A stretch of DNA of 51,071 nt from Chitinophagaceae bacterium. GTDB lineage: Bacteria; Bacteroidota; Bacteroidia; Chitinophagales; Chitinophagaceae. Within the stretch, counting starts at the first letter, position 1. Each line of letters begins with the position of its first letter. The notes beneath the pieces were generated by a model. It was given only the letters and a program-made list of their open reading frames with translations, did not search any database and was not told where the DNA came from. The position numbers and the translations under genes are program-made. Location of the stretch: NCBI GenBank assembly GCA_019638595.1, contig JAHBTJ010000035.1:1-51071 (forward strand), given 5' to 3'. Below, in pieces: positions 1 to 51,071 of the stretch.

Positions 1-54
1 GACCATAAGTGTTCGAAACGTTATTTTGAAGGCTGCCATATCATCAATTTTATA

Positions 55-197
55 GCGTCATAGACGCGAAAGTTTGGTGGCAATTATAAAGTAACGTATT
101 GACAAAGCTCCGTAGGAGCGGCATTTTCGCAGGTTTCGAACGTTTATAGTCGCCGGAAGGCGACAGGAGAGGAGTGCTAAGCGAGGACGCTTAGCAC
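55..197. repeat. Array of four short perfect hairpins
   Basis: Four small stem-loops follow each other in non-coding DNA. GCGTC-ATA-GACGC lies at 55-67, GCTCC-GTA-GGAGC at 107-119, GTCGCC-GGAA-GGCGAC at 149-164, and a 10-bp stem GTGCTAAGCG with a 4-base loop at 174-197. A 9-base inverted pair, GTTCGAAAC at about 11-19 and GTTTCGAAC at about 132-140, brackets the first two. The layout resembles REP/BIME-type palindromic repeats. No open frame here is convincing, and there is no transposase nearby. Function is unknown. Confidence 0.7.
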
Positions 198-233
198 AGC
201 CATTGATCTTATTGATCTTGCACACTGTAAAAT

Positions 234-267
234 GTAAAAAGCGCCCGGTTAACCGAACGCTTTTTAC
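234..267 (-). terminator. Hairpin terminator of the S8 protease gene
   Basis: A 10-bp stem, GTAAAAAGCG pairing with CGCTTTTTAC, encloses the smaller palindrome CGGTTAACCG. It begins about 23 bases beyond the stop codon of the leftward protease gene, where a rho-independent terminator is expected. Read leftward, the stem itself supplies a run of U. Confidence 0.8.
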
Positions 268-289
268 AATAATATTAAAAACAAGGGTA

Positions 290-1993
290 TTATCCCTTAG
301 CCGATTTCTTGAGTTTTGATTTTGGCAATGGCTTGGGTTCGGACTGGGGTTTTTGATTTGTTTCGCCTGCCAGTTGCTGCGCATATTTTACAGCTTCGTA
401 TGCATTAATGATACCGCTCCATTTGCTCAGCTCCGATATATTCACATCTTCGTCCGTACCGGGCTTTTTTACTTTTGTATCATTAAACTGCGTGGCAGAT
501 TTTTCAATGGCTTCTTTGATCTGCTGTACGCTCAGCTCAGGAAAGTACGACATCAGCATAGCTGCAACACCCGCTGCAACAGGACTAGCCATACTGGTAC
601 CCTGCAGGTTACCATACTGGTTGCCGCCGGGCAGGGTAGAATAAATTTTAACGCCGGGAGCAAAAACATCTACTCCGCTCTTTCCATAGTTCGAAAAAGA
701 ACCGATCAACCCGCCGGTACCGGGATCACCGCTGGCGCCAATAGTAAGCCAGTTGCCTGCTTTGGCAGCCGTATCGTTATCGTAATAGGGGTTGGGGAAG
801 TTGTCGAAAATGTCAATGTCTTTTGAATCGTTACCTGCTGCGTGTACCAGCAATACTCCTTTTGATTCCGCGTATTTTACCGCGTCATCCACCCAGCTTT
901 TTTCGGGCGATACGCTTTTTCCAAAGCTCATGTTCACCACTTTCGCGCCATTGTCTACAGCATAGCGGATGGCATTGGCAATATCCTTATCGTGTTCATC
1001 TCCATCGGGGACCGCACGTAAGGTCATTATTTTTACGTTATCGGCTACGCCGTTTCCACCCAGGTTGTTGTTGCGTACCGCACCAATGATGCCTGAAACA
1101 TGCGTACCATGCATGGGAGTTCCTGCCATTACATCGTTGTTGCCGTAATACCGGTCATTAATATCGTCGTAATTGTCTTTTACTATTTCGCCCCTGTAGT
1201 CTTCGGGTTCTTTCAGCGCGGCTTCCGCTTTTGATTTTTCACCGCTGTAAAACTCATTGGTCATTTCCAGCAGCATTTTATTGGTTTTTTCCAATGCCTG
1301 GAAGCCCAGGAACAGTGCCATCAGGGTGCTTTTCGCTTTGCTTTCGTCGGTTGAGTTGGGTTTAAAGCGCTGCAGTTCGTCGCCATTGTATTCCTGCTTT
1401 TGCAGGCTTGCCTGTAAAATGCTATCCGCCCAGGGCATTTTTTCAACGATGTTTTTAAGGAACATTACATTCAGCGAGGCTTCTTTGGCATCGCCTTCTA
1501 TCAGCATTTTTACTTTCTGGTATAATTTAATTTCTTTGAGTTGCTCGGGTGTGGCAGTAGAATCTGCGGGCATGGAGTCGCCATATTTTTTCTTCAGCTT
1601 GTAATAAACCCTGGCTGCTTCGTACGAATCTTTATTCACATTCCGGCCATCTTGGCCACCCAAAAAATTCCAGCCGTATACATCGTCCACATATCCGTTT
1701 TTATCATCATCTATGCCGTTGCCCGGAATTTCCCCCGGGTTTCTCCATAATACCTGCTTTAAATCTTCATGCAGGGTATCTACTCCCGAATCTATCACAG
1801 CCACTACGACCGGTACGCTTTTTTTACCTTTTAAGAGTTCATTGTACGCCTTTTCCACTCCAATTCCATATACACCGTCTTTTTCATGGGTAAGCAGGTG
1901 CCAACCTTTGGGTACATCTTTTACCGCTGTTTGGGCCCAGCCAAAGGAATAAACAGATAACGCGAGGAGAATAAATAAGCTGGCTTTCTTCAT
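290..1993 (-). CDS. Secreted S8 (subtilisin-like) serine protease
   Basis: This 567-residue protein starts with a signal peptide (about residues 1-21, ending in GWAQ) and carries the full S8 triad. Asp68 is in VAVIDSGVDT, His295 in MHGTHVSG and Ser467 in GTSMASPVAAG; the oxyanion Asn388 is in HAAGND. The Asp-to-His spacing is about 227 residues, because a mostly helical, lysine-rich insert fills residues 100-280. In compact subtilisins this spacing is a few tens of residues. No T9SS sorting domain or transmembrane anchor is visible; the tail is lysine- and proline-rich. The protein is probably periplasmic or exported by an unseen signal. The gene is monocistronic, with a terminator at 234-267 and a candidate promoter at 2037-2079. 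Substrate is unknown. Confidence 0.93.
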   Translation of the reverse strand: MKKASLFILLALSVYSFGWAQTAVKDVPKGWHLLTHEKDGVYGIGVEKAYNELLKGKKSVPVVVAVIDSGVDTLHEDLKQVLWRNPGEIPGNGIDDDKNGYVDDVYGWNFLGGQDGRNVNKDSYEAARVYYKLKKKYGDSMPADSTATPEQLKEIKLYQKVKMLIEGDAKEASLNVMFLKNIVEKMPWADSILQASLQKQEYNGDELQRFKPNSTDESKAKSTLMALFLGFQALEKTNKMLLEMTNEFYSGEKSKAEAALKEPEDYRGEIVKDNYDDINDRYYGNNDVMAGTPMHGTHVSGIIGAVRNNNLGGNGVADNVKIMTLRAVPDGDEHDKDIANAIRYAVDNGAKVVNMSFGKSVSPEKSWVDDAVKYAESKGVLLVHAAGNDSKDIDIFDNFPNPYYDNDTAAKAGNWLTIGASGDPGTGGLIGSFSNYGKSGVDVFAPGVKIYSTLPGGNQYGNLQGTSMASPVAAGVAAMLMSYFPELSVQQIKEAIEKSATQFNDTKVKKPGTDEDVNISELSKWSGIINAYEAVKYAQQLAGETNQKPQSEPKPLPKSKLKKSAKG

Positions 1994-2036
1994 GTTTGAT
2001 TTTTTTGAATAGCAAATTTGAATAAAAAATTTTACT

Positions 2037-2079
2037 TACAGCTACCGGTCAACACATTTTGGCAAACACTTAGTGTTTG
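2037..2079 (-). promoter_or_regulatory. Candidate promoter and 17-bp palindrome upstream of the S8 protease
   Basis: Read leftward, TTTG (2066-2063) is followed after about 18 bases by TAGCTGTA (2044-2037), a partial match to the Bacteroidota TTTG/TAnnTTTG pair. The upstream box sits inside the palindrome CAAACACTTAGTGTTTG (2063-2079; 7-bp arms, 3-base centre). Related AAACACTTA words lie upstream of the neighbouring gene. The promoter call is inference; the palindrome is directly visible. Confidence 0.45.
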
Positions 2080-2110
2080 TTTCTCAATTGTTAAGTACAA
2101 GACGATAAAA

Positions 2111-2141
2111 AAAATGTCAGGGCTGTGTACCCTGACATTTT
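2111..2141 (-). terminator. Terminator of the TSP3-repeat protein gene
   Basis: A perfect 12-bp stem, AAAATGTCAGGG with CCCTGACATTTT, has a 7-base loop. Read leftward it is followed by a continuous U run. It lies 20 bases after the stop codon at 2161. Confidence 0.92.
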
Positions 2142-2160
2142 ATTATAATATTAACGCTTT

Positions 2161-3213
2161 TTAAAGCTTCAGGTGCATGTAAACTTTATTCTGTTCTTTC
2201 TCCACATTGTTTTCCCTGGTGGAAGTTACGACCTGGCTGCTGTTAACTCCCAGCTCTTTAAGATAAGAAACAAGATAGTTTATGTTGGTATTGTCTTTTG
2301 CAGCGCTTATCTCAACTTTTACTTCCTGCTGCCTGATCAGTATATCGGCAAACTGCAGTACAATATTAAAATCTTCGTTTGTTAAAACCGCGTCATTAAA
2401 GCTCAGGCTTGCCTGGCTGCTGAAATATTGCAGGTTTTTCTTTTGAGTATTCGCTTCGTTTTTTGCCTCAACAGCCTGTTCTTCAATGGTGGCAGGTATT
2501 GCTTCGTATGCAACCGCAGGGCATCCGCCATTTTCAGCTAAACCTGCTTCGCCCGGGCACCTGTCTTCTTCATCATTTACTCCATCTCCATCGCTGTCTG
2601 GTACAGGGCAACCTTCAAACCTTGCAACACCTGCAATGCCCTGGCATTTGTCTTCGTAATCATATATGCCATCACCATCAGAGTCAAGTGAAGCAGGGTC
2701 AGCGGTAATTGCCAGCTTATCGGCATTTACTGTTTCCACCGTATAGCTCATATTTTTCGTATCGTTCATTTCAGCCACTGCTTCAGCAGGTGCTTCAACT
2801 ACCTGCACGGTTTCAACAATGGCTTCCGTAGCTTCCACTGCTTCTATATTAGAAGCAACTTCTGCTTCAGGTAAAGCCTCTTCCTGTTCCGCTCTGTCAA
2901 TCTGTACCGGGGCTTCTGTGGCTTTTATATCAATAGAATTGATCTTTGCCAGCTCATGGTATGAAATGGTATTTTCTTCGCTAACAGAAGCCGGGAGCGT
3001 GTTCATATGTTTAACTGAGCGAACAATATTGTCTTCTCCTTCCATACCCGGGGTTTCCGCGAAAAATGAATTTGCCGGGCTGTTTTCCCTTGAAATGGTA
3101 GCTTCTGAAGTTAAAGCCTGCCCCAGGCTGTATGAATCGCTGTCAACAAGCGATTGAGCGCTGTAGTCGTAGATGATCAGTGCAGACAGAAGTACGGCAT
3201 CTATCTTTCTCAT
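2161..3213 (-). CDS. Thrombospondin type 3 repeat protein with degenerate OmpA-like tail
   Basis: This 350-residue protein has an alanine- and glutamate-rich, low-complexity middle (about residues 80-165). Two calcium-binding-type TSP3 repeats follow (DSDGDGIYDYEDKC and DSDGDGVNDEEDRC, about 176-235). The tail of about 100 residues resembles the next gene's OmpA peptidoglycan-binding domain but looks shortened. The EGHTDNTG region is reduced to AAKDNT, and the following helix with the conserved Arg appears to be missing. A beta-barrel is not evident. The N-terminus has a weak hydrophobic stretch, so export is probable but not certain. The gene looks like a divergent, reduced relative of its upstream neighbour, and its own terminator makes it a separate transcript. 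Function is unknown; a structural envelope role is a guess. Confidence 0.8.
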   Translation of the reverse strand: MRKIDAVLLSALIIYDYSAQSLVDSDSYSLGQALTSEATISRENSPANSFFAETPGMEGEDNIVRSVKHMNTLPASVSEENTISYHELAKINSIDIKATEAPVQIDRAEQEEALPEAEVASNIEAVEATEAIVETVQVVEAPAEAVAEMNDTKNMSYTVETVNADKLAITADPASLDSDGDGIYDYEDKCQGIAGVARFEGCPVPDSDGDGVNDEEDRCPGEAGLAENGGCPAVAYEAIPATIEEQAVEAKNEANTQKKNLQYFSSQASLSFNDAVLTNEDFNIVLQFADILIRQQEVKVEISAAKDNTNINYLVSYLKELGVNSSQVVTSTRENNVEKEQNKVYMHLKL

Positions 3214-3322
3214 AAAATTCTCTTTTTAGTTTACAAAGGGCGGATAGAGGATTTACTATCCAAAAAACGAATAAACACTTACTGATATTGCGGAAAACAC
3301 TTAGTTTGTTTCATGTTTCCCT

Positions 3323-3364
3323 ACAGGATATTGTAAACTGAAAACAGGATATTGTAACTGGAAA
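3323..3364. repeat. Tandem 21-bp direct repeat
   Basis: Two adjacent 21-base units both begin with ACAGGATATTGTAA; they differ only near their 3' ends. They lie about 110-150 bases upstream of the 3213 start codon, where paired operator sites could sit. A regulatory role is inferred. Confidence 0.6.
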
Positions 3365-3546
3365 TGCGTGAACTTTTTTGCAGTTGCTAATACTGCTTCA
3401 AAAGAATGTTATCAAAAGTGAAAGAAACAAAACCGGAAATTCACAGGAGTATTAATAACGTAAAGGTACATCGCCTAAGTGTTATTTGCAATAGAAGGAG
3501 CGGGATATTATCACATGGTAAGCATGTTGTTAATTGTTGATATTAT

Positions 3547-3592
3547 AAAATGTAAAAGGCTTTTCCCTGGTTGGAAAAGCCTTTTACATTTT
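3547..3592 (-). terminator. Terminator of the OmpA-family gene
   Basis: A perfect 20-bp stem has arms at 3547-3566 and 3573-3592, a 6-base loop and A/T-rich outer ends. It lies 17 bases beyond the stop codon at 3609. It is among the strongest hairpins in the window. Confidence 0.95.
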
Positions 3593-3608
3593 CGGTTATA
3601 CTATACTG

Positions 3609-5126
3609 TTAGTATCTTACTTTGAATGCAACACGCCTGTTTTTGGCACGTCCTGCTTCCGTATTATTATCAGCTATCGGATGCTCGGATCCAAATCCTG
3701 AAGCAGTTAACCTTTCCGGCTCTACTCCTTTTTTAACCAGGTACATTTTAATTGCCAGGGCGCGTTTGCCTGATAATATCTGGTTGTGCCTAACAGCGCC
3801 GGTGTTGTCGGTATGTCCTTCAATATCCAGCTTTATTTCAGGATTATTGATCAGGATATCGGCAATCCGGTCGAGTGACGCGTTAGAAGTGGATTTAATA
3901 TTATCGCTGTTTACATCGAACAGGATGCTACGTGCGGCCTTATTGATATTATCAATCATGTCTTTTTCGATGTCGGGACATCCGTTCTGCTCTTTTTTAC
4001 CGGGTTTAAGCGGGCATTTATCCTCGTCGTCGTTCACTCCATCCATATCTGTATCAGGCGCCGGACAACCTTTGTATTTACTGCTTCCAATAATGGCCGG
4101 GCACTCATCCTCTTCATCATTTATACCGTCGTTGTCTGTGTCGGGTACAGGGCATCCGTCATATCTTGGTGAACCCGCCACGTCCGGACATTTATCTTCT
4201 TCATCGCTTACGCCATCGTTATCCTTATCAGGTGCGGGACAGCCCAGCAGTTTGCTGATACCAGCCACGTCGGGGCATTTATCCTGCATGTCAGGAATGC
4301 CATCTCCGTCTGTATCGGGGCACCCCCCGGTGGCGGCCGTTCCATTTTCACCGTTGCACTTGTCAATTTTATCGGGCACGCCGTCTCCATCACTGTCTTT
4401 AGCATCTGCCTTCAGCTTGGCAGATTTTGATTTGGTAACCCATACTACCAGGGTAGCGCCATACGACTGGTGCCTGAATGAACCGCTGTATTCGGCTTTA
4501 TAAAAATCGGATAAGCTCCGGTTGTAGTTTGCCGTTAGCATAATGCGGTCATTAAAGTCAAATCCCGCAAGAGCATTCATTCCATAGTCCAGCTTGTTAT
4601 ATTGGTGAACATTGTCCCCGGTTGCCAGTTTGTTATCATATGTTGTCAGTTCGCCGGAAGCGTTGTAATATTGGTAAGAGGCTTTTTGAGTGAGATTATA
4701 ACCGGCATATCCCCCCGCACCAAGTATGAATCTTACCCTGGAAGTTAAAGGTATGCGATATACCAGGTGTACCGGAAGTTCTAGGTATCCTAATTTCCAG
4801 GAAGAAATAATAGATGATGTATCGGAATGGAATGATTTGGCTGAATCGTATGATCTCGCGAAGTTCCTGCCTTTTGTTGTATACAATAAGGAAGCCTGAA
4901 CAGCCCAGTTCGCTTTTTTATCAAGCGCGAATTCCGAGAATAACCCGGCATGAAAACCTGAATAGGGAGTATAATAGTTCCCAAACTGCTGCTTCCAATT
5001 GGGCAGACTATTTTTTTCTATCACCGTGGAATTGTGAACACCGCCACCCAGTCCGAATTTGACCTGTGCGTATATAATATTGAAAATTAACAGGTTAACC
5101 GATAGGAGTAGATATATTTTTTTCAT
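3609..5126 (-). CDS. OmpA-family outer membrane protein with five TSP3 repeats
   Basis: This 505-residue protein has three parts. A signal peptide (about 1-20, ending in IIYAQ) leads into an N-terminal beta-barrel-like region (about 21-230). A stalk of five thrombospondin type 3 repeats follows (about 240-385), each with D-x-D-x-DG and paired cysteines. The C-terminal OmpA peptidoglycan-binding domain (about 390-505) shows the classic EGHTDNTG, LSGKRA and GRAKNRRV motifs. It should anchor the outer membrane to peptidoglycan, with the calcium-binding stalk as a spacer. It has its own terminator (3547-3592) and a well-formed candidate promoter just upstream. The adjacent shorter TSP3 protein looks like a reduced relative. 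The assignment is secure at family level; the specific role is unknown. Confidence 0.92.
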   Translation of the reverse strand: MKKIYLLLSVNLLIFNIIYAQVKFGLGGGVHNSTVIEKNSLPNWKQQFGNYYTPYSGFHAGLFSEFALDKKANWAVQASLLYTTKGRNFARSYDSAKSFHSDTSSIISSWKLGYLELPVHLVYRIPLTSRVRFILGAGGYAGYNLTQKASYQYYNASGELTTYDNKLATGDNVHQYNKLDYGMNALAGFDFNDRIMLTANYNRSLSDFYKAEYSGSFRHQSYGATLVVWVTKSKSAKLKADAKDSDGDGVPDKIDKCNGENGTAATGGCPDTDGDGIPDMQDKCPDVAGISKLLGCPAPDKDNDGVSDEEDKCPDVAGSPRYDGCPVPDTDNDGINDEEDECPAIIGSSKYKGCPAPDTDMDGVNDDEDKCPLKPGKKEQNGCPDIEKDMIDNINKAARSILFDVNSDNIKSTSNASLDRIADILINNPEIKLDIEGHTDNTGAVRHNQILSGKRALAIKMYLVKKGVEPERLTASGFGSEHPIADNNTEAGRAKNRRVAFKVRY

Positions 5127-5141
5127 ACTAACGGGTTAGTT

Positions 5142-5184
5142 CAAAGGATAATTTTGACTTATACACAGCAAATAACGCTTAGGG
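5142..5184 (-). promoter_or_regulatory. Candidate promoter of the OmpA-family gene
   Basis: Read leftward, CCTAAGCGTTATTTGC (5183-5168) carries a TTTG box. About 18 bases on comes TATCCTTTG (5150-5142), close to TAnnTTTG. The leader would be short, about 10 bases to the ATG at 5126. The upstream half matches the motif seen before several other genes in the window. Confidence 0.5.
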
Positions 5185-5230
5185 AACGTTAATATTATTG
5201 AGGTTCAGTTGATTCTGGTAGAATTTGCTT

Positions 5231-5362
5231 TCAGCTATCGGCTGTCAGCAATGGGCTGTGAGCTATCAGCAATTTATGGTTTGTGGTTTTTTGTTTGTAG
5301 TTGACAAAAACCACAAACCTGAAACTTGTACCCTGTAACTAAATAACTCACAACTCATAGCC
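5231..5362. repeat. Dispersed intergenic repeat, copy 1
   Basis: This copy starts with several AGCTATCAGC-like words and continues as T/G-rich sequence. A perfect inverted pair of 14 bases (arms 5278-5291 and 5306-5319) has a 14-base loop, and a GAAACTTGTACCCTGTAAC-type tail follows. The same parts recur at 21.6, 25.5, 29.3, 35.6, 40.6 and 46.3 kb. Confidence 0.75.
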
Positions 5363-5444
5363 AATACCCCCTTTATTTCCAAAAAAAAATATTCACGTTT
5401 CACGGGGAACATGTGGATAACTCCTTCATTTGTAGGGAGGTTTT

Positions 5445-6971
5445 CTACAAATTGAAATGGATGCCCTGGGCAAGCGGCAGTGCGGATGACCAGTTAATGG
5501 TGTTTGTTTGACGTCGCATATAATTTTTCCAGGCATCGCTTCCGCTTTCCCTTCCCCCGCCGGTTTCTTTTTCTCCTCCAAAGGCGCCGCCGATCTCCGC
5601 GCCACTGGTACCTATATTTACATTGGCAATGCCGCAATCGCTTCCTTCGGCCGATAAGAAAAGCTCCGATTCCCTGATATTCAGGGTCATAATGGAGGAA
5701 GATAGCCCCTGGGGTACACTGTTTTGAATAGCAATGGCTTCTTCAATTGTTTTATAGGGCATTATATACAGTATTGGTGCAAAGGTTTCGTGCTGAACAA
5801 TGCGGTATTGCGGTTGTACTTCTGCTATGCAGGGCTTTACATAACAGCCGCTTTTAAAAGGCTCTCCTTCCAGTATGGCGCCTTCTACCACAAACCTGCC
5901 CCCTTCGGCTTTACACTTTTCAATGGCTTCGAGGTAAGATCTTACGGCAGCCTGGTCTATTAATGGGCCAACGTGGTTGTTTTCATCCAACGGGTCGCCA
6001 ATCCGTAACTGGTCGTATGCATTTACCAGCTTTTCCCTGAATTGCTCATAAATGCTTTCATGAATGATCAGCCGCCTGGTGCTGGTGCATCTTTGTCCCG
6101 CTGTTCCCACCGCTCCAAATACGCTGGCTACGAGGGCAATATCCAGGTCGGCGTCTTTCGAAATGATGATAGCATTGTTGCCGCCCAGTTCAAGAAGGCT
6201 TTTGCCTAATCTTTCAGCTACCGATCTTGCCACCGCTTTCCCCATCGTAGTGGAGCCGGTTGCTGAAATTAATGGGATCCGGCCATCGGAAGCCATAGAT
6301 GCTCCAATCTGTTTATCTCCAATAATAATACATGCAACTCCCTCAGGAACATTGTTTTGAGAAAATACATCTGCAATTAAATGTTGAACAGCGATGGCGC
6401 ATAAAGGTGTTTTTTCGGAGGGTTTCCAAATGCAGGTATTGCCACATATCCAGGCAAGGGCGGCATTCCAGCTCCATACGGCAACAGGAAAGTTAAAGGC
6501 AGATATAATTCCTACCGCCCCCAGCGGGTGCCATTGCTCATACATCCTGTGGGCTGGTCTTTCGCTATGCATGCTCAATCCATATAACTGCCGCGATAGT
6601 CCCACTGCAAAATCGCATATATCTATCATTTCCTGTACTTCTCCCAATCCTTCCTGCAGGCTTTTTCCCATTTCGTACGATACCAGCCGGCCCAGGTCAT
6701 CTTTATACGACCTTAATTTTTCCCCGATCTGCCTCACTATTTCTCCCCGTTTGGGGGCTGGCCACTTTCTCCAGGTTAAAAAAGCCTCGTTCGCTTTTCT
6801 TACTACGGCTTCGTAGCCATTATTATCGGCGCAGAAAACGCTGGCTATCAGGGCTCCGTCTACCGGGGAATAAGAGGGGATGATGGCGCCGGAAGAGCCT
6901 ATCCAATATTGCCCTGTTGATACACCCTGGTTTACCGAGCTGATCCTGAGCTTTTCAATAAAATCACTCAT
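5445..6971 (-). CDS. ALDH7-type aldehyde dehydrogenase (aminoadipate-semialdehyde family)
   Basis: This NAD(P)-dependent aldehyde dehydrogenase has 508 residues from the ATG at 6971. A TTG eight codons upstream is possible but less likely. The catalytic Cys is about residue 295 (GTAGQRCTS) and the general-base Glu about 261 (LLELGGNN). The C-terminal EIGGAFGGEKETGGGRESGS and the following YMRRQTNT are typical of the antiquitin/ALDH7 group, which oxidises alpha-aminoadipate semialdehyde (piperideine-6-carboxylate) in lysine breakdown. That substrate is inferred from family resemblance; no lysine-catabolism gene is adjacent. The enzyme is cytoplasmic and apparently monocistronic. Confidence 0.9.
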   Translation of the reverse strand: MSDFIEKLRISSVNQGVSTGQYWIGSSGAIIPSYSPVDGALIASVFCADNNGYEAVVRKANEAFLTWRKWPAPKRGEIVRQIGEKLRSYKDDLGRLVSYEMGKSLQEGLGEVQEMIDICDFAVGLSRQLYGLSMHSERPAHRMYEQWHPLGAVGIISAFNFPVAVWSWNAALAWICGNTCIWKPSEKTPLCAIAVQHLIADVFSQNNVPEGVACIIIGDKQIGASMASDGRIPLISATGSTTMGKAVARSVAERLGKSLLELGGNNAIIISKDADLDIALVASVFGAVGTAGQRCTSTRRLIIHESIYEQFREKLVNAYDQLRIGDPLDENNHVGPLIDQAAVRSYLEAIEKCKAEGGRFVVEGAILEGEPFKSGCYVKPCIAEVQPQYRIVQHETFAPILYIMPYKTIEEAIAIQNSVPQGLSSSIMTLNIRESELFLSAEGSDCGIANVNIGTSGAEIGGAFGGEKETGGGRESGSDAWKNYMRRQTNTINWSSALPLAQGIHFNL

Positions 6972-7333
6972 GGTGGTTGTGTTTATTACCTGCAATATAC
7001 GGCTATTGGCGCGCTCTTTTTAATAGTATCATCCATTCCCGTTAACATACATTAACCACGTAAACGGTATTGTTTGATGTATGATACTAAACGCTATAAA
7101 GCCGCAATTTATCGGTGAAAAATTATGAGGTGCGAAAATAATTCGCCTACTTTGCATTACTAAATCATTTCAAAATATCCCCGACTAACCTGTTTTCAGC
7201 AGGTTTTCTACTTCCAGTACCATCCTCAGATTCACCCCATCCTCTATATCGCTTTGAACAGCCGTACCGAAGTTTAATCAGGTTCCAACCTTCTATGAAA
7301 CCGAGTATTGTTTACTTGATTAAATCAACAGAA
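6972..7333. other. Intergenic region, no gene seen
   Basis: Two divergent genes start from this stretch. It contains a 9-bp inverted repeat, TAGTATCAT (7024-7032) with ATGATACTA (7081-7089). It also has a TACTTTGCA sequence near 7149 that could be part of a rightward promoter, and a short AACCTG...CAGGTT hairpin (7187-7205). None is strong alone. Confidence 0.4.
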
Positions 7334-7837
7334 ATGAAAACTTCTTTACGTACCCGGTTTTGTTCTTTGTTCATTGTTTTTTCGCTTGTAGCGCTGGCAG
7401 CTAAAGCAGATGGTGGTGCTGTTCGTCCCGCCCAGTTCAATCTCAATGCTTTTGTAAAAGCTTCTGTTAACTTTATGGGCGGCAAATCGTCAAAGGCAGA
7501 CGCGATGCTGGAAAACCTGAAGTCGAAAAGAGCTGACAGGATTTGTGTATGCGAGATCATGGAATTACAAAACAACAACGCAGAATTTACAGATGTGGCG
7601 GTTTTTGCGGAAAAGATCAATAACGGCGATATGGGAAAAGGCTATAAAACAGCCGAAAGGGAAATAATTAAGGAGAAAAAACAAATGAAAGCCCGTTTTT
7701 TTGATGAAGTAAAAGTGAATACCAAAATAGCCGTTGCTACCGACTGCCTGAGCTTATATATGAAACTTCGCCAGGATACCCACGGCTTAAAAATATATGA
7801 TATCCTGGACGCCGATGCAAGGTCTGCCATTAAATAG
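7334..7837 (+). CDS. Small secreted protein of unknown function
   Basis: The start is placed at the ATG at 7334, because translation from there begins with a clean signal peptide (MKTSLRTRFCSLFIVFSLVA, cleavage near AKA). The frame opens 13 codons earlier. The mature part of about 143 residues is basic, with several lysine-rich helices and three cysteines. I do not recognise a domain. It is a lone plus-strand gene converging on panB 15 bases away. Confidence 0.65.
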   Translation: MKTSLRTRFCSLFIVFSLVALAAKADGGAVRPAQFNLNAFVKASVNFMGGKSSKADAMLENLKSKRADRICVCEIMELQNNNAEFTDVAVFAEKINNGDMGKGYKTAEREIIKEKKQMKARFFDEVKVNTKIAVATDCLSLYMKLRQDTHGLKIYDILDADARSAIK

Positions 7838-7852
7838 CCGGCTCCGGTCGTT

Positions 7853-8668
7853 TTAATATTGTTCTGTTGCGCTTGGAAAAGCACCTTTTTTTACATCATT
7901 AATATATTGTTGAACCGCTCCTGAAACAACTTCGTTTAAATTGAGATACTGCCGCAGGAAACGAGGCTTGAATTCAGAAGTAATACCTAACATATCATGC
8001 ATAACCAATACTTGCCCGTCGCAATAGCCGCCCGCACCAATGCCAATGGTAGGAATGTGCAGGCTTGCGCTTACGTTCTTAGCCAGCATAGCGGGGATCT
8101 TTTCCAGTACGAGGGCAAAGCACCCGGCTTCTTCCAGCAGGCGGGCGTCACGCTGGAGCTTTTCGGCTTCCGCTTCTTCTTTCGCTCTAACAGTATAGGT
8201 GCCAAACTTATAGATAGACTGGGGCGTTAAACCCAGGTGCCCCATTACCGGCACACCTGCAGAAATGATCCTTTTAATGGATTCGATCACTTCTTCGCCG
8301 CCTTCGAGCTTAACAGCGTGGGCGCCGGTTTCTTTCATAATGCGTATAGTGGAATTGAGGGCTTCCTTGGAGTTACCCTGGTAAGCTCCGAAAGGAAGAT
8401 CTACCACTACCAAACACCGTTTGGCCCCTCTTACTACCGATGCCGCATGGTAGATCATTTGATCTAAGGTAATAGGCAGGGTGGTTTCGTGCCCGGCCAT
8501 TACATTGCTGGCCGAATCGCCTACCAGTATAATATCTATCCCCGCGCTGTCTATAAGCTTTGCAAAAGAATAATCGTATGAAGTAAGCATGGCTATTTTT
8601 TCGCCATTTGCTTTCATTTTTTGAATGGTGTGGGTCGTAATTCTTTTTATATCTTTATTAACGCTCAT
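7853..8668 (-). CDS. panB: 3-methyl-2-oxobutanoate hydroxymethyltransferase
   Basis: PanB transfers a hydroxymethyl group from 5,10-methylene-tetrahydrofolate to alpha-ketoisovalerate, giving ketopantoate, the first committed step of pantothenate synthesis. At 271 residues it is full length. It has the family motifs [20 protein letters not shown] with a metal-binding Asp, [27 protein letters not shown] and [15 protein letters not shown]. Its ATG overlaps the stop of the upstream ppx-like gene in an ATGA arrangement, so the two are very probably co-transcribed. panC and panD lie 5-6 kb upstream on the same strand rather than beside it. The call is firm. Confidence 0.97.
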
Positions 8669-9573
8669 AATTTTCTGTTTGTCAATATATTATCCGGGTA
8701 AGTTTCCCTGTACAAATGTTGTATCAATCCATCCGCCAATCCTATTCTTGGAACATATATCTCGTTCGCATTGGCCCAGCGCATTACATTAATATAAATT
8801 AAAAGCGCTGGTACAATTACATCGGCCCGGTCTTCTTTTAATTTGTATATCCTCATTCTTTCTTCAATAGTAAATATACTCAGCTCTTTATAATAGTCCT
8901 TCAGAAGTTCGGCATTTAAAGATTTGCCTTCTTTTTTCTTGGATAATGAAAATACTTTATTGATATTTCCACCCGATCCAATGGCTATTACCGATTTATA
9001 ATCTTTTGTTTTGCTTTTAAGATAATCCTTCATGCCATCCCACAGGCTGTCGGTAACCATATTTTTTAGTATCCTGATGGTGCCGATGTTGAATGATTCC
9101 TTAAAAATAAGCTTGTCGTTGCTGAAAAAAGTAAGCTCGGTGCTTCCGCCTCCCACGTCTATATACAGGTAGGAGTCGTCTTTCGACATGTTTTCGGCTA
9201 TATGATTCTCGTAAATAAGGCTGGCTTCGGCTTCTCCGGAAATGATCTCAATGGTTATACCTGTTTCCATTTTTACCCGGCGGATGATATCCGGGGCGTT
9301 TCGTGCGTCGCGCATGGCAGATGTGGCACAGGCCTTTATATAGGTTACCCCATACGCGTTCACCAGGTGTTTGTATGCTTTCATTGTTTCAAGGATCATG
9401 TTGATCCTTGTTGTTGAAATTTCATTCGTTTCAAACACATCAAATCCCAGCCTCAGCGGAACCCTTACAAGATTGAGCTTATTAAAATAGGGGGTTCCTT
9501 CATTATTGATCCTGACCTCACTGATTAGAAGACGGGCTGCATTACTTCCTATGTCAATAGCGGCTAATCTCAA
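8665..9573 (-). CDS. ppx: Ppx/GppA-family exopolyphosphatase
   Basis: This is an actin-like-fold phosphatase of the Ppx/GppA family, expected to remove terminal phosphate from polyphosphate or pppGpp. The N-terminal phosphate-binding motif is [14 protein letters not shown], followed by [10 protein letters not shown], a GEAEA segment and DVGGGSTEL. The protein is short (302 residues), matching single-module Bacteroidota forms without an HD domain. The start is uncertain. The frame is open up to a TTG at 9642, but homologues usually begin right at [10 protein letters not shown], which favours the TTG at 9573. ppk1 ends just upstream and panB overlaps downstream. Substrate choice between polyphosphate and pppGpp cannot be read from sequence; the ppk1 neighbour favours polyphosphate. 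Confidence 0.88.
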
Positions 9574-9647
9574 TGATTGATTTTTGAGTAAATAAATGAT
9601 TGAAGGCTCAATATTATTAAATAAATCATTGACAGTCGCCAAAAAAA

Positions 9648-11753
9648 CTATTCCGGCACCGCTTTAGTGGTTTTTTGAGCCGGCTCCGCATGTGCCTTGT
9701 GTTGCAGGTACTGGTATGTTTCTACCTGGGATCGTATTTTTTTGCCTTTTGTTTTTATATACGTATTACTTAATTCATTGTCCAGTATCCTGGCTTTTAC
9801 ATTGTCTTTCAGTTGTATCTGAAGGATATCTTTTAATTCTTTGCAAATAGCAGGATCGGTAACCTGTACTGCTGCTTCCAGGCGATGATCCAGGTTCCTG
9901 ATCATTAAGTCGGCCGAGGATATAAATACCTTTTCTTTTCCGCCGCTTTGAAAAACCAGCACCCTGGCATGCTCCAGGTACCCGTCTATAATACTGATGG
10001 CCCGCACTTCTTTTTTGAACTTCCTGTTTTCGGTATACATGCAAAAAATTCCTCTTACGATCATTTTTATATCAACACCCGCCAGCGCCGCTTCGTATAA
10101 TTTGTTGATGAAAGTTTCATCGGACAATGAATTCAGCTTTAATACTATACCGGCAGGCTTACCGCTTCTGGCATTTTTTATTTCCTGGTTGATCAGCGCA
10201 AGGAGCTTTTTGCGCATATATACCGGGCTTATCAGCAATGTTTGACAGGCTTTTAAAAAATGAGCGCCGGTTTTGGGCTGCAGCAGGTAATTAAAAACCC
10301 GGTTAATGTCCGTCATAATACGGGGATTGCTCGTTAACAGGCAATGATCTCCGTATAGGGTGGCTGTTTTTTCGTTTAAATTGCCGGTGCTTATAAAACC
10401 ATACTGTATAGCCTTATTGTCTATTTTTTTCCTGATCACGCAAATTTTTGCATGAATTTTCATGTTCGGAACGCCCGTTAATACTATAATGCCTTCATCT
10501 TCCAGTCGCTCTTTCCATTTCAGGTTGGCTTCTTCATCAAACCGCGCCCTTAATTCAAGCATTACAATTACCTTTTTGCCGTTTCTCTTTGCATTGATCA
10601 GCGCGTTTATGATTTTAGAAGCCGATGCAAGCCGGTAAGCGGTTATTTTTATTTCCATTACATCAGGGTCCATGGCTGCTTCGCGCAAGAGCGATATTAC
10701 AGGATTGAACGACTGGTAAGGGAAATGTAGCATGATGTCTTTTTCAAGAATGACTTCGGTAACTCTGCTGCTCTGTTTAAGCGCAGGGTGTACAAGGGGC
10801 TTTCGCCTCACGCTTTTTTGGGCAAATACAGAATCCGGGAACTCCATAAAATGCCTGAAGTTATGGATACGTCCCCCGGGAATGATAGCGTCTTTCCGTT
10901 TTAAATGTAACCGCTTGATCAGGTATTCCAGAATGCCTGCATCAATTTGTTTATCATACAAAAAACGAACAGGCTTTCCCTTTTTCCGCGTTTTTATTCC
11001 CTTGGCAATTTTTTGTGTATAGGGAATGCTTAAGTCTGTATCCAGGTCAAATTCGGCGTCGCGCGTTACCTTAATTACGTGCGCGCTGTATTTGTCGTAG
11101 CCTAAAAACGAAAATATTTGTGGCAGGCAAAAGCGGATCACATCTTCCAGTAAGATAATATAATGGTGTCCGTTTTGCGAAGGTAATATTACAAACCGCG
11201 ACATCAGGCGGGTAGGTACTTCTATCAGCGCATATTTCTTTTTATAGGCCGAATCTTTTTTTGACATAACCACTGCCAGTAAAATAGCTTTTTCGCGCAG
11301 GTAGGGAAAATGTTCAATGCTTTCGATCATCAGCGGAATAACCGAGGAGGCAACTTCTTCATCAAAAAAAGTACGTACAAATTTTTGCTGATCCCTGCTT
11401 AGCTGTTTTTCGGTAATAAGATGGATGTTTTGTTTTTTTAATTCACCGAAAATGTTTTTCCATACCCTGTCGAACTCATTTTGCTGTTCCAGTACAACGG
11501 ATTGGATCTGATCGAGGATTTTTTGAGGCTCCTGTTCAAGATGCATCCGCGCTTTTTTGCCGAGCTCCAGCATTCGCTTGAGCGCGGCAACCCTTATCCT
11601 GAAAAACTCGTCGAGGTTATTGGAAAAAATGCCTAAAAATTTGATCCTTTCTTTTAACGGTACCGTATCGTCGGCGGCTTCCTGCAATACCCGCGCATTA
11701 AATGCCAGCCAACTGATATCGCGTGTAATCATTTTCTTCTTCCCTCGTACCAT
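9648..11753 (-). CDS. ppk1: Polyphosphate kinase 1
   Basis: PPK1 polymerises the gamma-phosphate of ATP into inorganic polyphosphate. The 701-residue protein has the expected N-terminal domain (SWLAFNARVLQEA), head domain, and two HKD-like catalytic domains of the phospholipase D fold. The phosphohistidine is about His434 in MKIHAKICVI, and the second conserved histidine about His595 in GYLEHARVLV. The length is normal for the family. It leads a leftward run ppk1-ppx-panB with gaps of under 80 bases, putting polyphosphate synthesis and breakdown on one probable transcript. The 98-base region upstream presumably holds the promoter, but I see no clear box. Confidence 0.97.
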   Translation of the reverse strand: MVRGKKKMITRDISWLAFNARVLQEAADDTVPLKERIKFLGIFSNNLDEFFRIRVAALKRMLELGKKARMHLEQEPQKILDQIQSVVLEQQNEFDRVWKNIFGELKKQNIHLITEKQLSRDQQKFVRTFFDEEVASSVIPLMIESIEHFPYLREKAILLAVVMSKKDSAYKKKYALIEVPTRLMSRFVILPSQNGHHYIILLEDVIRFCLPQIFSFLGYDKYSAHVIKVTRDAEFDLDTDLSIPYTQKIAKGIKTRKKGKPVRFLYDKQIDAGILEYLIKRLHLKRKDAIIPGGRIHNFRHFMEFPDSVFAQKSVRRKPLVHPALKQSSRVTEVILEKDIMLHFPYQSFNPVISLLREAAMDPDVMEIKITAYRLASASKIINALINAKRNGKKVIVMLELRARFDEEANLKWKERLEDEGIIVLTGVPNMKIHAKICVIRKKIDNKAIQYGFISTGNLNEKTATLYGDHCLLTSNPRIMTDINRVFNYLLQPKTGAHFLKACQTLLISPVYMRKKLLALINQEIKNARSGKPAGIVLKLNSLSDETFINKLYEAALAGVDIKMIVRGIFCMYTENRKFKKEVRAISIIDGYLEHARVLVFQSGGKEKVFISSADLMIRNLDHRLEAAVQVTDPAICKELKDILQIQLKDNVKARILDNELSNTYIKTKGKKIRSQVETYQYLQHKAHAEPAQKTTKAVPE

Positions 11754-11851
11754 AGTTTATTGTGTTATTTGTAAAAATAAATAACGCGTGCAGAACCCAA
11801 TATTAAGTTTTTGAATAACTCAATATGCGGTAAGAGAAGAAGAATGAAAAG

Positions 11852-12343
11852 TTAAAGCTCCTGTATTTTTTGTATGAGCGAGGAGGTAGAAAACCCTTTT
11901 ACCAGCGGCACTATCTTTACTTCACCTCCGGCTTTTACCACATCTTCTGCACCAACGATCTGGTTTTGCTCATAATCGCCTCCTTTTAGCAGCACATCGG
12001 GTTCTATTTCCCTGATAAGCTCCAGGGGGGTATCCTCATCAAATAAAACAACAGCGTCTATAATGGTAAGCGAGGCAAGCATCATTGCCCGGAAAGACTG
12101 GTTATTAACGGGGCGGGATTGCCCCTTTAACCTTTTAACGGAAGCATCGGTATTTACGCCTACTATTAAAATATCCCCCGACAGGGCGGCCTGCGAAAGG
12201 ATCTCAATATGTCCTTCGTGCAGTATATCAAAGCAGCCGTTGGTGAATACTATTTTTTTCCCAAGCAGTCTCCAGCGTTTTACCTGGTGCTTTATGCCAT
12301 CCTGCGTTAATACTTTATTTTTGATCAGCCCTGGATATTTCAT
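11852..12343 (-). CDS. HldE/RfaE2-type nucleotidyltransferase
   Basis: This 163-residue single-domain nucleotidyltransferase has the diagnostic VFTNGCFDILHEGH (HxGH motif) near the N-terminus and LLKGGDY near the C-terminus. The closest match by pattern is the adenylyltransferase domain of HldE (RfaE2), which makes ADP-heptose from heptose-1-phosphate for LPS core synthesis. The kinase half (RfaE1) is not fused and is not in the window. Related glycerol-3-phosphate cytidylyltransferases share the fold, so substrate is not certain. It overlaps the upstream membrane-protein gene by 29 bases, which argues for joint expression. Confidence 0.85.
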   Translation of the reverse strand: MKYPGLIKNKVLTQDGIKHQVKRWRLLGKKIVFTNGCFDILHEGHIEILSQAALSGDILIVGVNTDASVKRLKGQSRPVNNQSFRAMMLASLTIIDAVVLFDEDTPLELIREIEPDVLLKGGDYEQNQIVGAEDVVKAGGEVKIVPLVKGFSTSSLIQKIQEL

Positions 12344-13343
12344 ATTTATTCCGGTTTACTATTGGTAGCAAAATTAGGCATATTAATCCTCCTACTATGG
12401 CAATGCAGGTTTGAGCCAGCCATAAAATCCATCCAAAACCTAATGCAGGGCCTTTAGCTATTCCGTACAGTGGCAAAAGCTCCTGTATAAAATATTGATA
12501 GGCGCCTATTCCGCCGGGCGTTGCTATCATTGCCACGCTGCCGAGGCTTATAATGGAAAGTCCTGCCCCGATATCAAGCTGGCTTACTTCTTTCATGGTA
12601 TAAAACCCGGCTTTTACACTAAGAATATACAGTATCCATATCAATATGGATTGTATAATAAAAAGCCATTTGTTTTTAAGATGGAGGATGCTGGTTATAC
12701 CGGCCCAGATGCCTTTAAGCACAGCGGTGATCTTTTTTACGGCAGGGGAGGAAGCGTTTCTTTTCAATACCCGGGCAAGCAGTAAAACCAGGGCGCCCGA
12801 TACCAGCAGTATAAGCGCAATCCTGAAGAGCTTTATATTGCCATCGGCATCATACAGCAAAATACTAAGCTTTGAGGAAGCGTAACCACTTATAATATCA
12901 AATTGGGTAACAATGGTGATAGCAAATACTATCAGCAGGCACAGCGCGTCAACAATACGTTCGGTTACCATTGTGCCTATCAGCTTATCAGCAGGAATCT
13001 TTTCATATTTGGCCAGCATGGTACATTTCATCACTTCACCCAGGCGGGGAACAAGCATGTTAAAAAAATAGCCCAGCATAGTGGCAAAAAAGGAATTGGC
13101 GGAGGAGGGAGTATAACCCAACGGCTGAATCAGTATTTTCCATCTTAACGCACGGATATAATGTGCCAGCAACAGTATAAGCATAGGAAATATAACAAGC
13201 AGGTAATTCGCAGCTTTTAAAGAGCTTATTAATTGTTGCCTGTTTTCGGACGAAAGGCTGCTGGCGCTCAGCCACAATAAAAATATTCCAAGCCCCAGGA
13301 AAAAAGCATATTGCAGGGTATTTAACAGTTTTTTTCTCGTCAT
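12315..13343 (-). CDS. Flippase-like (MprF-type) integral membrane protein
   Basis: This 342-residue protein has about eight hydrophobic segments and resembles the lysylphosphatidylglycerol synthase/flippase-like transmembrane family. Typical features are the PMLILLLAHYIRALRWKIL stretch with its conserved Arg, LGYFFNMLVPRLGEVMK, and late glycine-rich TPGGIGAYQY. In MprF this part flips aminoacylated lipids; stand-alone versions are of unknown substrate. No synthetase domain is present. Its end overlaps the start of the hldE-like gene, and panD ends only 17 bases upstream, so panC, panD, this gene and the nucleotidyltransferase may form one leftward operon. Confidence 0.85.
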   Translation of the reverse strand: MTRKKLLNTLQYAFFLGLGIFLLWLSASSLSSENRQQLISSLKAANYLLVIFPMLILLLAHYIRALRWKILIQPLGYTPSSANSFFATMLGYFFNMLVPRLGEVMKCTMLAKYEKIPADKLIGTMVTERIVDALCLLIVFAITIVTQFDIISGYASSKLSILLYDADGNIKLFRIALILLVSGALVLLLARVLKRNASSPAVKKITAVLKGIWAGITSILHLKNKWLFIIQSILIWILYILSVKAGFYTMKEVSQLDIGAGLSIISLGSVAMIATPGGIGAYQYFIQELLPLYGIAKGPALGFGWILWLAQTCIAIVGGLICLILLPIVNRNKYEISRADQK

Positions 13344-13360
13344 ATGCAGAAGATGAGCAT

Positions 13361-13705
13361 TTATAACCGGTTCCCTTCTTTTGGAAATATGATCCGGGGT
13401 TTAAAAGCTTTGGCTTCCTCAAAATCCATAGTGGCGTACGAAATGATAATAATGGTATCGCCTACCGCGCCCTGCCTGGCCGCCGGGCCGTTCAGGCAAC
13501 ATACGCCCGAGCCGGCGCGCCCCCTGATAAGATATGTTTCAATGCGCGAGCCATTGTTCACATTTACAACCTGTATTTTTTCATTTTCTATCAGGTTGGC
13601 CGCATTCATTAAATCAGCGTCCAGCGTAAGGCTGCCTACGTAATGCAGGTTCGCTTCTGTAATAACGGCCCTGTGTATCTTCGATTTCAGTATTTCAATG
13701 TTCAT
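13361..13705 (-). CDS. panD: Aspartate 1-decarboxylase (pyruvoyl enzyme)
   Basis: PanD decarboxylates aspartate to beta-alanine for pantothenate synthesis. The ATG at 13705 is chosen over the TTG at 13714 because it puts the self-cleavage site Gly24-Ser25 ([12 protein letters not shown]) at the standard position. Ser25 becomes the pyruvoyl group. Other landmarks are the N-terminal [16 protein letters not shown] and [13 protein letters not shown], then a C-terminal [10 protein letters not shown]. Length is 114 residues, normal for a proenzyme. It starts 11 bases after panC ends, so panC-panD is one unit. Confidence 0.97.
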
Positions 13706-13716
13706 AACCTGCAAAA

Positions 13717-14568
13717 TTAAGCGGGCAAAACCATATTATCTATCAGGCGTATTTTGCCCATAAAAGCCGCAATAAGCGCAACTATCTTAGTTTGTCCGTC
13801 CCAGTTATCCAGGAGCCTGAGGGTACCGGCATCTGCTATTTCAATATAATCAGGCAACAGCTTTTTGCTTTCTAATACGGTACGCGCGTCTTTTAGTACA
13901 GCATTCAACGGGCCAGGCTGTATATTTTTGCTTATAAATGTAAGGCACTCGTATAACCCCGTTGCCAGCTTTCTTTCTTCTTCGTTCAATCTCATATTCC
14001 TGCTGCTCATGGCCAGCCCGTCCGGCTGGCGAAAGGTGGGGCATATATTAATATGCGCATGTGAACCAATGAGCAAAAGGAGTTTTTTAATTACCATGCA
14101 CTGCTGGTAATCTTTTTGTCCCAGGTATAAATTATGAGGCTCAACAATATGCATCAGCCTGTCCATAACCTGGCATACTCCCTGGAAGTGCCCGGGCCTG
14201 TATTGTCCTTCCAGCACTGTTTCCAGGTATCCCAGGTCATAGGAAAGGTTTTTTCTTTCCGGTCCCCGGGGATATATTTCGTTTACCGATGGTAAAAAAA
14301 GCACATCGCAACCGGCTTTTTCAAGCTGGCAGATGTCGTTTTCCAACGTTACCGGATATTTCTGAAAATCCTCGGAATCATTGAATTGCGTGGGGTTTAC
14401 AAATATGCTGCATACTGTAATACCGTTAGCTTTCCTTGAAGCTTCTATAAGCGACAGGTGCCCATTGTGAAGCGCGCCCATTGTAGGAACAAAGCCAACC
14501 ATATGCCCCTGCAACCGCCGGTTTTGCAGGTATTGGTGAACATCTTTTGCCAGTTTAATAATGAACAT
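13717..14568 (-). CDS. panC: Pantothenate synthetase (pantoate-beta-alanine ligase)
   Basis: PanC joins pantoate and beta-alanine using ATP. The 283-residue protein shows the nucleotidyl-transferase signature [16 protein letters not shown] (HxGH), [10 protein letters not shown], the [14 protein letters not shown] substrate region and a KMSKS-like AMSSRNMRL. It is the first gene of the probable panC-panD operon and is divergent from the glycogen-synthase-like gene. The shared 109-base region between them should hold both promoters. Confidence 0.97.
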
Positions 14569-14625
14569 ATTGGCATTAAAAGTAGTAAATACAATGGTTT
14601 AGGGCTCAGGTTCGTCAAAAAATCT

Positions 14626-14633
14626 TACCTTTG
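14626..14633 (+). promoter_or_regulatory. Candidate -7 box (TACCTTTG)
   Basis: TACCTTTG matches the Bacteroidota TAnnTTTG consensus 45 bases before the ATG at 14678. No convincing TTTG box lies about 19-20 bases upstream of it, so the call rests on one half of the promoter. Confidence 0.4.
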
Positions 14634-14677
14634 CGCACCTTATACTTTTCCTTAATACTAACTTAACAAAAACGGAA

Positions 14678-15493
14678 ATGTCTACAAAAAAACGAATTCT
14701 ATTTATTGCCAATGAAATGTCGCCGTATCTCGAGCTAACTGAATTCTCGGAAATTGTGAACAGGCTGGCAATAAAATCGAACGATAGTGGTTTTGAGGTT
14801 CGTTGTATTATGCCCCGTTTTGGTGTTATTAATGAAAGAAGACACAGGCTACATGAAGTGGTAAGATTATCAGGCATCAACGTTTCTGTAGATAATGAAG
14901 ATTTTCCTTTACAAATAAAGGTAGCTTCATTGCCTAATGCAAGGCTGCAGGTGTATTTTCTTGAAAACGAAGATTTGTTTAAACGGAAATTCGTTTTTGC
15001 CGACGAGCAGGAAAACTGGTTTGATGATAACTGGCTCCGCACCATATTTTACTGCAAAGGCGCGCTGGAAACAGTTAAGAAGTTCGGATGGCCGCCGGAT
15101 ATTATTCATTGCAGCGGGTGGATGACCGGGCTGATACCTCTTTACCTGAAAACCGCCTATAAAAAAGACCCGGTGTTTGGTAACAGTAAGGTGGTATTTA
15201 CTATAGGCCAAAATACCTTTAAGGAAAAAATCGGGGCTGACTTTGTAAAGAAGGCCGTTATTCATACTTCTATCAAGGAAAAAGATATGGAGCCTTTTAA
15301 AGACAATAATAACACAGCTATGTTTCGCGGAGGGGCTACTTATGCCGACGCCATTACTTTTGGGGCGGCAAAAGTAGAAAAGAAACTGTCTGACGAATTT
15401 TCTAAAGTAAAAGGCAAAAAGGTGCTTCCTTTTAAAGCGGATTCAGATTTAACAGACTATTTACAATTGTATAGCGACCTTGCGGAGAAGTAG
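14678..15493 (+). CDS. Glycogen-synthase-like protein, N-terminal half only
   Basis: This 271-residue protein resembles only the first Rossmann domain of GT5 glycogen/starch synthases, which normally run to about 480 residues with two domains. It opens with RILFIANEMSPYLELTEFSE. In active enzymes that position reads KTGGLADV, and the Lys and Gly-Gly bind the ADP-glucose phosphates; here they are replaced by ELTEFSEI. Later, DIIHCSGWMTGLIPLYLK corresponds to the DVVHAHDW...PAL region. The C-terminal nucleotide-binding domain is absent, so catalysis as a glycogen synthase is unlikely. The frame ends cleanly, with no downstream continuation. A DUF4270 gene follows 94 bases on. A binding or regulatory role is inference. 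Confidence 0.8.
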   Translation: MSTKKRILFIANEMSPYLELTEFSEIVNRLAIKSNDSGFEVRCIMPRFGVINERRHRLHEVVRLSGINVSVDNEDFPLQIKVASLPNARLQVYFLENEDLFKRKFVFADEQENWFDDNWLRTIFYCKGALETVKKFGWPPDIIHCSGWMTGLIPLYLKTAYKKDPVFGNSKVVFTIGQNTFKEKIGADFVKKAVIHTSIKEKDMEPFKDNNNTAMFRGGATYADAITFGAAKVEKKLSDEFSKVKGKKVLPFKADSDLTDYLQLYSDLAEK

Positions 15494-15587
15494 TGAGTGG
15501 AGTGATACTGAATGATGTGGCGGGCGGCAGCTCCTTACTTTTCTGTAACTGTACCTTATAATAACCCTCTATTAAAATTTACAACAG

Positions 15588-17072
15588 GTGAAGTTGAAGT
15601 CTTTGCTGTATGCAACCGGAATCGTTATACTGGCTGTTATTTTCAATGTGCGTTGTACAAAAATCACACCTACCGACATTGGTACCGACCTTTTACCAGC
15701 AATAGATAACGTACACACTTTTGATACTGTTTTAAGAGTATATACCGCCAACTATTTGTTTGACGACTCTACCCGCATGCCTTATTACGAAAATCATGCG
15801 TTGGGGCTTATAGAAGATGACCCCGAGTTTGGAAGTACCGACGCCGGGATATATATGTCCCTGGTACCCAACTCTACCAGTAAAAATCCTTTTATTTCAA
15901 TAGACAGCATAGTAGGCATAGATTCGGCTTTCCTGAATTTATCCTACACAGGCGCTGTTTTTGGAGACAGCAACTCGGTTCAGAGATTTACAGTATACGA
16001 AATAAGCGATCCGCAGTTCCTGGATACCTTTAACAGGGTGGTTGTGCGGCCTGATTTTCTTACTACCGGCACTCCTATAGGAAGTGGTTTGGTTACGCTT
16101 AATACAATTGATGATGCAAAAACCATAGTGGTGAAACGGGATACCCAAACCGTTTCGAACGTATTGAGGATACCGATAGATCCGGCTTTGGGTTTACGTT
16201 TTGCCGCCTATGATACCGGCTCCGTTTACCCGTCGGTGAGGCGTGATTCTGCTTTTCAAAAAGTATTCAATGGCATTGCTGTTAAGGTAGATGAAGCGTC
16301 GCCCTCAAAGTCGGCAATTACTTATTACAGCCTCGATAATGAAAATACAAAGCTTACTTTTTACTTCAGGGTAAAAAACAACGGTGTAATTGATACACTG
16401 ACTACCGATTTTGTTTTTGCAAAAGTGCTTACGCTTGGCGGTAAAACGTATTCTGTAAGTGCTAATATAATAAACCGCACTCCCGGTCACGACTATGCCA
16501 ATCTGAGCCTGTCTACCCCTGTTGCCGATCCCGACAACTTGTATATTCAGTCAGCGCCGGGTTCCTACGCCATCTTAACAGTTCCGGGGTTAAAAAACCT
16601 GGATAACAGGCTTGTGCACAGAGCTGAGCTTGCCATGTACCGAAGCGATGTGCCCGGAAATGATATTTATTCAGGTCCCGATTTACTTTACCTTGATCTG
16701 ATAGACAGCGCGAACGGCAACCGCCCGCTTTCCATACGCGATGATTTTGTTTATAACACAAATACGGCTTCATACGATTACCAAACCTTTGGCGGATTTA
16801 TTAAGAATGATAAGTATTTCTTTAATATTACCCGCTATGTTCAAAACCTGGTAACCACTAGCGACACCAGCTTTTCATTTCGCCTGTATGCGCCTAAATC
16901 AGCCATGAACTATTATGTATATCCCAAGGAATATGGAGATGTTCCATATAGCCTGCAATCTATTGGTGTAAATCCAAATGTTGCAAAAGGACGGGTTGTG
17001 CTTAATGGAGGAGGTGATCCGGCTTTAAAGCCTAAAGCGATGGTACTGCGCATAATTTATTCAAAAATTTAA
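15588..17072 (+). CDS. DUF4270 family secreted protein
   Basis: This 494-residue protein of the Bacteroidota DUF4270 family starts at a GTG. It has a hydrophobic N-terminal segment (about residues 5-20) followed by Cys23 in FNVRCTK. That could be lipidated, but the residue before Cys is Arg, so the lipobox is poor. The next region, TDIGTDLLP then FDTVLRVYTAN, is typical of the family. The remainder is predicted mostly beta with many Tyr and Asp. Function is not established. The pairing with the upstream glycogen-synthase-like gene suggests a shared unit. Confidence 0.82.
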   Translation: MKLKSLLYATGIVILAVIFNVRCTKITPTDIGTDLLPAIDNVHTFDTVLRVYTANYLFDDSTRMPYYENHALGLIEDDPEFGSTDAGIYMSLVPNSTSKNPFISIDSIVGIDSAFLNLSYTGAVFGDSNSVQRFTVYEISDPQFLDTFNRVVVRPDFLTTGTPIGSGLVTLNTIDDAKTIVVKRDTQTVSNVLRIPIDPALGLRFAAYDTGSVYPSVRRDSAFQKVFNGIAVKVDEASPSKSAITYYSLDNENTKLTFYFRVKNNGVIDTLTTDFVFAKVLTLGGKTYSVSANIINRTPGHDYANLSLSTPVADPDNLYIQSAPGSYAILTVPGLKNLDNRLVHRAELAMYRSDVPGNDIYSGPDLLYLDLIDSANGNRPLSIRDDFVYNTNTASYDYQTFGGFIKNDKYFFNITRYVQNLVTTSDTSFSFRLYAPKSAMNYYVYPKEYGDVPYSLQSIGVNPNVAKGRVVLNGGGDPALKPKAMVLRIIYSKI

Positions 17073-17082
17073 CCAGTCCTCT

Positions 17083-17090
17083 TATCTTTG
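17083..17090 (+). promoter_or_regulatory. Candidate -7 box of metK (TATCTTTG)
   Basis: TATCTTTG is an exact TAnnTTTG match 60 bases before the metK start, followed by CCGCAC. A matching TTTG element upstream is not clear. The 77-base leader has no room for, and no sign of, a SAM riboswitch. Confidence 0.45.
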
Positions 17091-17149
17091 CCGCACTTCT
17101 TTTATAAGGAGCTGAATAAAACTGTACTAAACTTATTAAATAATCTTCA

Positions 17150-18403
17150 ATGCCTTATTTGTTTACTTCGGAAAGTGTGTCTGAGGGACACCCGGATAAA
17201 GTAGCCGACCAGATATCTGATGCCCTGATAGATCATTTTTTAGCTTTTGACCCTGACAGTAAAGTAGCATGCGAAACGCTTGTAACAACCGGGCAGGTAG
17301 TACTTGCGGGAGAAGTAAAGTCGAGGGCGTACCTGGATGTACAGGAGATAGCCAGGGGCGTTATCCGCAAAATAGGGTATACCAAAAGCGAATACATGTT
17401 TGAAGCGCATTCCTGCGGCGTGTTATCCGCTATTCATGAGCAATCGGCCGATATCAACCAGGGGGTTGACCGTAAGAAAAAGGAAGAGCAGGGCGCCGGC
17501 GACCAGGGAATGATGTTCGGGTATGCAACCGATGAAACAGATGATTATATGCCGCTGGCACTGGATCTTGCTCATAAAATACTGATCGAGCTTTCGGCGC
17601 TGAGAAGGGAAAACAAACAAATAAAATACCTGCGCCCCGACGCGAAAAGCCAGGTAACACTGGAGTATGATGATAACAACAATCCTGTTCGTATAGATGC
17701 GATCGTTGTATCTACCCAGCACGATGATTTTGATAAAGAGGGCAGAATGCTGGAAAAGATCAAAAGCGATATTATCAACATCCTCATTCCGCGTGTAAAG
17801 GCTAAGTATAAGAAATACGCAAAGCTTTTTAATAAAGACATTAAATATCACATCAACCCTACCGGCAAGTTTGTAATTGGCGGACCACATGGCGATACAG
17901 GTTTAACAGGTCGTAAGATCATTGTTGATACCTACGGAGGCAAGGGTGCTCATGGCGGCGGTGCTTTTAGTGGTAAAGACCCTTCAAAGGTTGACCGCTC
18001 TGCCGCTTATGCTACACGGCATATTGCCAAAAACCTGGTAGCTGCGGGAGTAGCAAAAGAAGTGCTGGTACAGGTATCGTATGCCATTGGCGTTGCCAGG
18101 CCCACCAGCATTAATGTAAATACTTTTGGTACTGCTAAAGTGAATCTTACCGACGGACAAATAGGGAAAATAGTGGAAGATATTTTCGATATGCGTCCCT
18201 ATTTCATTGAAAAAAGATTGAAGCTGCGCAGTCCTATATACTCGGAAACAGCTGCATACGGCCATATGGGACGTAAGCCGGAGACCGTTACCAAGACCTT
18301 TACTTCTCCCGACGGTAAAACCAAAACGGTAAAAGTTGAATTATTTACATGGGAGAAGCTGGACAAGGTGAAGGATGTAAAAAAAGCGTTTGGAATAAAG
18401 TAA
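17150..18403 (+). CDS. metK: S-adenosylmethionine synthetase
   Basis: MetK makes S-adenosylmethionine from methionine and ATP. At 417 residues it is full length and shows every family signature: [20 protein letters not shown] (active-site His14), [36 protein letters not shown] with the P-loop-like motif, and [20 protein letters not shown] lysine-rich insert around residues 195-225 is seen in Bacteroidota versions. The gene has a candidate -7 box upstream and a terminator right after it, so it is probably transcribed alone. Confidence 0.98.
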
Positions 18404-18427
18404 TACGAATGTAAAAACATATCAATA

Positions 18428-18458
18428 AACCCGCAGTGAAATACAACCTGCGGGTTTT
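18428..18458 (+). terminator. Terminator of metK
   Basis: AACCCGCAG pairs with CTGCGGGTT across an 11-base loop and runs into TTTT. It lies 25 bases after the metK stop codon. Confidence 0.88.
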
Positions 18459-18488
18459 GCATTAATATACAGAGCCAAATAAACAGGT

Positions 18489-19046
18489 ATGCAGGAAGAT
18501 TTTAATCCATGGAAAATAACGGGTCAAAAAAATGTATATGATAATCCCTGGATATCCGTAACGGAATACGATGTCATCAACCCGTCGGGTGGCAGGGGAA
18601 TTTATGGAAAAGTATCTTTTAAGAATATAGCGATAGGAGTGCTGCCCCTGGATGAAGAAGGATATACCTGGCTGGTTGGTCAGTACAGGTTTCCCATCAA
18701 TGCCTATAGCTGGGAAATTCCGGAAGGGGGAGGAGCGCAGGGAGTAGATCCGCTGCTATCCGCGCAGCGTGAACTGCTGGAAGAAACCGGCTTAAAAGCC
18801 CGGCAGTGGGACAAGATACTGGATATTCACCTTTCGAATTCTGTTACCAATGAAACCGGTGTTGCCTATCTTGCACGCGGATTATCGCAGCATGCGGCGC
18901 AGCCGGAAGAAACAGAGCAGCTTGTGATCAAAAAAATAAAATTTGAAGATGCTTTTCAAATGGTTTTGCGCGGTAACATAACAGATTCTATATCTGTAGC
19001 TGCCATTCTGAAGCTGGAATACCTTTTAAAAAATCATCTTGTTTAA
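18489..19046 (+). CDS. NUDIX hydrolase (ADP-ribose pyrophosphatase-like)
   Basis: This 185-residue protein has the Nudix core RELLEETGLKA within EIPEGGGAQGVDPLLSAQRE, and WLVGQYRFPIN ahead of it as in ADP-ribose/ADP-sugar pyrophosphatases. The box's first Glu, in the Gx5E part, appears to be Val. The metal-binding REx2EE core is intact, so activity is expected. The C-terminal half is acidic and helical. The rRNA methyltransferase gene starts 11 bases after the stop, indicating co-transcription. Substrate is not determined. Confidence 0.88.
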   Translation: MQEDFNPWKITGQKNVYDNPWISVTEYDVINPSGGRGIYGKVSFKNIAIGVLPLDEEGYTWLVGQYRFPINAYSWEIPEGGGAQGVDPLLSAQRELLEETGLKARQWDKILDIHLSNSVTNETGVAYLARGLSQHAAQPEETEQLVIKKIKFEDAFQMVLRGNITDSISVAAILKLEYLLKNHLV

Positions 19047-19057
19047 TTTAAATAGCA

Positions 19058-19798
19058 GTGAAAAAATCGTCGTTGATTATAGGAAGGCAGCCATTGATTG
19101 AGGCATTGGAGAGTGGCAGGGCCATTGATAAGATATTTATGTTCAAAAACATTAACGGCGAAAATGTGCAAACGATCAGGCAACTGGCGCGCGAAAAAAA
19201 TGTGCCGGTGCAAATGGTGCCGGTAGAAAAGCTGAATGGCTTTACCAGGGCCAATCACCAGGGAATAGTAGCCATCGCCGCCATGGTTCAGTATATTGAC
19301 CTGCAGCAGGTAATTGATCATGTAGTAAGCAGCGGCGCAACGCCTCTTTTTATTATGCTGGATGGCGTAACCGATGTGCGCAATATCGGGGCTATTGCCC
19401 GGACAGGAGTTTGCAGCGGAGCTCAATGTATCATTATTCCCGATAAGGGGGTGGGCGCATTAAATGAAGAAGCGCTTAAATCGTCGGCAGGCGCCCTTGA
19501 AAAAATCTATATTTCCCGTGTAAACAGTCTTGCGCATGCGGTAGATACATTACATCTGAATGGTATAAGAGTGGCTTGTGCCGAAATGAAGACCGCCACT
19601 AAAGTATATGAAGCGGATTTTACGCAGCCTGTTTGTATTATTATGGGCAACGAAGAAAAAGGGATACAGCATTTTCTCAGCAAAGCGGCGGATGATCATT
19701 TTACCATTCCTATTGCAGGCGATTTTGATTCGTATAATGTTTCCGTTGCAGCCGGGATCATTTTATACGAAGCAATGAAACAAAGGATGCTGATTTGA
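19058..19798 (+). CDS. rlmB: TrmH/SpoU-family 23S rRNA 2'-O-methyltransferase (RlmB-like)
   Basis: This 246-residue SPOUT methyltransferase probably methylates the 2'-OH of G2251 in 23S rRNA. It has the N-terminal substrate-binding domain (IIGRQPLIEALESGRAIDKI) and the three SpoU motifs: DGVTDVRNIGAIARTG, CIIMGNEEKGI and IPIAGDFDSYNVSVAAG with its knot-forming end. Translation starts at a GTG 11 bases after the NUDIX stop; no ATG lies nearby in frame. Other TrmH-type targets are possible, but the length and N-terminal domain favour RlmB. Confidence 0.9.
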   Translation: MKKSSLIIGRQPLIEALESGRAIDKIFMFKNINGENVQTIRQLAREKNVPVQMVPVEKLNGFTRANHQGIVAIAAMVQYIDLQQVIDHVVSSGATPLFIMLDGVTDVRNIGAIARTGVCSGAQCIIIPDKGVGALNEEALKSSAGALEKIYISRVNSLAHAVDTLHLNGIRVACAEMKTATKVYEADFTQPVCIIMGNEEKGIQHFLSKAADDHFTIPIAGDFDSYNVSVAAGIILYEAMKQRMLI

Positions 19799-19877
19799 AA
19801 TTAGATCACCTTTTTTTGTACCTTACCTTACTCTTAAACATTGTGAAATAACCGATATCAGATACCGGATTTTAATT

Positions 19878-20468
19878 TCAAATTTCAAATTTCTCATTCA
19901 TTAAAACCTGCTCCGCGCAGAATTCGTTAAAATCTTCTTCATCCGCTTCGCTTAAGTGCGGGTCAATTTCGCGCTGTAATATTTTGTTGTTTTTAAAATC
20001 AAGCGTAAGCAGGTTATCTTTCAGCACCACATTCGACAGCTCATTCCATTGAAACCGCTTTCTGAAAAAAGTATTGATGACTACCTGGTCGTCCGATACG
20101 CCAATTTCGAGGTGTTGTCTTGCCTGGTGATCAAACAGCACAAATAGTACAAATAAAATAAATATCCATCTCATACCGGGAACAAAAAGCCATACGATCC
20201 CTGTAACCAAAAGAGGATGCTTGTAGGTAATATAAGGATTGCGCTTTCGCTTGATCCACCAGTTGCGGAACAGCGCCACAGGAATAAAAAATGAAAGCCA
20301 GAAAAAGGCGGAACCGGTGCGGTGTGTGAGCACGCCGAAAAAAACAAAAAATATCCAGCAGGTAAAGCATAGCAACAGGCTGATATAATCAATATTGCCT
20401 GGCTTCTCTTTTCTTACGATCAGCACATACTGGAACAGCGCCTGTTGTTTATTAGAGCGTCCCGGCAT
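19878..20468 (-). CDS. Membrane protein of unknown function
   Basis: This 196-residue protein has about four hydrophobic segments in residues 28-135 (for example LLLCFTCWIFFVFFGVL and WIFILFVLFVLFDH). A C-terminal soluble part of about 60 residues (EIGVSDDQVVINTFFRKRF onwards) looks like a small beta domain, reminiscent of YcxB-like C-termini. It overlaps the end of the agmatinase-family gene by 17 bases, so the two are probably translated from one mRNA. No function can be assigned. Confidence 0.78.
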   Translation of the reverse strand: MPGRSNKQQALFQYVLIVRKEKPGNIDYISLLLCFTCWIFFVFFGVLTHRTGSAFFWLSFFIPVALFRNWWIKRKRNPYITYKHPLLVTGIVWLFVPGMRWIFILFVLFVLFDHQARQHLEIGVSDDQVVINTFFRKRFQWNELSNVVLKDNLLTLDFKNNKILQREIDPHLSEADEEDFNEFCAEQVLMNEKFEI

Positions 20469-21501
20469 CGTTGGCTACCATTAGGTTACATAATTTAAAC
20501 AGCACACGGGCTCCTACATTCTCGTCCCATTCGTTGCTGCTTACACCGGTTTCGCATAAATCGAATCCAATGATCTTTCGCTTGCTCTCCAGTATCTTAC
20601 GGAACAGGTAAAACAATTGTTCTGCTTCAAAGCCTCCCGGAACCGGCATGCCGGTATGAGGGCATAAGGTTCTGTTCAACCCGTCAATATCAAAGCTGAT
20701 ATATACATGCTGAGGCAGGTTTTCAATTATTTCTGCAGCTATTTCTTTCCAGGTTTCTCCTTCATACAGGCGTTCTTTGATTTTTTTATCGAAAAACGTT
20801 ACCACGCGCCGGTTGCTGTTCTCTATATACTGTCTTTCACTCTGGCAATAATCTCTTACCCCTACCTGCACCAGCTTTTTAATTTGAGGAATTTCAGACA
20901 ATGCGTTAAACATGATGGAGGCATGCGAATAAGTAAACTGCATGTACGATTGACGTAAATCGCAATGTGCGTCCACCTGCAATATTCCATATTCAGGATA
21001 TTTTTCGGCAATAGCTTTATAAAACCCCAGAGGAATACTATGATCGCCTCCCAGTAAGCCTACCAGCTTTCCCTGGTTCAGTAATTCTCTTGTTTGATCA
21101 TATACCCAGTTATTCAGGAAAGCGCTGCCTTCATTTACCTCTTTCAGTGTTTTACACATGAACCTGTTCTCGCTGATTTCCTGCCCACGGGAAATATAAT
21201 CTATGAACAGTTCGGATTCTTTGCGGAGATAATCGCTTTTAGCCAGTATTTTTTTATCGGGCTCCCTGAGATAAAACCCCTGTTTCCAGCCGTCGTTTAT
21301 GTCGGCATCCATAATATCCACATGCAGGCTTGCTTTTTGTATACGTTCGGGCGCCCTGGCGGTGCCTGCCAGGTAGCTTACGGTTACCTCCCAGGGAACA
21401 GGCAAAATAACCAGCCTCGCGTCGTTTTCGGAGAAGGGTAGCCCGAAGATGTTATACTCGGGATTGCCCGAACCATTGGGATCGAATGTAGAAATATCCA
21501 T
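20452..21501 (-). CDS. Agmatinase/arginase-family ureohydrolase
   Basis: This 349-residue metallohydrolase starts at the ATG at 21501; the frame is open 26 codons further, but that extension is Cys-rich and unlike the family. The dinuclear Mn ligands are all present: GGDHS (His154), DAHCD (Asp177, His179, Asp181) and SFDIDGL (Asp271, Asp273). Bacteroidota proteins of this type are usually annotated as agmatinase or formimidoylglutamase. Sequence alone does not decide the substrate. No speA or hut gene is nearby. It leads a two-gene unit with the overlapping membrane protein. Confidence 0.85.
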   Translation of the reverse strand: MDISTFDPNGSGNPEYNIFGLPFSENDARLVILPVPWEVTVSYLAGTARAPERIQKASLHVDIMDADINDGWKQGFYLREPDKKILAKSDYLRKESELFIDYISRGQEISENRFMCKTLKEVNEGSAFLNNWVYDQTRELLNQGKLVGLLGGDHSIPLGFYKAIAEKYPEYGILQVDAHCDLRQSYMQFTYSHASIMFNALSEIPQIKKLVQVGVRDYCQSERQYIENSNRRVVTFFDKKIKERLYEGETWKEIAAEIIENLPQHVYISFDIDGLNRTLCPHTGMPVPGGFEAEQLFYLFRKILESKRKIIGFDLCETGVSSNEWDENVGARVLFKLCNLMVANDAGTL

Positions 21502-21616
21502 GATATTGCTTCTTTCAAAAGCGGTGCAAGTTAAGGCGTTTTTTAAATGCCTGCAACATACGCCGATGGATAAACGCAACAGAACAAAATAAAGTTGCAG
21601 CGGTGTAAAAAAAGAG

Positions 21617-21698
21617 GGTTACAGGTTTCAGGTTTGTGCCTACACTAATAAACCATAAACTACAAACAATAAATCTCCTGAAACCTGTAACATGCAAC
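21617..21698. repeat. Dispersed intergenic repeat, copy 2
   Basis: GTTACAGGTTTCAGG (21618-21632) and its exact reverse complement (21677-21691) enclose TTTGT/ACAAA-type words, so the copy can fold into one long hairpin. It lies in the 347-base gap 21502-21848, which otherwise holds only the promoter area of ccmE. Confidence 0.75.
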
Positions 21699-21820
21699 AC
21701 ATTAGCCCGGAAAGTTTAATAAACGTTAAAATCTGTTTTTTACTGCTGTTGCGGGCAATTTAACTGATGAAAGTCATGCATTTGGATAAAAACAATGATA
21801 CAATGCTTCGCTTTTTGAGC

Positions 21821-21828
21821 TAATTTTG
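21821..21828 (+). promoter_or_regulatory. Candidate -7 box of ccmE (TAATTTTG)
   Basis: TAATTTTG matches TAnnTTTG 21 bases before the ccmE start. No TTTG box is evident at the usual distance upstream. Confidence 0.4.
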
Positions 21829-21848
21829 CGAAAGTTCATCCACGGAAC

Positions 21849-22265
21849 ATGAAAAAAATTCACATTGTAACGCTTGTACTGATAGCCGCGGCAATTGCAT
21901 ATATGCTGGTTACCATGTCTAAAGACCTTACTACTTACGATACGATCGCTTCCGCTAAACAAAAACAGGGAAAATTCATACATCTCATAGCAAAACTCGA
22001 CCGTTCAAAAAACGTTGAATATGATCCTGTAACAGATCCTAATTTCCTGGCTTTTTACGCGGTTGATTCTTTGGGAGGACAAACCAAAGTAATTTATCAC
22101 AGCACCAAGCCGCCAGAACTGGAAATGAGCGAGCGTATAGTTTTAAAAGGAAAAATGAACGGAGATGTATTTGAATGCAAAGAAATTTTGCTGAAATGTC
22201 CTTCCAAATACAAAGACGACCCGGAGCATCAGAAAAGGGACTTCGAAAATAAAATGCAGAACTAA
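21849..22265 (+). CDS. ccmE: Cytochrome c maturation haem chaperone CcmE, CxxxY variant
   Basis: CcmE carries haem from the CcmC side to CcmF during cytochrome c assembly. The 138-residue protein has one N-terminal transmembrane anchor (about 5-22) and an OB-fold periplasmic domain with IVLKGKMNGDVFECKEILLK. Classical CcmE binds haem through His in an HxxxY motif. Here the corresponding site reads CPSKY (Cys117, Tyr121), the CxxxY form known from some archaea and sulphate reducers. The gene is followed after 5 bases by ccmF, supporting the call. A charged tail (about 122-138) is also unlike the classical Asn-rich end. Confidence 0.88.
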   Translation: MKKIHIVTLVLIAAAIAYMLVTMSKDLTTYDTIASAKQKQGKFIHLIAKLDRSKNVEYDPVTDPNFLAFYAVDSLGGQTKVIYHSTKPPELEMSERIVLKGKMNGDVFECKEILLKCPSKYKDDPEHQKRDFENKMQN

Positions 22266-22270
22266 TTTCA

Positions 22271-24727
22271 ATGGAGTATCAGGGAGAACATTTATTGATT
22301 GGCCAATTAGGCCATTTTGCCGCGGTATTATCGTTTGTAGCTTCTATTATTGCCACATTCGCGTATTTTAAAGCCACACAAAAAGCCGCAATAGCCGAAG
22401 AGCATATTGCCTGGAAGAAACTGGCCCGTACTGCTTTTATTATCGAAACCATAGCGGTAGTGAGCATATTGGTTACGCTATATATTATTATTTACAATCA
22501 TTATTTCGAATACAAATACGCTTACCAGCATTCAAAGCGCAGCCTGCCTGTAAAATACCTGATCAGTTGCTTTTGGGAAGGGCAGGAGGGGAGCTTTATG
22601 CTCTGGAACTTCTGGCATTGCATTATGGGGCTGGTTGTAATAAGAACCGCCAAAACCTGGGAGGCGCCTGTAATGACGGTGCTTTCGCTTGCACAGGTGT
22701 TCATGTCAACCTTTTTGCTGGGTATATACTTTTTTAACGTTAAGGTAGGCAGCACTCCTTTTATGCTGATGCGCAATGAACATGCGGAGTGGCCGATCTT
22801 CAGCAACCCCAACTACCTGCAAACACGTGCTTTTGCCGACGGGAACGGGTTGAATATTCTTTTGCAGAATTACTGGATGGTGCTCCATCCTCCCATCGTA
22901 TTTATAGGTTTTGCGTCCAGCACCCTGCCGCTTGCTTTTGCCATTGCGGGGTTGTGGACAAAAAGATATCAGGAATGGATAAAGCCGGCTTTGCCATGGG
23001 CGTTGTTCAATGCCGCCTTTTTGGGCATTGGCATTATGATGGGTGCGGCATGGGCTTATGAATCGTTAACATTTGGCGGTTACTGGGCCTGGGATCCGGT
23101 AGAAAACGCCTCGCTGGTTCCGTGGCTGATCATTGTGGCGGCTGTACATATTATGCTGCTGAACAAGTCTACAGGACATTCTTCCAAATCTGTGTACTGG
23201 TTTATATTCCTGTCTTTTTTAAGCCTTATATATTCTACTTTTTTAACCCGTACCGGCGTATTGGGCGATACTTCCGTACATTCATTTACGGGCGAGGGTA
23301 ATTCATTGTTCTGGCACTTTATTGTATTAATGTCCGTATTTTCTCTTTTATTTTTTGTACTGTATTTCAAAAACAGTAAACACATACCGGTACTCAAAAA
23401 GGAAGAGGAAATTTCTTCAAGGGAATTCTGGATGTTTGTGGGCGCGCTGGTATTTGTTATCTCTTCGGTATATATTACATTTTATACATCACTACCGCTT
23501 ATCAACAAAATTTTCGGTACTCAAAAAGCAATTGGTGAAGATCCTGAATACGTGTATAACCGAGTAATGATCCTGATAGCGGTAGTGCTGGGTCTGCTTA
23601 CGGCTGTTATCCAGTTTTTGCGGTATAAGAACACACCCAGGTCTTTTTGGGTGAAGAAGATCATCACACCAACCATCATTGCTTTGATCATATCATTGCT
23701 GATCAGCATTTTTGGAGGGATCAATTATAAAAACTACGGACTGGGATACCTGGGCGCTATTCATTTGGCCATTTTCGCGTCTGTATACACAATAGTTGCC
23801 AATACAGCTTATATATGGATAGGCTTAAAAGGAAAATTCAGGTCTGCAGGCGGCTCTATTGCGCATGTGGGTTTTGGGCTGGTGTTGCTGGGTATTCTTA
23901 TTTCTTCCTCTAAAAGGGAGGTGATTTCTATTAACCGCACCGGTATTGTAATACCCGGACTTACAGATCCAAAGGGAAGAGCCGACAGCGGACTGGAAAA
24001 CATCACCCTGATACAGGGAGTTCCCACGCCAATGGGTAAATATTTAGTTACTTACCAGGCAGATTCTACTCACCCGGAAGATGAAAAGCTCTATTTCAGG
24101 GTAAATTACCTGCATAAAGATTCTGCCACAGGTAAAGTACTGGAAGAGTTCAACTTATATCCTGATGCGTTTTTGGTGAAGGGAGAGGGGGGAAGAACCC
24201 AGCTATCGGCTAATCCCGACTCCCGCCATTACTGGCATAAAGACATTTTTACGTTTGTTACTTCAATGCCCGACCCGGAAAGCAGCAAGGATACCGCGCG
24301 TTTTAAGAATAAACCTGTCAGCGCCGGCGACACCATCTTTTATTCATCGGGGTATATTGTTGTAGACCAGATAATAGAAGCCAATAAAAATACCAATAAA
24401 GACCTTCCGCTTGTTGACAGCGCCTGGCTGGCCGATGTAACTATATATGCCAACGATGGTATGTCGTATAAGGCACAACCTGCTTTGTTTGCCAAGGACA
24501 ATATGGGGATTCCCAAAAGAGATACTATTATAGCGGAAAGTATTGTTTTACAGGTAGATAAAACCGAAAAAGGGGTTGAATTGGGGGTAAAAGAGTCGAA
24601 AGGGGTAATGAAATATATTACCCTGAAGGCATTCCAGTTCCCTTTTATTAATATTCTTTGGATAGGCGTGCTGGTTACTACGTTTGGATTTTTGCTCAGC
24701 ATGTGGCACCGGTTTACAAAAAATTGA
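22271..24727 (+). CDS. ccmF: Cytochrome c haem lyase component CcmF/CcsA
   Basis: This 818-residue polytopic membrane protein of the haem-handling family has the WWD domain at about residues 261-284 (WAYESLTFGGYWAWDPVENA). Conserved flanking histidines include VLHPP (His206) and AAVHIM (His292). Around a dozen transmembrane segments occupy residues 10-550. A periplasmic region of about 230 residues follows (about 555-790), with a final membrane span. CcmF works with CcmE and an apocytochrome reductant to attach haem to CXXCH sites. ccmA, ccmB, ccmC, ccmD and ccmH are not in the window; only ccmE is adjacent. Confidence 0.93.
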   Translation: MEYQGEHLLIGQLGHFAAVLSFVASIIATFAYFKATQKAAIAEEHIAWKKLARTAFIIETIAVVSILVTLYIIIYNHYFEYKYAYQHSKRSLPVKYLISCFWEGQEGSFMLWNFWHCIMGLVVIRTAKTWEAPVMTVLSLAQVFMSTFLLGIYFFNVKVGSTPFMLMRNEHAEWPIFSNPNYLQTRAFADGNGLNILLQNYWMVLHPPIVFIGFASSTLPLAFAIAGLWTKRYQEWIKPALPWALFNAAFLGIGIMMGAAWAYESLTFGGYWAWDPVENASLVPWLIIVAAVHIMLLNKSTGHSSKSVYWFIFLSFLSLIYSTFLTRTGVLGDTSVHSFTGEGNSLFWHFIVLMSVFSLLFFVLYFKNSKHIPVLKKEEEISSREFWMFVGALVFVISSVYITFYTSLPLINKIFGTQKAIGEDPEYVYNRVMILIAVVLGLLTAVIQFLRYKNTPRSFWVKKIITPTIIALIISLLISIFGGINYKNYGLGYLGAIHLAIFASVYTIVANTAYIWIGLKGKFRSAGGSIAHVGFGLVLLGILISSSKREVISINRTGIVIPGLTDPKGRADSGLENITLIQGVPTPMGKYLVTYQADSTHPEDEKLYFRVNYLHKDSATGKVLEEFNLYPDAFLVKGEGGRTQLSANPDSRHYWHKDIFTFVTSMPDPESSKDTARFKNKPVSAGDTIFYSSGYIVVDQIIEANKNTNKDLPLVDSAWLADVTIYANDGMSYKAQPALFAKDNMGIPKRDTIIAESIVLQVDKTEKGVELGVKESKGVMKYITLKAFQFPFINILWIGVLVTTFGFLLSMWHRFTKN

Positions 24728-24830
24728 TATAAGGCAGTTAAAATTGTGAGGGCAGCAGCAGCGGCAGGGCTGCTCCTGTTGTCTATTGCGTATTAAAAGA
24801 GAAGGATTTGCGTTAATATTGCAAACAGGA

Positions 24831-25451
24831 ATGAGTTTCGGAAAAACTGCATATTATAAAACTCTATTTGCCGTACTCTGTGGTTTATTTTTCTTTTTAA
24901 AGGCGCATACTCAAACCCGGCATGGCGTTAACGATACTATCGTGGTACCGGCCATTGTGTATAATGGCGATACCATGTCCTACAAAGAGCTTTCCCCCGT
25001 ATATATATACCTTGAGCTTACAAAGGCGCAGCGCAAGGCTTTAAAGGAATGGACGCGTTTACGCAACGCGGTATATGTTACTTATCCGTATGCCAAACGT
25101 GCGGGAGTGGTATTTAACGATATACAGGCGCATCTCAATAATATACCCGACAAACAAAAACGTAAGGAATACATTAAAAGCAGGGAAAAAGACCTGCGGA
25201 AAGAATTTACCAAGCCCCTTACCGACCTGTCTGTTTACCAGGGTAAAGTGCTGATGAAGCTGATCACCCGGGAAACGGGCAATACCTGTTATAATATCAT
25301 ACACGAGTATAAAGGAAACTTTTCCGCCGGCTTCTGGCAGAGTGTAGCCTGGATTTTTGGGAGCAGCTTAAAACAAACCTACGATGCCCAGAACGAAGAC
25401 GCGGAAATTGAAGGTTTTGTACAGGAAGTGAAACGGCTGTACGGGATTTAG
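24831..25451 (+). CDS. DUF4294 family secreted protein
   Basis: The ATG at 24831 is chosen over the TTG at 24786 because it gives a signal peptide (MSFGKTAYYKTLFAVLCGLF, cleavage near AHTQ) and 206 residues. The mature protein opens VVPAIVYNGDTMSYKELSPVYIY-like, typical of DUF4294. A lysine- and arginine-rich helical region follows (KAQRKALKEWTRLRNAVYVT) and LMKLITRETGNTCY. It is found widely in Bacteroidota with no assigned function. It is the last gene of a likely ccmE-ccmF-DUF4294 run, about 100 bases after ccmF. Confidence 0.8.
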   Translation: MSFGKTAYYKTLFAVLCGLFFFLKAHTQTRHGVNDTIVVPAIVYNGDTMSYKELSPVYIYLELTKAQRKALKEWTRLRNAVYVTYPYAKRAGVVFNDIQAHLNNIPDKQKRKEYIKSREKDLRKEFTKPLTDLSVYQGKVLMKLITRETGNTCYNIIHEYKGNFSAGFWQSVAWIFGSSLKQTYDAQNEDAEIEGFVQEVKRLYGI

Positions 25452-25452
25452 C

Positions 25453-25560
25453 GGTTGCAGGTTTCAGGTTTATAGTTTGTAGCTTGGTTCAACCACAAAC
25501 GATAAACTAAAAACCGCAAATATCAAATCAAAAATCAGCAATAGCCCACTGCTCACAGCC
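25453..25560. repeat. Dispersed intergenic repeat, copy 3
   Basis: GGTTGCAGGTTTCAGGTTTA is followed by TAGTTTGTAG, a CCACAAAC/GATAAACTAAAAACC segment and an ATCAGCAATAGCCCACTGC end. Parts and order match the other copies. It fills nearly all of the 126 bases between the DUF4294 gene and prpD. Confidence 0.7.
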
Positions 25561-25577
25561 CCAAGCCGCCTGCCCAT

Positions 25578-27029
25578 TCACACCACCATCATATCCACAA
25601 ATTCATTTACGGGGAGCTGCACTAAAGTTTCAAAATTCAGTGATGCGTTTGATATTGTTTTTTGTTGCCTGGAAGCAAATATACGGGCAAGATTGGTTTT
25701 GTATTTTTCAATCAGCACGGGTATGCCTTCTTCCCTGCGGCGTTTATGACCAATAGGATATTCAACCACCACTTCCTCTAATATGGTGCCGTCATTCAAT
25801 TCCAGGGTAAGCGCGTTGGCGATAGATCTTTTTTCAGGGTCATGATAGTCTTTTGTGAATTGCACATCTTCGTGCGTAACCATCTTATCGCGTAACACAT
25901 CAATGCGCGGATCGGATGCCACATTGTCTTCATAATCGGCTGCGGTCAATCTTCCAAAGATCAATGGCACCGCTATCATATATTGTATGCAATGATCGCG
26001 GTCGGCGGGATTGTGCAAAGGTCCTTTTTTATCAATGATCCTGATGGCCGCTTCATGGGTGCGGATGCTCAGCTTTTTGATATCGTTTGGTGTTTTGCCC
26101 AGCAACTTCAATTGATGATGCAATGTCATAGCAGCTTCCACTGCTGTTTGCGAGTGAAATTCCGCGGGAAACGATATTTTGAACAATACGTTTTCCATTA
26201 CATATGAGCCGTATGGGCGTTGAAATTTGAATTCATTACCCTTAAACAATACGTCGTAAAATCCCCAGGTTTTGGCAGTCAGCACAGAAGGATAACCCAT
26301 TTCGCCGGTTTTAGCTATCAAAGCCAGGCGTACGGCCCTGGATGTGGCATCTCCCGCAGCCCATGATTTTCGGCTGCCGGTATTGGGAGAATGACGATAG
26401 GTTCTAAGAGAATGACCATCTACAAATGCCAATGATATGGCGTTGATCAATTCATCTCTTGATAAGCCCAATAACCTGCCTGCCACTGCGGTAGACGCGA
26501 GTTTTACCAGTAGCACATGATCCAGGCCTACCCGGTTAAACGAATTTTCCAATGCCATTACTCCCTGTATTTCATGCGCGCGGATCATGGCGTCTAATAC
26601 GGCTTTCATGGTAAGAGGGACTTTCCCGTTAGCCACTGCTGTTCTGCTCAGCCAATCGGCTGTAGCCAGTATACCGCCCAGGTTATCAGACGGATGTCCC
26701 CACTCCGCTGCCAGCCAGGTATCGTTAAAATCAAGCCAGCGAATGATGGCGCCGATGTTAAATGCAGCCTGTACGGGATCTAACTGGTAAGGGGTGCCGG
26801 GTACTTTGGCTCCGTTGGGCACTATTGTACCGGGTACTATGGGACCTAATAATTTGGTACAGGCAGGGTAGGTGAGGGCTTCCAAACCACAACCCAACGT
26901 ATCCAGTAAACAATAATGGGCAGTGCTCCACGCCAGATCACTTTTTATTTCATAGTTTAATGTATAATCGGCTATATCGGCTATTACTTTATCTACAGGA
27001 GGGCGGGCGTTGGAAATAAAAGAAGACAT
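25578..27029 (-). CDS. prpD: 2-methylcitrate dehydratase (MmgE/PrpD family)
   Basis: PrpD dehydrates 2-methylcitrate to 2-methylaconitate in propionyl-CoA oxidation. The ATG at 27029 gives 483 residues, the usual length. The 16 codons upstream of it in the open frame come from AT-rich repeat-like DNA and are excluded. Family landmarks are [32 protein letters not shown] and the [12 protein letters not shown]-type region ([15 protein letters not shown]). It is the last gene of prpB-prpC-prpD, 156 bases after prpC. No acnD or prpF is present, so the PrpD-type rather than AcnD-type route is used. Confidence 0.93.
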
Positions 27030-27185
27030 GATTTGATATTTGATATTTAAAATTTGAAATGATTGATGCTGTTGCAAGGTGTTTTATGACATCTGGGCTT
27101 TTTAATCTCGAAAAGACTGGAATAAAAAAATGAAATACTGAAGATTTGTTATCCCGATAAGATCTCAAATCTCAAATTTTAAATC
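27030..27185. repeat. AAATTTCAAAT/ATCTCAAATTT tracts between prpC and prpD
   Basis: The 156-base spacer begins and ends with short A/T-rich words such as ATATTTAAAATTTGAAAT (near 27042-27059) and ATCTCAAATCTCAAATTTTA (near 27164). Similar tracts occur near 19875 and 46500, the latter inside a larger dispersed repeat copy. No gene or terminator is seen. Confidence 0.5.
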
Positions 27186-28349
27186 TCAAATCTTTCTTTT
27201 CTCTATCGGCACAAACTTCCTGTTTTCCGGGCCGGTATAGTTGGCGCTGGGGCGGATGATCTTGCCGTCCTGCCTTTGTTCCATTACATGCGCGCTCCAG
27301 CCCGTTACTCTTGATACCACGAACAATGGTGTAAAGAATAAAGTAGGAACACCCATCAGGTGATAAGATACAGCAGAAAACCAGTCGAGGTTGGGGAACA
27401 TTTTCTTTTCATTCCACATCAGCGTTTCCAGGCGCTCTGCAATATTGTACAATAGCATATCACCTGCTTCTGCAGAAAGTTTTTTAGCCACTTCTTTTAT
27501 TACTTTATTCCGCGGGTCGGATACGGTATATACCGGATGTCCGAACCCTATGATCACTTCTTTCTTTTCCAGCCTCGCTTTAATATCAGCTTCCGCTTCT
27601 TCCGGCGACGCGTACCTGCTTTGAATATCGTATGCTACTTCATTGGCACCGCCGTGTTTAGGGCCTCTGAGAGCGCCAATAGCGCCGGTTATGGCCGAGT
27701 ACATATCCGAACCGGTTCCGGCAATAACGCGCGCTGTAAAAGTAGAGGCATTGAACTCATGCTCGGCATATAAATTAAGGGATACCTGCATGGCCTTTTC
27801 CCAGGAAGCGGGCGCTTTTTTCCCGTGCATCAGGTGCAGAAAGTGCCCTCCGATGCTTTCATCATCCGTTTCCACTTCTATACGGCGACCGTTATGCGAA
27901 AAATGATACCAGTATAATAACGCGGAACTGAAAGAGGCTAGTAATTTGTCGGCTATATCTTTTGCTCCCGCAGCATTGTGAGCTTCTTTTTCGGGAGAGA
28001 CGGTACCTAACACCGATGTATAGGTGCGCAACACATCCATAGGATGGGCCGCGGCGGGAATTTGTTCCAGTATGTTTTTCGCCACTGCAGGCAACCCTCT
28101 TAAGGTTTTGAGCCGGGTAGTATAAGCATTGAGTTGCGCCTTGTCGGGCAACTCACCGTGAATAAGCAGGTACGCGGTTTCTTCAAAAACAGCGTCCTCT
28201 GCCAGGTCAAGGATATCGTAGCCACGGTAATGCAGATCATTCCCGCTTTTACCCACTGTACACAAAGCTGTGTTGCCGGCAGTTACGCCCGATAAAGCCA
28301 CACTTTTCTTCGGCTTAAAGCCCGGGGTAGTATTGGTTTCAGTGCTCAT
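27186..28349 (-). CDS. prpC: 2-methylcitrate synthase
   Basis: PrpC condenses propionyl-CoA with oxaloacetate. This 387-residue citrate-synthase-family protein has the short N-terminus and [22 protein letters not shown] opening of bacterial methylcitrate synthases. Active-site motifs are [16 protein letters not shown] (His), [13 protein letters not shown] (His) and GFGHPVY (His). Its place between prpB and prpD fixes the physiological role better than sequence alone, as citrate synthases are similar. The gap to prpB is 9 bases. Confidence 0.95.
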
Positions 28350-28358
28350 GGTATACTA

Positions 28359-29255
28359 TTATTTTTGCTTATTAAAGAGATCATCCAGTTTTTGTTCGAA
28401 TGTGTGATAGCCGATGCTGTCGTATAATTCAGCTCTTGTTTGCATTGTATCAATTACGTTCTTTTGGGTTCCGTTGGCGCGGATGGCATTAAATACGTTC
28501 AACGCTGCCTTGTTGGCGGCACGAAAAGCAGAAAGGGGGTATAGTATCAGTTCCACACCGGCATTGGCAAGTTCCTCTTTTGTCCACAGGGGCGTCATGC
28601 CAAATTCGGTGATATTAGCCAGCACGGGCAGCCCGGTTGCATTTTTAAAAGCGGTATATTGTGGCAGTTCCCTTACCGCCTCGGCAAAAATAAAATCGGC
28701 TCCTGCTTCTTTATAAGCCACTGCTCTTTCCAGCGCTTTTTCCAGTCCCTCATTTGCCAGGGCGTCTGTCCGGGCGCCAATTACAAATTGTTCGTCTGTC
28801 CGGGCATCTGCAGCCGCTTTGATCCTGTCTGCCATTTCCTCTTTACTTACAATTTCTTTGCCCGGACGGTGCCCGCAACGTTTTGCGCCTACCTGGTCTT
28901 CAATATGCAAAGCGGCCGCGCCGGCTTTGATCAGCGATTTTACCGTGCGGGCAACATTAAATGCCGATGGGCCAAAACCCGTATCTGCATCCACCAGTAA
29001 AGGAGTATCGGTTACATTGGTAATACGATAAATGTCGGTCAGCACATCATCCAGCGTAGTAATGCCCAGGTCGGGTATACCCAATGAACCGGCAGCTACC
29101 CCTCCGCCAGACAAATAAATGGCCTTAAAACCTGCCCGGGTGGCAAGCAGGGCATGATTGGCATTAATGGCTCCTACGACCTGTAAAGGTTTTTCATTAT
29201 TCATAGCCTGCCGGAAACCTGCCCCGGCAGAACCGTTGTTGTTGTTTGCAGACAT
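28359..29255 (-). CDS. prpB: 2-methylisocitrate lyase
   Basis: PrpB splits 2-methylisocitrate into pyruvate and succinate. It belongs to the isocitrate lyase/PEP mutase superfamily, with 298 residues. Motifs seen are [10 protein letters not shown], the Mg-binding [20 protein letters not shown] with the catalytic Cys, and ARTDAL. It is the first gene of the leftward prpBCD operon. No PrpR-type regulator lies beside it. The upstream non-coding stretch is largely occupied by a dispersed repeat. Confidence 0.95.
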
Positions 29256-29279
29256 GGCTGCAATATACGTTGTTTCAAC

Positions 29280-29445
29280 TATTAGCTTTCGGCTATCAGC
29301 TATGAGCTATCAGCCGTCAGTGTCAATTTATAGTTTATGGTTTTTTGTTTATAGTTGGGACAGAACAGGAACCACAAACCCGAAACTTCAAACTATAAAC
29401 CTGAAACTTGTAACCTGCAACCCCAACCCCAAAACCTGTAACCCC
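29280..29445. repeat. Dispersed intergenic repeat, copy 4
   Basis: This copy has repeated AGCTATCAGC words, a 35-base T/G-rich core (29323-29357), then CCACAAACCCGAAAC and ACTTGTAACCTGCAACC-type words. The core is an exact reverse complement of 40645-40679. It occupies most of the 240 bases between prpB and bshB1. Confidence 0.8.
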
Positions 29446-29495
29446 AAATTCCTTAATTTTACCGCCACCTGTAAACGAATAATAAAGATAAATAC

Positions 29496-30233
29496 ATGAA
29501 GCTGGATATACTTGCTATAGCTGTGCATCCCGACGACGTGGAGCTGGGATGCTCCGGTACTTTGATGATGGAGAAACTGCATGGGAAAAAGATCGGTGTA
29601 ATTGATCTTACAAGAGGCGAGCTGGGTACGAGAGGCAGTATGGAAACAAGAGCCAGGGAAGCTGCTGCTGCTGCGCAGATCATGCAACTGGATGTACGTG
29701 AAAATATAGGTATGGCGGATGGCTTTTTTAAAAACGATGAGACGCATCAGCGCCTGCTGATCAGGTATATTCGTATGTATCAGCCGGAAATAATATTGGC
29801 CAATGCACTGGATGACCGTCATCCGGATCATGGCCGGGCCGGGCATCTTATAAAAGACGCCTGTTTTTTAAGCGGACTGCGTAAAATTGAAACAGCAGAC
29901 AACCTTGGCAATCCACAGCAACACTGGCGACCCAGGTATATATTTCATTATATACAGGACAGATATTACGAGCCCGATTTTGTATATGATATTACCCCGG
30001 TTTTTGATCGTAAGATAGATTCTATTAAGGCTTACTCCTCCCAGTTCCATTCTGCCGGGTACAACTCGGATGAACCACAGACATATATTTCCACCCCGGA
30101 ATTTTTAAACTCCATTATCGGCCGGCAGGCAATGTTTGGCAAGATGATCGGCGTGCCTTATGCCGAAGGTTTCAGAACCGAAAAAATGATAGGCATCAGC
30201 GGCTTTGACGCTTTTATACAAAAGGATACTTAA
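29496..30233 (+). CDS. bshB1: Bacillithiol biosynthesis deacetylase BshB1
   Basis: BshB1 is a zinc-dependent LmbE-like deacetylase that converts N-acetylglucosaminyl-malate to glucosaminyl-malate in bacillithiol synthesis. The 245-residue protein has the zinc motif AVHPDDVELGCSG near the N-terminus, DLTRGELGTRG, and DDRHPDHGRAG carrying the third ligand. Length and motif spacing fit BshB1 rather than mycothiol MshB. bshA and bshC are not in the window, which is usual because these genes are scattered. It is monocistronic on the plus strand. Confidence 0.92.
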   Translation: MKLDILAIAVHPDDVELGCSGTLMMEKLHGKKIGVIDLTRGELGTRGSMETRAREAAAAAQIMQLDVRENIGMADGFFKNDETHQRLLIRYIRMYQPEIILANALDDRHPDHGRAGHLIKDACFLSGLRKIETADNLGNPQQHWRPRYIFHYIQDRYYEPDFVYDITPVFDRKIDSIKAYSSQFHSAGYNSDEPQTYISTPEFLNSIIGRQAMFGKMIGVPYAEGFRTEKMIGISGFDAFIQKDT

Positions 30234-30837
30234 GAAAAAATGTAGTATTATTTCTATGCTTTTGTAGAAGGAATTAAAGTTATTATATATGCATATTTTT
30301 CTTGCTTTTTTCCAGCAAAAAGTGTCAACATTTTAATTGTTTATGCAACCATTAATAATTGGTCTGCGTCAATATATGCCGTACGCGTATTGCAAAACGC
30401 ATTTTCTTACAACCTTTGAAATAAACGCTGCTATAAACCCATCGAAACCCCTGATCCGTTATTCCCTGTATAGGTATGCATTTTGTGTAGGATTCTTTTA
30501 AAATCCCTGCCGGCCTTTGCTTACTTCATCGCTAAAGTTTCCTGGTTAAAAAAATTACAAGCTAAGCTTACGCAAGCCTTGCTTCAATTGGTTGAAGCCG
30601 GTAAGTGAAGTATTGTACCTGTAATAAAAAGAAACTTTTTGAGAGAACATCTGAAACCCTGGACCCCGCGATTTCAACATCTATGTAAAGCCAATTGATC
30701 CGTACCTGTTTTTTTTCAATGTATTCGTATGCAGAACGCTTGCAGTTGTACCTTATAATGAGCATATTGTGAGGAACCATCTGAACCCTTAACAACCAAT
30801 ATTTATGCAAAGACCATTTTTTATTGTTTTTCCTGGT
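30234..30837. other. 604-base intergenic region, no gene supported
   Basis: bshB1 and the exosortase gene converge on this stretch, which has no coding signal on either strand. It contains a hairpin GCTTCAA-TTGG-TTGAAGC (30581-30598). Next to it is GCTT-ACGC-AAGC, followed leftward by a U run near 30550-30556, which could end transcription from the exosortase side. I found no tRNA-like or known RNA structure. Confidence 0.4.
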
Positions 30838-31446
30838 TCAGTTATTTACCTTTTTAGGCTTGAATTTTTTATAAAAAAAGTAAATGAGCACCAGCAGCAG
30901 TATATAGCAGCAATAGTTAAAGATGTCGTGATGGTCAAGACCCTTTCCGATCGTCCAGGTCTTTTTCCACGACTTCACATTGTTTTCCAGCGCAAGCATG
31001 AGCAGTGTTGTACGAATACAGTTAAGTACCCACACCACCAGGAAGCCGGTTACGATCCATATTATTTTTTTCCTCAGCGTCATTTTATTGGCTAGTATAA
31101 ATGCCAGCCAGAAGCTCAAAATACCCAGGCCCACGCATTGCCATGCCATTACCAGCCTGCTACCGGTAGAGGCGATAAAGTATTTGGTATCCGCAACATG
31201 CGTGTCGAACCCAAGGGAACGTGTAATAAAATCAGCGCTGTGCATAATGCTGCCTGTTATCCATCTTATATAATTGAAGTGCCGGTCAATACCGGCATTA
31301 TAATATGCGTCGCCTGCTGTTACGGTCCTGACAAAAAACATGTTCGCGGAATAGAAGGCGGCAAACAGTAACAGGAACTTCACAACGAAAGCCACATCAA
31401 AATAACGGTTAACTGTTTTACAGGCAGATTGAAGAGATGACAGCAT
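30838..31446 (-). CDS. Exosortase-family membrane protease/transpeptidase
   Basis: This 202-residue integral membrane protein has about five hydrophobic segments and the exosortase catalytic triad in order. Cys104 is in AWQCVGLGIL, Arg145 in LNCIRTTLLM and His172/His173 in LDHHDIF. Exosortases cleave and process proteins bearing a C-terminal motif, hydrophobic stretch and basic tail at the cytoplasmic membrane. The length fits compact Bacteroidota forms without the EpsI fusion. No exopolysaccharide genes are nearby, unlike classic EpsH loci. The gene immediately upstream encodes a peptide with just such a tail, a likely substrate. The subfamily is not assigned from sequence alone. Confidence 0.87.
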   Translation of the reverse strand: MLSSLQSACKTVNRYFDVAFVVKFLLLFAAFYSANMFFVRTVTAGDAYYNAGIDRHFNYIRWITGSIMHSADFITRSLGFDTHVADTKYFIASTGSRLVMAWQCVGLGILSFWLAFILANKMTLRKKIIWIVTGFLVVWVLNCIRTTLLMLALENNVKSWKKTWTIGKGLDHHDIFNYCCYILLLVLIYFFYKKFKPKKVNN

Positions 31447-31486
31447 AGTAATAGCTTTAATGATACATAAACCGGTGTGTATACAT

Positions 31487-31539
31487 AAACCTATAAGGTT
31501 TGCAGCGTTGCATCCCGGCCCGGCAAATCTTATAGGTTT
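31487..31539 (-). terminator. Hairpin between the PIDGG peptide gene and the exosortase gene
   Basis: AAACCTATAAGGTTTGC (31487-31503) pairs with GCAAATCTTATAGGTTT (31523-31539), 17 bp with one G-T mismatch. It begins 16 bases after the peptide stop codon. There is no long U run after it on the minus strand. It could be a partial terminator or an mRNA-stabilising structure that lowers exosortase expression relative to its substrate. Confidence 0.6.
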
Positions 31540-31554
31540 TGTATAGCCCCATTT

Positions 31555-31776
31555 TTATTTTTCAACTGTTTTCCCGGTGTTGTCTTTCTTACGCTTGTCG
31601 TACGCTTTTTTAGCGCCATAGGCAATACCCGCCGCCACCAGCAGGCTTACGCCGCCATCAATAGGTATTTCGGTATCGGGGTCGCCGCCTGGTCCGCCAG
31701 GCTGGGCCGGCAGTGGTGTTGCAAAAAAGCATGCGGCCATGATCATTATTCCCGCTAAAAAAGTGTTTGTTTTCAT
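31555..31776 (-). CDS. Small secreted peptide with PIDGG C-terminal sorting-like tail
   Basis: This 73-residue protein has a signal peptide (MKTNTFLAGIMIMAACFFAT, cleavage near PLPA) and a Gly/Pro/Asp linker (PGGPGGDPDTE). Then comes the motif IPIDGG, a hydrophobic stretch VSLLVAAGIAYG and a basic tail KKAYDKRKKD. Motif, membrane segment and positive end are the tripartite form recognised by sortase-like enzymes. There is almost no mature domain beyond the linker. It lies 108 bases before an exosortase gene and 36 bases after a large T9SS protein. Small Bacteroidota proteins with PID-type tails exist, but processing by the neighbour is inference. Confidence 0.82.
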   Translation of the reverse strand: MKTNTFLAGIMIMAACFFATPLPAQPGGPGGDPDTEIPIDGGVSLLVAAGIAYGAKKAYDKRKKDNTGKTVEK

Positions 31777-31812
31777 ATTCTTCTGTTTTAGGAATTAAAA
31801 ATTATTGATTGT

Positions 31813-34800
31813 TTATTTTTTAAACAGCTTTATTGTTGTCCTGGTATCCCCGCCTGTTATTCTTAACTGGTAAACGCCGGAAGTAATGGCTATGCCCAGG
31901 CTGACAGGATGTGTTGTGTTCTCTCCTGCATGATGAATGGTTTTTCTTGTGATCACCTGCCCTGCTATATTGGTCAGTTCAATGTTATATATACCCTTTT
32001 TCACATCGCTGAATTCAAGGTATACCATACCATTGATGACCGGGTTGGGATAAGCCCTGATAACAGGCTTCAACTGCGCCGGCCGGGCTGAGTTACGGGT
32101 TAACCTAAGCTCAAACCTGTTGTTACCGGAAGAAGCTGCGTCGGCATTCACCATAAAATGCACCTGCGTAATTGCTGATGTACTTACCGTTGCAGCGCTG
32201 TGCATGTAATGATCTACCAGCGTAGCCGATACCACATCTTTGAGTGCCACCGGGTCAAATTCCAGCAGGTAGCTGGTTTGCCGGGTGCTGCCCAGTTGCA
32301 GGTACAGCGTATCAGCATCCATAACAGGCGATCTTCTTTCTACCATTAAAGAGCGTCCTTTCCTGTTCAGCGACAGGTTTTCCGATACATTGAACAACTT
32401 GGGTACATCCATGCCATCAATGTTGTCGGCAAAGTTTTTACTGTAGGAAGCAAATACTTCGTCCAATACGGTATATCCCGCTGTATCGGCCGTCTGCAGG
32501 TTAATGCGTATGCCATACGCGTCTTTGGCCGGCGTGAATACAATTGCTTCGTTGTCTTCTTTTTCTTCTCCCGCCTTAAATACATTACGGGCAGGGGTAG
32601 CCGATTTATCGGATTCTTTGATCACCATGCTGCCGGCGCCGCCGGCAGCATGTACGAGGAAGCCCTGCCCCGACTGGATATACTGGCTTTCGGGGCTTAC
32701 GGCTTTGGGCACGATGTCGTACCCGGTACCGTTAAAGCTGATGTTCACATAAGCGCCCACGCCTTTTGCGCCGCCCATTTTCGGATCCCATACATAGAAG
32801 CTGTTATCAACATTGTTACGGGTGATGGTAGCAAAATTGATAGGCGATGCAAAGGGATTGGCAACAGCGGTATACCCGGTGGCGGCTGTTGGTATCACCT
32901 GGTCGCCTGTTTTCAGCGGGCCGGTTACCCGCAGGGTAGCAGGTTTGCTACCGGTAGTGGTTACACTCCTGTCGCCCCGTACAAACAGGAAGTAAGGTGT
33001 TTTATTAACTGCATTGGTGCGGGTATTGAGTACATCCGTCCAGGTATCGGTGGCGCTGTTGTAAGACAGGATGCTGGAGGTTTGCCCGGGGATGTTCTGG
33101 TCAAACCCGTTGGCAACCGTACCCTTTGTAATAATGGTACCATACCCGGGGTAGGGGTTAGGGTTGGGCGAAGAAAGCGTAACGCCTTCCTGCCATGCCT
33201 CGTTGATGCTTTGATTACCTGCTACAGGTGCACTCATGATCCTCCATGCCCTGCGGGCGGGTATATAACGTTCTACCGTTACATTACCCGTAATACTGCC
33301 TGTAACCGGTGTTACCCTGGCGGTGTTGGCGGCAGTGCTCTTCAGGGTGAGTTTATCGCCGGTGTTGAGCGTACCATTGGTAACGGTAAGCATGTCATAA
33401 ATGCCAAGAGCAGTACCTATAGTAACCGATCCGTTACGGTTAAGGGTAAGCGCTTTTAATGAACCGCCCTCACCTGTGCTGAAGTTCAGCGCCCCAAACT
33501 CACCGGCGCCGGTAATCACCAGGCTGGAAGTTGCCGAGCCGGTAAGTATGCCTGTCCCGGTAAGCGTAGCGAGCGACAGGGTGTGCCCGTTGATCATCAA
33601 TTGTGCACCGGCAGGGATATTCAATGCGCCGGAAATTAACCAGTTGCCTGTCATGCTATACTCGTTGCCACGGTTAGCCAGCGTAAATGTTTTACCTGTG
33701 CCAAAGTCGGCCGGCGCTGTACCACTACCATCGGGGTTGGCGCCCCAGGTGTCTGCTGCATGCAGGTTACCGGCAGCTTTAGAATAGTATACTCCGGTTG
33801 TGCCACAGCCTTCATCAATCACGCCATCGCAATTATTATCTATCCCATCGCCACATATTTCGGTTGCGCCGGGATGTATGGCAGCATTGTTGTCGTTGCA
33901 GTCTGTTCCCTTGCTGGTTTCAATATAACCTGCCGGGATATTCGTGCCGTAGCAAACGAGTTTTTTGCCGTTATCATAGCCATCGCCGTCCTTATCTATA
34001 TACAGTTCAGCGGTGCGCCATTTTTTCGCATTGTCAGGAGCGCAGTCTGCACTATCAGGTACGCCGTCGCCATCGCTGTCTGTTGTTTTTTCATCCGGGA
34101 AAAGTTTTATGATCCAGCCAGTGCGGGCATATCCGTCGTTTGTTTCTGCATAGCCTGCTATAATATAGCCACCATCCGTGGTTGGCTGGATGGAAGTGGC
34201 ATAGTCGTTATCAGCACCTCCTATGCATTTCTGCCATAGCAAATCTCCGCTGACATTTAATTTTACTATCCAGCAATCAGCTTCACCGTGGTTGCCACTC
34301 ACCTGTCCGTCGTTTGATCGGGTATATCCTGCTACAATATAACCGCCGTCCGGGGTTTCTTGCATGGAAGTTGTCCACTCGGACTTAGAGCCTCCTATGC
34401 ATTTCTTCCAATGTACATTACCAGCCGCACCCAATTTTACGATCCAGTAATCTACACTGCCATGATTGCCGCTCACATTTTTGTCATTTGATGTAGTGTA
34501 TCCTGCTACAATATATCCGCCATCCGCGGTTTGCCGGACAGAATTTGCCACATCGCGCCCTGTACCACCCAGGCTTTTCTGCCACTGGATATTCCCTGTA
34601 GTGTCTAATTTTACTATCCAGTAGTCATAGTCGCCATGGTTGCCGGTAAGGTCACCGTTTTTTGAAGCAGAATACCCTGCCATAATATATCCGCCATCCG
34701 TAGTTTGCTGAATGGAATATGCCCATTCAGTATCAGTACCGCCCAGGCTTTTCTGCCACTGGATATTCCCCGTAGTGTCTAATTTTACTACCCAGTAGTC

Positions 34801-35352
34801 ATAGCCACCATGGTTACCGCTCACATCGCCGTCATTTGAATTGCTATACCCTGCTACAATATAACCGCCATCCGTAGTTTGCTGAACGGATTTTGCCTTA
34901 TCCTCACCAGTACCGCCCAGGCTTTTCTGCCACTGGATATTCCCCGTAGCGTCTAATTTTACCACCCAGTAGTCATTGCCGCCGTGGTTACCACTCACAT
35001 CGCCATCGTTTGAACTGCTATTCCCTGCTACAATATAACCGCCATCCGTAGTTTGCTGAATGGAATATGCTTCGTCAAAGTAACGTCCTCCCAATGTTTT
35101 CTGCCACTGTATATTCCCGGCGGCATCGAATTTTATGATCAGGTAACTGTTAAAATTTTGTGCAGGAATAGCTCCTGCTAAAATATACCCGCCGTCCGTG
35201 GTTTGCTGAATGGAACTTGCCTGGAAATCGTCGTTTAATGTTTCCAGGAACTTTTCCCATTGTATATCGGGCGCCTGTGCAAAAGCATTTTTACCGGTAA
35301 ATGATAAGCAGGCAATTAAGCATAGCTTTAAAAAGCATCGGTATAGTGTCAT
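31813..35352 (-). CDS. T9SS-exported repeat protein with metal-binding motif region
   Basis: This 1179-residue cell-surface or secreted protein begins with a signal peptide (about 1-26, ending in NAFAQ). Seven DGGYI repeats (residues about 45-418), the last five spacings exactly 58 residues, probably build a beta-propeller. [11 protein letters not shown] calcium-type motif follows, then a MopE-like metal-binding segment (about 450-516) with [20 protein letters not shown] and NNCDG. A long beta-rich middle comes next. The C-terminus (about 1100-1179) is a type A T9SS sorting domain with [28 protein letters not shown] and a final KLFKK. It opens the unit with the PIDGG peptide and exosortase. 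Ligand is unknown. Confidence 0.9.
34099..35220 (-). repeat. Seven coding repeats, mainly of 174 bp
   Basis: DGGYI recurs at residues 53, 103, 161, 219, 277, 335 and 393, so units are 50, then five times 58 residues. Neighbouring units are nearly identical in DNA. For example, the AGGCTTTTCTGCCACTGGAT word begins at 34571, 34745 and 34919. This indicates recent unit duplication or homogenisation. Confidence 0.9.
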
Positions 35353-35522
35353 GGCAATCGTTGTTTTATAAGTAATATGGGTTGATTATCAGTTTCTTTT
35401 ATTGCAGGCGTCCTGTTGCTTCCTGCTATTCAGCGCGCATAAGTTCTTTACCTTTCTGCATTGGCAAAGCAAAAGCGCAACAGGCAAGGGAAGATTCCTT
35501 TAAAAGTAGGTTGTGTTTTTTG

Positions 35523-35579
35523 CGGGGTACTGTATTTTTCACCATAGGTGTTTTGTTAGGGTGTTCCGCAAAGTTAAGG
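35523..35579 (-). pseudogene. Relic of the 5' end and upstream region of an Rpn-family gene
   Basis: This stretch aligns with 50932-50989, the start and leader of the intact Rpn-family gene, including a shared 17-base run CATAGGTGTTTTGTTAG across the ATG. On the minus strand from 35545 the relic encodes MVKNTVPRKK, against MTENTTPRSN in the intact gene. The resemblance then ends and a stop follows after about 40 codons. It is best read as a decayed or recombined copy. Confidence 0.65.
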
Positions 35580-35613
35580 TTATCGAAGATTTTAAATGGG
35601 GGAAAAGTTGCAG

Positions 35614-35715
35614 GGGGGCAGGTTGCAAGTTACAAGTTTCAGGTTTCGGATTTGTAGTTTGTGGTTAGACAGGTTAAGCGCTCATAGCCCATTGCTGATG
35701 GCTGAACGCTGATAG
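35614..35715. repeat. Dispersed intergenic repeat, copy 5
   Basis: GGCAGGTTGCAAGTTACAAG is followed by GTTTCAGGTTTCGGA, TTTGTAGTTTGTGG, and then CATAGCCCATTGCTGATGGC and CTGATAGC words. The order and orientation are the reverse of copies 1 and 4. Confidence 0.7.
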
Positions 35716-35736
35716 CTCCTATAAATTCCGGCAGCA

Positions 35737-35767
35737 GGGTTTCCAACCTTTTGAAGGTTGGAAACCC
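35737..35767. repeat. Perfect 14-bp hairpin
   Basis: GGGTTTCCAACCTT and its exact reverse complement are separated by three bases. It is distant from any stop codon and has no U run, so it is probably a dispersed palindrome rather than a terminator. Confidence 0.75.
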
Positions 35768-36044
35768 GAAGAATGAGTATAGGGTCGGGGACCGGGGGGA
35801 TCTTGCAGTTCCGGGAAGAAAAAATGCTGCCGTATTTCCCGGTGCATATTGGTATGAGGTTAGCTGGGTTTATGGCTTTTCATATATCGGATTATAAAAC
35901 AGGGCTTTTTTTATACGGTTGGAGTAATGCCTAAAATAAGTTCACTTTCTCAATTTTTCATCAGTGTTAATTAGCTTGCACTTATGTCAACAAAAGAACC
36001 TGGATGATTGTTAGATAGTACAATATGTATTGTTATAACCCTTA

Positions 36045-38180
36045 TTATTGTTGCCTTAATGCTTTAAAGTTGATAGTTATGGGATACTTTGTAGCATTGG
36101 CATTGGCAGTATCCCTGCCTAGGATTGCTTTTCCTGAAAAAATGCCTTCAACAAAATGATTGGTATTTCCATAAATTGATACTTTTGCTGCCCCTTCTTT
36201 TATCATATATGATTTGTCTCCGGCATAAATGAAACCGCTTGATATATTGTAATTACCCGGATCTGCATTACCGCTAAATATAAAGGAGGTAAAAGCATAT
36301 TGGGAATTGCCAAATCTAAAGTTTTCTGTTTTTCCTGAGATGGTAGTTGCATTTCCGGACCGCATTGCTTTAATATCGTCTGTAGGAGCAGCGAGATTAT
36401 ATTCTGTGTTGTCTACTTTGATTTTCATTGTGGATACGTTGTCTACATTTGTTGCGCTTTTCACTACTATAGTTACCTCATCGCTACCTGTAGCACCTTC
36501 ATTATCTTCTACTGTAATTTTATAGATATAGGTTCCTTCATTTATAAAAGAGACGGAGGTGCTGCTACTGCCCGGCAAAGCAATATTATCTCCTGCCGGA
36601 CCGCTTACTTTGGTCCATTTGTAAGAAGTTATTTGACCATCTGCATCAGTCGCAGAAGCAGACAATGTCACAGAATTATTAGGAAGTGTAATAGTTTGAT
36701 CTAGTCCGGCATCTACATCCGGAAATAAATTATTACCGCAAATATCTAAATAACGATTTTTTAATCCAGGCATGGTTATTATCCCATCTGTTTCCCGATA
36801 CATTCGTCCCTCATATACGGTATCATTTAATGAGCTAAATACAAGTATCTTTCCGATATCATTTCCAGGAAAACACTCTAAAGCAAAGGTGATACATACA
36901 TAACCCGATGATTGATCTACGTTTTGGTACTGCCAGTCGTCCTCGGACTGGAACAGAATATAGCTCGGAAGCGTTTTGTCTTCGCACTGCTTAATAAAAA
37001 ACGGGATGGTAGTATGTATAAAGTTTTCATCGGGAACCTGAACTTTTCCAAGGTCGTTAATTTTTCCTGTATTAAAGGGTAGCATGCCTAATTCTTTTTT
37101 TACTAAAAGCTTTTTTGAACAAGGATCATGAACAGTTATTGTAGCGTCAACTCCACCGCTTCCATAAAAATATACCTCCCCGAAGGAATTAGATGGGCCG
37201 GAAATTACATACCTTCCAATTACTGAAGATATAGTTACTGAAAGTAACGGAAGACTTTCTCCGTAAAAATTCTCAAGTTGAATTCTGAAATATGAAAGTC
37301 TACCATTGAAATTTGAAAGATTATAACTACTAAAATGGTTTAAAACAAAATGATATTGGTTTCCTTGTTTATCAGCTTTGCCACTTTTAATCCATTTCCT
37401 TTCTTCTGTATTAAAATAGAAAAGGGATATCGTGTCGTTTGCGATACTTTGTAAAGTAGCAGGAATGGGTGCTTTTATCTCTACAGTTTTGCCAGAAGCG
37501 ATCTGTAACTTATTTCCTTGCTCTGTTTCAAGTTCTATTGTAAGATGATGAAAGCTTTCAAGCATGCCTTCTTTTCCGCTATTATCAAAACCTCTGGCGT
37601 CACCTGTTAACAAATATTTTGAATCGTCTCTGGTCGGGTCAATTGATATAGCGTAAATATTAACGATGCCTGAGTAAGGTGCTTTGGTATCTTCTTCAAT
37701 TAGAATTCCGGGATGTATCAATATTTCGGTGTTATCGCTTAACGCAATAGTTCCCCCCTCAGACGCTTTAACTGTTCCGACAAGTTTCTTCGGAATAAGT
37801 TCAACCGTAATTTCATTAAGGCTGTCCTTTTGAGCTATAAAGCTTCGAAAGGCTTCGAAATATCCTTCTTTATTAATCTGTACCATGCCTGATTTATCGT
37901 AGAATTCTACGTTAGGCACGATAAATTTTCCGTATTTATCAGTTTTTAAAGTAACATTACTAATTCTAATGTCTGCATCAATTACAGGAACTTTATGTTC
38001 ATCTAAAATGGTGCCGATCACTGTGCCTTTTACAATCTTTTCTTTTGTTTGAATTTCCACGGGATTCTCTACGGGTTCGTTAATACTATTGTTTTTTTTA
38101 CACGAACCAATTAAAATAATCAGGAAGAGGGCAAGCGAAAGCAACTTACGCTCCGGAAGCCCCTGAATAATAGTGCTCAT
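36045..38180 (-). CDS. Large lipoprotein with carboxypeptidase-regulatory and PKD-like domains
   Basis: This 711-residue lipoprotein has its lipobox Cys at residue 27 (LIILIGSCKKNN). A carboxypeptidase-regulatory-like beta-sandwich follows (about 50-125, VKGTVIGTILDEHKVPVIDA and VPNVEF). A long region of unrecognised beta structure spans about 130-490. A PKD/REJ-type Ig domain (about 490-580) has DAGLDQTITLP and SYKWTKVSGP, and the C-terminal 130-residue beta domain is unassigned. Bacteroidota use such modular lipoproteins for surface binding. It has a candidate promoter at 38246-38290 and is the last of four consecutive lipoprotein genes. Function is unknown. Confidence 0.85.
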   Translation of the reverse strand: MSTIIQGLPERKLLSLALFLIILIGSCKKNNSINEPVENPVEIQTKEKIVKGTVIGTILDEHKVPVIDADIRISNVTLKTDKYGKFIVPNVEFYDKSGMVQINKEGYFEAFRSFIAQKDSLNEITVELIPKKLVGTVKASEGGTIALSDNTEILIHPGILIEEDTKAPYSGIVNIYAISIDPTRDDSKYLLTGDARGFDNSGKEGMLESFHHLTIELETEQGNKLQIASGKTVEIKAPIPATLQSIANDTISLFYFNTEERKWIKSGKADKQGNQYHFVLNHFSSYNLSNFNGRLSYFRIQLENFYGESLPLLSVTISSVIGRYVISGPSNSFGEVYFYGSGGVDATITVHDPCSKKLLVKKELGMLPFNTGKINDLGKVQVPDENFIHTTIPFFIKQCEDKTLPSYILFQSEDDWQYQNVDQSSGYVCITFALECFPGNDIGKILVFSSLNDTVYEGRMYRETDGIITMPGLKNRYLDICGNNLFPDVDAGLDQTITLPNNSVTLSASATDADGQITSYKWTKVSGPAGDNIALPGSSSTSVSFINEGTYIYKITVEDNEGATGSDEVTIVVKSATNVDNVSTMKIKVDNTEYNLAAPTDDIKAMRSGNATTISGKTENFRFGNSQYAFTSFIFSGNADPGNYNISSGFIYAGDKSYMIKEGAAKVSIYGNTNHFVEGIFSGKAILGRDTANANATKYPITINFKALRQQ

Positions 38181-38245
38181 AATACTTGATTTTTAGTGAT
38201 TTGGAGGTTCCAGAAAGATATATTGGTTGGATTATAAGCGTACAG

Positions 38246-38290
38246 CAAATGCATTTGTTGCAATATTGTTTTGCAAATAGCACTTTGTTG
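38246..38290 (-). promoter_or_regulatory. Candidate promoter of the 711-residue lipoprotein
   Basis: Read leftward, ACAAAGTGCTATTTGC (to 38273) is followed after about 20 bases by TGCATTTG (38253-38246), seven of eight bases matching TAnnTTTG apart from the second. The upstream half is nearly identical to that at 46241-46256. Confidence 0.45.
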
Positions 38291-38342
38291 TATTTATTGG
38301 GTTACAGATTGCAGGCGCAACCCTATGCCCTACACCTCATAC

Positions 38343-39041
38343 CTAATTCACTTTCGACAGGTCAAATACATATTTAGTACCGCCTGTAATTTTATTATTG
38401 CTTAATCCGGCATTATAAGTTTTGTTGGGCTGGTTTGAAAAAATAATACCCAGGCTGGAGGAGCTGTCTATTCTTTGCCCGCTGATGGAAACATACTGTG
38501 TATCTACTTTCATATAGCCATTGATGGAACCGTTGCTGATGGTCATTGCCACGGGGTCAATGTCCCTGTTAGCGTCGGTATCCCTTATCTTCCCGATATA
38601 GCTTCGTGTTTCATATTTCGTGGTTTCTTTATCAATGGTTGCTTGTACCTTATGACCGGGAATATCAATTTTTACAGCAGGAGATTTTCCATCTGCTTTT
38701 ACGCTGAATATGATCTTAATGTCACCCTTTTGAAGCATATAATTGGTGATGGCATCGCCATCGTTAATGCTTCCCTGTCCTTCAAGCGCATAGGTTTTCC
38801 CGTCAAATACAACAGTGGCTGTTGAGCCGGTGGTGCGTACTTCAATGGTATAATACCCGCTTGATCCCAGCAGGATGCCGGAATATTTACCCAGGGCTTT
38901 GCTGTTATTGGCTTCAGTCAGCACCTCCGGGTTTCCGCCCGACGGATCTTCTTTATCTTTTTTACAGGAAACAAATACCATTGCGGCAAGGATTGCGGTT
39001 GCCATGAGCATGGAACATGCGTAGTTGATCATCTTTTTCAT
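38343..39041 (-). CDS. Lipoprotein of unknown function
   Basis: This 232-residue protein has a lipoprotein signal peptide ending in VFVSCKKDKED (Cys at about 26). The mature part is predicted mainly beta, with LGKYSGILLGSSGYYTIEV early and a C-terminal GGTKYVFDLSK. No domain is recognised. It starts 23 bases before the next lipoprotein gene's end region and likely shares a transcript with the 148-residue lipoprotein upstream of it. Confidence 0.8.
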   Translation of the reverse strand: MKKMINYACSMLMATAILAAMVFVSCKKDKEDPSGGNPEVLTEANNSKALGKYSGILLGSSGYYTIEVRTTGSTATVVFDGKTYALEGQGSINDGDAITNYMLQKGDIKIIFSVKADGKSPAVKIDIPGHKVQATIDKETTKYETRSYIGKIRDTDANRDIDPVAMTISNGSINGYMKVDTQYVSISGQRIDSSSSLGIIFSNQPNKTYNAGLSNNKITGGTKYVFDLSKVN

Positions 39042-39063
39042 AAAAAAATATTTAAGTTTTTGA

Positions 39064-39510
39064 TTATTGCTTTTGCAGCACCAGCTTGTTTTCTAATTGC
39101 CCGGCCAGTGCTGCCTCGTCATTGAAAAGGAAATAAAGACGCATCAAATTGATGGCATTTTCATCCAGCTCCAACACCAGGTTGTATCCCTGGTAATAGC
39201 CTTTACAGTTAAGGGTAAACAAACCATTGCCCATCCTGGCATTCAGAACATTGTTGGCATCTATGCTCCCGGTGAGCGTAAAGTTTGCATCAGGCTGCGT
39301 ATATGTACCGCTTATCTGCCCGTTATTGTTTTTTACAGACACGGTTACATCGGTCTGGTTAATACGCCCTTTAAAGTTGCCGTCAAACAGCACGGCTTTC
39401 ACCTCCTCTTTCGGTTCATAAATGGCCGGAGTGCCGGAGGAGGAGCTGCAGGAATAATGTGCACATGAGATGCATGTAATAAGTGCATATAATGCGAATT
39501 GAGCTTTCAT
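39064..39510 (-). CDS. Small lipoprotein of unknown function
   Basis: This 148-residue protein has a lipoprotein-type N-terminus with several Cys (CISCAHYSCSSSSG; lipid attachment most likely at Cys21). The mature region is short and beta-rich: a segment with FDGNFKGRINQTDVTVSV, ISGTYTQPDANFTLTGSI and LFTLNCKGYYQ, suggestive of a small beta-sandwich. No family is recognised. A well-formed candidate promoter lies at 39621-39663. The 232-residue lipoprotein follows 22 bases after its stop. Confidence 0.8.
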   Translation of the reverse strand: MKAQFALYALITCISCAHYSCSSSSGTPAIYEPKEEVKAVLFDGNFKGRINQTDVTVSVKNNNGQISGTYTQPDANFTLTGSIDANNVLNARMGNGLFTLNCKGYYQGYNLVLELDENAINLMRLYFLFNDEAALAGQLENKLVLQKQ

Positions 39511-39620
39511 GTTTTATTTTTTTTATTTGTGTGAATAAATGAACCCGGGTTGTAAAAGACAGGTTTCCCTGGAAGAATATGATTAAAATGTTATGGCGGA
39601 GGTTATTCGGAAGGATATTG

Positions 39621-39663
39621 CAAAATTACTTTCATGCAGTCCGCAGCGCAATAGCACGAAAGT
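39621..39663 (-). promoter_or_regulatory. Candidate promoter of the 148-residue lipoprotein
   Basis: Read leftward, ACTTTCGTGCTATTGCG is followed after about 20 bases by a perfect TAATTTTG (39628-39621). The leader to the ATG at 39510 is about 105 bases. The upstream half is nearly identical to that at 49824-49840. Confidence 0.55.
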
Positions 39664-39671
39664 TGTAAATA

Positions 39672-40439
39672 TTAATCACAGCCATATTCAACAACTGTAT
39701 TCCGGTAATTGAGTGGTATGTCGGAATTGACCGGCTGTAACCTTTCCTCTTTAAATATATAGGGCAGGTTATACGTATTGAATACTTCAATTTCTCCTTC
39801 CGGTTGATTCACACTATAATCCCTGTCAATAAACTTCCATACCTTATTGGTTTGCCTGATGCTGGGTTGGTTGGTATAGGTTACCCCGGGTCTTATAAGA
39901 TTGCCATCCGCGTTATATGTAAATGTTTTTTCGCTTACAGATCCGTTCCCGTAAGTGGTTTCTTCTTTAATGATACGTCCAACAAAATCTAAGGTCAGCC
40001 TGCTAACTCTTATATCAACGTATGTATCCGGATGATCGTTAACATCAACGTTTCCCCCACTGTACATGAAAGCGGAGTCTATAATCTTTGTGGGACTGAC
40101 ATAAGTATACAAATGCCAGGATGAAATAAATGCATCTGAAAGATATACCCGCAAACGATTACCGGCATCATAGCTGAACCTTTTATCCCTAGGAAAATAT
40201 TCATCGAACGGGATATTGTATCGAATGAAAGTTGGATTTCCTTCGGCGTTATATTCAAATAAAGCATACCCAGCCGGGGCTTCTTCATCAGCGTTGGTTG
40301 CTTCAAACGATATTTTTTCTATTCTGCAGTTCCTGGCAGGATCATCGGGGTGATCTTCAAAATAGTCCCAAGCCCGGCTGCAGCCTGGTAAGATCAATAA
40401 AGCTATTGCTGTTATTGGCAGAAAAATATTTTTACGCAT
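39672..40439 (-). CDS. Lipoprotein with YD-like beta hairpins, unknown function
   Basis: The ATG at 40439 gives a clear lipoprotein signal (MRKNIFLPITAIALLILPGC, Cys20); the frame is open 18 codons further. The 255-residue protein contains segments such as FEYNAEGNPTFIRYNI, FSYDAGNRLRVYL and FTYNADGNLIRPG. These resemble the (Y/F)-x-Y-(D/N)-xx-G-(N/R) strands of YD/RHS repeats in an isolated lipoprotein. It likely forms a beta sheet. Its upstream region resembles that of the 7TM histidine kinase gene. Role is unknown. Confidence 0.78.
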   Translation of the reverse strand: MRKNIFLPITAIALLILPGCSRAWDYFEDHPDDPARNCRIEKISFEATNADEEAPAGYALFEYNAEGNPTFIRYNIPFDEYFPRDKRFSYDAGNRLRVYLSDAFISSWHLYTYVSPTKIIDSAFMYSGGNVDVNDHPDTYVDIRVSRLTLDFVGRIIKEETTYGNGSVSEKTFTYNADGNLIRPGVTYTNQPSIRQTNKVWKFIDRDYSVNQPEGEIEVFNTYNLPYIFKEERLQPVNSDIPLNYRNTVVEYGCD

Positions 40440-40520
40440 GATCGTTGGTTTAAAAATGGTTATTAATAAATTTGTTACTGGTTCTCCCTGCATGTTAATT
40501 TGCGTTTCATTCGTTTATAA

Positions 40521-40590
40521 TGTAAAGGTGCAAACACATGAACTCCTTACTGTATTTGATCTGCTAACGGTATTGAATACTCTATGAAGG
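40521..40590 (-). promoter_or_regulatory. Upstream element shared with the 7TM kinase gene (copy A)
   Basis: This block aligns along its whole length with 42789-42861. The forward strand has GTAAAGGTGCAAACA, CTGTATTTGATCTGC and TTGAATACTCTATGAAGG, against ATAAAGATGCAAACA, CTGCATTTACTCTGC and TGTAAATACTCTATGAAAGG. It lies 80-150 bases before the 255-residue lipoprotein gene. Confidence 0.6.
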
Positions 40591-40725
40591 TTGCAGGTTG
40601 TTGGAATTTGAGGTTTGTAGTTTATAGTTTCGGGTTTATGGTTTCAACTATAAACAAAAAACCATAAACTATAAATTGATTTGATTGCCCATAGCTCACA
40701 GCCCAAAGCCCATAGCCATCGCCGG
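40585..40725. repeat. Dispersed intergenic repeat, copy 6
   Basis: GGTTGCAGGTTGTTGG and GGTTTGTAGTTTATAGTTTC lead to a 35-base block (40645-40679) that is the exact reverse complement of 29323-29357. CCCATAGCTCACAGCCC-type words follow. It lies between the 255-residue lipoprotein and the NarL regulator. Confidence 0.8.
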
Positions 40726-40729
40726 CAGC

Positions 40730-41347
40730 CTATTTCCCGAAATACTTATTCAATGCTTCTGTTCTGTTATGCACGTGCAGCTTTTCGTAAATATTAAAGC
40801 AATGCCTCCGAACGGTTTCGGTGCTGATGTACAGGCTGGTCGCGATCTCTTTGTACAGTAATCCTTTTGACAGTTGGGTCAATATTTCTTCTTCGCGTTT
40901 TGTTAATGGTATTGCAGTGCTCGCGGGCGTTTTGCGAAAAGATTGCACAACCTTCCTGGCCACCTGGCTGCTCATGGGGCTGCCACCGAGACATAATTCC
41001 GTAACAGCTTCCAGGATGCGGGCAGGAGCTTCGCTTTTTAGTATATACCCGTGGGCGCCGGCTTCAAGCGACTGAAATATTTTATCATCAGAATCGTAGG
41101 CGGTGCACATAAGACATAATGTTGCCGGACTGTTTGACCTGATCCATTTTACGAGCTCTATTCCTGATTGCCCCGGGAGATTAATGTCTATAATACAAAG
41201 GCCGGGCTTGTTGCTGCTGATGCCGGTCATCGCTTCCTCCGCATTTTTGGCGCAAAACAATACCTGCATGTCTTGGCTATGCTCAAACAGCACCTGCAGC
41301 AGGTTCCTGTAATCTTCCAGGTCTTCAATAATGCCGGTAGTGATCAT
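40730..41347 (-). CDS. NarL/LuxR-family response regulator
   Basis: This 205-residue regulator has a receiver domain (about 1-120). It shows the acidic pair IIEDLED, phosphoacceptor Asp54 in CIIDINLPG, and Thr/Lys switch residues (CTAYDS, LKSE). A GerE-type helix-turn-helix follows (about 140-205) with LTKREEEILTQLSKGLLYKE and TETVRRHCFNIYEKL. It starts 21 bases after the stop of the HisKA_3-type sensor kinase, its evident partner. The output is DNA binding in the cytoplasm. Its targets are not visible here, though the shared upstream elements in this area are candidates. Confidence 0.93.
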   Translation of the reverse strand: MITTGIIEDLEDYRNLLQVLFEHSQDMQVLFCAKNAEEAMTGISSNKPGLCIIDINLPGQSGIELVKWIRSNSPATLCLMCTAYDSDDKIFQSLEAGAHGYILKSEAPARILEAVTELCLGGSPMSSQVARKVVQSFRKTPASTAIPLTKREEEILTQLSKGLLYKEIATSLYISTETVRRHCFNIYEKLHVHNRTEALNKYFGK

Positions 41348-41368
41348 ACTACTTAAAGCTTTTTCTTT

Positions 41369-42772
41369 TTAATTGTTTTCTATAGTGCTTTTATTGTAAA
41401 GGGCAGACAATGGCATTGAAAAAACGAGCGTGGTTCCGCCCTGCTTCTGTATTTGCATCGTTCCCTGTAATAAGCCAATCCGTTGCTGCATATTTCTCAG
41501 CCCGTTTCCCCGACAGGTATTTCCTGCAGGATATTCCATTCCGGTTCCATTGTCGGCAACACATATTACCAGGTCGTTAATCGCGGAGATATTGATATTT
41601 ACTTTAGATGCACGGGAGTGCTTGACAATATTATGCAACGCCTCTTTAATCAGCAACAGGATCTGGCGCCTGGAATCGCCGGTTATTTTAATGTTAGGTA
41701 TGTGCCTGGGCTCTTTGCAGGATAGTTCTATCCCCGCTTCATCGAGATAACACCCGGCAAACTGGCGGATATAAGCGATCACTCCGCAAAGCTCATCGTT
41801 GTTATTGTTCAGGCACCAAACAATTTCGTTGATGCTTTGAACCAGTTCCCTTGATTTTGCAGAGATGCGTTCCAGGTATTTTCCATTCAGTCCAAACTGC
41901 GGGGAACGGGTCATTTCGGCCATTAGCCGGATCGTTGAAAGCTCTCCGCCCAATCCATCATGCAGCTCTGTTGCAATACGGTTTCTTTCCTGTTCACGGG
42001 CGCTGTATGCAGCCTCTATAAATTCTTTTTCTTTTTGCCTGATAACAGCCTGCTGTTCCAGCACTTTCTTTAATGCTTTTTCCTTTTCAATATATTCAAT
42101 CCTTAACCTATACCCGATGGCGGCAGAAAAGAATATGACATCCAGGTAGTAGCCAAACATCATCCATCCCCAGGTATTAATGTTCAGTAATATCTTGTTT
42201 AAAGCGGTTTGAACAAAAACCGATACCAGGCTAAACAGTATAATGGCAAAGGTTCCTGTTGCGATATAATAGTAATAGGCTCCTTTTTTTTGTAGTGCAA
42301 GCAGGGTAACCCATACGGCAAAAGCGCTTAAATATACTCTTACGGATACTGCCAGTATGGTTGCTGTTTTTCCCAATGGTATATTGGCTGCTATATTTTC
42401 CCAAATGGCATTGGCTGTTATAATATAGATAATCGTTCTGTATGCCCGGCCCAGCCTGCCGTTATTTCCGGAAACAGGTGCAAGCGCGTTACCCAGGAAA
42501 GAAATATAAAAAATAAAGGTTACCCACATCAGGTTAGAGTCGAGAGAAAAGCTGATGTTTAAGCTTTCGATATACGAGTATGCATATGGTTCTGCGCCGT
42601 TTAAGAACAGCATGCGATACAGGATGTACAGTGCAATGGACCATAGATACAGGCAATAATACCTGAGCACTTTATCCCGCCTGTGTATATACAGCATGGT
42701 GTGATAGATGGCTGCGAGACTTAAAGCCCCAAGGCAGGAGAGGATCAAATAAAGTGTTACTGTTGTAAGCAT
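41369..42772 (-). CDS. 7TM sensor histidine kinase (HisKA_3 type)
   Basis: This 467-residue kinase has about seven hydrophobic segments (residues 3-225), a short coiled linker (KEKALKKVLEQQAVIRQKE) and a HisKA_3 dimerisation domain. The phosphorylated His271 is in ATELHDGLGGELST. The HATPase has KEALHNIVKHSRAS (N box), CVADNGTGM (G1) and GNGLRNMQQRIG (G2), all intact. This is the NarX-like architecture, and it is paired with the adjacent NarL-type regulator. The membrane part should sense a membrane or extracellular cue; no periplasmic ligand domain is present. Confidence 0.92.
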   Translation of the reverse strand: MLTTVTLYLILSCLGALSLAAIYHTMLYIHRRDKVLRYYCLYLWSIALYILYRMLFLNGAEPYAYSYIESLNISFSLDSNLMWVTFIFYISFLGNALAPVSGNNGRLGRAYRTIIYIITANAIWENIAANIPLGKTATILAVSVRVYLSAFAVWVTLLALQKKGAYYYYIATGTFAIILFSLVSVFVQTALNKILLNINTWGWMMFGYYLDVIFFSAAIGYRLRIEYIEKEKALKKVLEQQAVIRQKEKEFIEAAYSAREQERNRIATELHDGLGGELSTIRLMAEMTRSPQFGLNGKYLERISAKSRELVQSINEIVWCLNNNNDELCGVIAYIRQFAGCYLDEAGIELSCKEPRHIPNIKITGDSRRQILLLIKEALHNIVKHSRASKVNINISAINDLVICVADNGTGMEYPAGNTCRGNGLRNMQQRIGLLQGTMQIQKQGGTTLVFSMPLSALYNKSTIENN

Positions 42773-42788
42773 CTGTACGTATTTGCCG

Positions 42789-42861
42789 TATAAAGATGCA
42801 AACAGTGTAAAGTAATCCCTGCATTTACTCTGCCAGTGGTTGTAAATACTCTATGAAAGGA
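42789..42861 (-). promoter_or_regulatory. Upstream element shared with the lipoprotein gene (copy B)
   Basis: This block lies directly upstream of the 7TM kinase ATG and aligns with 40521-40590, as described there. The most conserved words are AATACTCTATGAA and the A/T-flanked ATGCAAACA. Confidence 0.6.
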
Positions 42862-42875
42862 AATCGGGTAAGAGG

Positions 42876-44663
42876 TCAGGCGCCTGCCTGAATGATCGTC
42901 GGACCGGGCAGGGGAAGGGTTATTACCGCGATTGTTTTATTGTGCTCCGTTGTACAGGTAAATTGACCGTTGAGTTTGGCAATAAATTCTTTAACGAGCG
43001 TTAATCCCAGTCCGGATTTTTCGCTGGTAACCGTGTCATCCTGTAATGAATATAACAGGTGTATGTTTTCACTGCCGGCTTCGTTGGCTACCGTAATGGT
43101 TGCAAGTTCCCGGGCAATCTTCGCGTTCACTTCAATGGCTGAGCCGGGAAGGGAATATTTAATGGCATTGGAAAGGATATTGCGCAGCACAATAGTGAGC
43201 ATGTTAACGTCTGACCGGATTGCCAGCGCGGGCGCTATATTATTGATGATCCGGTTGTCTTTTTGCAGCGCATCGGCATACAGCAGGCTGCAAACGTCAT
43301 TGCAGATTTCATACAGGTATATATTTTGCGGATAGATAACAAACTGGTGTAGCTGCGATTTGCTCCATACCAGCAGGTCTTCCAGGGTTTCAAGCAGTTG
43401 TTCGGTTTGCTGAATGAAGGCGATATCCTTTTTGTCGGGGGCGTTGTTTTTGAGCTGCAGGTGAGCGTATAGGCTGCTGATCGGGCTTCTTAAGTCGTGG
43501 CTGATCACGGAAAACAATTTTGTTTTTACCTGGTTGGAGGCGTCCAGCTCTTTATTCAGCTTTTCTATGTGTTCATTTTGCGCTATGAGCTGCCTATTGG
43601 CCTTTTGTTTTCTTTGATAGCTGATGAAGCTTACAATAGCCAGGGCTGCTGCCAGCGCTAATCCCCCCAGGGAAAGCAGGAGGTTCCTGCTTTTCAGCTT
43701 GTTCTCTGTCTCCTGGCTCCGGATCTTTTCATCTTTCTTGTCGGATTCGTATTTTTCGGAGAGCTCGGATGCAAACCGGCTTTTTTGCTGATCAAATAAA
43801 ATATTATTGTACTGCAGCGCTTTTTTCAGAAAGAAAGTAGCGCTGTCGTACATTTTCAGTGTATCATACATTTCAGATATATTATTGGAAAGAAAGCTGA
43901 ATAGCTGAGGGTCATTTTGATCATTATTTATTTCCCAGCTTTTATTAAAATACCGGAGGGCATCTTTGTATCGGGCATTTTCTTTATACAGAACTCCAAT
44001 ATTATTAAAAATGAACGCCAGTGTTTTGGTATCATTGCCGGCGCTCTGCTCTGCCAGTTTAAAAAAATACAGTGCGCTATCCGTGCCTATGGACATATAA
44101 CATATGCCCAGGTTCAGGTAATTATTTGCAAGATCTTCCTGTGTTATTACTTTTTTGAAATCCTGGATAGCTTGCTTGTGAAAGCCAATAGCTTTTCGAG
44201 TCTCTCCCTTGAGATTTAGCATTATTGCCCAGTCGTTCAAAATAGAAGCTATCCCCGTAGAATCTTTAATATCCTTGCTATAATCATAAGACCGGCTATA
44301 AAATTTATCCGCATTTTGAAAGTCATTTATACTAAAATAAGCGGATGCAATATTGGAAGTTGCAGCGGCTAATCTTTCTATATTATTAAAGGATTCAAAA
44401 GTTTTAAGAGCATTATAATAGTCGGTTAAAGAAGAATCGATTTTGCTTAAAAAAAAATAACACTTGCCTTTGCGTAGATAAGCATTTCCAAGAGAAATGG
44501 ATTTAGCTGTCTTGTTTGCCTCAATAACAGATGCATATTCAATAATAGCCTGCTTATAGTTTTGAGCATCCAGCAGGCTATCAGCTTTACTAATAGATTG
44601 AGATCTGAGCATCGCCGAGATGCCCAGATACAGTATTAATAATAAAATGAGTGACCTGCTCAC
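42876..44663 (-). CDS. TPR-containing sensor histidine kinase
   Basis: This 595-residue kinase has a signal peptide or anchor (about 1-22), tetratricopeptide-like helical repeats (about 25-290), one transmembrane helix (about 328-350), a coiled-coil linker, and a HisKA domain with His389 in SVISHDLRSPISS. The HATPase has ILSNAIKYSLPGS (N box) and SGLGLTLVKEF (G2). Its G1 position reads VANEAGSEN instead of the usual DNGxG, so the adenine-contacting Asp is missing. The upstream genes are a LytTR regulator and a 131-residue protein, with a 13-base gap; this is probably one operon. Confidence 0.9.
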   Translation of the reverse strand: MSRSLILLLILYLGISAMLRSQSISKADSLLDAQNYKQAIIEYASVIEANKTAKSISLGNAYLRKGKCYFFLSKIDSSLTDYYNALKTFESFNNIERLAAATSNIASAYFSINDFQNADKFYSRSYDYSKDIKDSTGIASILNDWAIMLNLKGETRKAIGFHKQAIQDFKKVITQEDLANNYLNLGICYMSIGTDSALYFFKLAEQSAGNDTKTLAFIFNNIGVLYKENARYKDALRYFNKSWEINNDQNDPQLFSFLSNNISEMYDTLKMYDSATFFLKKALQYNNILFDQQKSRFASELSEKYESDKKDEKIRSQETENKLKSRNLLLSLGGLALAAALAIVSFISYQRKQKANRQLIAQNEHIEKLNKELDASNQVKTKLFSVISHDLRSPISSLYAHLQLKNNAPDKKDIAFIQQTEQLLETLEDLLVWSKSQLHQFVIYPQNIYLYEICNDVCSLLYADALQKDNRIINNIAPALAIRSDVNMLTIVLRNILSNAIKYSLPGSAIEVNAKIARELATITVANEAGSENIHLLYSLQDDTVTSEKSGLGLTLVKEFIAKLNGQFTCTTEHNKTIAVITLPLPGPTIIQAGA

Positions 44664-44676
44664 TAAAAATACTTAA

Positions 44677-45072
44677 TCAATGAACTTCAAATTCCAGGTC
44701 TGGAAATACGATCTCTACCATCTCCCTGGTTTTCAGGGCAGATGATTTTGAATGTGTGGCTCCTGCTTTTAGCTCATGTGTATATAATCCGCTTTTTTGC
44801 TTTTGATAGTTTGCCTTATAAATAACTGATGAAGATTCAAGTTCAATAACATAGATTGTTAGTGTTTCTTTATTCAACCTGGCGGAGATTATGATTTTAT
44901 CTGCTAGTGATTTCAAAAAATCTTCACTTTTCGGATTACTTGTTTTTGCCAGGTTACCCCTGGCGTTCTGGGCTTGCAAGCATTGCTTGGTCTCGCAAGG
45001 CTGGCAAAAAACGAGATTAGAAAACCCAGGAATAACAAGCAGGCCGATAAAGAGGTTTAATAAAATTTTCAT
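44677..45072 (-). CDS. Small secreted protein between LytTR regulator and TPR kinase
   Basis: This 131-residue protein has a signal peptide (about 1-23, ending in NLVFC/QP) and two cysteines just after it (CETKQC). The rest has a helical Lys-rich part (EDFLKSLADKIIISARL) and a C-terminal beta-like region. No domain is recognised. Its ATG overlaps the stop of the LytTR regulator by 4 bases and the kinase follows 13 bases on, so it sits inside a signalling operon. It could be a periplasmic partner of the TPR kinase; that is inference. Confidence 0.75.
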   Translation of the reverse strand: MKILLNLFIGLLVIPGFSNLVFCQPCETKQCLQAQNARGNLAKTSNPKSEDFLKSLADKIIISARLNKETLTIYVIELESSSVIYKANYQKQKSGLYTHELKAGATHSKSSALKTREMVEIVFPDLEFEVH

Positions 45073-45770
45073 GACAATTGTTTTATGCTTTTTTTAAATG
45101 TTTTTCCTACCGGTAATTTAATATCCTGTATATACACATCGTTCCCGTTTACTTTCGTTATTTTTTGCAGCGCCACGGCATAGCTCCTGTGTATCCTCAC
45201 AAAATTTTCCGGGGGCAGTTGTTCAATAAAATGCTTCAGCTTTGAAAGCGTCATTATCTTTTTGTTACGCGTAACCACTTTGCTATAGTCTTTCAGAGCT
45301 TCTATATACAGTATGTCGTTGATGTCTATAATATGTTTAACGGATCCTTCTTTAATGGTAATGGTATTTTTCTCAATCTGCGACTCGTAAATATCAGAAC
45401 GCTTTTTCAGTTCCAGGTATTCATGCAGCCTGGTAATGCATTGGGAAAATCGTTCCGGCTTGGCCGGCTTTAAAATAAAATCGAAAGCCTGCACTTCATA
45501 ACTTTCCCAGGCATGCTCGCTGTGGGCCGTAACAAAAATACATACAGGTGGCGGCGATAGCTGCTTAAAAAAATCTATACCGTTCATTACCGGCATATCA
45601 ATATCCATAAAAATGAGCTGAGGTGCATGTTGCCGGATAAAGGCGCTGGCATCAAGCGGGTTATTGAAGCAGCCTTTCAGCTCAAGCTCATCCTGCCTTT
45701 CAACAAGCGATCGCAGGTATTCCATGTCTACCTGCCGGTCTTCTACAATAATGCAGGAAATCTTTTTCAT
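45069..45770 (-). CDS. LytTR-family response regulator
   Basis: This 233-residue regulator starts at the ATG at 45770; the open frame extends to a GTG 18 codons earlier. The receiver domain (about 1-120) has IIVEDRQVD, Asp56 in IFMDIDMPVMNG and FVTAHSEH. A LytTR DNA-binding domain follows (about 135-233) with ILYIEALKDYSKVV, PENFVRIHRSYAV and LPVGKTFK. LytTR regulators usually pair with LytS-type kinases; here the co-transcribed kinase is a HisKA-type TPR protein. It opens the three-gene signalling unit. Confidence 0.92.
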   Translation of the reverse strand: MKKISCIIVEDRQVDMEYLRSLVERQDELELKGCFNNPLDASAFIRQHAPQLIFMDIDMPVMNGIDFFKQLSPPPVCIFVTAHSEHAWESYEVQAFDFILKPAKPERFSQCITRLHEYLELKKRSDIYESQIEKNTITIKEGSVKHIIDINDILYIEALKDYSKVVTRNKKIMTLSKLKHFIEQLPPENFVRIHRSYAVALQKITKVNGNDVYIQDIKLPVGKTFKKSIKQLS

Positions 45771-45829
45771 AGTATAACATTCAATTTTACCTTTTCGGCT
45801 GTACGAATATATTAAAAAGAGCACATATA

Positions 45830-46144
45830 TTATACCGCCATTTTCATGTGCAGGTTCACGTAATTATCGGGCACCCTGTCGAGCGATTGTATCCAGATCG
45901 TTTCCTCGTTGGTAAAAGGATTTTTTTTATACTGCAAAAGGAAAACAGGCGTACTGTTTTGTTCCGCTTTCCTGTCAATATAGGTAACGCGGTATCCTTT
46001 TTTATGAGCCAGTTTTTGCCGCGTCTTTTCCTGCTGCAGGATTTGCCATGCCTGCAGCACGGATATTGACAGGACGGTTATGTGGCAATCGTGATGGCCG
46101 ATTGCTGTTACCCTCATAAAATCAGCTTCGATCAGCAGTTTCAT
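45830..46144 (-). CDS. Small protein of unknown function
   Basis: This 104-residue cytoplasmic-type protein has no signal peptide. It opens MKLLIEADFMRVTAIGHHDC and has a Lys/Arg/Gln-rich middle and a C-terminal EETIWIQSLDRV. No family is recognised. It ends 60 bases before the LytTR regulator on the same strand, and a candidate promoter lies at 46215-46256, so it could be the first gene of the signalling operon. The coding call rests on frame length, the upstream motif and position. Confidence 0.6.
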   Translation of the reverse strand: MKLLIEADFMRVTAIGHHDCHITVLSISVLQAWQILQQEKTRQKLAHKKGYRVTYIDRKAEQNSTPVFLLQYKKNPFTNEETIWIQSLDRVPDNYVNLHMKMAV

Positions 46145-46214
46145 TATTCCGGTTTAAAAGAAAAGTAATTCCGTGGAATTTCAGCAGGTATATGGAAGGA
46201 TCAAAAAGCAGGCA

Positions 46215-46256
46215 TGAAGGTATGCGCTCACCGGATTACCGCAAATAGCACTTTTG
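46215..46256 (-). promoter_or_regulatory. Candidate promoter of the 104-residue gene
   Basis: Read leftward, ACAAAAGTGCTATTTGC (to 46241) is followed after 19 bases by TACCTTCA (46222-46215), six of eight bases matching TAnnTTTG. The leader is about 70 bases. Confidence 0.45.
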
Positions 46257-46265
46257 TTGTATTTT

Positions 46266-46565
46266 TTGTCGGCTGTGAGCTATGAGCTATCGGCAATCAG
46301 CTATCAGCAATTTATTGTTTTTTGTTTATGGTTGAGAAGTTCCAAACCACAAACCCGAAACCTGCAACCTGTAACCCGAAACAAAGGTGTAAGATGTAGG
46401 GTGTAAGGTATTAATGCAAATCATAAACTTCAAACCACAAACTTGTAACCTGCAACCTGTAACCTGCAACAGCCATCAAATCTCAAACCTGTCCGCCGTG
46501 GCGGATTTCAAATTTCAAATCTTCCTGTAACCCCAAACAATAAACAACAAACCTGAAACCTGAGA
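46266..46565. repeat. Dispersed intergenic repeat, copy 7 (longest)
   Basis: At about 300 bases this is the longest copy. It opens with AGCTATGAGCTATCGGC and AATCAGCTATCAGC words, then a TTTATTGTTTTTTG core. Several CCACAAACCCGAAACC and CTGTAACCTGCAACC iterations follow, then an AAATTTCAAAT tract and CAACAAACCTGAAACCTGAG. It ends 44 bases beyond the stop of the interrupted TPR gene. Confidence 0.8.
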
Positions 46566-46608
46566 CAACTTTTGTTTTGATGTATATTTCCATTGCTGTG
46601 TTTTACAG

Positions 46609-47733
46609 TTATAATACACCTGTTTCATCAGCCAACTGCACAGCGGCTTCCAAAGCCTGCCGGGCTTTAACCGTATTGTTCATGCCCCAATGGCTGATGG
46701 CCTCTTTCAGGTGGCTGTAAATTTCATCGGGCACTTTTTGCTGGTTAGGCGCCATGAGCCTGAAAGCATATTGAACAGCCATATGAATATTGCTTTGCTA
46801 CGTATATATCGCTATGAGAGGTATGAGAGAAAATGCCAGGAAGGGGTAGCGACGCCTGCTCATTCCATTGTAGGAGAGCAGGGCAAACTTTTTGGCTTTT
46901 TGGAAGTTCCCTTCTTTCAGGTGGATCCAGCCGGTAATAGAGTCCATCAGATATTTAAAGGTGAGGTTTTTATTGAAATCCGCCACCTCATATGCTTTGC
47001 CGATCCATTCCCTGGTTTTTTCAAGATTATTTTCTTTCCGGTAGCTAAAGCTGATGGTGCAGTAAGCACGGATGGTTTCTTCCCCCAATTGTGTGTCTGT
47101 TAAGCTGTCGAGCACCTCGAACGCCACCTCCCGGGCTTTTACAATTTCATTTCTGAAAAGATGGGCAAGCGCCAGTATATTTTGAGCCACTAATTTTGTA
47201 AGAAGATCCCCTTCGGCTTCGCCTGCTTTTATCAGAGATTGGCAAACTACTATACTTTCATCAGGCAGGTTGTACCATTTATTTTTCCACAGCAGATCGG
47301 TATAGATGACAAATGAATATCTTATTTTTTGCAGAGGGGTACCATAGGCTTTAATAATTGCTCTTATTTTACTCTTCCGGACCTCGTCAAAAATGCCCAT
47401 TGTTACATGCATCGTACAATAGTGGTATTCTATCTGCAGTTCAATCCATTCATTCCAGCGCTCAGCGTTTTCTTCTGTTTTTTGCAAATTGGCTTCGGAC
47501 TCTTCATACAATGATACCGCTTCCCTAAAACGCCATTGCCGGTTATAAGTGGTACCTATTTTCCTGAGGATCCTGGCTTTGAAAAGATAGCCATTTTCCC
47601 TGCAGGCAGAGAGCATCTGGTTATATTGCCGCCTGGCAATAACGCATTTGCCCGAAAACAGGTTTTGATCGGCTATTGATTCTATATCCTTATCCTGTTT
47701 AGAAAGTTCTGTGTCAGCCGTTTTATGTACCAT
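46609..47733 (-). pseudogene. TPR-like protein gene interrupted by one in-frame amber codon
   Basis: From the ATG at 47733, 311 codons read to TAG at 46800-46798. The same frame then continues open for 62 more codons, with clear homology to the neighbouring paralogue (QSNIHMAVQYAFRLMAPNQQ), to TAA at 46611-46609. At this position the paralogue reads ACA CAG where this gene reads ACG TAG. The total would be about 374 codons, against 372 in the paralogue. The helical, repeat-like sequence resembles TPR proteins. Either the gene is recently inactivated, or a truncated 311-residue product is made. It follows the NarL-type regulator on the same strand. Confidence 0.82.
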
Positions 47734-47888
47734 CAGTCAGCCATTTAAAAACCCGGGGCGCCGGATTGTTGTATTGAGTTAATGCACGGTCAAATTAAGA
47801 AAAAAATGTACTACCGGATTTTTCCCCGGCATTGTTGGTGTAGGACGCAGGTTCGTGTTTGGCTTCATCAACATCGGTGCCCGGTATA

Positions 47889-48524
47889 TCAGGAGCGCAT
47901 CACCTTATTAATGGCTTCAGTTTTATTTTTAACTCCTAACTTTTTATAAATATTATGGCAATGCCTTTTTACGGTTTCCAGGCTGATGAACAACTTAGCA
48001 GATATCAACTGGTAAGTCGCCCCTTTGGCCAGTAATTTCAATATTTCTTTTTCACGGGAGGTTAATGAATTATTCCCGTTCAACGCAGCTTCCGATAGAG
48101 TAGTCGCGGTCGCCAATATGTCTTTTACAACAGAATCGGGTATTTTAATGCTGTTGCTTAACACATCCTTCAGGGTACTGAGGTACAGGGCAGGTTCACT
48201 TCCTTTAAAAATACAATGAGCTGCTCCCTGTGAAAGCGTTTCTACTAAGGTTTCATTGGTGTTATCTGCCGTGATCACCACAAGCGGAACGGAAGGAAAA
48301 TGCCGCTTTAGCCTGGCTGTATCGCTTGTTTTGTTAAGGGCCGCGAGTATAATGTCGGGCGTTGTTTGCGGGCTGATATTTACTTCGCTGAGTTTTTTAA
48401 ATGAACCTGCCACTTCAAACTCGTACGAATAGTTCATCAGTATTTTCAGGCTTTCCCTGAAATCCGTGTCAGGCTCAATAATAAGGATCTTGTGATTGTT
48501 CATATCATATAGCGGTTTATACAT
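47889..48524 (-). CDS. NarL-type regulator with receiver lacking the phosphoacceptor Asp
   Basis: This 211-residue protein has a receiver fold (about 10-130) and a GerE-type DNA-binding domain (about 148-211: LTSREKEILKLLAKGATY, SLETVKRHCHNIYKKLGV). In the receiver, beta-strand 3 reads TPDIILAALNK, so the expected phosphoacceptor position is Ala62. The switch Thr85 and Lys107 remain, and one acidic residue pair survives in IIEPDTD. It is therefore probably not controlled by phosphorylation. Its start overlaps the end of the intact TPR gene by 8 bases, and the interrupted TPR copy follows 155 bases downstream. A second ATG at 48503 is possible. Confidence 0.88.
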   Translation of the reverse strand: MYKPLYDMNNHKILIIEPDTDFRESLKILMNYSYEFEVAGSFKKLSEVNISPQTTPDIILAALNKTSDTARLKRHFPSVPLVVITADNTNETLVETLSQGAAHCIFKGSEPALYLSTLKDVLSNSIKIPDSVVKDILATATTLSEAALNGNNSLTSREKEILKLLAKGATYQLISAKLFISLETVKRHCHNIYKKLGVKNKTEAINKVMRS

Positions 48525-49635
48525 TCATTATTTCGGCAACCTGCACAGCGGCTTCCAAAGCCTGCCGGGCTTTAACCGAATTGTTCATACCCCAATGACT
48601 AATGGCCTCTTTCAGATGGCTGTAAACCTCATCAGGAACTTTTTGCTGGTTAGGCGCCATGAGCCTGAAAGCATATTGAACAGCCATATGAATATTGTTT
48701 TGCTGTGTATATATCGCTATAAGAGGTATGATGGAAAATGCCAGGAAAGGATAGCGATGTTTGCTCATTCCATTGTAGGAGAGCAGGGCAAACTTTTTGG
48801 CTTTCTGAAGGTTCCCTTCTTTCAGGTGGAGCCAGCCGGTAATAGAGTCCATCAGATATTTAAAGGTGAGATTTTTATTGAAATCCGCCACTTCGTATGC
48901 TTTGCCGATCCATTCCCTGGTTTTTTCAATATTATTTTCTTTCCGGTAGCAGAAGCATATAGTACAATAAGCACGTAACACTTCTTCCGCATACTCTCCT
49001 TTGCGGATATTGCTTAAGATCTCGAAAGAAAGATTTCTTGCCTTAACAAATTCGTGCCTGAACAGGTAGGTGAAGCCCAGCATGTTTTGTACCGTTAACT
49101 TAACAGGAATGTTGTTTTCCGCCCCTGCCAGGTTGATCACTCTTTCGCAAACCAGCACTGTTTCATCCGGCAACATATGCCATCCATTCTTCCATAACAG
49201 GTCGGTAAATATCACATAGGTGTAACGGGCTTTTTGCATAATGTTGCCGTGGACTTCAATCGCCTGTTTTAGCTTTTCCTTTTTTGCTTCGTACAGCTCC
49301 ACCCTGCGCAGGTGCATGCTAACGTAGCTGTAGTCGGTCTGCAGTTCAATCCATTCGCTCCAGCGGGCTTCCGATTCGGGCGTTTTTAAAAAGACCCGCT
49401 CGGCTTTTTCATAAGCTGTTGCAGCATCGTCAAAGCGCCATTGCTGGTTATAGGTATTGCCTATTTTCCTGAGGATCCTTGCTTTAAAAAGACTGTCTTT
49501 TCCCTCAGCAGAGGAGAGCAACTGATGGTATTGTCGTCGGGCGATGGCGCATTTTCCGGAAAACAGGTTCCGGTCGGCAGCGAGCTCTATGTCATTCTCC
49601 CGGGTATATTGTGAGTCAGCAATTTTATTTACCAT
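48517..49635 (-). CDS. TPR-like helical repeat protein, intact paralogue
   Basis: This 372-residue, all-helical, cytoplasmic-type protein has TPR-like stretches: LFKARILRKIGNTYNQQWRF, DDAATAYEKAERVFL, and C-terminal KEGNLQKAKKFALLSYNGM and AVQYAFRLMAPNQQ. No enzymatic or DNA-binding motif is seen. It opens a unit with the overlapping NarL-type pseudo-receiver regulator, so it may bind and control that protein in place of phosphorylation; this is inference. Its C-terminal 40 percent is almost identical to the interrupted copy at 46609-47733, while the N-terminal part is more divergent. A candidate promoter lies at 49798-49840. Confidence 0.82.
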   Translation of the reverse strand: MVNKIADSQYTRENDIELAADRNLFSGKCAIARRQYHQLLSSAEGKDSLFKARILRKIGNTYNQQWRFDDAATAYEKAERVFLKTPESEARWSEWIELQTDYSYVSMHLRRVELYEAKKEKLKQAIEVHGNIMQKARYTYVIFTDLLWKNGWHMLPDETVLVCERVINLAGAENNIPVKLTVQNMLGFTYLFRHEFVKARNLSFEILSNIRKGEYAEEVLRAYCTICFCYRKENNIEKTREWIGKAYEVADFNKNLTFKYLMDSITGWLHLKEGNLQKAKKFALLSYNGMSKHRYPFLAFSIIPLIAIYTQQNNIHMAVQYAFRLMAPNQQKVPDEVYSHLKEAISHWGMNNSVKARQALEAAVQVAEIMNV

Positions 49636-49797
49636 GTAAGGCCATTTAAGCTTATTGTGTATGAATAAGCGCAGGCTACATAAAATTTGGATTAAAAAGC
49701 ACAGTCAAGGTAAGGAAAATAGTTGATTATAAACCTTTCCCCCACTGTGTCAATTTCAATACCTCCAACGGTATATTATTTACCTTTTTACAGGGAT

Positions 49798-49840
49798 GTA
49801 ATTTAATAACATTAATTAGCCATGCAATAGCACGAAAGTG
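49798..49840 (-). promoter_or_regulatory. Candidate promoter of the TPR/regulator unit
   Basis: Read leftward, CACTTTCGTGCTATTGC is followed after 19 bases by TAAATTAC (49805-49798), a partial TAnnTTTG match. The leader to the ATG at 49635 is about 155 bases. Confidence 0.42.
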
Positions 49841-49960
49841 TTATATGCGGGTTGGCAGAATATGCTTTGATTTGTATATTTTTTATGACTATTGCCTGCC
49901 AAATAATAATAAGCGTTTGGGATTCAACCGCGAAATTCCACCCCCTGGTTTTAGTCAAAA

Positions 49961-49986
49961 AAAATGCCCCGGTTCCGGAGCATTTT
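49961..49986 (-). terminator. Terminator of the Rpn-family gene
   Basis: AAAATGC pairs with GCATTTT around an inner CCGG-TT-CCGG stem, followed leftward by a run of eight U. It lies 20 bases after the stop codon at 50007. Confidence 0.9.
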
Positions 49987-50006
49987 ACCTTTAAGTTTTA
50001 ACACAA

Positions 50007-50954
50007 TTATTTTTTCTTTTTCAATGAAGCGCGGACTTTTTTAACAAAGGGCTCCGTAACGCCGGCAAAGCCGGCAATTTCAGGTACGGAGAATCTTTCG
50101 GTAATCAGGAGGTTTTGTATAAACTCCCGGCTCTTTTTTTCGACACCTTTTTCAATACCTTCTTCGATACCTTTTTTTCGTCCTTTTTCTATGTAAATGT
50201 CTAATGTGCTCATGATCGTTTTCTTTATGGGTTCCGGTAGCGAATTTAATACATTTTCCTCTTTCAGATCACCTCTGCTGTATAAGTAAATGATAAAACC
50301 TTTTTGCAGCGCTTTGGGGCCTGCTGATGCTAATACCAATAAATTCACCGCGTTACGCCCCAGCCATTCTTTTTCGAAGCTATGCTTTAAAGCCAGGAAT
50401 GAAGCTTTCAGAAATTTATTGTTCAGCCTTTCTACCTCAGTATCAGTTAGCGTGCCTAAATTATTGTATACATACTCAAAATCCGGCAGGTATTGTTTCC
50501 ACTCTTCCTCTATACCTTCAAAAAGATCTGCCAACCTGCGGTACTGCCATTTGCCTTTACCATGATACAGCAGCACGGGAATAACGAGCGACAGCGGCTC
50601 TTTGCCGGCTGCCTGTTTTTGCAGGGCTGAAAAAATATAACTGCCCATTTGTATGGGCGTGTATTTATCAGGGTAGCTTTTATGCTCTACCAGCAGGCTT
50701 ACTTTTACAGTGCTTTTGCCGCCCTTACGGCGACAGGAGTATAGAATATCGGACATGGTTTTCTTTAACTCCTCAGACAAGTAAGTGCCCGACAATTGTT
50801 CCAGGCTGGTAAAATCTAACTGGCAGCTGATAAACTCAGGCAGGCAGCTTTTAAAATAAGCTGCCGCCATCTTTTTATTGGATAAAATGCTGCGGATAAA
50901 ATTGTCGTGTATGGAAGCATTGTTGTTGCTACGGGGTGTTGTATTTTCCGTCAT
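50007..50954 (-). CDS. Rpn-family PD-(D/E)XK nuclease / putative transposase
   Basis: This 315-residue protein is of the recombination-promoting nuclease (Rpn, YhgA-like) family. Early residues HDNFIRSILSNKKMAAAYF and the nuclease core are typical. The Asp in MSDILYSC, the EHK of LLVEHKS and the Gln in PIQMGSYIF together form a PD-(D/E)XK site. The C-terminal part has the Gly/Glu/Lys-rich stretch GRKKGIEEGIEKGVEKK followed by a helix ending in KKKK. These proteins cut DNA and promote recA-independent recombination, and spread as multi-copy families. A relic of another copy lies at 35523-35579. The gene has its own terminator. Confidence 0.88.
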   Translation of the reverse strand: MTENTTPRSNNNASIHDNFIRSILSNKKMAAAYFKSCLPEFISCQLDFTSLEQLSGTYLSEELKKTMSDILYSCRRKGGKSTVKVSLLVEHKSYPDKYTPIQMGSYIFSALQKQAAGKEPLSLVIPVLLYHGKGKWQYRRLADLFEGIEEEWKQYLPDFEYVYNNLGTLTDTEVERLNNKFLKASFLALKHSFEKEWLGRNAVNLLVLASAGPKALQKGFIIYLYSRGDLKEENVLNSLPEPIKKTIMSTLDIYIEKGRKKGIEEGIEKGVEKKSREFIQNLLITERFSVPEIAGFAGVTEPFVKKVRASLKKKK

Positions 50955-51018
50955 AGGTGTTTTGTTAGCGTGTTTTTACAAAGCTAAGGGTTGTTGCAAA
51001 TATTCAAGTATAAAGTAT

Positions 51019-51070
51019 CGGGACAAAGTCCCGGAAGAACATATAGTGTACGAAGTCGGAGACTTCGTAC
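51019..51070. repeat. Two short perfect hairpins at the window end
   Basis: CGGGAC-AAA-GTCCCG lies at 51019-51033, and GTACGAAGTC-GGA-GACTTCGTAC at 51048-51070. Their form, 6-10 bp arms with 3-base loops, is like that of the four hairpins at 55-197. Confidence 0.7.
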
Positions 51071-51071
51071 A

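Follow-up and report, generated by a model that had tools for sequence, protein, structure and literature searches.

The window analyzed here is one whole contig of 51,071 bases, and its minus strand carries three consecutive genes in the order 1179-residue protein, 73-residue protein and 202-residue exosortase-family protein, with 36 bases between the first and second genes and 108 bases between the second and third. The features of this cassette are as follows.

31813..35352, minus strand: cargo of the type IX secretion system (T9SS), 1179 residues, putative partner of the mini protein (TIGR04183 and PF18962 matches)
32092..33624, minus strand: cargo domain common to most mini-linked cargos, residues 577-1087 (profile match in 84/103 genes upstream of minis)
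31816..32052, minus strand: T9SS type A C-terminal sorting domain (CTD), residues 1101-1179 (TIGR04183, 37.6 bits, cut-off 23; PF18962, 29 bits, cut-off 27)
31555..31776, minus strand: mini PID-CTERM protein, 73 residues (NF046080, 45.2 bits, cut-off 26)
31705..31776, minus strand: probable signal peptide, residues 1-24, with Gln25 next (hydrophobic core and Ala-Gln junction in alignment A8)
31666..31704, minus strand: Gly/Pro/Asp linker, residues 25-37, QPGGPGGDPDTEI (translation and alignment A8)
31594..31665, minus strand: PID-CTERM tail, consisting of PIDGG, a hydrophobic stretch, KK and a basic end (NF046080 match)
31447..31554, minus strand: intergenic stretch between mini and exosortase genes, folding into a long hairpin (minimum free energy -30.5 kcal/mol, z -2.65)
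30838..31446, minus strand: exosortase-family protein, 202 residues, XrtY-like, under the XrtY cut-off (TIGR04178, 45.5 bits)
31135..31137, minus strand: codon of Cys104, putative nucleophile (invariant in 102/102 aligned exosortases)
31012..31014, minus strand: codon of Arg145 (invariant in 102/102 aligned exosortases)
30928..30933, minus strand: codons of His172-His173 (H172 kept in 95/102 and H173 in 97/102 aligned exosortases)

A preliminary description of this DNA had reported the 202- and 73-residue frames, 108 bases apart, and had called Cys104, Arg145 and His172/173 of the exosortase intact; the frames and the codons are all found in place. It had also treated the two genes as a self-contained pair. 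The pair is real, but the T9SS-tail gene 36 bases upstream of the peptide was overlooked. Its remark that the window holds no exopolysaccharide genes agrees with our Pfam typing, in which none of 35 window proteins matched a polysaccharide-synthesis family; because the window is a single contig, this absence tells nothing about the remaining genome. The next gene upstream of the cargo (36045-38180) matches PKD-type models in Pfam, and no PorP/SprF-family gene was found beside the cargo, which has the mini and exosortase genes directly downstream. Close to the cassette, on the opposite strand, lies an ordinary PIG-L family deacetylase gene (29496-30233, plus strand), and a YhgA-like transposase-family gene (PF04754) is located toward the contig end (50007-50954, minus strand). 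No Rfam family was found in the window at gathering scores. As to the hairpin between mini and exosortase genes, 3 of 200 shuffled sequences fold as well, and no terminator-like site was reported within the intergenic stretch; the hairpin might set the ratio of mini to exosortase.

The 202-residue protein lies above the cut-off of 23 bits for the exosortase/archaeosortase signature TIGR04178. Among the named families it agrees best with XrtY (NF046083), at 116.9 bits, which is under the cut-off of 160, and it is likewise under the cut-offs of XrtX (NF046081; 40.8 bits, cut-off 170) and XrtF (25.2 bits, cut-off 90). The AlphaFold2 model has a mean pLDDT of 90.7, and searches of the PDB gave no fold match at E ≤ 0.001 and no sequence match up to E 1. 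The exosortase tree was built from 102 of 110 proteins, leaving out four without a clear open reading frame and four outside 150-270 residues. In this tree the window exosortase falls, with support of 100/97, in a clade of six that also contains the proteins of genomes G028, G004 and G098 and two of G077. A mini lies within 400 bases of 6/6 members of this clade, in convergent orientation rather than upstream in both G077 copies, and the four of the five clade-mates that were scanned with the XrtY model are all under its cut-off too.

The mini protein has the PID-CTERM architecture, its C terminus consisting of the motif, a hydrophobic stretch and a basic end, with the PID_CTERM match covering residues 38-61. 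The full-length profile A8, which itself includes the window mini, matches it at E = 4.9e-25, and in this alignment the N-terminal region is read, by pattern, as a hydrophobic stretch followed by the Ala-Gln junction. Because the PID tail and the exosortase families are already named in NCBIfam, both are known kinds of parts. The small size of the protein, which the preliminary description took to be special to this locus, proves to be normal for PID-CTERM, and the idea of an unusual size was dropped. Indeed, the family search gave at least 150 matches, and all 150 listed, on which our counts of minis rest, are in open frames of ≤144 residues; in the phylum sample, among the matches listed, all PID open frames are <185 residues except one of 995 residues. 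P-x-D-x-G is present in 113/113 PID-model matches read. The presumed mature linker, rich in Asp, Gly and Pro, is short, the median length ahead of PIDGG being 11 residues over 110 minis, and in 77 of these Gln would be exposed after the presumed signal-peptide cut, a count biased toward Gln because the cut was placed by a simple pattern that stops at the first Ala-Gln.

The 1179-residue protein exceeds both type A CTD cut-offs, and PorV, a marker of the T9SS machinery, has two matches over cut-off in the window genome (G000). The window copy of the cargo domain, which precedes the CTD, has no Pfam match, and the cargo-domain model (five sequences; mean pLDDT 68.8) has no structure match at E ≤ 0.001. 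No second copy of the C-terminal 677 residues of the cargo was found in the genome at E ≤ 1e-5, and a profile of the cargo domain has one match there. A MopE-type metal-binding motif (PF11617) is present inside the cargo at 33811-33903 (minus strand), and repeat models match the N-terminal part before this motif at scores below their cut-offs.

The genome-wide search for further PIDGG tails and exosortases that the preliminary description had proposed gave no second protein of the PID_CTERM kind in 7.06 Mb on 52 contigs; one match is over cut-off, and the full-length mini profile likewise has one. Exosortase-family matches over cut-off number two, the window protein and the 448-residue XrtN (354.5 bits, cut-off 200; G000:C3:54538-54825, L008:1015-2361), so that, XrtN aside, peptide and exosortase are paired 1:1. 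Thus the genome contains cargo of this kind, mini and XrtY-like exosortase in the ratio 1:1:1, all adjacent. Two genomes of the same genus differ: G028 has all three components (minis, an exosortase and the cargo domain), whereas G123 lacks every one of them.

The pairing of peptide and exosortase put forward in the preliminary description is borne out beyond this genome. Of 214 genomes in the family sample, 65 have both, 10 the peptide only, 6 the exosortase only and 133 neither; counted by genus, the figures are 37, 3, 1 and 60. These counts rest on 75 genomes matched by the PID model at E ≤ 0.01, of which 67 exceed its cut-off, and on 71 matched by the XrtY model at E ≤ 1e-3, of which one exceeds its own. 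In the phylum sample of 296 genomes, exosortases are found in 111 and PID in 48, and 48/48 PID genomes also have an exosortase. A wide occurrence of the peptide family in genomes without an exosortase, which the same description had named as speaking against the pairing, is therefore mostly not seen (48/48 in the phylum and 65/75 in the family have the exosortase), yet ten family genomes are peptide-only. In none of these ten was a TIGR04178 exosortase match found at E ≤ 1e-3; four (G017, G024, G190 and G208) combine strong peptide matches with a completeness of 93-100%, and the other six have weak matches, are <90% complete, or both.

The peptide also keeps company with the T9SS. PorV is present in 48/48 PID genomes of the phylum sample, and among the 111 exosortase genomes 21 have no PorV match at E ≤ 1e-20, with PID in 0 of these 21 (p = 2e-6, as with our other co-occurrence p values ignoring relatedness; all 21 belong to one family, f17, so that the pattern may reflect a single evolutionary event). 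As PID is absent from the exosortase genomes without PorV, it may serve as an exosortase signal restricted to bacteria that have a T9SS.

To a large extent the gene directly upstream of a mini is of one kind. Of the 150 family matches listed, 117 were readable, and after 14 with <300 nt of upstream sequence were dropped, 103 minis were left, with starts picked by a simple hydrophobicity rule. The upstream gene, defined as the longest complete same-strand open frame of ≥60 residues ending ≤600 nt from the mini start, gave 101 unique genes, two of which precede two minis each. The T9SS CTD (TIGR04183, E ≤ 0.01) is found in 81 of these 101 genes and in only 13 of 100 control genes. The controls are a random sample of the 356 genes of ≥400 residues in exosortase neighborhoods, and their figure is raised by some genes that precede variant or unlisted minis. 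In addition, one cargo-domain profile, grown from residues 561-1100 of the window cargo and iterated on the same set (82 genes in the first profile round), matches 84/103 upstream genes of family minis among the matches listed. In 75 of the 84 the match reaches ≥150 columns away from the CTD-like end; the other 9 rest mainly on that end, the upstream sequence being cut for at least some. The gap between cargo and mini has a median of 54.5 nt and is ≤150 nt in 71/84, and the pairs occur in 44/51 genomes and 27/31 genera examined. Independent loci from other classes of the phylum behave similarly: TIGR04183 is present in 22/27 upstream genes, and the family-built profile, for which these loci were not used, matches 22/28 loci, in 21 of them in the upstream gene. 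Within genomes, the divergence of minis and that of cargos are correlated (rho 0.56 vs a re-paired mean of 0.29, with 0/1000 re-pairings as high; 69 within-genome comparisons in 19 genomes), a co-variation that is also expected from joint duplication alone and is no proof of contact.

The cargo domain is broader than the pairing. With at most seven candidates per genome scored, it occurs in 95/214 family genomes, 26 of which have no PID match. We had considered whether the domain is exclusive to mini-linked proteins; this is refuted, as a mini lies downstream of 1/20 domain genes picked mostly from PID-poor genomes. At loci that were chosen through a PID or exosortase match, and hence give no free estimate of the unpaired share, 12/100 cargo-domain genes were first counted as unpaired, and several of these carry variant minis (PFDGG, PIDKE and similar). 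Conversely, 19/103 minis, about a fifth, have no such cargo upstream, and several of them adjoin an exosortase instead. At one locus of G004 (L096), two copies of cargo and mini lie upstream of the exosortase, and one of the minis has lost its normal tail frame.

Seen from the exosortase, the full cassette is less frequent. Among 110 exosortase loci in the family sample, a mini occurs within 1.5 kb at 33, preceding the exosortase on its own strand at 26 of these, and cargo and mini together are found beside the exosortase at 17/110. A separate scan of genome contigs gave 51 relatives, with a mini beside 6 of the 49 examined; two truncated matches (L350 and L351) were left out, and several of the loci come from genomes already counted above.

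The recurrence, in related bacteria, of a small peptide with a large protein bearing a T9SS sorting domain suggests that two sorting systems generally treated separately may cooperate. The reading that we favor, tentatively and at not quite an even chance, is that a cognate mini-peptide, once processed by the exosortase, helps to display or anchor the T9SS cargo, so that the three genes would form a surface-display cassette. It draws on the genes, their domains and order, the 1:1:1 count, the reappearance of paired cargo and mini genes in different genera and classes, and the co-occurrence with exosortase and PorV; from these we infer cleavage, a conjugated moiety, physical partnership and an anchoring role. 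The frequent cargo-domain genes without minis, the fifth of minis lacking such a cargo, the ten mini-bearing genomes with no exosortase match and the many related exosortases with no adjacent mini speak against it. According to this model, cargo and mini would be produced together, and the cargo would pass the outer membrane through the T9SS. Sec would export the mini, whose PIDGG-hydrophobic-basic tail would keep it in the inner membrane; there the exosortase would cut it near PIDGG, leaving a short Gly/Pro/Asp peptide with its new C terminus joined to a lipid or glycan. The conjugated peptide would then serve as the partner of its cognate cargo and help the cargo to stay, or to be assembled, on the cell surface. 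Because the C terminus of the cargo must be the T9SS signal and has no room for an exosortase signal, the second sorting signal would be given in trans, by the neighboring gene. A wider version, a speculative extension that we regard as doubtful, would make the PID-type exosortases a branch of the T9SS pathway throughout Bacteroidota, each supplying in trans a cognate mini-peptide, processed and conjugated, as the anchor for one particular family of T9SS adhesins. Sorting would then be split, with a single surface protein depending on two C-terminal signals carried by two polypeptides.

The mini might instead be an ordinary exosortase substrate whose product, free or linked to lipid or polysaccharide, acts alone, the cargo being merely co-transcribed under the same conditions. 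Some minis, for example at L081, L097, L129 and L139, adjoin an exosortase but lack a cargo-domain gene directly upstream, and many other XrtY-type genes have polysaccharide-synthesis-like neighbors, that is, glycosyltransferase-like or polysaccharide-export-like genes recognized in gene clusters by eye and in part by NCBIfam matches, so that the mini product could be linked to exopolysaccharide. Against this stand the single profile that fits 84/103 upstream genes and its recurrence in other classes, and the consideration that co-regulation alone would fix neither the partner family nor the order; we therefore find a lone-acting mini rather unlikely. Another possibility is that the mini is left uncut, as a two-helix hairpin in the inner membrane that escorts or regulates the cargo, while the neighboring exosortase has other substrates. 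In alignment A8 a very short loop separates two hydrophobic stretches, which, like the ten mini genomes with no exosortase match, would fit such a protein. However, the best-conserved part of the minis is the PIDGG-hydrophobic-KK tail, with P-x-D-x-G invariant, as is typical of a processing signal, and co-occurrence with the exosortase is strong in the family, genus and phylum counts, which makes an uncut mini improbable.

A further alternative retains processing and changes the role of the product. Here the peptide would sit on a lipid after exosortase processing, and PorU would ligate the cut cargo to its free N-terminal amine, the mini thus being an acceptor like anionic LPS (A-LPS) in Porphyromonas gingivalis. 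As stated in one review, PorU moves cargo to the A-LPS amine, and released cargo might bind amines or short peptides (PMC10202324); the very short presumed mature linkers and the type A CTD of the paired cargo would also suit an acceptor. The Gln start found in 77/110 minis, even if the Ala-Gln rule leans to Gln, weighs against it, as such an N-terminal Gln is reported to be converted to pyroglutamate in Bacteroidetes (PMC5837995, PMC10653852), and pyroglutamate would block the amine. A general acceptor, moreover, would need no copy per cargo. Owing to the Gln start, we demoted the amine-acceptor model to a weak rival, and very little probability attaches to it.

In comparison with known systems, the cassette combines familiar parts in a distinct arrangement. 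A tripartite tail and an exosortase with Cys, Arg and His residues are features of the PEP-CTERM/EpsH family, and the window pair has both; it differs in that its genome encodes one PID-CTERM protein, itself mini-sized, in the T9SS-tail neighbor, and in the lack of a polysaccharide-synthesis family among the 35 typed window proteins. Of the PID-CTERM/XrtX/XrtY kind (NF046080, NF046081 and NF046083), the peptide is a member over cut-off and the exosortase is closest to XrtY; in contrast, this exosortase stays under the XrtY cut-off and adjoins its own mini and a T9SS cargo. T9SS type B cargos are, according to one review, usually clustered with PorP/SprF partners that have been proposed as anchors (PMC10202324). 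The window cargo is also clustered with a putative cognate partner, but it belongs to type A, and in place of a beta-barrel it has an exosortase-type mini peptide beside it. Rhombosortase, the sorting enzyme for GlyGly-CTERM, is described as a membrane enzyme coupled to the type II secretion system, an outer-membrane machine (PMC7468200, PMC11980579), a coupling of sorting enzyme to outer-membrane secretion like that proposed here. In that system, however, the secreted protein carries its own tail, whereas in this one a separate polypeptide does so. XrtF of Flavobacterium johnsoniae is likewise a small Bacteroidota exosortase, although the window protein is far under the XrtF cut-off; a surface-colonization screen in that organism found, with validation, both xrtF and T9SS genes (PMC10936215).

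An exosortase/T9SS partnership was not found in print in searches of the open-licence literature that combined exosortase with type IX secretion, PorU, Chitinophag and Bacteroidetes, nor was a description of PID-CTERM with its exosortase found in that literature, subscription journals lying mostly outside the search; the main text of one T9SS review has no mention of exosortase or PEP-CTERM. An earlier mention of the T9SS partnership of PID minis is thus possible. The targets of XrtF are described as not yet known (PMC12188702), and how PorU decides whether cargo is released or attached is called an open question (PMC10202324). A conserved two-gene unit of T9SS cargo and exosortase-type mini offers a handle on both, as it points to a cargo, a peptide and an enzyme, each of which could be deleted separately. 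The window contains this set in its minimal complete form, each component occurring once in a genome of 7 Mb.

Two further arrangements were observed among the X-type exosortases, which are defined here by an XrtY score of <76 bits, the XrtX cut-off not being applied. At 6/66 such loci, from four genera (L135, L150, L153, L164, L167 and L169), porU, porV and ispF lie directly before the exosortase, with a GldJ-like gene nearby in 5/6; the gene families were checked with NCBIfam in one locus. Such a position hints at a connection with the machinery of T9SS attachment. Directly after X-type exosortases are also genes for proteins of 124-140 residues (L140:8559-8972, L172:3745-4119 and L142:8089-8511, all minus strand), for which no NCBIfam match was found. 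They are gene +1 in exosortase clusters of 22, 7 and 6 loci, and are possibly counterparts of the XrtF-associated protein.
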